This document shows positions 1-33,958 of a stretch of 33,958 nt of DNA, piece after piece. The DNA lies in contig JACCUI010000218.1 in assembly GCA_013811945.1 (NCBI GenBank), forward strand, positions 1 to 33,958, read 5' to 3'. The notes beneath the pieces were generated by a model. That model was not told the origin of the DNA and searched no databases. It saw only the letters and a program-made list of their open reading frames with translations. Every line of letters begins with the position of its first letter. Positions within the stretch are counted from its first letter, which is position 1. The translations under genes were made by a program, and so were the position numbers. This stretch comes from Pyrinomonadaceae bacterium (GTDB taxonomy: Bacteria > Acidobacteriota > Blastocatellia > Pyrinomonadales > Pyrinomonadaceae).

Positions 1-908
1 TGAGCGACTTCAAGCGCATTATTGCGAAGCGCAAGCGCCAGGACTTCGTTTTCAACATCGTGGGGATAGTGTGCACCCTGGTAGGCATAGCCACGCTGGG
101 GGCCCTTCTCGGCGATCTCCTGATGGACGGACTCACCCGTCTTAACTGGACTTTTCTTTCTTCATTCCCTTCGCGCTTCGCCGAGCGTGCAGGCATTCTC
201 TCTTCCTGGGTCGGCACGCTGCTTATAATGCTCGTGACCGCGTTTGCAGCGGTGCCATTGGGAGTGGGCGCCGGAATATATCTCGAAGAGTATGCGCGAA
301 AGAACTGGCTGACGAACCTTATTGAAATAAACATCGCCAACCTGGCCGGCGTACCGTCGATAATCTACGGCTTGATGGCGCTGGGATTGCTCGTCTACCA
401 ATTCAAGTTGGGTCAGAGTGTGCTGACGGGCGGGCTGACGCTCGCTTTCCTGATTTTGCCCATCGTAATCGTCGCTACGCGGGAAGCGCTAAGAACGATT
501 CCGCAGGGTATACGGGAGGCGGCCTACGCGCTGGGATCCACAAAGTGGCAGGTAGTCAGACATCATCTCCTTCCATATTCGTTGGGAGGAACGATGACGG
601 GAATTATCATCGCTCTGTCCAGGGCCATTGGCGAGACCGCTCCGCTGATTACCATCGGGGCGCTTACATTTATTGCTTTCTTGCCGCCGCTGCCCCTCAA
701 AACGCAGCCCCCATTTCTATCTTTCGAATGGTTATGGTCGCCCTTCTCCGTGCTGCCGATTCAGATGTTTAATTGGGTCTCGCGTCCAGACCAGGATTTC
801 GTTGTCAATGCCGCCGGGGCGGGATTGGTATTGATCGTGGTGACGTTGCTACTCAATGCGATTGCGATCCTGATCCGCTACCGGGTGCGCAAGCGCATCA
901 AGTGGTGA
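1..908 (+). CDS. pstA: Phosphate ABC transporter permease PstA (lacks only first base of start codon)
   Basis: Inner-membrane permease subunit of the high-affinity PstSCAB phosphate importer. The reading frame is open to the left edge: bases 1-2 are TG followed by codons for [18 protein letters not shown], so the start codon (ATG or GTG) almost certainly begins one base outside the window, giving about 302 residues, normal for PstA. An internal GTG at 60 would cut off the basic N-terminus and is unlikely to be the start. Several hydrophobic helices are visible, with the cytoplasmic EAA loop ([20 protein letters not shown]) that docks on the PstB ATPase, followed by the typical family stretch [12 protein letters not shown]. 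The stop is 29 bp before pstB, so the genes are probably cotranscribed. pstS and pstC are expected upstream but are not visible. The family call is secure. Confidence 0.95.
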
Positions 909-937
909 GAAACCGAAGCCAGTCAGCAAGTTTGGAA

Positions 938-1801
938 ATGGGGATTGGTCGCCTGACGCAAATGACGATAAGAGATCAATATGCTCGCCCGCAGGTCAGC
1001 CCGGATGTCGCCGTGGCGGCCAACAGTCCTGTCGAGAGTTCGCCGAAGATCAAAGCCGAAGTGGAAGGTCTGAACTTTTTTTATGGAAAGCTCCAGGCTC
1101 TCAAGAATATCAACATGGTCTTCAATGCCAATCAGGTGACAGCCATCATTGGCCCCTCGGGTTGTGGAAAGTCCACCTTGCTGCGGTGTTTCAATCGAAT
1201 CCATGACCTTTACCCGGAAACCCGCTATGAAGGAAAGATCATCTTGCAGCCAAGTGGTATCAATTTGATTGGCCCGGAAACGGATCCCCTGGAAATGCGT
1301 ATGCGCATGAGCATGGTTTTTCAGAAACCCAACGCCTTCCCCAAGTCAGTTTTCGACAATGTAGCCTTCGGACTTCGACTGCGAGGCATTTCAGGCAAGG
1401 AACTCACGATCCAGGTTGAACAATCACTTCGGGCGGCGGCCCTCTGGGACGAGGTGAAGGATCGGCTGCGCGAGTCTGCTTACACTCTTTCAGGGGGGCA
1501 GCAGCAGCGCCTCTGCATTGCCCGTGCCCTGGCGACGGAACCGGAGATTTTATTGTTTGACGAGCCCACGTCGGCGCTGGATCCTATAGCCACCGCCAAG
1601 ATAGAAAATCTGATATTCGATTTGAAGCGGGAGGTGACGGTTGTCATTGTGACGCACAACATGCAACAGGCAGCGCGTGTTTCTGATTCCACAGCTTTTA
1701 TGTACCTGGGCGAGCTTATAGAGTTAGCGCCCACGAAGGTAATGTTTGAGAATCCAGCTATCAAGCTGACCGAAGAATACATTACGGGGCATTTTGGCTA
1801 A
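938..1801 (+). CDS. pstB: Phosphate ABC transporter ATP-binding protein PstB, copy 1
   Basis: Cytoplasmic ATPase that powers phosphate import through PstC/PstA. With the ATG at 938 it is 287 residues. An in-frame ATG at 962 (279 residues, [10 protein letters not shown]...) is equally possible, since neither has a clear Shine-Dalgarno sequence, and the frame is also open further upstream inside pstA. About 37 residues precede the conserved ABC core, longer than in E. coli PstB. Visible motifs: Walker [10 protein letters not shown] (about residues 72-80), Q-loop [12 protein letters not shown], signature LSGGQQQR, Walker [14 protein letters not shown], and switch histidine in [10 protein letters not shown]. 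The C-terminal EEYITGHFG is the characteristic PstB ending. It is directly followed by a second pstB copy. Confidence 0.95.
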
Positions 1802-1811
1802 ACTGAATTCC

Positions 1812-2648
1812 ATGTCCGCTCAGCTCTCAAAATCAGTCGATCCGAATGCGGCGACTAGGCGACCGGACCGCAGCGTTGAGGCGATCACCTCGCCAGTCAA
1901 GATAGGTGTGCGCCATCTCAACTTTTATTACGGACGCGTGCAGGCTCTCTTCGACGTCTCTTTGGATATTCCGGAGCGGATCGTCACGGCTTTCATTGGT
2001 CCATCTGGCTGCGGCAAATCGACATTTCTGCGCATACTGAATCGGATGAACGACATAATCCCGGGCACCCGAGTGGAAGGAGAGGTCTTGATTGATGATC
2101 AGAACATCTACGCGACCGGAACCGATGTCGTAGAACTGCGGCGTACGGTGGGAATGGTTTTTCAGAAGTCGAACCCATTTCCCAAGTCAATATTCGACAA
2201 CGTAGCTTATGGACTAAGGATCAACCGAATGACCTCGAGCAAGAGTGAGCTTGAGGGATGTGTGGAGCAGGCGCTCAAAGGCGCCGCGCTTTGGGTTGAG
2301 GTTAAGGATCGCTTAAAGCAATCCGCGCTGAGCTTGTCAGGCGGCCAGCAGCAAAGATTATGTATAGCCCGGGCGCTCGCCATTCGTCCCGACGTTATCT
2401 TAATGGACGAACCCGCATCGGCTTTGGACCCCATGGCCACGTCGAAAATCGAGGAACTGATTGTTGAACTAAAGAAGCAGTACACGATAGTAATTGTTAC
2501 CCACAACATGCAGCAGGCGGCGCGCGTTTCCGATCTAACGGCGTTCTTCCTGCTGGGTAAGCTCATCGAAGTGAACGCCACCGAGAAGATGTTTACCAAC
2601 CCCGACGAAAAGTTGTCTGAGGACTACATCACGGGAAGGTTTGGGTGA
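1812..2648 (+). CDS. pstB: Phosphate ABC transporter ATP-binding protein PstB, copy 2
   Basis: A second complete PstB ATPase, 278 residues from the ATG at 1812. A TTG at 1794 in the same frame would overlap the end of copy 1 by 8 bp and add six residues. All ABC motifs are intact: Walker [10 protein letters not shown] (residues 63-71), Q-loop [12 protein letters not shown], signature LSGGQQQR, Walker [14 protein letters not shown], switch histidine in [10 protein letters not shown] and the PstB terminus EDYITGRFG. It is clearly paralogous to copy 1 along the whole core but differs in the N-terminal 30 residues and many surface positions, so it is an old duplication rather than an assembly artefact. 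It may form a heterodimer with copy 1 or serve as an alternative ATPase; the sequence cannot tell. Confidence 0.94.
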
Positions 2649-2650
2649 AA

Positions 2651-2764
2651 GGATTTTTGATTTTTAGATTGGTGATTTTGATTTTGACTTCCAGGACGAA
2701 ACCAGAGCATTGAGTGCACGGACAATCTAAATTAAAAATCTAAAATATCTAAAATCACAAATTA
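2651..2764. repeat. AT-rich imperfect inverted repeat between pstB2 and phoU
   Basis: The 131-bp gap between pstB2 and phoU has two AT-rich arms built from variants of the word GATTTTTAGATT (left, about 2651-2688) and its complement AATCTAAAATAT (right, about 2723-2764), around a roughly 35-bp less AT-rich centre. The arms can pair imperfectly and each contains short internal tandem variants (TGATTTTT, TGATTTTG; ATCTAAATT, ATCTAAAAT). It is unlike the surrounding coding DNA. It could be a REP-like intergenic repeat or a processing/attenuation hairpin that lowers phoU expression relative to pst. No T-run terminator geometry is evident. Confidence 0.5.
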
Positions 2765-2779
2765 GAATCGGAAAACTAC

Positions 2780-3439
2780 ATGGAATACCACAGACACCTT
2801 GACGATGAGCTGAATTCGCTACGGGATCGTGTGTTGTTGCTGGGCGGCGAAGCCGAAGCAGCCCTTCAGAAGGCCATGCACTCGCTGATGGACCGGGACA
2901 GCGATCTCGCGCGCGGTGTGTTGAATCACGACGACGCCATCGATCGGATTGAAGTGGAGATCGATCGGCAATGCATAGATATCATCGCCCTCAGGCAACC
3001 TGCCGCCCGCGATCTTCGCTTTGTCATTTCGGTAGCCAAAATGGCCCCCGTTCTGGAACGGATCGCTGATCACGCCTGTAATATCGCGCGCGCGGCCATC
3101 GATCTGAATAATGAGCCGGAGCTCAAACAGAATATCGAACTCCGCCAGATGGCCGAACAAGCTTCTGCCATGTTGCGCGCCGCGCTAGACGCTTTCACCT
3201 CCAACGACGCGCTGGAGGCTCGAGAGGTCATCAAGCGCGATATCGATATTAACGAACTTTACAATCGAGTATTTCATAACCTGATCGAGAGGATGGTGTC
3301 GGAGCCTTCGACGGCCAGTCGCGACGCGCGGCTGATCTTCGTGGCCAAGCACCTGGAGCGCATCGGTGATTACGTTACCGATATCTGCGAGTTGACCGTC
3401 TATATGGCGGAAGCAGCTTTTATCAAGCACAGCAATTGA
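2780..3439 (+). CDS. phoU: Phosphate signalling protein PhoU
   Basis: Negative regulator that couples the Pst transporter to the PhoR kinase. It is a peripheral cytoplasmic metal-binding protein acting at the membrane. The 219-residue length is typical of a two-repeat PhoU. Each repeat is a three-helix bundle with the family metal motif ExxxD: LERIADHACN at about residues 92-101 and LERIGDYVTD at about 192-201. The ATG at 2780 gives the usual short N-terminus (MEYHRHLDDELNSL). It lies after pstB2 and five bases before the response regulator gene, so phoU and phoB appear translationally close and in one operon. No missing key residues were seen. Confidence 0.96.
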   Translation: MEYHRHLDDELNSLRDRVLLLGGEAEAALQKAMHSLMDRDSDLARGVLNHDDAIDRIEVEIDRQCIDIIALRQPAARDLRFVISVAKMAPVLERIADHACNIARAAIDLNNEPELKQNIELRQMAEQASAMLRAALDAFTSNDALEAREVIKRDIDINELYNRVFHNLIERMVSEPSTASRDARLIFVAKHLERIGDYVTDICELTVYMAEAAFIKHSN

Positions 3440-3444
3440 GACTT

Positions 3445-4149
3445 ATGGCACGTCCTGTTTTGATCATCGAAGACGATCCTGATATTTCGGAGAGTCTGAA
3501 GTATAACCTCGAGCGAGAAGGCCTGCTGACCGTCGTTGCGGCTACGGGTGAGCAAGGCTTGATCGAGGCGCTGAACGAACGCAATCCGCCAATGCTGATT
3601 GTGCTTGACCTGATGTTGCCAGGTATGAGTGGTACAGAACTCTGCCGTCGGTTTCGCCGGGAACCCTTAACCCGACGCACGCCGATTATCATCCTGACTG
3701 CCAAGGGATCAGAGTCTGATCGGGTTGCCGGTTTGGACCTGGGCGCTGACGACTATATAACCAAGCCTTTCTCCGTCAGAGAACTCCTGGCGCGCGTGCG
3801 CGCGATCTTGCGCCGTATTGATGAAGGCGCCACCAAGACTTACGAAGACGATCACCTGATGATCGACTTCGCCGATATTCGAGTTGTCTGCGACGGTCGC
3901 AAAATTAAGCTTACCAATAAGGAATTTAGCCTGCTCTCGGTGCTCGCCAAAAGCGCCGACCGAGTAGTAACGCGGCAGCAGCTTCTGGATAACGTTTGGG
4001 GCTACAGTTATTATGGCGACGCCCGCACGCTGGATGTGCATATCAGGCGTTTGCGCCAGAAGTTAGAGAGTTGTGGCAATTGCATAGAGACTGTTGTCGG
4101 AGTCGGTTACCGCTTTACTGGGTGCTCCGAGAAGTCGGAAGGCAGTTGA
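3445..4149 (+). CDS. phoB: PhoB-type OmpR-family response regulator
   Basis: DNA-binding response regulator, most likely the phosphate-regulon activator PhoB. It has 234 residues from the ATG at 3445; a TTG at 3436 overlapping the phoU stop is an alternative. The receiver domain (residues 1-120) shows the acidic pair D10/D11, phospho-acceptor D55 in VLDLMLPG, T85 in ILTAK and K107 in DDYITKPF. The C-terminal winged helix (about residues 135-230) carries the OmpR signature RTLDVHIRRLRQKLE and ends VVGVGYRF. It follows phoU by 5 bp and precedes a PhoR-like kinase, which supports PhoB over other OmpR-family paralogues. Its target Pho boxes could not be recognised by eye in the window. Confidence 0.92.
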   Translation: MARPVLIIEDDPDISESLKYNLEREGLLTVVAATGEQGLIEALNERNPPMLIVLDLMLPGMSGTELCRRFRREPLTRRTPIIILTAKGSESDRVAGLDLGADDYITKPFSVRELLARVRAILRRIDEGATKTYEDDHLMIDFADIRVVCDGRKIKLTNKEFSLLSVLAKSADRVVTRQQLLDNVWGYSYYGDARTLDVHIRRLRQKLESCGNCIETVVGVGYRFTGCSEKSEGS

Positions 4150-4182
4150 CCATACACCAGTCTTGATCCAGCCTCAGATTAA

Positions 4183-4225
4183 CGGGTTAACGCGGGTTAG
4201 CGAAGATAAATATAAAAGGTTAACC
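4183..4225. promoter_or_regulatory. Direct repeats and palindrome upstream of phoR (possible operator)
   Basis: The phoB-phoR gap contains two adjacent 10-bp direct repeats, CGGGTTAACG (4183-4192) and CGGGTTAGCG (4193-4202), followed by the palindrome GGTTAACC (4218-4225). Phased GTTA-type repeats of this sort resemble binding sites of OmpR-family regulators. This is inference; the repeats do not match the enterobacterial Pho box closely. Confidence 0.3.
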
Positions 4226-4250
4226 GAATGATTGGGCGGAACCTTTTTTA
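4214..4250 (+). terminator. Possible weak hairpin terminator between phoB and phoR
   Basis: AAAAGGTT (4214-4221) can pair with AACCTTTT (4240-4247) across an 18-nt loop, and the T-run TTTTTT (4244-4249) lies at the 3' arm. The stem is AU-rich and the loop long, so termination would be partial at best. It could uncouple phoR from the upstream genes, which fits phoR having its own good ribosome binding site. Confidence 0.35.
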
Positions 4251-4317
4251 TAGTTTTGTTCTTACCAAATGTATCCGCGTAAATCCGCGGCTTAACAACG
4301 TTCAAAGGTGATGAATT

Positions 4318-5631
4318 GTGTCCAGGCACCTCAGCTTTTCGCTTGCCTTATGTGCCGCACTTGTCGGGATTCTGATCCTCATTTTTTCGTTTAGCTTCAC
4401 TGCATTTGTGTCAGCCCCACTTGGTTTTCTGGCGGGATACTTCCTGCTGAAAAGCCGCCACGCCAACCAACCGAGCACGTCCTCGCTCCCCGCTCAGAAT
4501 GTATCCGGCTCTTCTGACTCCCGATCAACCGAGATCTTCGCTCTGGGAAAGCTCTTTGAGGCGACTTTGGATGAAATGCGAGAGGGGTTGCTGGTCGTCG
4601 ACAACGATATGCGAGTAGTCGCTTCAAATCCTGCCGCGCACCGGCTCTTCAATTTGGCGACTGGCAGACTCGAGTCTCAGCGTTTGACGGAATTGACGCG
4701 GAACCCGGCGATCTACAGTGCGTTTCACGATGCGCTCAAAGGAAATGAGCGGTCGGGCGTGGAGATCGAAACACACAACCCCGGCCGCCGCGTTTTTGAT
4801 CTAAGAGTGGTGCCCTTAGGCAGCAGCGATGGTTCAAGCACCGCGGGGGCGATTGGCGTCTTCTTCGACATAACACAACTCGAAAAACTTGAGCGGGTGA
4901 GGCAGGAGTTTCTTTCGAATGTCTCCCACGAACTGAAGACCCCTCTAACAGCGATCGTGGCTTTTGTAGAAACTCTCGAAGCAGGGGCGCTCGATGACCG
5001 TGAAAACAGTGAACGATTCCTTGAGATAATTCGCAAGAATGCCGCTCGGATGCAAAATCTAATCGACGATATACTCGAATTGAGTGCAATTGAAGCCGGT
5101 AATGTGGGTGTTAAGTCGGAAGAAATAGAGCTCAGTCCGCTAATTAATGACGTGATCATGTCTCTTACGGCGAAGGCTTCTTCGCGCGGCATTACCATCA
5201 GCAACGAGGTGCGGCCTGACACACTTGTCTTCGTTGACCCTCGGCGCCTTGAACAAATGCTTAACAACCTCGTGGATAACGCGATCAAGTTCAACCGCGA
5301 TGGAGGAATGGTCACAATCGGGTGCGAAGCGGGCACGCGCACTCGCATTCTCGTCAAAGATACCGGGGAGGGGATTCCGGCGCAGCATCTCGAACGTCTG
5401 TTCGAACGTTTCTACCGGGTTGATCGAGCCCGCTCGAGAGACATGGGTGGAACTGGTCTAGGGTTGGCTATAGTTAAACACTTAGCCCGGGCTCATGGCG
5501 GGGAGGTGAGAGTTCGTTCGGAGTTAGGGCAGGGAACCACTTTTGAGATTGATCTGCCGCCAGCGAATGGTGTTTCCGCAGGGCCTGAACCGACAGCCAA
5601 GCGCGAAACCACTTTAACTCCCGGCTATTGA
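4318..5631 (+). CDS. phoR: PhoR-type sensor histidine kinase
   Basis: Membrane sensor kinase expected to phosphorylate the adjacent PhoB-like regulator under phosphate limitation. The GTG start at 4318 is supported by the strong ribosome binding site AAAGGTGATG (4304-4313). It has 437 residues: two closely spaced hydrophobic segments (about residues 8-44) with almost no periplasmic loop, as in PhoR, then a PAS domain (about 75-190), a HisKA dimerisation domain with the H-box NVSHELKTPLTAI and phospho-acceptor H204, and an HATPase_c domain with N-box LNNLVDNAIKFN (about 312-323), G1 DTGEGIP (about 348) and G2 GTGLGLAI (about 378). The lack of a large sensor loop agrees with sensing through PstB/PhoU rather than by direct ligand binding. 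Its 3' end overlaps a convergent minus-strand gene by 18 bp. Confidence 0.93.
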   Translation: MSRHLSFSLALCAALVGILILIFSFSFTAFVSAPLGFLAGYFLLKSRHANQPSTSSLPAQNVSGSSDSRSTEIFALGKLFEATLDEMREGLLVVDNDMRVVASNPAAHRLFNLATGRLESQRLTELTRNPAIYSAFHDALKGNERSGVEIETHNPGRRVFDLRVVPLGSSDGSSTAGAIGVFFDITQLEKLERVRQEFLSNVSHELKTPLTAIVAFVETLEAGALDDRENSERFLEIIRKNAARMQNLIDDILELSAIEAGNVGVKSEEIELSPLINDVIMSLTAKASSRGITISNEVRPDTLVFVDPRRLEQMLNNLVDNAIKFNRDGGMVTIGCEAGTRTRILVKDTGEGIPAQHLERLFERFYRVDRARSRDMGGTGLGLAIVKHLARAHGGEVRVRSELGQGTTFEIDLPPANGVSAGPEPTAKRETTLTPGY

Positions 5632-5937
5632 AAGACCAACCTTCAAGCTTTTCTTCCGCTCTGACACCCTTTGCACCGCGCTGCTCTTCCATAGCAACGA
5701 TTCGGCCAGAATCCGCAGATTGATGGGTATGACGGGCGGTTTGCATTCTCCCCTGAGCGGGCTTTCATAGTGAGCGAGCAACGGCATCTCGGCACAGCAA
5801 AAGTCACAGGCAGCCAGATGGTGTCTAATGAGAGTCATGATTTCAGGCGAGAGGGCCTGGAAAAGAGATGAGAGTAGTAGGCTGGACGATGGGCAAGCGA
5901 TTTTCTTTGTAAACGAGTTTACGCTTGAGGATTTCAT
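5614..5937 (-). CDS. Small zinc-finger (ZAS/zf-HC2-like) protein, putative anti-sigma factor
   Basis: A 107-residue protein on the minus strand, convergent with phoR and overlapping its last 18 bp. It carries a C-x24-H-x3-C-x2-C arrangement (C15, H40, C44, C47; core HLAACDFC after LSPEIMTLIR), the zinc-binding anti-sigma (ZAS) pattern of zf-HC2 proteins that bind ECF sigma factors. The start at 5937 has a plausible upstream AGGGG ribosome binding site on that strand. There is no transmembrane helix, so it would be cytosolic. The C-terminal half is basic and not recognised. The nearest other gene is the divergent sigma-like gene at 6533, a candidate partner. The ZAS motif is direct evidence; anti-sigma function is inferred. 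Confidence 0.72.
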   Translation of the reverse strand: MKSSSVNSFTKKIACPSSSLLLSSLFQALSPEIMTLIRHHLAACDFCCAEMPLLAHYESPLRGECKPPVIPINLRILAESLLWKSSAVQRVSERKKSLKVGLSIAGS

Positions 5938-6532
5938 TTGAACCCCTGAAACCGCACGAATTCTGACTTAGATACTCAATCTGCCTAAACAACAAAGAGC
6001 CAGGGGCATTTGGCGCTTCGCTTAACGGTGAAGGAGCACAATTATTCAACAGCAGGAAAGATCTAATTCATATCCAATTCCAGAGATTTTCGCCTCCCAA
6101 CCAAACTATTTCCCCAATGTTATCAATGCTTTCGGATCGGTGTAAAAACATGTTGCCCATTATTTAAAATCTTGCTAAGATGTGCCCCGTTAAGTCAGAG
6201 GGCGCCGACTCTTTGACTCCTTCTTTCCAGGAAGAATTCCCCCTTTTATCATCGGCTCCTACAAGAGACAGCATCCCGATTGACACCCTAAACGGGTAAG
6301 TATCTCCCTTAGGCAGCAATTTGAGGTTAAACCGTAGGCAGCCGTGATCTGTCTCGGCCCTCCCAGGACATTCACTTCACCCATCTGCACTGCGACGTTC
6401 TACACGTCTTTTGAGAGATCACCCCGGCGGTAAGGGTTTTCAGCTCAGTAAATTACCACCCCCAAACAGCTAACCTCGCCTATCTTTGAAGTAAGAAACC
6501 GATAAACCATCTGCGCCACAACGGATAATCCA
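5938..6532. other. 595-bp divergent intergenic region
   Basis: It separates the minus-strand zinc-finger gene from the plus-strand sigma-like gene. A sigma70-type promoter for the plus strand is visible at 6153-6181. The remaining ~350 nt up to 6532 would be a long untranslated leader with no recognised riboswitch; a weak pairing of CCTAA (6287-6291) with TTAGG (6309-6313) and short pyrimidine-rich tracts are all I see. No tRNA, and no ORF with supporting evidence, was found in the segment. Confidence 0.6.
6153..6181 (+). promoter_or_regulatory. Sigma70-type promoter upstream of sigma-like gene
   Basis: TTGCCC (6153-6158) and TAAGAT (6176-6181) are separated by exactly 17 bp, and the spacer is AT-rich. 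Each box matches four of six consensus positions. It is the best promoter-like pair in the divergent region and would start a transcript with a leader of about 345 nt. Confidence 0.5.
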
Positions 6533-7726
6533 GTGAAATTCTTAAGTCACGAAATCGAAAAAGAACTCGAACCCCGCGCCGATGAAATTCAGCCGTCGCC
6601 GTCACGGGCGCGACGTACTGCTGAACGACAGGCGAAGAGCGGCAAGTGGGTTGAAAGTCTTCGTTCCTCAGACGTAGGCCGTCTTTGGACCGAGCTCCAC
6701 CGCATTGTCTCCCACCACCCCCTGGTCAGAGCTTCGCGTAGCGCAGGACTCCTGGTGGAGGAAGGCGCCACAACCGCCTACACAGATTTAACCCAGGAAC
6801 TATTTGTTCAGCTCTTAAGTAAGAACAGATTTGAACACTATCTCGAAACGCAGATGACCGATTACGAGATTGAGTGTGAAATCAGCCAGATTGAACTCAC
6901 GAATCTGTTGACAGCAGAACTCCGGAAGCGTCATCCCGAAAGCTACCGTTTAGCCCGGCGGATTTCCACTCTTATTCAATCCAGTTCAAATTTCCGCCGC
7001 TTTGATTCAAGCGGCACCAATGACGAACCGCATCGGCGTTTGGCTGACCGGGTTTACGGGTTGAACGAATGGCCCGACGGAAAACGACGTCGGGATTCGC
7101 ATGATCTTGAGCAGCGAGCTCACAAGGTTTCGGTGCGAGCCCGTGACACCCGCATGGTTGGCTGCACCGGGGATTCTCAAGTAGTTATCAGCAACCCGGA
7201 CCTCGAGGACCTCATCGTTTCGGTGTTGGACTCCATGGACTCACCCGCCGACGTGCGCACCCTGCGCAGCCTGGTGATGTCTCGACTACCGGTGATGGAT
7301 ATTTATCTGGTCCCGCTAGATGGTGACGACAGCGACAACGAGAATCATTTCGAACCTGTTGATAAGCGAGAAAATGCGGAACAGGGACTATTAAGGCGCG
7401 AGTCGGAGAACGCAGCTGAAGGCTTTGTGGAACAATTTCTGAAGAGCTTACACGAAACTGTGCGCGGGAAGATCAAGCAGTACAACCGCATCCTTGGTGT
7501 ATTGTGGCACTGTTACCTGAGCCCCGAGCAGTCTACCCAACTCGAGGTGGCCGCCGTATTAGGAGTTTCCGATTCGCTCGTGTCAGACTACCGCCGCCGC
7601 ATTGAGCAGGAGCTGCGCGCCCTTTCTTTCTCGGAAGTTGAAGAAGCCAGGCGTTTTGAAAGTGCCCTCCGCGAGCGTGTGCGTAGCCTGGTCCTAACCG
7701 GCGAGGAAAAAGGAGTAGCAGTTTAG
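6533..7726 (+). CDS. Sigma-70-like / HTH regulatory protein upstream of the exopolysaccharide locus
   Basis: A 397-residue soluble protein from the GTG at 6533 (GGA at 6522-6524 is a plausible ribosome binding site). An N-terminal segment around residues 80-105 (TDLTQELFVQLLSKNRFEHY) resembles the DLTQE-type helix of sigma region 2. The C-terminal part, about residues 325-365 (SPEQSTQLEVAAVLGVSDSL followed by VSDYRRRIEQELRAL), looks like the helix-turn-helix of sigma region 4. The middle is long, charged and unrecognised, with an acidic linker (DGDDSDNENHFE) before the C-terminal domain. It is about twice as long as a typical ECF factor. It stands alone between a promoter and a strong terminator, directly before the polysaccharide genes, and opposite a ZAS protein. 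A role in controlling that locus is inference; it may be a divergent sigma factor or another HTH regulator. Confidence 0.6.
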   Translation: MKFLSHEIEKELEPRADEIQPSPSRARRTAERQAKSGKWVESLRSSDVGRLWTELHRIVSHHPLVRASRSAGLLVEEGATTAYTDLTQELFVQLLSKNRFEHYLETQMTDYEIECEISQIELTNLLTAELRKRHPESYRLARRISTLIQSSSNFRRFDSSGTNDEPHRRLADRVYGLNEWPDGKRRRDSHDLEQRAHKVSVRARDTRMVGCTGDSQVVISNPDLEDLIVSVLDSMDSPADVRTLRSLVMSRLPVMDIYLVPLDGDDSDNENHFEPVDKRENAEQGLLRRESENAAEGFVEQFLKSLHETVRGKIKQYNRILGVLWHCYLSPEQSTQLEVAAVLGVSDSLVSDYRRRIEQELRALSFSEVEEARRFESALRERVRSLVLTGEEKGVAV

Positions 7727-7806
7727 CTTGATTAGTCTTTATAGATTAATCTTTGCCGGCTTTTGTGATTCGACTCACGTGAAGTGCGTCGATAGCGCAT
7801 TCTGGG

Positions 7807-7846
7807 AGCTGCGGCGCCTGAAGGTGCAGCGGCTTCTTTTGCTTTT
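7807..7846 (+). terminator. Rho-independent terminator after sigma-like gene
   Basis: A 12-position stem (7807-7818 with 7823-7834; one G-A mismatch and two G-T wobbles) closes a TGAA tetraloop and is followed by TCTTTTGCTTTT (7835-7846). It is the clearest terminator in the window and separates the sigma-like gene from the polysaccharide operon. Confidence 0.85.
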
Positions 7847-7933
7847 ATAAGGAACCAGCTTAAGATTGAAGTTCAATACAATTGCGCCGAGACGGCTTGG
7901 CGCGACTTTGGAACCACGGGAATTGGGCTAAAA

Positions 7934-9499
7934 ATGCCACGCACCGACATTGCGAACTACGAACCGGTCACTCGCTCACAAACTGCCAGGGTCTCAGAAA
8001 CCGAGGCGGAGGATAATTCTATAGGCTCGCGCATGCGGCCCGAACCAAACCTGCGAGATACTGTTGGCGCTAATTATGAGCAAGGTTGGCGCGCAAAAAA
8101 TTCGACCGGCAAAGAAGTCTCTATTCACGAAGGGATTCCGCAAAAGCAGAATGCGAACACGCCAAGTCGAATCAAAGAGAATTGGATTATCAAGCGCGGA
8201 CACGCGATTAGCTACGCCGGACTTTTTCTGTTTACGATAATTCTGTACTTTCGTCCTTACGAATACTTTTCCTTCGCCGAGTGGCTCATTTCCAGCGCCT
8301 CATGGATCGCCATTTTCACCCTAGTTGTTTTCTTTCCCACCCAACTGGCACTCGAGGGTAACCTAACAGCCCGCCCCGGTGAAGTTAATCTCGTGCTCCT
8401 CTTTTGTCTCGCGGGTCTGCTTTCCATCCCATTCGCAATCAGTCCGGGGGAGGCGTGGGACACCTTTAATAATCCGTTCCTCAAAGCCGTCCTGATTTTT
8501 CTCGTGATTGTGAATGTGGTACGCACCGAACGCCGGTTGCATGGACTCTTTCTCCTCACCATTGCGGTTAGCTGTGTCTTGAGCTTCAACGCAGTCAGTG
8601 ATTACAGCGCGGGCAAGTTGGCGGTCGAGGGCTACCGCATCGCGGGCAGTATTGGAGGAATGTTTGCTAACCCGAACGACATGTCGTTGCATTTAATTAC
8701 CGTGATGCCGATCGCCGTCGCGTTGGGGCTCGGCGCGCGGAACGTTTTGCTCAAGGCGGCCTACTGGTCGGCTGCGGCGCTAATGGTAGCGGGCGTAACC
8801 GTCACTTACTCGCGTGGTGGCTTCCTGGGCCTGATAGCCGTCGTGATAGTGTTGGCTTGGAAGCTTGGACGGCGTAATCGGCTCGCGGCCATGTTGCTGC
8901 TTCTGGTTGGTGGACTGCTCTTCATTGCTTTGGCCCCCGGTAATTACGGGCTGCGACTGGCCTCGATCTTCATCCCGGGGCTTGATCCAAATGGCTCCCG
9001 CGACGCACGCTGGGATTTGTTTATGAGGTCGCTCATCGTCGCCTTACGTTACCCGTTTTTCGGCATCGGAATGGGTAACTTCCACTTTCGGGGGTTCTAT
9101 GAGGCGGTGAGTCATAACGCCTACACCCAAGTCGCAGCGGAGATGGGCTTCCTGGCCTTAGTAATCTACGCTAAGTTTCTGTTAGTCCCGCTAAAGCGGC
9201 TATTGCTTATCGAGCGCGTAACGTTCTTGCCGCGGAAAGCTTCCCGCTACTATTTTCTTGCCGTCGGCCTGCAGGCCAGTCTTCTGGGTTACATGGTTTG
9301 CAGTTTCTTCGCTTCGGTTGCTTATTATTGGTACGTCTATTATTTGGTTGGTTATGCTGTCTGTTTTCGCAGGTTATATGAGAGCGCGACTGGTACAGAC
9401 CTGGAAGGAATACTGGCTAACCACAAATGGGAATGGTGGAAGAGGCGACGGGGGCAACCCTTTGAACCCCCCACACCGGTTGACGCCCAGCCGGGTTAA
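7934..9499 (+). CDS. O-antigen ligase/Wzy-like polysaccharide polymerase
   Basis: Polytopic inner-membrane protein of the O-antigen ligase/Wzy superfamily, expected to polymerise lipid-linked repeat units at the periplasmic face. It has 521 residues with about ten to twelve hydrophobic segments from residue 95 on. The Wzy_C-type signature is visible: TYSRGGFLGL followed by a periplasmic loop and GIGMGNFHF...SHNAYTQVAAEMGFLAL. The first ~85 residues are hydrophilic and charged, unusual for the family, so a later start is possible, although no better in-frame start was evident and the ATG at 7934 follows a G-rich stretch. The C-terminal tail after residue 490 is basic. It is the first gene of the exopolysaccharide locus, after the terminator at 7846. 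Polymerase versus ligase cannot be decided from sequence; the flippase next door favours Wzy. Confidence 0.85.
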   Translation: MPRTDIANYEPVTRSQTARVSETEAEDNSIGSRMRPEPNLRDTVGANYEQGWRAKNSTGKEVSIHEGIPQKQNANTPSRIKENWIIKRGHAISYAGLFLFTIILYFRPYEYFSFAEWLISSASWIAIFTLVVFFPTQLALEGNLTARPGEVNLVLLFCLAGLLSIPFAISPGEAWDTFNNPFLKAVLIFLVIVNVVRTERRLHGLFLLTIAVSCVLSFNAVSDYSAGKLAVEGYRIAGSIGGMFANPNDMSLHLITVMPIAVALGLGARNVLLKAAYWSAAALMVAGVTVTYSRGGFLGLIAVVIVLAWKLGRRNRLAAMLLLLVGGLLFIALAPGNYGLRLASIFIPGLDPNGSRDARWDLFMRSLIVALRYPFFGIGMGNFHFRGFYEAVSHNAYTQVAAEMGFLALVIYAKFLLVPLKRLLLIERVTFLPRKASRYYFLAVGLQASLLGYMVCSFFASVAYYWYVYYLVGYAVCFRRLYESATGTDLEGILANHKWEWWKRRRGQPFEPPTPVDAQPG

Positions 9500-9829
9500 T
9501 TAACCGTGAGCATTAAAATGCTGTACCGATGCGCTGGTGCTGCCCAACTCTTTATCTTCAACGTAAGATGTCTGCGGCCGCACGGTGCAAACACCAGAAT
9601 TGATGCCGTCCGTCAGCATAAATCACTACAGCCGTTAAAGAAGGGCACTATCTCGCAGCTAAGCTTCAGATCACGTTGAGGCTAGTTTATGCGCACTGAA
9701 AGCCGGATCAGATCGTAGCCCCGGACTACACTTGAAACCTTAAACGAAATCAGCGCAGTCGTCGTCCCCATAAAGACGTGTGGTGAAGGCAGTCCGGCGC
9801 GGCGGGGAGAGCCAAGACACCAATCGAAT
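9500..9829. other. 330-bp intergenic region before the flippase gene
   Basis: No ORF of note, no RNA motif and no convincing terminator or promoter pair was recognised. A purine-rich GGCGGGGAGAG (9801-9811) lies about 18 bases before the flippase start, too far for an ideal ribosome binding site. It may hold a promoter for the downstream genes, but none can be supported. Confidence 0.4.
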
Positions 9830-11365
9830 ATGGGTACAGATGCCCAAGATTATTCCTTGACCGCGCGCACGAGCTGGCTGTTGCTCGCCAAAACGCTGGG
9901 CTACATTTTCAGCTTTGCGCTGCCGCTGATGCTAGTGCGGCGGCTGAACCAAGCTGAATTTGGGCTTTACAAGCAGGTCTTTCTGATCGTTGGCAGCACA
10001 ATATTGATCCTCCCGTTGGGCTTCCACATGAGCGCTTACTATTACCTGCCGCGGGAGCCCCAGCGCAGGGGGCAAATTGTTTTTAACATCCTGCTCTTCT
10101 ACATGCTCACAATTGGTGCCGCCTGCCTGGTGATACTCCTGCGCCCATCTCTGCTCGCCACGATGCTGGGTGGTCAGGAGTTGCCGTCTTACGCAGCGCT
10201 GATCGCGCTGGTGGTTTTGACCTGGGGCTGCTCGTCATTTTTAGAGACTGTCGCCCTGGCCAACCAAGAAATAAAGCTGGCCGCTATCTTCATTGTGACT
10301 TTCAACTTTACCAGGGCGGTCTTCCTGATTGGGGCAGTTGTTATGCTGGGCTCGTTCAAGGCGCTGCTATATGCCTCAGCACTACAAGGTGTATTGCAAC
10401 TGGGGGCGTTGCTGATTTACGTTCGCTTACGCTTCGGCAGGTTCTGGCGAGAGTTCGACTGGGCGCTGCTGCGGGCCCAACTATCCTACGCGTTGCCGCT
10501 CGGCAGCGCCGCGACCATCCTGCACTTCCAAATAGATCTGGACAAATTCTTCGTTTCGAAGCAGCTGGGGGGCGCAGCGCTCGCGGTCTACTCAATCGGC
10601 TGTTTCAACATCCCGCTGTTCTTTCTCATCAGCGATGCTGTTGGCTCGGTAATGATCCCGCGCGTGACTTATCTGGCAAAGCTGGGCGAGCGGCGAGAGA
10701 TCGTGTTGTTGCTCACCCGCATGATGCGCAAGCTCTCGGCCATCGCGCTCCCACTCTACGCCCTGCTGCTAATAGTGGGGCCCGACTTCATTGTCGTTCT
10801 ATTCACCACGACGTACATCGCCAGTTGGCCCATCTTCGCGGTCAACCTGGCGCAGATTCCTCTCAGTGTCATAACGAGCGCGTCCGACCCGGTTCTGCGG
10901 GCGTACCCCGAGCAGCGCTATTTTCTGCTGAGTGTCCGGGTTCTATTGTTGGCATTACTAGGGGTGGCGCTCTGGTACGGCACCAAGCCCTTTGGCATGG
11001 TCGGCGCTGTCTCCATCGTGATTCTCGTAAGCGTCATCGAGCGCATCATAGTTTCGGTTAGAGTGGGTTGCCTCCTGGGTTTGACGCGACGCGACTTTGT
11101 GCTACTCATGGACGTTGTCAAGTTGCTCATCGCAGTCGCCTTGGCAAGCTGCGTGACGGTGCTTACCCGCAGACTGGTAAGCGGATTAAGTCCGCTCTTC
11201 GTATTGACCGTTTGCGGCACTGTTTTCTCTGTGTGTTACGCGCTCGCGCTGCTCCTTCTCGGCGTATTAACATCTCAGGAGCGCACGATAATAAGGCAGC
11301 GCATCGGAATGCTGCGCCGCTCCCTCTTCGGCCCCCGGAAGCAAGACTCTCTGGCACGAGGGTAG
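9830..11365 (+). CDS. Wzx-like polysaccharide flippase (MOP superfamily)
   Basis: Integral membrane protein predicted to flip undecaprenyl-linked repeat units to the periplasm. It has 511 residues with about twelve to fourteen hydrophobic helices. The N-terminus (TARTSWLLLAKTLGYIFSFA, then LVRRLNQAEFGLYKQVF) is typical of polysaccharide-biosynthesis/Wzx proteins, as is the mid-protein SYALPLGSAATILHFQIDLD segment. The ATG at 9830 is the first sensible start before the first helix. It is basic at the C-terminus, on the cytoplasmic side. Together with the Wzy-like gene before it, it defines a Wzx/Wzy-type assembly route rather than an ABC-transporter route. Confidence 0.88.
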   Translation: MGTDAQDYSLTARTSWLLLAKTLGYIFSFALPLMLVRRLNQAEFGLYKQVFLIVGSTILILPLGFHMSAYYYLPREPQRRGQIVFNILLFYMLTIGAACLVILLRPSLLATMLGGQELPSYAALIALVVLTWGCSSFLETVALANQEIKLAAIFIVTFNFTRAVFLIGAVVMLGSFKALLYASALQGVLQLGALLIYVRLRFGRFWREFDWALLRAQLSYALPLGSAATILHFQIDLDKFFVSKQLGGAALAVYSIGCFNIPLFFLISDAVGSVMIPRVTYLAKLGERREIVLLLTRMMRKLSAIALPLYALLLIVGPDFIVVLFTTTYIASWPIFAVNLAQIPLSVITSASDPVLRAYPEQRYFLLSVRVLLLALLGVALWYGTKPFGMVGAVSIVILVSVIERIIVSVRVGCLLGLTRRDFVLLMDVVKLLIAVALASCVTVLTRRLVSGLSPLFVLTVCGTVFSVCYALALLLLGVLTSQERTIIRQRIGMLRRSLFGPRKQDSLARG

Positions 11366-11452
11366 CGCGTGCGACGGTATGTGAGCGCGGGTTCCCCGGG
11401 CCCAAGAAGCGAAGACTTCGGCAGAACCCAAGGCGAAGGCTGAAAATAAGTG

Positions 11453-12601
11453 ATGTTTGCGACCCAGGTAAAGAAAGGTTTTCTGTGTCTGCGGTGGCTG
11501 CCGGCGTACTGGTGGCAACGGCTAACACACCGCCCCCGCGCCGCGGGCCCCTTGCATCTTATTCTCTGTTTAGCTGACCACTTTGAGCCATCCATTCTGC
11601 CGGAAACGCCTCACCTTTTCGCCGCTCCCGTGGAGAGGGAGCGGCGAGTTGAGCGGTGGTGCCGCGAGTACCCGAATGCAGTGGGCAAATGGCGCGATGC
11701 GGATGGCCGCCCGTTACGCCACACCTATTTTTTCCCGGGGGAGCAATATGAAAAATCACTCATCGACCGCCTCGCCGAGCACTGTCACGCTGGCTGGGGT
11801 GAGGTCGAAGTTCATCTACATCACGGTGTAGGCGCACCCGATACGTCGGCCAACACGCGGCGCGCGCTTGAGTTCTTCAGGGACAAGCTGGTGGATCACG
11901 GCTGCCTTTCCCGTTGGGACGGCATTGGAGCGCCACGGTATGCCTTTATTCATGGTAACTGGACCCTGGCTAACTCGGGTAACGGAGTGGCCTGCGGGGT
12001 AGATGATGAAATGCAGTTGCTGGCGGAGACGGGGTGTTACGCCGACCTGACGCTACCTTCGGCCCCGAATCCGGCGCAAACAGCAAAAATCAATGCTTTA
12101 TACGAATGCGCACAGCCACTCGACCGGCGCGCACCACATCGGCGGGGACGCGACCTGCTGCGCGGGAGCGTGCCACAGATTTTTCCTCTAATCGTGCAAG
12201 GGCCGCTCGGACTGGATTTCGGTCGTAGGATCAGCGGCCTTCCTGTCCCCCGCATCGAAAACGGTGAGGTGACGACGAACCATCCGCCGACGATGGACCG
12301 CCTCAAACTGTGGCAGCAAGCCGCGATCACAGTCCGCGGACGGGCTGATTGGCTATTCATTAAACTCCATTGCCACGGCATGGATCCGCGAGACGAGGAG
12401 GCGATGTTGGGCGGGTTGGCGCAGCGCTTCTTACAGGAACTTACTGATGGCATGCGGCAGGGGACCGGCCCTCTAGTGCATTTCGTCACAGCCCGCGAGA
12501 TGGTCAACATCATCCTCGCCGCGTGCGAAGGAGTTTCCGGTAACCCGGCTGATTTCCGGGATCACCGCCTGAGGCTGATTAAATCGGTTCCGAAAGTCTA
12601 A
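11453..12601 (+). CDS. Polysaccharide deacetylase-like (divergent NodB-type barrel) protein
   Basis: A 382-residue protein, probably cytosolic or membrane-associated, with no clear signal peptide although residues 8-25 are Trp-rich and amphipathic. The start is the ATG at 11453; the GTG at 11450 directly before it is equivalent, with GAAGG (11435-11439) upstream. Conserved-looking blocks resemble a deacetylase or related sugar hydrolase of beta/alpha-barrel type: CLADHFEP near residue 40 (Asp-His pair), EVEVHLHHGVG near 120, FIHGNWTLANS near 170, CGVDDEMQLLAETGCYADLT near 185-205, and KLHCHGMDPRDEE near 310. Several His/Asp residues could form a metal site. The exact family and substrate are uncertain; in context it may deacetylate an N-acetyl-sugar of the polymer. 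Confidence 0.65.
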   Translation: MFATQVKKGFLCLRWLPAYWWQRLTHRPRAAGPLHLILCLADHFEPSILPETPHLFAAPVERERRVERWCREYPNAVGKWRDADGRPLRHTYFFPGEQYEKSLIDRLAEHCHAGWGEVEVHLHHGVGAPDTSANTRRALEFFRDKLVDHGCLSRWDGIGAPRYAFIHGNWTLANSGNGVACGVDDEMQLLAETGCYADLTLPSAPNPAQTAKINALYECAQPLDRRAPHRRGRDLLRGSVPQIFPLIVQGPLGLDFGRRISGLPVPRIENGEVTTNHPPTMDRLKLWQQAAITVRGRADWLFIKLHCHGMDPRDEEAMLGGLAQRFLQELTDGMRQGTGPLVHFVTAREMVNIILAACEGVSGNPADFRDHRLRLIKSVPKV

Positions 12602-12660
12602 TGTTAATAGACATTTAATAAGACGCGGGGATCACGTCCAAGCGACTAAGAGCAAGCAAT

Positions 12661-13356
12661 ATGGCAATGAACGAGTACGACGAGTATCTCCGCACGGAGT
12701 GGGAATCATTTTCCGGTGACTCGACCCGCAGCGGTAAGACATTGGCTGAGATATCCGATCTCGACGTGGCGCGCGTGCTCGACGTCGGATGCGGGGCGGG
12801 TCAAGAGCTCCTACCCTTTGTCAATGATCCTTGCACATTGGTGGGGGTTGACGTAGCTCCGACGGTTGGCGTGGTTGGCCGCCAAGTTTTTGCTCACATG
12901 CGGAATACGCCTGTGATTTTTGTGCGCGCAGCCGCCGAAGCATTGCCCTTTACTGCCGACTGTTTTGATGTCGTCATCTGCCGGCTCTCGTTGCCGTACA
13001 CTCACAATGCGAAAGCGCTGGCTGAGATGGCGCGAGTGACCCGCCCGGAGGGCATATTGCTGCTCAAGATTCATCACCTGCGCTTCTACCTAGACAAGTT
13101 TTGGAAAGGTCTACGCGCCGGTGACTATTTATCGATGATTCACGCCAGCCGCGTGATGGTAGCGGGCGCGCTCTACCACTGCCTGGGTACGCAGATACGT
13201 GTGCAGCTGATTAGCTCAGAGACGTTTCTCTCTGAGTGGTTGCTGCGGCGTGAACTTACAAAATTAGGGCTGACTATTCGGCGCGAGACTCCGGATTCAA
13301 ACCCTTTGACCCCCTCATTCAACATCGTAAAAGAACGCTGCCGATATCTGATTTAG
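12661..13356 (+). CDS. SAM-dependent methyltransferase (class I)
   Basis: A 231-residue soluble enzyme with the Rossmann-type SAM-binding fold. Motif I VLDVGCGAGQ is at about residues 40-49, the acidic residue ending strand 2 is in LVGVDVAP, and the motif around AEALPFTADCFDVVICRLSL is typical of methyltransf_11/ubiE-like enzymes, followed by EMARVTRPEGILLLKIHH. Within the polysaccharide locus it probably methylates a sugar or a precursor. The target atom cannot be read from the sequence. The ATG at 12661 lies 59 bp after the previous stop; its ribosome binding site is weak. Confidence 0.85.
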   Translation: MAMNEYDEYLRTEWESFSGDSTRSGKTLAEISDLDVARVLDVGCGAGQELLPFVNDPCTLVGVDVAPTVGVVGRQVFAHMRNTPVIFVRAAAEALPFTADCFDVVICRLSLPYTHNAKALAEMARVTRPEGILLLKIHHLRFYLDKFWKGLRAGDYLSMIHASRVMVAGALYHCLGTQIRVQLISSETFLSEWLLRRELTKLGLTIRRETPDSNPLTPSFNIVKERCRYLI

Positions 13357-13499
13357 AGGCCGAAGGGGCGACCTGGCAAAAGTACGGTCAAAAGAGTTAA
13401 ACATTTTGCCTGGGCACCGAAGCCCCGCTCGCGCCGCCCTTAAACCGGCAGCGGCTGCGTTTCAACTGGCTCGGCAATTTGTGTTACCTTTCCACAGAG

Positions 13500-15356
13500 A
13501 TGAGCATAAGTATTGAAACCGAGGACTTTAGTGAGGTCGCGCCATACGCATTAAGCGCAGTCAACGCTCGTCGCGGAGAATTTGAGTACCGTGTACAGCA
13601 CCTAACTGATTTGCCGCAGATTGAGGAGGCGCGGCAGCGCGGGCCACTTGTGGCGTGGGATGAGCTGTTAGCGGGCGACCCGACTGGGACGTTGTTCCAG
13701 GGGCAGGTCTGGTGTCTGGAATGGTATCGAACGTATTACGAGCGGTATCAACCGAGCGTGCTCGTTGTGACATATGGCGACGCGCTCGTGGGGCTGGTTC
13801 CGTTGGCAGTCAGACGGGTAACTGGCGAACTAGTTTTCGCCAGCAGCAACATGTGCGACTACCGAGATGTCCTCGCTTTTCCGGAGCATAAACAGAGAGT
13901 GATTGCACATCTATTAGAGTTCTACTGCGCCGGCGGCTTCAATCAACCTTTGCGGCTGGGGCCAATGTTGCCGGAATCAAACACAGCAGCACTTGTCCGC
14001 GACTTCTGCAGGGAAGTGCCCGGGGTCTACTCCATTCCCCGATCGCACCCGGGTTGGCGCTGGTGGCCGGTCGTTGACGCGCAGGCAGAGTTCATAAAGA
14101 AAGAATCGATACGCCGGGCGATCAAATACTACCAGCGGCAGGGGGACTTGCGGCTGGAGCGCATCGAGACGATGAAAGCCTGGCACGGTTTTAAGCGTGA
14201 ATTCTTCGATCAGCATTCGCTACGACAAATTTACGCAAGCCGCCCCGTCTCGTTCAATGACGGAGTGAAACAGGCTTTCTACGAAGCCCTTTTCAGTAAC
14301 CACCCTAACGCCGTGCATATCGTCGCGTTGCGCGCTGGTCAGCGCATCATTGCCGCGCACTATGGTCCCGTGCACGATAGAGTGCTTTACTTAGGGGCGC
14401 CCGCGCTCGATATCCGCGAGGCGAGGCAGGCGCCGGGCCTGTTGCTTCTGGCGCTTATAGCCCAGGATGCCGAACGATTGGGGCTCAGAGGGATCGATCT
14501 AACCATCGGCGATGCAGCGTTCAAAAAGAGATTCTCCAACAGCAGCGTGGAGCTTCCCACCGTAGAAATCTATTGGCGACGAGGGCGCTACTACGCGCAG
14601 ATTTTCCGTGACTGGGTCGTCACAGGAGCCAAGCTGTTAGCTAAAATAAGGGGACCGGAGGCATGGCACCAGGCGACGTCGAAGTTAGACCGAGCTGTCG
14701 ATAAGGCGCGAAGGGTGCGGGATCTGGGGCCAAGGGAGAGCATAGCGCGCTTAACTCGGCGCGGCCTCAAGGCGGTTGGGGAGCGCGCGAAGTGGTTGAC
14801 CCTGATCGCCACTCCTCAGAATTTGCTTCCAGTAGAGCCTTTGCTCGGAACCGAGGAGACATGCGCGTTTCACACGGACGAACTTCGGGACATGTTGAAG
14901 TGGGAAGGGCAGTTGTGCGAAACCGCGCAGGAGATCCGTTCTAGAGTGGTGCGGGCGCCGGAGGAAATGCGAAAGGGGCGGTCGCTGCACACCGTCTTGG
15001 TTGACGGGCACCTCGCAGGTTGGGGCTGGTCTTACTGGCCGCAGGGGCCGGAGGTGATCGACGTGACCCAGACCGAACTTGAGTTCGCGCCGAACTCTGT
15101 GTCCCTTTACGATTTCTACACCATTCCTGAGTTTCGCGGGAGACGCCTTTACCAAGCGCTGTTAACACATATACTGCGAACCCGATTCGCCGAAGGTGCC
15201 GAGCGGGCTTACATCATGGTCCAAGATACGAACGTGGCGTCGCGCAAGGCTATCGAGCGCGTCGGGTTCCGTCTGGCGATGGTAGATGAAATTATCAGGG
15301 TCTTGCGCTGGAAGAAGGCACGACGCATACCGCCCGATTTACAAGTGGGAGCTTAG
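13500..15356 (+). CDS. Double acetyltransferase: FemAB/BcsL-like domain fused to a GNAT domain
   Basis: A 618-residue protein from the ATG at 13500 (an in-frame TTG at 13479 would add seven residues). The N-terminal two thirds (about residues 30-370) resemble the CelD/BcsL 'acetyltransferase_6' group related to FemAB: block GTLFQGQVWCLEWYRTYYER, then VLVVTYGDALVGLVPLAVRR, and the late GNAT-like core VHIVALRAGQRIIAAHYGPV with LRGIDLTIGDAAFKKRFS. The C-terminal part (about 470-605) is a separate GNAT domain with VSLYDFYTIPEFRGRRLYQA forming the acetyl-CoA pyrophosphate loop and NVASRKAIERVGFRLAMV at the end. A basic linker (LDRAVDKARRVRDLG...) joins them. It probably acylates a sugar amine or hydroxyl in the exopolysaccharide; two active sites suggest two acylations or one regulatory domain. 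Confidence 0.8.
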   Translation: MSISIETEDFSEVAPYALSAVNARRGEFEYRVQHLTDLPQIEEARQRGPLVAWDELLAGDPTGTLFQGQVWCLEWYRTYYERYQPSVLVVTYGDALVGLVPLAVRRVTGELVFASSNMCDYRDVLAFPEHKQRVIAHLLEFYCAGGFNQPLRLGPMLPESNTAALVRDFCREVPGVYSIPRSHPGWRWWPVVDAQAEFIKKESIRRAIKYYQRQGDLRLERIETMKAWHGFKREFFDQHSLRQIYASRPVSFNDGVKQAFYEALFSNHPNAVHIVALRAGQRIIAAHYGPVHDRVLYLGAPALDIREARQAPGLLLLALIAQDAERLGLRGIDLTIGDAAFKKRFSNSSVELPTVEIYWRRGRYYAQIFRDWVVTGAKLLAKIRGPEAWHQATSKLDRAVDKARRVRDLGPRESIARLTRRGLKAVGERAKWLTLIATPQNLLPVEPLLGTEETCAFHTDELRDMLKWEGQLCETAQEIRSRVVRAPEEMRKGRSLHTVLVDGHLAGWGWSYWPQGPEVIDVTQTELEFAPNSVSLYDFYTIPEFRGRRLYQALLTHILRTRFAEGAERAYIMVQDTNVASRKAIERVGFRLAMVDEIIRVLRWKKARRIPPDLQVGA

Positions 15357-15401
15357 CACTAACGGCGTCGCCGAAATCGTGGCGAGCCAAGAGATTGACC
15401 G

Positions 15402-17339
15402 ATGTGTGGCATTGCAGGCTTTGTGGCAAACGGTGAGCCCCCACCTGTGGCAGAACGGATGGTCGTACTCGACCGGATGTGTCGGAGCCTTATGCACCGC
15501 GGCCCGGACGATCAGGGGATGATGGTTGAAGGGCCGGTGTCGCTGGGGATGCGTAGGCTCTCGATCATCGACCTGACAGGAGGCCACCAGCCAATCTCTA
15601 ATGAAGATGGCTCGGTTACCATCGTTTTTAATGGTGAGATCTACAACTACCGCGAACTGCAAGAAGAGCTTCAAGCGCGCGGCCACAGCTTCCAAACCAA
15701 TTCTGACACCGAGACTATTGTTCATGCTTACGAAGAGTTTGGCGAAGCTTGTGTTGACCGTTTGCGCGGCATGTTCGCGTTCGCTATCTGGGACGAGCGT
15801 CAAAACAGGATCTTCGTTGCTCGCGATCGCGTCGGCAAGAAGCCGCTTTATTACACGCTGACATCGCAGGGGACCTTCGTTTTCGGATCAGAGTTGAAGG
15901 CTTTGCTCGCTCATGCGGAAGTATCGCGTCAGATCAACCCCGAGGCCTTGGACGCTTACTTGACTTTAGGATACGTCCCTGATCCTCTCTGTATTTTCCG
16001 CGACTGCCATAAATTGCCGCCCGGGCATCATCTGAGTTTTAGGCAGGGGCAGTTGACGCTAACGCAGTATTGGGATTTTCCTTTTGAGAGAAACGAGACC
16101 GCCTCGCGCAGCGCAGAAGACTACCTCGAAGAGCTGCGAGTCCTACTCGACGAGGCTGTGCGCATACGCCTGATCTCGGATGTCCCACTGGGAGCATTTC
16201 TTTCCGGCGGTGTTGATTCAAGCGCTGTAGTTGGTCTAATGGCCCGGCATACTCGTCAGCCAGTTAAGACTTTTTCCATAGGCTTCCATGAAGATAGCTA
16301 CGACGAACTTAAATTCGCTCGTGTTGCCGCTCGACACTTCGGCACTGACCATCATGAATTCATTGTGACGCCTGACATTTGTCAGGTAGTCGATGAGTTG
16401 GCCTGGCACTTCGATGAACCTTTTGCGGATCCTTCAGCTTTGCCAACCTACATGGTGTCGAAGCTGGCGCGCGAGCACGTTACCGTGGCACTCTCGGGTG
16501 ACGGAGGCGATGAACTTTTCGCAGGCTACACGCGTTACGGCATTGACCAGCGACGAGCTCCATTTGGACGCGTGCCACGTGTTCTCCGAGAGCGTTTGTT
16601 ACGCCCACTCAGCCAACAACTTCCCCACGCCGCATGGGGGCGCAACTACTTACACAACGTTTCCCTCGACGCTGCCGATCGGTTTCTCGATAGCGTTTCG
16701 GTGTTTACGGGTCTAACGAAGCGCTCTCTCTACGCGCCGGAGTTTCGCGGCGATCTGCAGGGCGAAGATCTCTCGACGGCGCGCTTCCGCTCTCTCGCGG
16801 GCCGCGTCCACAGCGGCGATCCGCTCGATGTGCTGCTATACCTCGACAGCAAGACGTACCTGCCCGGCGACATCCTGACTAAAGTTGATAGGATGAGTAT
16901 GGCCGTCTCGCTTGAAGCGCGCGCGCCGCTGCTGGATCATAAGCTTATCGAGTTCGTTTCACGCATTCCTGCATCGCTAAAGCTGCGGGGCGCTGAGACT
17001 AAACATATCTTCAAGCGCGCTATTGGAGACTTTGTGCCTGGCGAGATCCTGCATCGCGCAAAGCAGGGTTTCGGTGTTCCTATCCAGCAGTGGATCAACG
17101 TGCAACTGCGCGAGCAGATGCACGAGACGCTGACGGACACTCGCGCCCGCGGGCGCGGGTATACGGAGCCGCGCTACGTGGCCCAACTATTAAGCGAACA
17201 CGAACGCGGACGGCGCGATAACTCGATGCCGCTCTGGACCTTGTTTATGCTGGAACAGTGGTTTCGCCTCTTTGTGGACGAGCCCGACTCGTGGTCGCAG
17301 GCGAGGCCGGAAGCGAGACTGCCGGTCGCCATAGGTTAG
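15402..17339 (+). CDS. asnB: AsnB-type glutamine amidotransferase (asparagine synthetase-like), copy 1
   Basis: A 645-residue glutamine-hydrolysing asparagine synthetase-family enzyme. The start codon is fixed by the catalytic Cys2 (MCGIAGF), the N-terminal nucleophile of the class II amidotransferase domain, with RRLSIID, FNGEIYNY and DTETIVHAYEEFG downstream. The synthetase domain has the ATP-pyrophosphatase loop SGGVDSS at about residues 268-274 and SGDGGDELFAGY near 365-376. The length is typical for AsnB copies in polysaccharide loci. In such loci these proteins are thought to amidate uronic acids or other carboxylates rather than make asparagine; that is inference here, supported by an AlgD-like dehydrogenase in the same locus. 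It follows the acetyltransferase gene by 45 bp. Confidence 0.9.
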   Translation: MCGIAGFVANGEPPPVAERMVVLDRMCRSLMHRGPDDQGMMVEGPVSLGMRRLSIIDLTGGHQPISNEDGSVTIVFNGEIYNYRELQEELQARGHSFQTNSDTETIVHAYEEFGEACVDRLRGMFAFAIWDERQNRIFVARDRVGKKPLYYTLTSQGTFVFGSELKALLAHAEVSRQINPEALDAYLTLGYVPDPLCIFRDCHKLPPGHHLSFRQGQLTLTQYWDFPFERNETASRSAEDYLEELRVLLDEAVRIRLISDVPLGAFLSGGVDSSAVVGLMARHTRQPVKTFSIGFHEDSYDELKFARVAARHFGTDHHEFIVTPDICQVVDELAWHFDEPFADPSALPTYMVSKLAREHVTVALSGDGGDELFAGYTRYGIDQRRAPFGRVPRVLRERLLRPLSQQLPHAAWGRNYLHNVSLDAADRFLDSVSVFTGLTKRSLYAPEFRGDLQGEDLSTARFRSLAGRVHSGDPLDVLLYLDSKTYLPGDILTKVDRMSMAVSLEARAPLLDHKLIEFVSRIPASLKLRGAETKHIFKRAIGDFVPGEILHRAKQGFGVPIQQWINVQLREQMHETLTDTRARGRGYTEPRYVAQLLSEHERGRRDNSMPLWTLFMLEQWFRLFVDEPDSWSQARPEARLPVAIG

Positions 17340-17533
17340 GACCAGATCACGAGCACGGCAACTTTGAAAGCGGATTGTGCTTGGCTCTGTCAAGAAGTCA
17401 CCACTACTCAAGCACCTTCTGCTGACCTTTGTGCCCGCTACGATCTTTGTGTGTACGAAGTAGCCACGATTAATAATGCAAAGAACGAAATACAAACGCC
17501 TCGAGGCATTGGAGGCAATACGAAGGGTGTTCG

Positions 17534-18937
17534 GTGATAAGTAAGGGCTCAAAAATATCCGGTAATTCTTCTGCGACGCATTATGGTTCCGCGCTCAGTG
17601 GCCGCTTACTGCTCAGGTTTAGTCAACGGCTGCGCCGATCCAATGCTCTGGCTCTGCTGAAGCAGATCGAGAAATCGCCGTTTACCGCTCGTGAGAATGT
17701 TTCGATTCTTCAATGGTCGCTGCTTTCAGAAATGTTGGACCACGCCGAGAAGCGTGTGCCTTACTATCGAGAACTCTTTCGCTCGCTGGGAATTACGAGT
17801 GACGATATACGAAGTCCGAACGACTTCGCGCAACTACCGGTACTAACTAAGGATATTATCCGAGAGAGGCAGCGGGAGATGGTAAGGGAGGATGTACCGA
17901 TCGATACTCTGTTACAGCATCATAGCGGAGGCTCGACGGGAATTCCGCTTTCCTTCTACCGAGAACGCGAATACATCGACATGTCGGACGCCGGAACCTT
18001 TCGCAATTTGCTGCAGGCTGGGTGGATTCCGGGCGAAATGATAGCCTTCTTCTGGGGAGCGACTGACCGTCTGAATCAGATGTCGCGCTGGCAGTTCGAG
18101 CTTCGCCAGGCTCTGCGCCGCATGTACCAGTTCGACCCATTTCATTCAGGGCCAACGGAGATGTCTATTTGGTTAAAACGTTGGGGAGCGCTCAGACCGG
18201 CGGTGGCACTGGGCTACGCTTCGACAATTGCGCGGTTCGCCGAGTTCATCGAGCGAGGCGGACGGAGTGTGGCGCCGCTCCGGGGCGTCTTCACAACCGC
18301 GGAAAAACTTTATCCTGCCCAGCGAGAAACAATTTCCCGGGTTTTCGGATGCCAGGTGTTTGATCTATATGGCAGCAGCGAAGTGCAGAACATCGCCGCT
18401 GAATGTGCAGCTGGGAGCATGCACATCAATGCGGATTTCGTAGTGGTCGAGACCGATGATCAAGCTGCCAACCCCGAAGGAGGGAAGCCGCTAATCCTTA
18501 CTTCGCTGCGGAACTTTGCCATGCCCTTCATCCGCTATCGCAACGAGGACTGCGGTGATCTCGTCCCGGGCCATTGCTCTTGCAGCAACAACTTTCCGCT
18601 AATGAGACTCAATATCTCGAGGGTCAGCGATAATTTCGTCCTGCCCGGAGGCCGGGTTGTTCATGGAGAGTTCTTTACGCATTTGATGTATGGAACCAAG
18701 GGCATTGCTAACTTCCAGTTTCATCAAACTGCGCGAAACGCAATTACCTTGTGGGTGGTTCCCGGAACTGGTGAGAACGCGAATTCGGAAGCACGGGAAG
18801 CGGCGGTCAAAGCCGCGGTCAGACAGATTCGAGCTCTCGATCCCGATCACGATATTCGCGTCGACGTCAGGGAAACGGAAACGCTTTCGCTGTCCGGAGC
18901 CGGCAAGCACCGCTTCACGAGATCAGACATTAATTGA
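17534..18937 (+). CDS. CapK/PaaK-like adenylate-forming enzyme (phenylacetate-CoA ligase family)
   Basis: A 467-residue cytosolic enzyme of the phenylacetate-CoA ligase (PaaK/CapK) branch of the adenylate-forming superfamily. The GTG at 17534 has GAAGG (17522-17526) at good distance. Visible motifs: the P-loop-like HSGGSTGIPLSF near residues 130-141, FTTAEKL near 255 and the adenylate-binding YGSSE near 277-281, then a conserved MPFIRYRNED block. It would activate a carboxylic acid as acyl-AMP, perhaps for transfer to a sugar. CapK homologues are common in capsule and exopolysaccharide loci, but the substrate is unknown. Its stop is 7 bp before the DUF362 gene, so the two are likely translated together. 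Confidence 0.85.
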   Translation: MISKGSKISGNSSATHYGSALSGRLLLRFSQRLRRSNALALLKQIEKSPFTARENVSILQWSLLSEMLDHAEKRVPYYRELFRSLGITSDDIRSPNDFAQLPVLTKDIIRERQREMVREDVPIDTLLQHHSGGSTGIPLSFYREREYIDMSDAGTFRNLLQAGWIPGEMIAFFWGATDRLNQMSRWQFELRQALRRMYQFDPFHSGPTEMSIWLKRWGALRPAVALGYASTIARFAEFIERGGRSVAPLRGVFTTAEKLYPAQRETISRVFGCQVFDLYGSSEVQNIAAECAAGSMHINADFVVVETDDQAANPEGGKPLILTSLRNFAMPFIRYRNEDCGDLVPGHCSCSNNFPLMRLNISRVSDNFVLPGGRVVHGEFFTHLMYGTKGIANFQFHQTARNAITLWVVPGTGENANSEAREAAVKAAVRQIRALDPDHDIRVDVRETETLSLSGAGKHRFTRSDIN

Positions 18938-18944
18938 AACCTCG

Positions 18945-20408
18945 ATGGCTGACGCTCAAAACCCATTTAACTTCGATCCTCGGATAGCAGTCGCCAAAGT
19001 CCCGCCCGAACCGGACTCCGCTCGCGAACCGTATCCGGAGAAACTAATTCGCGGATCAATCGATCGTCTGGGCAGCATGCTTGGTTGGGGACGGAGTGAG
19101 GGAAACCCATTCGAGAATGTGATACCGAAAGGTGCCCGCGTCGTCGTGAAGCCGAATATGGTTCTTCACAAAAATGAAGGACCGGGTGGTATTTTGCCGT
19201 TAGTGACTCATCAGTCGGTGATCCAAGCCGTAGTTGAGGGGGCGCTGAAGACCGGCACTGCGGAAGTTACCGTGGCGGACGCACCCATCCAAGGATGCGA
19301 CTTTGGAGCATTGCTACAAGCAACCGGCCTGGACGTTTGGTCCGCTGAGATTCAGAAACGCGATTCGCGTTTCAAAGGCATTCGCGACCTTCGTCGCACG
19401 GTTTGTCTGCTGAAGCATGGCGTTCGCCTGGCTGAGGAGGACGTCCAGCCATTGGAGAATTTCATACTCTTCGACCTGGAAAGCGAGAGTCTTCTGGAAC
19501 ATATTACCAGCGGGGAAAATCCATTTCGGGTAACCTGGTATGACCCTCGTTTGATGGACCAAACTCATCGGCGCGGAAAGCATCAGTACCTTGTGGCCCG
19601 CGAGATAATCGACGCCGACATTGTGATTAACCTGCCTAAGCTGAAGACGCACAAAAAGGCCGGGATAACTTGCGCGCTCAAGAATCTCATCGGTATCAAT
19701 GGCAACAAGGAATACCTTCCCCACCATCGCGTGGGCGGATCTGAGACAGGGGGCGATTGCTATCCGGGCAAAAGCAGCGTCAAAAGATCTCTCGAGTACG
19801 TGGCCGATCAGCAAAACATGACTTCGTCGCCAATCGCAGGACAGTTCTGGCACGCCCTGACTTTTGGCCTGGTGCGAGTCTCACGGCTTTCAGGAGACCG
19901 TTTGGGGTATGAAGGATCATGGTCGGGCAACGACACAATCTGGCGAACCTGTCTGGATCTCAATCGTATTCTCCTTTACGGCCGTCGAGACGGCACGCTA
20001 GGGGACCAACCGCAACGACGTACGCTTCACATAGTAGATGCGGTGATCGCCGGACAAGGCGAAGGGCCGCTGGCTCCTCAGGCCCTCCCAATGAATTTGC
20101 TTCTTGCAGCGCAGAATGCGGCTGCGCTTGACTGGGTTGCAGCTCAGCTGCTGGGCTATGATCCTACCAGGATTCCGATTTCGCGAGAGGCCCTAAAACA
20201 GTTTCGCTGGCCGATTGCCAACTTCTCGCGCAGAGAGATAAATCTCGTGGGAGATTTCGATGAAGGAGTGGCTGACGACGTTCTGCAACTTGGTCTAAGA
20301 GCCAATTCGGTGATTTACCCGTTTGGCTGGCGCGACGCAGCCGCCCGCCAGCCGTCAATATCAGAGAATGGCAATTATGCGTCACCAGAGTTGAGCCACG
20401 AAGGCTAA
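18945..20408 (+). CDS. DUF362 domain-containing protein
   Basis: A 487-residue protein from the ATG at 18945. The frame stays open upstream inside the CapK-like gene, but that extension reads as out-of-frame capK. The DUF362 hallmarks are present: VVVKPNMVLHKNEGPGG near residues 65-80, a HQSVIQAVVEGALKTG helix, VADAPIQGCDF, and the central LPKLKTHKKAGITCALKNLI near 228-247 followed by GINGNKEYLPHH. Unlike many DUF362 proteins it has no CxxCxxC ferredoxin cluster, so it may not bind an iron-sulphur centre. There is no signal peptide. Function is unknown; its 7-bp spacing to the CapK-like gene suggests they act on the same intermediate. Confidence 0.85.
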   Translation: MADAQNPFNFDPRIAVAKVPPEPDSAREPYPEKLIRGSIDRLGSMLGWGRSEGNPFENVIPKGARVVVKPNMVLHKNEGPGGILPLVTHQSVIQAVVEGALKTGTAEVTVADAPIQGCDFGALLQATGLDVWSAEIQKRDSRFKGIRDLRRTVCLLKHGVRLAEEDVQPLENFILFDLESESLLEHITSGENPFRVTWYDPRLMDQTHRRGKHQYLVAREIIDADIVINLPKLKTHKKAGITCALKNLIGINGNKEYLPHHRVGGSETGGDCYPGKSSVKRSLEYVADQQNMTSSPIAGQFWHALTFGLVRVSRLSGDRLGYEGSWSGNDTIWRTCLDLNRILLYGRRDGTLGDQPQRRTLHIVDAVIAGQGEGPLAPQALPMNLLLAAQNAAALDWVAAQLLGYDPTRIPISREALKQFRWPIANFSRREINLVGDFDEGVADDVLQLGLRANSVIYPFGWRDAAARQPSISENGNYASPELSHEG

Positions 20409-20463
20409 GGCCGTTGCGAGCATAGCGCAAGCCGTAAAACGGCGCGGCGGCTAGCAGCTAAAC

Positions 20464-21708
20464 ATGAGCAGTAAGCTGAACATCCTCCAACTTGTAGGCA
20501 GTTTCAACCAGGGTGGAACGGAGCGTCAGGCAGTTCAGTTAACCCGTTTGCTTCACGCTACTGGTCGTCATAAGGTTTTCGTCGCATGTTTAGATCCCGC
20601 CGGCCCTCTTCGGAGAGAGCTTGAGGAGCTCAACCTCAAAGAGATACCGGAATTTCCGCTCACCTCCTTCTACGATCTGAACACCCTGGCCCAATGGCGT
20701 CGTTTTGGACGTTTCTGCCGCCACCACCAGATCGATCTCATTCACGTACACGACTTCTATACGAACATCTTTGGAGTCTTCGGCGCATTGCTAGGTCACG
20801 TGCCAATAAGAATTGCGTCGCGGCGCGAAACGGATCCTTTTCGTTCGCCGGCACAACGGTTTGTCGAACATGGTGCGTACAACCTGGCTCAGGCAATCGT
20901 CGCGAATTCCGAGGCTGTTAAGGAGCAACTTATCAGCGAAGGCATAAGCCGGAACAAGATTGTGACCGTCTATAACGGGATGGACACTACTCGCGTAAAG
21001 CCGTTGCCTGAGGCCAATCGCAACGAGACACTTATCGCTCTTGGCCTTCCCACAGACAGCGGCATTCGTTTTGTTACGATGGTTGCTAACATGCGGCAGC
21101 CAAAGAGCGGCCCCGAGCCTTACAAAGATCAACCGACGTTTTTGAGAGCCGCGAAACGAGTCTTGGCCACAATACCAAACGCCGCCTTTGTCGTTGCCGG
21201 CGAAGGGGAATTGATGCCCAGTTTTATTGCATTGGCCTCCAGTCTCGGAATTGCGGAGCGCACATTCTTCATTGGCCGGTGCGCCCAGATGTCGGAGCTG
21301 CTGGCTATTTCTGACGTTTGCGTGCTGTCCTCTAAGAGTTCGGAAGGATTTTCGAATTCAATAATCGAGTACATGGCAGCTGCGCGTCCCGTCGTTGCGA
21401 CAGATGTCGGTGGCGCTCGCGAACAGATCGTAAACGGCCGGACCGGGTTTGTGGTTCAACCCGGCGATGATCTCTTGCTCGCGGAACATGTGGTCGAGTT
21501 ACTTAAGGATCGTGAGCGGGCGCGTGGCATGGGTCAGTTGGGACTTGCTCGGGTGCGAGAGATGTTCTCACTGGAAATTCAATTGCGTAAGACTGAGGAG
21601 CTATATGAGGTTCTGGCCGTAGAAAGGCTGCATCGACCGGCCTCCGTCGAATCTAATGGCCATGCTCTGGACGGGTCACGAAACTCAGTGCCAGGGAACG
21701 AAACCTGA
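20464..21708 (+). CDS. Family 4 glycosyltransferase (GT-B fold), first of three
   Basis: A 414-residue cytosolic glycosyltransferase. The N-terminal domain opens with LNILQLVGSFNQGGTERQAV, the glycine-rich acceptor-side loop of GT4 enzymes, and has IDLIHVHDFYTNIFG. The C-terminal donor domain has VVAGEGELMPSF, FIGRCAQMSELLAISDVCVL and the conserved SSEGFSNSIIEYMAAARPVV block, whose Glu residues bind the nucleotide-sugar ribose and phosphate, then GGAREQIVNGRTGFVV. It would add one sugar to the lipid-linked repeat unit. It lies 55 bp after the DUF362 gene; that gap contains a small GCCGT-AAA-ACGGC hairpin without a T-run. Confidence 0.92.
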   Translation: MSSKLNILQLVGSFNQGGTERQAVQLTRLLHATGRHKVFVACLDPAGPLRRELEELNLKEIPEFPLTSFYDLNTLAQWRRFGRFCRHHQIDLIHVHDFYTNIFGVFGALLGHVPIRIASRRETDPFRSPAQRFVEHGAYNLAQAIVANSEAVKEQLISEGISRNKIVTVYNGMDTTRVKPLPEANRNETLIALGLPTDSGIRFVTMVANMRQPKSGPEPYKDQPTFLRAAKRVLATIPNAAFVVAGEGELMPSFIALASSLGIAERTFFIGRCAQMSELLAISDVCVLSSKSSEGFSNSIIEYMAAARPVVATDVGGAREQIVNGRTGFVVQPGDDLLLAEHVVELLKDRERARGMGQLGLARVREMFSLEIQLRKTEELYEVLAVERLHRPASVESNGHALDGSRNSVPGNET

Positions 21709-21721
21709 CGTGAAAGACCTA

Positions 21722-22885
21722 ATGGAGATTGATCAAAACAGGAAAGAGAATGAACCTTCTTCCGTCATCACTCGTCTGCGGGTTCTCATCGTTGCGCCCT
21801 CGCTGAGGATACTTGGTGGCCAGGCCGTCCAGGCTAAACGCCTGATTGATCGATTGAAGAAGGAATCGTCACTTGAAGTTGGCTTTCTACCAATCAATCC
21901 GCGTTTGCCTGGTCCGCTCAGTAACTTGCAAAGTGTCAAATACCTTCGGACCATCGTCACGGAAGTGGCCTATCTCATTTCATTGGCAACGCGAATTCCG
22001 CGGTTCGACGTCATACACATTTTCTCGGCCTCTTATACATCCTTCATTCTCGCGCCCGCCCCGGCCGTATTGATCTCACGGTTGTTTGGCAAGAAGTCCA
22101 TCCTGAATTATCGAAGTGGAGAGGCTGAAGATCATTTAACACATTGGCCCGGCACTACCTTACCGGTGCTTAGAAGGGTTGACGAAATTGTAGTGCCCTC
22201 AGGCTATCTCGTCGAAGTATTCGGTCGGTTTGGTTTTCGGGCACGTTCAGTCTTTAATTTCGTTGACACAAATCGCTTCCGCTTTCGAGAGCGCAACCCG
22301 CTGAAACCAGTCTTTTTTGCCAACCGCAATTTCGAACCACATTACAATGTGGCCTGCGTATTAAGGGCGTTCGCGATTGTTCAAAAAAAACTTCCCCAAG
22401 CCGAACTAATCGTCGCCGGCGATGGAAAGCAAAGAACGGAACTGGAATCGCTGGCATCGCAACTAAACCTCAGAAACATAAAATTTCTTGGTCTCGTGCC
22501 GCAGGAGAAGATGCCTGAACTTTATAACGCCGCCGACATTTATCTTAACTGCCCTAATATCGACAACATGCCCGGATCGATCATAGAGGCTTTCGCCTCG
22601 GGTCTGCCTGTCGTAACCACCGAGGCGGGCGGCATCCCTTTTATCGTCACCGATGGCCAGAGTGGTTTGCTGGTTTCTTGCGGAGACCATGAAGGCGTCG
22701 GGGGCGCGGCCCTTCGACTGCTGGAAGACCCGGCGCTCGCGGCGTCTATTACCAGGACTGCGCACAAGGAGTGCGAGAAATACGATTGGGAATCAGTTCG
22801 TGAAGAGTGGCTGAGATTATACTTTGAGCTGGCGGAAGATCGTGCCGTCAAAGGACGTCTCATTGAAAAACCGGGCACTGAATAA
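21722..22885 (+). CDS. Family 4 glycosyltransferase, second of three
   Basis: A 387-residue GT-B enzyme from the ATG at 21722. An in-frame GTG at 21710, just after the previous stop, is an alternative with an AGGGA-like site upstream; the frame is also open further back inside the previous gene. The N-terminal domain shows LRVLIVAPSLRILGGQAVQA and DVIHIFSAS. The donor domain shows LIVAGDGKQRTELESLA, FLGLVPQEKMPELYNAADIY, NMPGSIIEAFASGLPVVTTE and GGIPFIVTDGQSGLLV. The donor and acceptor sugars cannot be read from sequence. It is followed by the heparinase-like gene after 54 bp. Confidence 0.9.
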   Translation: MEIDQNRKENEPSSVITRLRVLIVAPSLRILGGQAVQAKRLIDRLKKESSLEVGFLPINPRLPGPLSNLQSVKYLRTIVTEVAYLISLATRIPRFDVIHIFSASYTSFILAPAPAVLISRLFGKKSILNYRSGEAEDHLTHWPGTTLPVLRRVDEIVVPSGYLVEVFGRFGFRARSVFNFVDTNRFRFRERNPLKPVFFANRNFEPHYNVACVLRAFAIVQKKLPQAELIVAGDGKQRTELESLASQLNLRNIKFLGLVPQEKMPELYNAADIYLNCPNIDNMPGSIIEAFASGLPVVTTEAGGIPFIVTDGQSGLLVSCGDHEGVGGAALRLLEDPALAASITRTAHKECEKYDWESVREEWLRLYFELAEDRAVKGRLIEKPGTE

Positions 22886-22939
22886 AGATCGGTCAGATCT
22901 ATCTCTGCGGCGGGGTGATTAATAAGTCTATGAAGTTCT

Positions 22940-25396
22940 ATGATCAGGTTTAAGGACCAATTTCGAAGGCTGACACGAATGAGTGCGAGCGAACTTAGTG
23001 GGCGCAGCGCTCAGAAGGCCGCGGCATTCGCAGAGCGGTGGGGTTGGTCATCGCTCTCAAAGCTACCGAGCGATCAAACGCTCTTTGCGATGAGCGATCT
23101 CTCGTCAAGAGGCATCGTCCCGTCAGCGCAAGGGTTCCTCGAGTGTTTCCGCTCGCGCTCGACACCAAACTTTTTTGCGGGCTTCGCCGACAAAGATGCA
23201 ACGGTACTGGAGTTGAGGAAGAGATGGCCATCTGCTGAGTCTGAAATCGTGGAACGCGCCAACCGGCTAGTTGCGGGTCGCTTCGACTTGCTTGGGTTGC
23301 GCGACATCAGTTTCGGCGATCCCATCGACTGGCATCTGGAGCCGATGTCCGGCAAACGCGCGCCTCACGTACACTGGAGCAAGCTTGATTATCTCGATGC
23401 GGAACTTGCAGGTGACAAGAAAATAATCTGGGAGTTAAATCGCCAGCAGTATTTCGCGACACTGGGCCAGGCTTACTGGCTGACAAATGACGAGCGGTAC
23501 GCCGAGACTTTTGTTGCGCATCTTGACTCGTGGATGGATCAGAACGCTCCGAAGGTCGGCATCAACTGGGCCAGCAGCCTGGAGGTGGCTTTTCGTTCGA
23601 TCTCCTGGCTATGGGGGTTCTATTTCTTCAAGGATTCGCCCTCCTTAAAGGCCGGCACCTTCCTGCGCGCGATGAAGTTTCTCTACCTTCATGCCCGTCA
23701 TTTGGAAACTTACCTCTCTACTTACTTCAGCCCCAACACACATCTCACCGGGGAGACTCTAGGGCTGTTTTATCTGGGTTTGTTTCTTCCCGAATTCTCT
23801 GATGCCTGGCGGTGGAAGGAAAAGGGAACGTCGATTTTGATGCAGCAACTCTCTCGTCACGTAAGACCCGACGGAGTCTACTTCGAACAATCAAGCTACT
23901 ATCATCGATACACGACCGACTTCTACACACACTTCCTGATACTTTCTCAGAAAAACGGTGAGCAACGTCCCAGCGATGTGCCTCTTAAACTCCAGGCCTT
24001 ACTGGACCACTTGATGTACATCACCCGCCCAGATGGAACTACGCCTTTCTTCGGAGACGACGATGGGGGTCGACTCGATCCGCTTGATCGGCGTCCGGTA
24101 AACGATTTCCGCGCTTCGTTATCAACCGGTGCCGCGCTCTTTAATCGGGCAGATTACAAGTTTGTCGCCGCCGAAAAGGCCGAACAAACGTTATGGTTGC
24201 TTGGTCCAGAGGCGCTCCAAAATCTGGATGACCTTGAAGCGACACCCCCCGCCCGGCAGTCGGCGGCCTTCAAGGATTCCGGCTACTACATTATGCGCGA
24301 TGGCTGGGGGCCGGCTGCCAACTTTCTATTGTTTGATTGCGGTCCCCATGGCGAGATTAGTTGCGGGCACGCGCATGCCGATGCGCTCTCGTTCGAGCTG
24401 GCCCCAGGTGGGCGGACGATGCTGGTCGACCCCGGCACCTACACCTACACTGGTTCGAAAGAGATGCGTGATTGGTTCCGCAGTTCAGTCGCTCATAACA
24501 CGCTCACAATCGACGGTGAATCTTCGTCGGTTCCAGACGGCCCGTTCTCCTGGCTGAGCGTAGCCCAATGCACCACCGCGAGTTGGATCAGCACCAATCG
24601 CTTCGACTATGTTGAGGGTGGTCACGACGGCTATTCGCGATTGGCGAGCCCTGCGGCGCATTCCCGCTCCATCCTGTTTCTCAAAAAGAATTACTGGGTT
24701 GTGCGCGACCGAGTGAGCGCTGACATGGAACATCGGGTGGATTTGTGGTTTCACTTTGATTCCAATGCCGCCCCACTGATCGAAGCTCTCGAGGGACAGA
24801 TTGGCAATCTGGTTGAGCATGAGGGCGGGACCGGCCTGGGCATCGTGACCTTTGCCGATCAGGGTCGGTGGAGAAGGGAAGACGGCTGGGTTTCGCACTG
24901 TTATGGAGAAAGGGCGCCTGCACGGGTCTATTCTTTTTCGACTTTGATCAATGGCAATAATGAATTGTTGACGTTTCTGCTTCCGCGAACCGACGCTTCT
25001 GAACCAGGACGGGTGCGTGAAATAGAAGCTATCGGAGGCAAAGCATTTGAGCTGACTCACGAGAATGGTGTGGATATTGTTATGATTCGTCAGGGCGAGG
25101 TTGGCCAGCGTGTGGAAATGGAGCGTTTGGCTTCCGATTTTGACTGGACCTGGGCTCGATTTGCAGACGGGAGAGAGCCCATACCCCAGGGATTGGTGCT
25201 GATTGGCGGGCAATGGTTGCAGTTGGATGGAAGAGAAATCATTAAGTTGGAGCGAAGAATTGAATATTTGGCCGCGAGCCAATTGGGACACCAGTTTCGG
25301 GTTGAGACTGACGCCGGCACAGTGAACTTGGACCTTCCGCTGAACGATTTGGAAAGTCTTTTCGCGGTTACAAAACGCCCAGGTGACCTTGATTAG
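22940..25396 (+). CDS. Heparinase II/III-alginate lyase-like polysaccharide lyase
   Basis: An 818-residue protein with the two-part architecture of heparinase II/III-like lyases: an N-terminal (alpha/alpha) toroid, about residues 90-430 (with NRQQYFATLGQAYWLTNDER, GINWASSLEVAFRSISWLW and STYFSPNTHLTGETLGLFYL), and a C-terminal beta-sandwich from about 440, with the signature HAHADALSFEL near 476 and RSSVAHNTLTIDGESS near 515. These enzymes cleave uronic acid-containing chains by beta-elimination using His and Tyr/Asn residues. No signal peptide is visible at the N-terminus, so it may act in the cytosol or be exported by another route. Such proteins are frequent partners of AsnB in polysaccharide loci and may modify or edit the polymer. 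Uronate specificity fits the AlgD-like gene downstream. Confidence 0.87.
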   Translation: MIRFKDQFRRLTRMSASELSGRSAQKAAAFAERWGWSSLSKLPSDQTLFAMSDLSSRGIVPSAQGFLECFRSRSTPNFFAGFADKDATVLELRKRWPSAESEIVERANRLVAGRFDLLGLRDISFGDPIDWHLEPMSGKRAPHVHWSKLDYLDAELAGDKKIIWELNRQQYFATLGQAYWLTNDERYAETFVAHLDSWMDQNAPKVGINWASSLEVAFRSISWLWGFYFFKDSPSLKAGTFLRAMKFLYLHARHLETYLSTYFSPNTHLTGETLGLFYLGLFLPEFSDAWRWKEKGTSILMQQLSRHVRPDGVYFEQSSYYHRYTTDFYTHFLILSQKNGEQRPSDVPLKLQALLDHLMYITRPDGTTPFFGDDDGGRLDPLDRRPVNDFRASLSTGAALFNRADYKFVAAEKAEQTLWLLGPEALQNLDDLEATPPARQSAAFKDSGYYIMRDGWGPAANFLLFDCGPHGEISCGHAHADALSFELAPGGRTMLVDPGTYTYTGSKEMRDWFRSSVAHNTLTIDGESSSVPDGPFSWLSVAQCTTASWISTNRFDYVEGGHDGYSRLASPAAHSRSILFLKKNYWVVRDRVSADMEHRVDLWFHFDSNAAPLIEALEGQIGNLVEHEGGTGLGIVTFADQGRWRREDGWVSHCYGERAPARVYSFSTLINGNNELLTFLLPRTDASEPGRVREIEAIGGKAFELTHENGVDIVMIRQGEVGQRVEMERLASDFDWTWARFADGREPIPQGLVLIGGQWLQLDGREIIKLERRIEYLAASQLGHQFRVETDAGTVNLDLPLNDLESLFAVTKRPGDLD

Positions 25397-25430
25397 GATC
25401 TGGAATCACAGATCGGGACTTTAAAGAGTC

Positions 25431-27386
25431 ATGTGCGGAATTAACGGTATTGCCTTCTCGAGTCGCTCGCGACGCCTTATAGACGTCGCGGTGCTCGAGC
25501 GTATGCGCGACGTGATCAAGCATCGCGGACCTGACGATGAAGGAATCTTTGTCGATGGCCGAATCGGGCTTGGCCATCGTCGGTTAAGCATTGTTGACGT
25601 CGCCGCGGGTCACCAGCCGATGACCAACGAAGATGGGTCGCTGCACATTACTTATAACGGCGAGATCTATAACCATGCGGATTTCCGCGAACCGCTCGAA
25701 TCCAGGGGGCACCAGTACCGCACCCATTGTGATACAGAAACGATCCTACATCTTTACGAAGAGCACGGCGAAGACTGCGTCAATTACCTGCGCGGCATGT
25801 TTGCCTTTGCGATCTGGAACCAGCGCAGCCAAACCCTCTTTATCGCGCGCGATCGTCTGGGGGTGAAACCCCTTTACTATGTCCACTCCGATGATGGTTC
25901 GCTCTATTTTGGCTCCGAGATAAAAACCCTGCTTGAAGCTGCCGCTGTTAAACCCCAGCTGAACTACCGAGCGCTGCCGGACTATCTCGCCAACCACGGC
26001 ACATCGAATGACGAAACACTATTCGCCGGTGTGAAGCGCCTATCCCCTGGCCACACGCTGACGTGGAATGATGGCTCGCTCGAGATCAGGGAGTATTGGG
26101 ATGTAAGCTTCGCCGCAGACGGTGCTGAAGAAGGGCGACACGACGCTGACTTGATTGCGGAGTGGTCTGATCTGTTCCGCGAGTCCGTTCGGTTGCGTCT
26201 AATGGCAGACGTTCCGCTGGGAATGTTCTTGTCGGGCGGCATCGATTCCTCGGCCATTGCCGCGGTAATGAGCGGAATGGTTGATGAACGTATCAAGACG
26301 TTTTCGGTCGCCTTCGCCGAGCGGGAGGCAAATGAACTTGAATACGCTCGCCTCGTCGCCAAGACCTTTGGAACCAATCATCATGAGATCGTGGTTACGC
26401 CTGAGGATTTCTTTAGTGCCCTACCAAAATTGATCTGGCACGAGGACGAACCACTGGCGCACCCCTCGAGTGTGGCGCTTTACTTTGTTTCCAAGCTGGC
26501 TGCACAACATGTCAAAGTCGTGCTCACTGGGGAGGGTAGTGACGAGTTGCTGGCAGGCTATGGACGGTATCGCAAGACTCTCTTAAATATTGCTTTGGGG
26601 CGGCGTTACAAAGCCCTGACCCCTGCGGCCTTGCGCGACGTCATTAGCAGGCAAATCTCACGCTTGCCGGCAGGTTCAAAGGTGGGTGAGAAGCTTGGTC
26701 GCACGTTTCTTTCGCTGCCACCGGATATTGAGAGTATCTACTTCGATAACTTTGCAGTATTTTCGCGCGGCATGCAGCCCGAACTTCTGACCGCCGATAC
26801 GCGCGAGCGCGTCGGCATGATCGATCCTTATGCAGGTGTTCGTGCTGCTTTGGAGCAGACCAATGCGGAGTCAATGCTCGATCGCTTGCTCTACGCGGAC
26901 ATCAAGACCTATCTTCACGAGTTGCTGATGAAGCAGGATCAAATGAGTATGGCTACTTCCGTGGAGAGCCGCGTGCCGTTTCTTGATCATAAGCTAGTGG
27001 AGTTTACATGCGCGCTACCACAGCGACTGAAGCTGCGGGGCTCGACCACGAAATACATACTGCGCCAGAGCATGAAGGGACTCTTGCCTGAGGAAGTTCT
27101 ATCGCGGCCAAAAATGGGATTTCCCGTTCCCATTGGCTCATGGTTCCGAGGTCCTTACGCCTGGGTGCTCGACGAATATGTGCTCAGCGAAAGGGCCACC
27201 AGCCGCGCCCTTTTTAATTCCGATTTCGTTCGTAGCCTCGTCAAGCGACATCAAGTAGGCGAAAACCACTCGGAACGACTGTGGGCGCTGGTCAATTTTG
27301 AAATTTGGTTGCGCCAGTTTTTTGATGGCGAAGCTGCTTACCGTTCTAAACAATCGCAGATTGAGCTTGCGCAATTAGCCTCCTAG
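25431..27386 (+). CDS. asnB: AsnB-type glutamine amidotransferase, copy 2
   Basis: A second complete AsnB-family enzyme of 651 residues. The start is fixed by catalytic Cys2 (MCGINGI). The glutaminase domain shows KHRGPDDEGIFVDG, YNGEIYNH and DTETILHLYEEHGEDC. The synthetase domain has SGGIDSS at about residues 268-274 and TGEGSDELLAGYGRYR near 365-380. In the second ATP-site block this copy reads TGEGSDE where copy 1 reads SGDGGDE, so the two paralogues belong to different subgroups and probably use different substrates. It starts 34 bp after the lyase gene and is followed by a GT4 gene. A biosynthetic amidation role is inferred from context. Confidence 0.9.
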   Translation: MCGINGIAFSSRSRRLIDVAVLERMRDVIKHRGPDDEGIFVDGRIGLGHRRLSIVDVAAGHQPMTNEDGSLHITYNGEIYNHADFREPLESRGHQYRTHCDTETILHLYEEHGEDCVNYLRGMFAFAIWNQRSQTLFIARDRLGVKPLYYVHSDDGSLYFGSEIKTLLEAAAVKPQLNYRALPDYLANHGTSNDETLFAGVKRLSPGHTLTWNDGSLEIREYWDVSFAADGAEEGRHDADLIAEWSDLFRESVRLRLMADVPLGMFLSGGIDSSAIAAVMSGMVDERIKTFSVAFAEREANELEYARLVAKTFGTNHHEIVVTPEDFFSALPKLIWHEDEPLAHPSSVALYFVSKLAAQHVKVVLTGEGSDELLAGYGRYRKTLLNIALGRRYKALTPAALRDVISRQISRLPAGSKVGEKLGRTFLSLPPDIESIYFDNFAVFSRGMQPELLTADTRERVGMIDPYAGVRAALEQTNAESMLDRLLYADIKTYLHELLMKQDQMSMATSVESRVPFLDHKLVEFTCALPQRLKLRGSTTKYILRQSMKGLLPEEVLSRPKMGFPVPIGSWFRGPYAWVLDEYVLSERATSRALFNSDFVRSLVKRHQVGENHSERLWALVNFEIWLRQFFDGEAAYRSKQSQIELAQLAS

Positions 27387-27442
27387 ATGGCCAGCACAGG
27401 GGCCGAATCCGATACCTTACGAAGGGAACCGTTTGAGTAATA

Positions 27443-28708
27443 GTGCGCATTCTTTGGCTTAAAACTGAGTTGCTTCACCCGATAGACAAAGGTGGGAAGA
27501 TCCGTACGTACAACATGCTCAGGGAATTGAAACGTGAGCACCATATAACTTACCTGACACTCGACGATGGAACGTCAGACAAGAATGCGCGCGCTCGGGC
27601 CGATGAATATTGTGATCAGCTGATCTGCGTGCCGCACCAACAGCGAGAGAAATTCACAGCACGTTTCTATTATGAGGTCGCGCTGAATCTTCTTTCCAGT
27701 CTGCCTTATGCCATCAAGAAATATGAGTCGAAAAAGATGCGCTCGGCTATTGCCGAGCAGATGAACTTCGACTTACCGGATGTCCTGGTCTGCGACTTTC
27801 TCACACCCGCCTTAAATATCCCAAAAAGCCTGCCGTGTCCGGCCGTTCTGTTTCAGCATAATGTTGAGGCCATGATCTGGAAGCGACATTACGAGGTACA
27901 GACTAACCCTGCCAAGCGAGCTTATCTTTACGGCCAATGGCGGAAGATGGAGCATTTTGAGCGGAGAACATGTCGAAGGTTTGACTGCGTTGTGGCAGTT
28001 TCATACGAAGATCGCGAGATGATGAAGAAAGAGTATGACTTGAAGCAGGTCTACGATGTCCCAACGGGGGTGGACACCGAATACTTTCGTGACTCAGGCA
28101 GAGAACCACGTGATCCGCATAATCTTGTCTTCACCGGATCGATGGACTGGTTGCCGAATGAAGACGCGATTCGCTACTTTACCGAAGAGATCTTGCCTCT
28201 GGTACAGAAGGCAGTGCCCGATGTCACTCTTACGGTAGTCGGCAGGAATCCTTTCCCCACCCTGATGGAGTTGAGCAAACGTGAACCCTCGATCGTTGTC
28301 ACGGGGCGGGTGGATGATGTGCGTCCGTACATCGAGCGGGCGGCCGTTTACGTAGTGCCGCTACGAATTGGAGGTGGCACACGCCTGAAAATCTATGAAG
28401 CGATGGCTATGGAGAAGGCGATTGTCTCGACAACGATAGGAGCCGAAGGTTTGCCGGTCCGGGGCGGCGCTGACCTGCTGCTGGCTGACACAGTTGAAGC
28501 TTTTGCTGAGGCGGTTGTCAAAATTCTGAATAACGAGGGTTTGGCGCGGCGCCTGGGTCAGCAAGCCGCCAGCGGCGTGAAAGAGAATTTTGGGTGGCGC
28601 AACGTTGCACAGAGCTTCGCAAGTATCTGTGAGCGCGCGATAGAGATAGGTGAACCCGCAGGGTCGCCCGCTCCGCTTCAAGTTAAGACCGAATCTTCGG
28701 TTCAGTGA
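27443..28708 (+). CDS. Family 4 glycosyltransferase, third of three
   Basis: A 421-residue GT-B enzyme from the GTG at 27443; a purine-rich GAAGGGA (27421-27427) lies somewhat far upstream. The N-terminus MRILWLKTELLHPIDKGGKI with RTYNMLREL is typical of the group related to the exosortase-associated sugar transferases. VLFQHNVEAMIWKRHY follows in the middle, and the donor domain has LVFTGSMDWLPNEDAIRYF, LTVVGRNPFPTLMEL, VTGRVDDVRPYIERAAVYVV and the GGGTRLKIYEAMAMEKAIVS block with the donor-binding Glu. The similarity to exosortase-linked enzymes is suggestive only; no exosortase or PEP-CTERM gene is seen here. Confidence 0.9.
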   Translation: MRILWLKTELLHPIDKGGKIRTYNMLRELKREHHITYLTLDDGTSDKNARARADEYCDQLICVPHQQREKFTARFYYEVALNLLSSLPYAIKKYESKKMRSAIAEQMNFDLPDVLVCDFLTPALNIPKSLPCPAVLFQHNVEAMIWKRHYEVQTNPAKRAYLYGQWRKMEHFERRTCRRFDCVVAVSYEDREMMKKEYDLKQVYDVPTGVDTEYFRDSGREPRDPHNLVFTGSMDWLPNEDAIRYFTEEILPLVQKAVPDVTLTVVGRNPFPTLMELSKREPSIVVTGRVDDVRPYIERAAVYVVPLRIGGGTRLKIYEAMAMEKAIVSTTIGAEGLPVRGGADLLLADTVEAFAEAVVKILNNEGLARRLGQQAASGVKENFGWRNVAQSFASICERAIEIGEPAGSPAPLQVKTESSVQ

Positions 28709-28717
28709 CAGAGTTCT

Positions 28718-29782
28718 ATGACAGAAAATGCCGGTTTACCTTTACTTCAACCCGCCGCAGTAAGTAGCAATGACGCCGTTTCCGTGGTGATCCCTTGTTA
28801 TAACGAAGAGCGGTTCATCCGGGGAGCACTCCAGCAACTTGTCGATCAGTTTGACTACGAGCGTTACGAGATTATAGTTGTTGATGGTTTGTCCGAGGAT
28901 CAAACTCGCACTCTCATTGAACAATTTAGACGAGAGCATCCCGAGCTCCTCGTCAAGTTGATAGATAATCCCGCGCGAAATATTCCCACGGCACTGAATC
29001 TTGGCATAACTGAAGCGCGCGGAGGCATCATTGCTCGCATGGATGCCCACGCTGTTCCCTCGTCGGGTTACATCCGCCGTTGCGTGGAAGTATTAAACGA
29101 GACTAACGCCGGTGTGGTGGGCATGCCCTGCCGCATTCGGCCGGGCGCGGACACTCTGATAGCGCGGGCGATCGCCGAGGCCGTTTCGCATCCTTTTGGA
29201 ATCGGTGATGCCAAGTACCGTCTGCGCAAAGGAGAATCATCTCAGGAGGCGGTTGATACTGTCGCTTTCGCATGCTTTAGAAAGGCTCTATGGAGGGAAC
29301 TCGGCGGTTTCAATGAAACTCTGTTGACCAACGAAGACTATGATTTCAACTATCGCGTTCGACTGACCGGCCAAAAGGTGATTCTGGATCGATCCGGCCA
29401 CTGCGACTATTTTGCGCGGGCAAGTCTTCTTGGGTTGGCGAAACAGTATTTTCGCTATGGCGGCTGGAAAGCGCGCATGCTTAGATTGCATCCCGGCTCG
29501 ATAAAGTGCCGTCATCTTGTAGCGCCTGCTTTCGTCGCGTCTTTGGTTCTGCTAACAATCATTGGAATTTTCTTGAGTATCCCCTGGTGGTTACTCGCTT
29601 TTGAGCTTGGTTCATACCTTCTCTTGTCTATCATCTTTGGTTATCAAGTTGCGCGAGAAACTGGCGAAACGCGATTCATGATATTAATAATGCCAATTGT
29701 ATTTTTCACGATTCATGTAAGCTGGGGTGCAAGCTTCTTCGTCGGACTAATTGGGAACCCCGGTAGGAAAAGAGACTACTAA
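28718..29782 (+). CDS. Family 2 glycosyltransferase with C-terminal membrane helices (ExoA-like)
   Basis: A 354-residue inverting GT-A enzyme. The N-terminal catalytic domain begins VSVVIPCYNEERFIRGAL, with IIVVDGLSEDQTR (nucleotide-binding Asp), the metal-site region IIARMDAHAVPSSGYI and the acceptor-base region LLTNEDYDFNYRVRL. The C-terminal 90 residues contain two or three hydrophobic helices, as in succinoglycan ExoA-type enzymes, which anchor it to the inner membrane. It starts 9 bp after the GT4 stop, and its TAA shares the A of the next ATG (TAATG at 29780), so it is translationally coupled to the dehydrogenase gene. Confidence 0.9.
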   Translation: MTENAGLPLLQPAAVSSNDAVSVVIPCYNEERFIRGALQQLVDQFDYERYEIIVVDGLSEDQTRTLIEQFRREHPELLVKLIDNPARNIPTALNLGITEARGGIIARMDAHAVPSSGYIRRCVEVLNETNAGVVGMPCRIRPGADTLIARAIAEAVSHPFGIGDAKYRLRKGESSQEAVDTVAFACFRKALWRELGGFNETLLTNEDYDFNYRVRLTGQKVILDRSGHCDYFARASLLGLAKQYFRYGGWKARMLRLHPGSIKCRHLVAPAFVASLVLLTIIGIFLSIPWWLLAFELGSYLLLSIIFGYQVARETGETRFMILIMPIVFFTIHVSWGASFFVGLIGNPGRKRDY

Positions 29783-31095
29783 TGCGCTTGAGTGTCTTCG
29801 GTATCGGTTATGTCGGCTGTGTCTCAGCGGCGTGCTTCGCTAACGAAGGTCACGAGGTGATCGCTGTAGACGTCAATCAAGCCAAGGTTCAGATAATTAA
29901 TCAGGGCAATAGCCCAATCGTTGAGGCGGGCATTGGTGAGCTCATCAGTGATGTAGTGAAATCGGGTCGTCTAAGGGCGACCACCAACTCCCAGGAAGCA
30001 GTCAAAAACTCAGATATTTCGCTTGTATGTGTCGGCACTCCGAGCAATCCCAATGGAAGTCTGGATCTCCGTTATGTTAAGCGTGTATGCGAGGAAATCG
30101 GGGCTGCTTTAAAGACCAGGACTGCTGGCCACGTGGTTGTAATACGCAGCACTATGTTGCCAGGAACCATCGAAAACACCGTAATGCCGGCGCTGGAGAA
30201 GCACTCAGGAAAAAAGGCCGGGAAAGACTTTGGTGTGTGCATCAATCCGGAATTCCTGCGCGAGGGCACATCACTTAAGGACTTCTACGCGCCGGCATTC
30301 ACGCTCCTGGGCGCTGACCATCCGGAGATTGCCGCCATCGTGCCCCAGCTCTATCAAAACATAGAGGCCCCAGTCTTTATTACCTCTGTGAAAACCGCCG
30401 AGATGGTCAAGTACGCCAGCAATTGTTTCCACGCGCTGAAGGTTAGTTTTGCCAACGAGATCGGCAACATCTGCAAGGCCCTGAATATTGACAGTCACGA
30501 AGTGATGAAGATCTTCTGCGAGGACACCAAGCTCAACCTTTCTTCTTATTACCTCAAGCCAGGCTTCGCGTTTGGTGGTTCCTGCTTGCCCAAGGATCTG
30601 CGCGCAATCAACTACAAAGCAAAGGAACTCGATGTAGAGGTGCCGGTCCTGGCGGCAATTCTGCCCAGCAACCGCAACCAGATTGAGCGGGCACTTGACC
30701 TTGTTATTGGCTGGGGAAAAAAACGGATCGGTGTTCTGGGTTTCAGTTTTAAGGCGGGCACCGATGACCTGCGTGAATCGCCAATGGTAACTTTGATTGA
30801 GACCCTAATTGGTAAAGGCTACGAGCTCGCGATATACGATCGCGATGTTTCGCTGGGGCGGCTATTTGGAGCAAATAAAGAGTACATTGAGCGCGGGATC
30901 CCACACATTTCGCAGTTGATGCGCGATAGCCTGCAGGAAGTAGTAGAAGACTCAGAGGTGCTCCTCATTGGCAACAAGGCCGCAGAGTTTTTCGAACTCG
31001 AATCATATCTCCGCGCCGATCAAGTAGTGATAGATCTTGTGCGTTTATTTGAGGGGCGAACCAGTGATGAACGCTATCGCGGCATCTGCTGGTAG
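29782..31095 (+). CDS. Nucleotide-sugar 6-dehydrogenase, closest in pattern to GDP-mannose dehydrogenase AlgD
   Basis: A 437-residue NAD-dependent four-electron dehydrogenase of the UDP-glucose/GDP-mannose dehydrogenase family, making a nucleotide-activated uronic acid. The Rossmann motif GIGYVG is at residues 7-12, then VGTPSNPNGSLDL, INPEFLREGT, EMVKYASNCFHALKVSFANE and GFAFGGSCLPKDLRA with the catalytic cysteine at exactly residue 268, the position reported for AlgD. The later FSFKAGTDDLRESPMV and FGANKEYIERGIPHIS also read like AlgD rather than UDP-glucose dehydrogenase. GDP-mannuronate is therefore the more likely product, but UDP-glucuronate cannot be excluded by eye. It is coupled to the GT2 gene by TAATG and overlaps the next gene by 29 bp. 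Confidence 0.88.
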   Translation: MRLSVFGIGYVGCVSAACFANEGHEVIAVDVNQAKVQIINQGNSPIVEAGIGELISDVVKSGRLRATTNSQEAVKNSDISLVCVGTPSNPNGSLDLRYVKRVCEEIGAALKTRTAGHVVVIRSTMLPGTIENTVMPALEKHSGKKAGKDFGVCINPEFLREGTSLKDFYAPAFTLLGADHPEIAAIVPQLYQNIEAPVFITSVKTAEMVKYASNCFHALKVSFANEIGNICKALNIDSHEVMKIFCEDTKLNLSSYYLKPGFAFGGSCLPKDLRAINYKAKELDVEVPVLAAILPSNRNQIERALDLVIGWGKKRIGVLGFSFKAGTDDLRESPMVTLIETLIGKGYELAIYDRDVSLGRLFGANKEYIERGIPHISQLMRDSLQEVVEDSEVLLIGNKAAEFFELESYLRADQVVIDLVRLFEGRTSDERYRGICW

Positions 31096-31753
31096 CGAAT
31101 CCGGCAGACGCCGGTTGCCACGCCCGCTCCTGTCACGGAGCCGACTTCTGCGCGCGCTATGCTTCGCCGGCCTAATGCTAGCTGCGTGGTGCGTCTTTGC
31201 CTGGGGAGCTGCCCGCCTGCTGATTGTTCATGCTGAATTGCCGCGTGCCGACGTAGCGGTAGTGTTAGGTGGCTCGTCAGCTTACGAGGAACGGACACGA
31301 TGGGCCGCGCAATTCTGGTCGGCAGGACGCGCGACGGAGATCATCGTAACCAATGACGGTCAGCGCGGAGGTTGGTCCAATGCCGAGCAGCGGAATCCCT
31401 TCTTCGTAGAGCGCGCGGTGGCGGAACTGGAACGTGCGGGCGTGCCGCGCGCCAGCGTGGTGGTGCTGTCGGAGCTTGTCACGGGGACGCATGACGAGGC
31501 CATTTTAATCAGACGGTATGTGGAAGACCGCAAGCTACGTTCGGTTCTAATTGTGACGTCCCCTTATCACTCGCGACGTGCCCTGTGGACGATGCGCAAG
31601 GTCTTCGCCGGCAGCGGAGTTAAGATCGGCCTCGTCACGCCCCCTCCGGGCCAGCAGACCCCGGCACCTACAACGTGGTGGCTCCACGTCAGGGGTTGGA
31701 GCACTGTCGCTGGCGAGTATGTCAAGCTGGTCTATTACTGGCGGTTCCACTAG
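31067..31753 (+). CDS. YdcF/DUF218-like membrane-anchored protein
   Basis: A 228-residue protein from the ATG at 31067 with GAGGGG (31051-31056) as ribosome binding site; the frame is open to 31037, but that start lacks such a site. It overlaps the dehydrogenase gene by 29 bp, so the two are probably coupled. A basic N-terminus and one transmembrane helix (about residues 30-55) anchor a globular DUF218 domain: ADVAVVLGGSSAYEERT, VTNDGQRGGW, VVLSELVTGTHDEAILIRRY and VTSPYHSRRALWTMRK. The family includes E. coli YdcF and SanA/ElyC, linked to envelope and undecaprenyl-lipid functions. A role in handling the lipid carrier or periplasmic polymer is plausible but unproven. Confidence 0.85.
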   Translation: MNAIAASAGSESGRRRLPRPLLSRSRLLRALCFAGLMLAAWCVFAWGAARLLIVHAELPRADVAVVLGGSSAYEERTRWAAQFWSAGRATEIIVTNDGQRGGWSNAEQRNPFFVERAVAELERAGVPRASVVVLSELVTGTHDEAILIRRYVEDRKLRSVLIVTSPYHSRRALWTMRKVFAGSGVKIGLVTPPPGQQTPAPTTWWLHVRGWSTVAGEYVKLVYYWRFH

Positions 31754-31821
31754 ATTGTTATGTTGGGATCGGGGCTTCTACCGTAATCCCTCTAAGCGCA
31801 ACCCAGGGATCTGAGAGCTAA

Positions 31822-33420
31822 ATGGGTGCTAAGCCACTTATGAAAGTATCAGCCATAACATTGGGCATTCTCGCGGTCATAGGTTCCCTGGCTGTCGCAC
31901 TAACGCGACCGGGCTTCCTATTTAGTCCGCAGCAGCAGCGTCCCAGACGCGCAATGGAGTCGGGTTCACCGGCGGACATTGTTCTCAAAGCCGGGAGCGA
32001 CTTAAATGCGGCCCTTAAAAAAGCGCAGCCCGGTGACACGATAATTTTAGAGGCTGGAGCAGTCTTCAAGGGACCGATCACGCTGCCGGTAAAGAGCGGC
32101 GAGAAATACATCACGGTGCGTTCTTCTGCCCCTGCTGGCTCGCTCCCCGGTGAGGGCGAGCGTGTAACTCCGGCGTATGCGGGGAAGATGCCGAAAATCA
32201 TGGCGCCGGGTGACGGTCAGGCAGCGCTAAAGACCGCGCCTGGCGCACACCACTTCCGCTTCATCGGTGTTGAGTTCAAACCGAGCAATAGTTCTGCACT
32301 CGTTTACGATCTGATTCAGTTGGGCGAGGGCTCGTCCCCTCAGAACACTCTCGATGTGGTGCCGCATCATCTCATATTTGATCGATGTTACATTCATGGC
32401 GATTCGGCGGGCACGTTGAAGCGCGGTGTCGCCCTCAATAGTCGAGAAACTGAAATCGTGAACTCTTATGTCTCGGAGTGCAAACTTAAGGGACAAGACT
32501 CGCAAGCCCTCTGCGGCTGGAACGGGCCGGGTCCGTTTAAGATCATCAATAACTATTTAGAAGGCGCAGGAGAAAATGTAATGTTCGGAGGTGCCGATCC
32601 CTCCATTCCGGGCTTGGTACCCTCCGACATTGAGATCCGCCGCAATCACTTCTACAAACCGCTGGCATGGCGTGGGCAGTGGACGGTGAAGAACCTGTTT
32701 GAGCTAAAAAACGCGCAGCGCGTGATTGTTGACGGCAATTTGATGGAGCACAGCTGGGCGGACGGCCAGATGGGCTACGCTGTTGTGCTCACTCCTCGGA
32801 ACCAGGAGGGTACAGCCCCTTGGAGTCTGGTCCGTGACGTGGAGTTTACTAACAACATCGTACGGCACGTTGCCTCCGGCATTAGCATTATGGGCCAGGA
32901 CGACATTCGGGCGAGTGGTTTAATGAAGAATATTCTAATCCACAATAACCTGGCTTATGACGTGACCCGTGCGCGCTGGGGTGGACTTGGCTTTGGAGTG
33001 ATTTTCAATCACGGCGGAGGAGAGGAAATTCGAATCACACACAACACGCTCATTACCGACTGGTGCGGGATACAATTCGAGGTGAGCACACAGAAGATTA
33101 ATGGACTAACCGTGCTTAATAACATTATGGAACACATTTGCGGCGGTCCTTACAGCGGCACTGAGGCCCTCAATTGGGCGGTGGAGCGTTGGGACGTTCG
33201 CCGTAACGTCATGGTGGGCACATATCCGCAACAGCCCCACCCCGCCGGTAATCTCTTCGCGCCGACAGCGGCGGGGTTCGACGTCCTTGGTTTTGTGAAC
33301 GCAGCTGCGGGCGATTACCGGCTGGCGGAGCGATCACCTTACAAAAAGCTCGGCACGGATGGGCGCCCTATCGGCTGCGACTTTGAGTTTTTGGGCGCAG
33401 CTCAATCTGCAGCGAAGTGA
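31822..33420 (+). CDS. Exported or membrane-anchored right-handed parallel beta-helix protein
   Basis: A 532-residue protein from the ATG at 31822. The N-terminal hydrophobic stretch (about residues 8-28) is a signal peptide or membrane anchor, so the rest is probably periplasmic or outside. After IVLKAGSDLNAALKKAQPGD (typical start of a beta-helix domain) there are repeated rungs with Asn or His at turn positions: KIINNYLEG, EIRRNHFYKP, VIVDGNLMEHS, EFTNNIVRHV, LIHNNLAYDV, ITHNTLITD, VLNNIMEHI and VRRNVMVGT. This fold is found in pectate lyases, alginate epimerases and polysaccharide lyases. No specific catalytic motif is recognised. A role in epimerising or cleaving the uronate polymer outside the membrane is inference from the neighbouring AlgD-like and lyase genes. 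Confidence 0.82.
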   Translation: MGAKPLMKVSAITLGILAVIGSLAVALTRPGFLFSPQQQRPRRAMESGSPADIVLKAGSDLNAALKKAQPGDTIILEAGAVFKGPITLPVKSGEKYITVRSSAPAGSLPGEGERVTPAYAGKMPKIMAPGDGQAALKTAPGAHHFRFIGVEFKPSNSSALVYDLIQLGEGSSPQNTLDVVPHHLIFDRCYIHGDSAGTLKRGVALNSRETEIVNSYVSECKLKGQDSQALCGWNGPGPFKIINNYLEGAGENVMFGGADPSIPGLVPSDIEIRRNHFYKPLAWRGQWTVKNLFELKNAQRVIVDGNLMEHSWADGQMGYAVVLTPRNQEGTAPWSLVRDVEFTNNIVRHVASGISIMGQDDIRASGLMKNILIHNNLAYDVTRARWGGLGFGVIFNHGGGEEIRITHNTLITDWCGIQFEVSTQKINGLTVLNNIMEHICGGPYSGTEALNWAVERWDVRRNVMVGTYPQQPHPAGNLFAPTAAGFDVLGFVNAAAGDYRLAERSPYKKLGTDGRPIGCDFEFLGAAQSAAK

Positions 33421-33748
33421 TTTGCCTAGGCGGCTGTAATAGAGGATGTCATCTGCGACGCTGCGCTTTTTTAACGAGGCGATTGCATAAGATCAGCAAA
33501 TCTTGTGTGAGGAACGGTACGTAAAACCGTGAATCTGTAGTACTCCCGGTTGGGTCGAACTAGTTTCGCTGGGGAATTGTCTCGTTCCGAACGCGCATCC
33601 TAATACGGCCTCTTAATCAGCTATTCGAGCGAAACACAATGTGGCAGGAAGTGTTTTATAACGCAACACTGGGGGCCCTCGCTAGATGTACTTTGCTTCC
33701 ATTCTTGCCACGTTTCAATGTCAGTTTTTTCCACAAGTTAATAATTAC
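33421..33748. other. ~330-bp intergenic leader region upstream of riboswitch
   Basis: No gene is recognised. Two local inverted repeats are seen: CATAAGAT (33486-33493) with ATCTTGTG (33500-33507), loop of six, and ACGGT (33514-33518) with ACCGT (33526-33530), loop of seven. A TTTTTT run at 33468-33473 follows a GC-rich stretch and could mark the end of the previous transcript, but the stem is poor. An AT-rich TTAATAATT (33738-33746) just before the riboswitch could be a -10 region; no convincing -35 partner was found. Confidence 0.4.
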
Positions 33749-33835
33749 CGACGAACGGCAGCCCCGCACCGATGCGGGTACGCAAAGCCAGGAAGTCTCT
33801 GAAGCGGCATTTTAGAGATCGTCCGGTTACTGAAG
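33749..33835 (+). promoter_or_regulatory. GEMM-type riboswitch (cyclic-di-GMP class I-like)
   Basis: Conserved GEMM elements occur in the right order: ACGGCA (33755-33760), a hairpin of CCCGCA (33763-33768) and TGCGGG (33773-33778) closed by CCGA, the hallmark ACGCAAAGCC (33780-33789), a second hairpin GTCTCT (33795-33800) with AGAGAT (33814-33819), and the 3' segment CCGGTTACTGAA (33823-33834), resembling the consensus GGGTTGCCGAA. From memory of the Vibrio Vc2 structure, the ligand-contacting G20 and C92 correspond to G33758 and C33830, which favours cyclic-di-GMP over cyclic-AMP-GMP. The 3' end is followed immediately by the GAGG (33837-33840) ribosome binding site of the gene at 33848, pointing to translational control. 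Confidence 0.85.
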
Positions 33836-33847
33836 TGAGGTCCATTA

Positions 33848-33958
33848 ATGATTCCCCAGTCCAGTCCTGCCAGATACAGCTTTTCTTTTCGTTGTCTGTT
33901 TTTCGTTTCAAGCCTTATTGTCAGTGTGCTGGTGCTCTGCACGGGCATCATCCACACG
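33848..33958 (+). CDS. N-terminus of a riboswitch-controlled exported or membrane protein (cut by window end)
   Basis: The ATG at 33848 is preceded by GTGAGGT (33835-33841) at ideal distance. The 37 visible residues begin MIPQSSPARYSFSFRCLFFV and continue SSLIVSVLVLCTGIIHT: a short positively charged N-terminus then a hydrophobic stretch from about residue 16, a signal peptide or transmembrane anchor. The frame is open to the edge. The family cannot be named. Its place right behind a cyclic-dinucleotide riboswitch and downstream of an exopolysaccharide locus suggests an export, adhesion or further polysaccharide protein (for example a Wza-like lipoprotein), as speculation only. Confidence 0.7.
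   Translation, partial: MIPQSSPARYSFSFRCLFFVSSLIVSVLVLCTGIIHT

Follow-up and report, generated by a model that had tools for sequence, protein, structure and literature searches.

A cyclic dinucleotide aptamer near the end of a sequenced contig raises the question of which ligand it would sense, which gene it would control and in which direction. The contig, JACCUI010000218.1 of the Pyrinomonadaceae bacterium assembly GCA_013811945.1, was analysed as a single window of 33,958 nucleotides (positions 1 to 33,958). It belongs to a 4.0 Mb genome in 300 contigs that is about 67% complete, and the nearest genomes are those of Pyrinomonadaceae (Blastocatellia, Acidobacteriota).

The Rfam model for c-di-GMP-I (GEMM-I) riboswitches, RF01051, matches positions 33747-33834 of the forward strand over its full length (model positions 1-87), at 38.4 bits, above the gathering score of 35 (E 3e-4 in the window search). 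This match bears out the original prediction of a GEMM aptamer, and the motif order that it described is present. Across the 4 Mb, Rfam recognizes three c-di-GMP-I matches, the window aptamer and two on other contigs, and the window aptamer has the lowest score. A covariance model of the corresponding aptamers of relatives, R2, extends the element to 33735-33841 and gives 88.6 bits (E 1e-20 for the genome). R2 was built from 15 proximal aptamers of relatives and its counterpart R1 from 16 distal ones; the window contributed to neither, and the E-values of both are rough. The RNA has P1, P2 and P3 around a junction. P2 is the hairpin CCCGCA-CCGA-UGCGGG (33763-33778), and P3 (33786-33828; CCAGGAAGTCTC) carries one A more than the class in the Rfam and R2 alignments.

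The ligand contacts named for the Vc2 riboswitch are G20, A47 and C92 (PMC4744006). In the Rfam alignment, their equivalents in the window are G33757 (alignment position 11), A33784 and C33830. An A at position 20 would predict cyclic AMP-GMP (PMC4744006, PMC7288161). Because this position is a G, cyclic AMP-GMP, which had been put forward as a second ligand, is unlikely, and the contact residues predict c-di-GMP instead. The c-di-GMP-I-GGC variant (RF03167) resembles the window aptamer in overall sequence and P1 arrangement, gives it the lowest E-value of a permissive scan, and has its cut-off exceeded by some relatives' aptamers, which might suggest that the window aptamer senses that variant's ligand, or another or unknown cyclic dinucleotide. 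However, the variant is marked by a G at position 47, where the window has A33784, and the window aptamer reaches only 35.1 bits on the GGC model, far below its cut-off of 59. With G, A and C at the three contact positions, such a change of ligand is highly improbable, and the specificities of the cyclic AMP-GMP (GEMM-Ib) and GGC types were both rejected because the contact residues disagree. The P2 loop, CCGA, is not the GNRA tetraloop that docks into P3. We treated this loop as typical rather than defining, as the Rfam threshold does not use it, so its absence lowers the claim of affinity more than that of membership.

Comparison with relatives places the aptamer in a larger arrangement. RF01051 matches occur in 50 of 97 related genomes, many of them paired, and in the mapped loci homologues of the window's last complete gene (31822-33420) directly follow aptamer pairs. 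The order recurs as a distal aptamer, usually 117-354 nt, a proximal aptamer, about 10-16 nt and the start codon. The proteins encoded behind such tandems are secreted, most often 700-1,300 residues long, and over their first 500 residues they usually share 27-56% identity with the upstream window protein. Distal copies in tandem loci reach 101-134 bits with R1 and 41-60 with R2, whereas proximal copies at or above 79 bits with R2 reach 37-70 with R1; with 88.6 bits on R2 and 38.6 on R1, the window aptamer falls in the proximal subclass. In the loci examined, the other 26 proximal aptamers at or above 79 bits all lie directly before a start codon, which is found between 2 nt upstream and 10 nt downstream of the end of the R2 match. 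This close placement is specific to the proximal class, because aptamers of a PilM-associated class lie about 240-340 nt from the start codon. A distal-class aptamer is present upstream in 23 of these 26 loci, and most of their products match our beta-helix family P0001. Two loci, L046 and L062, repeat the gene order of the window, with a paralogue, an aptamer region and a beta-helix gene.

At the position of the relatives' intact distal copy, the window has a decayed distal aptamer (33472-33607, forward strand). It scores 22.7 bits on R1 (E 9e-6 locally; E 0.016 genome-wide, ranking fourth among the matches) and keeps the framing sequences. Two bases have been lost, including the G20 equivalent, several pairs are gone, and P1 and P2 are imperfect. 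An interpretation of this segment as a shortened aptamer was superseded by the full-length R1 alignment. Most proximal-class relatives have a second intact aptamer in the leader, whereas the window leader has this decayed copy only. On these alignments, the window aptamer is best described as the proximal half of a recurrent Pyrinomonadaceae tandem whose distal half has decayed.

The feature that sets the proximal class apart is the relation of P1 to the Shine-Dalgarno sequence. The original prediction had the last pairing element end at 33832-33835, immediately before a GAGG at 33837-33840. The GAGG is there, within GUGAGG (33835-33840) and seven bases before the ATG at 33848-33850, but the end of the pairing was placed short of its true position, since P1 continues into the Shine-Dalgarno sequence. 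The 5' strand UUAC-CG (33745-33750) is an anti-Shine-Dalgarno that pairs with UG..GUGA (33831-33838), so that P1 extends from 33745 on its 5' side to 33838 on its 3' side and takes in the first four bases of GUGAGG. The proposed coupling of P1 to the ribosome-binding site thus stands, whereas mere abutment does not, since P1 contains the site.

Relatives show the same design in a stronger form. In the proximal class, P1 pairs UCAC-CG with CG-AA-GUGA, followed by GG, and GUGAGG is itself the 3' strand; GTGAGG directly 3' of the aptamer is largely conserved across the 41 class sequences. In these 41 sequences, 89% of cells in the six P1 pairs hold standard base pairs, and P1-Shine-Dalgarno pairing that includes the outer CC/GG pairs (5' strand CC-n-UCAC) is found in 86% of cells. 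The paired percentage was reached by none of 500 shuffles and the covariation measures, for the extended P1, by 4-10 of 500, and the 5' flank binds its own Shine-Dalgarno sequence better than those of other loci (0 of 300 permutations). The complementarity recurs across the 41 sequences, with covariation that is modest because the Shine-Dalgarno sequence itself hardly varies. In Vc2, the ligand stacks against the P1 apex pair G14-C93, and A95 bulges out (PMC3764141; stacking also in PMC4744006), and the window's proximal class has the same apex pair and bulged A.

This anatomy favors a translational OFF switch. c-di-GMP would bind the P1/P2/P3 junction through G33757, A33784 and C33830 and stabilize P1 (33745-33750 with 33831-33838). 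Because the 3' strand of P1 is the first four bases of GUGAGG, the stabilized helix would hide the ribosome-binding site of the gene whose start codon lies at 33848. In folding calculations on the class, which ignore tertiary contacts, forced closure of the junction lowers the mean accessibility of the Shine-Dalgarno sequence from about 0.31 to 0.17. The Shine-Dalgarno sequence is often paired in the predicted ligand-free folds as well, which makes the switching amplitude uncertain.

A mean ligand-free accessibility of only about 0.3 across the class could also fit a switch of opposite sign, in which another helix holds the Shine-Dalgarno sequence until folding driven by the ligand opens that helix and releases the start region. 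In the window, the predicted ligand-free fold indeed pairs the Shine-Dalgarno sequence completely with an upstream segment (5'-ACUUUGCUUC-3' with GAAGUGAGGU). However, a search for a conserved ligand-free anti-Shine-Dalgarno across relatives found none, as the partners scatter, and the only conserved complement is the 5' strand of P1, which the ligand would stabilize. We therefore consider translational activation unlikely. The original prediction had allowed that closure of P1 might either mask or free the start region; masking is the part that fits the anatomy, and freeing corresponds to the less supported activating switch. A terminator was considered as the expression platform and rejected: no terminator-like site was found in 33380-33958, and the complementarity of the stretch after the distal aptamer to the next 210 nt is no greater than its complementarity to shuffled sequence (mean -15.3 versus -15.0 kcal/mol).

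Taking structure, class and synteny as a whole, we give a probability of about 0.62 to the reading that this is a canonical c-di-GMP-I riboswitch acting as a translational OFF switch on a secreted beta-helix gene, and that it is the proximal member of a Pyrinomonadaceae tandem with a decayed distal partner. A further step, possible but doubtful, is that Pyrinomonadaceae use c-di-GMP for two-step gating of secreted polysaccharide-acting proteins through two specialized aptamers, the distal one and the proximal one with its P1 containing the Shine-Dalgarno sequence, and that the window locus is losing the first step and becoming a simple translational switch.

The window copy itself is an outlier and may be weakened or decaying. 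Its P2 loop is CCGA, whereas automatic loop extraction recovered a GNRA loop in 33 of the 41 sequences. Position 93, next to C33830, is U in the window and C in the other 40 members, which turns the equivalent of the G14-C93 pair into G-U. P1 is weaker than in the class, with UUAC forming one G-U pair and the outer CC replaced by AA, and P3 has its additional A. Closing the junction would cost 9.5-12.3 kcal/mol, the highest value of the 41 (class median 2.3-2.6), and the upstream helix masks the Shine-Dalgarno sequence in the ligand-free fold. These features, together with a distal copy that has lost its G20 equivalent and the weakest Rfam match of the genome's three, could mean that the copy no longer switches, with the distal half lost and the proximal half misfolding, lacking the GNRA loop and carrying an extra base in P3. 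Against such a loss of function, all three contact residues, the P2 and P3 helices, the Shine-Dalgarno sequence and its spacing to the ATG are retained, the copy scores 88.6 bits on the class model, and the neighboring genes are open. We regard complete loss as quite unlikely, and this somewhat degraded copy may still switch.

The OFF switch would act on the gene that begins at 33848. Only 37 codons are visible (33848-33958, forward strand) because the contig, and with it the window, stops 111 bases after the ATG begins and truncates the gene. Its assignment as the regulated gene comes from synteny and class membership. The visible N-terminus is signal-peptide-like and most resembles the beta-helix protein of locus L049 (z 4.8). 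By synteny, the target is most likely a secreted parallel-beta-helix protein that acts on polysaccharide or serves in adhesion, and a polysaccharide-lyase-like product is predicted.

The upstream gene (31822-33420, forward strand) shares its beta-helix family with the expected target. It encodes a secreted protein of 532 residues that AlphaFold2 models as a right-handed parallel beta-helix (pLDDT 88), and it has no Pfam match. The closest solved folds are lacto-N-biosidase, PL6 alginate lyases, chondroitinase B, pectate lyase and mannuronan C5-epimerases, and by sequence the family profile reaches the alginate lyase 6kfn (E 1e-6, about 50 residues). Apart from this paralogue, the family model picks up only a weak fragment where contig C118 begins, and no further clear member of the target family was found in the host assembly. 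Within the family, some other products under GEMM control are CAP/YkwD proteins or large proteins with Malectin, Big_7 or Soli_cterm domains.

Further upstream, positions 7934-31750 form an exopolysaccharide locus of the XrtA/PEP-CTERM type. It includes two XrtA/PEP-CTERM-type amidotransferases, an O-antigen ligase, a heparinase-like protein and glycosyltransferases. None of the scanned window genes was recognized as an exosortase; three relatives have exosortase genes downstream of the gene under GEMM control. The adjoining exopolysaccharide locus had been foreseen in the original prediction, and its view that the switch would control the next gene and not this locus is supported. It did not include the tandem with its decayed distal half, the family relation of the upstream gene to the target or the signs of weakening.

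Direct coupling of P1 to gene expression is a standard riboswitch strategy. The window shares with Vc2 of Vibrio cholerae and RF01051 the full aptamer, the G20, A47 and C92 equivalents, P2, P3 and a P1 with a CG/CG apex followed by a bulged A and a short helix. It differs in that the 3' strand of P1 is the Shine-Dalgarno sequence, in the CCGA loop, in C93U and in the base inserted in P3. How Vc1 and Vc2 control their genes was described as unknown in PMC4744006. Tandems of c-di-GMP-I riboswitches are common, with 347 doublets and 12 triplets (PMC9481103) and a tested triple, Bc3-5 of B. thuringiensis (PMC4759541). Like these, the relatives' loci have two or more aptamers of one class per leader. 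Here, however, the two are distinguishable subclasses, the proximal one is fused to the Shine-Dalgarno sequence, the window's distal one has decayed, and no intrinsic terminator was found. SAM-II/SAM-V and other tandems with two mechanisms (PMC9481103) offer a parallel for possible two-level control by one ligand, although transcriptional action by the distal c-di-GMP-I copy is hypothetical here. We found no description in the open-access papers searched of this Acidobacteria aptamer class or its beta-helix targets. What is new is the unusually compact expression platform and the visible half-lost tandem.

In the proximal class, the expression platform is reduced to almost nothing, as the Shine-Dalgarno sequence is one strand of a helix that the ligand would stabilize; the direction and amplitude of switching are therefore testable by a few base changes. 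The arrangement would connect c-di-GMP with secreted beta-helix proteins of a widespread family, encoded next to exopolysaccharide loci of the exosortase type in soil Acidobacteria, hosts known mostly from metagenomes. The many natural intact, single and decayed tandems provide material for asking why two aptamers persist.

Several other c-di-GMP-I aptamers were noted. Host contig C293 has a strong, intact distal-class aptamer (22851-22985; L206 2352-2486; R1 score 124.9 bits). About 410 nt further on begins a gene, truncated by the contig end, for a secreted pectate-lyase-like beta-helix protein, and no proximal aptamer is detectable at that locus. The fragment at the start of C118 (L218 1-849), a C-terminal beta-helix piece followed by gmd- and fcl-like sugar-nucleotide genes, was considered as the rest of the window's target gene; it agrees better with being the remainder of the C293 gene, which it probably is.

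The PilM-associated aptamers form a third class that precedes pilM-like type IV pilus genes; it occurs in many Pyrinomonadaceae, the host among them (L207, L058, L059, L184, L188, L191, L199, L203 and others). Single aptamers with the Shine-Dalgarno sequence at the same position as in the proximal class (L177-L179, L181, L183, L185-L187, L190, L196 and L197) precede secreted CAP/YkwD-type proteins of about 200 residues, a product identified by Pfam in two of these loci and in tandem loci L173 and L175, and elsewhere by similar C-terminal sequence. Triple tandems are found at L102 (1983-2385) and L103 (993-1395), with 56-63 bits for each aptamer and a spacing of about 157 nt; their contigs, labelled Gemmatimonadetes, encode beta-helix homologues as well. 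Near homologues of the window protein in L096, L085, L086, L120 and L121 (labelled Rokubacteria, Nitrospirae and others), the aptamers exceed the RF03167 cut-off; this label may mislead, because the L096 alignment has an A at the diagnostic position 47.
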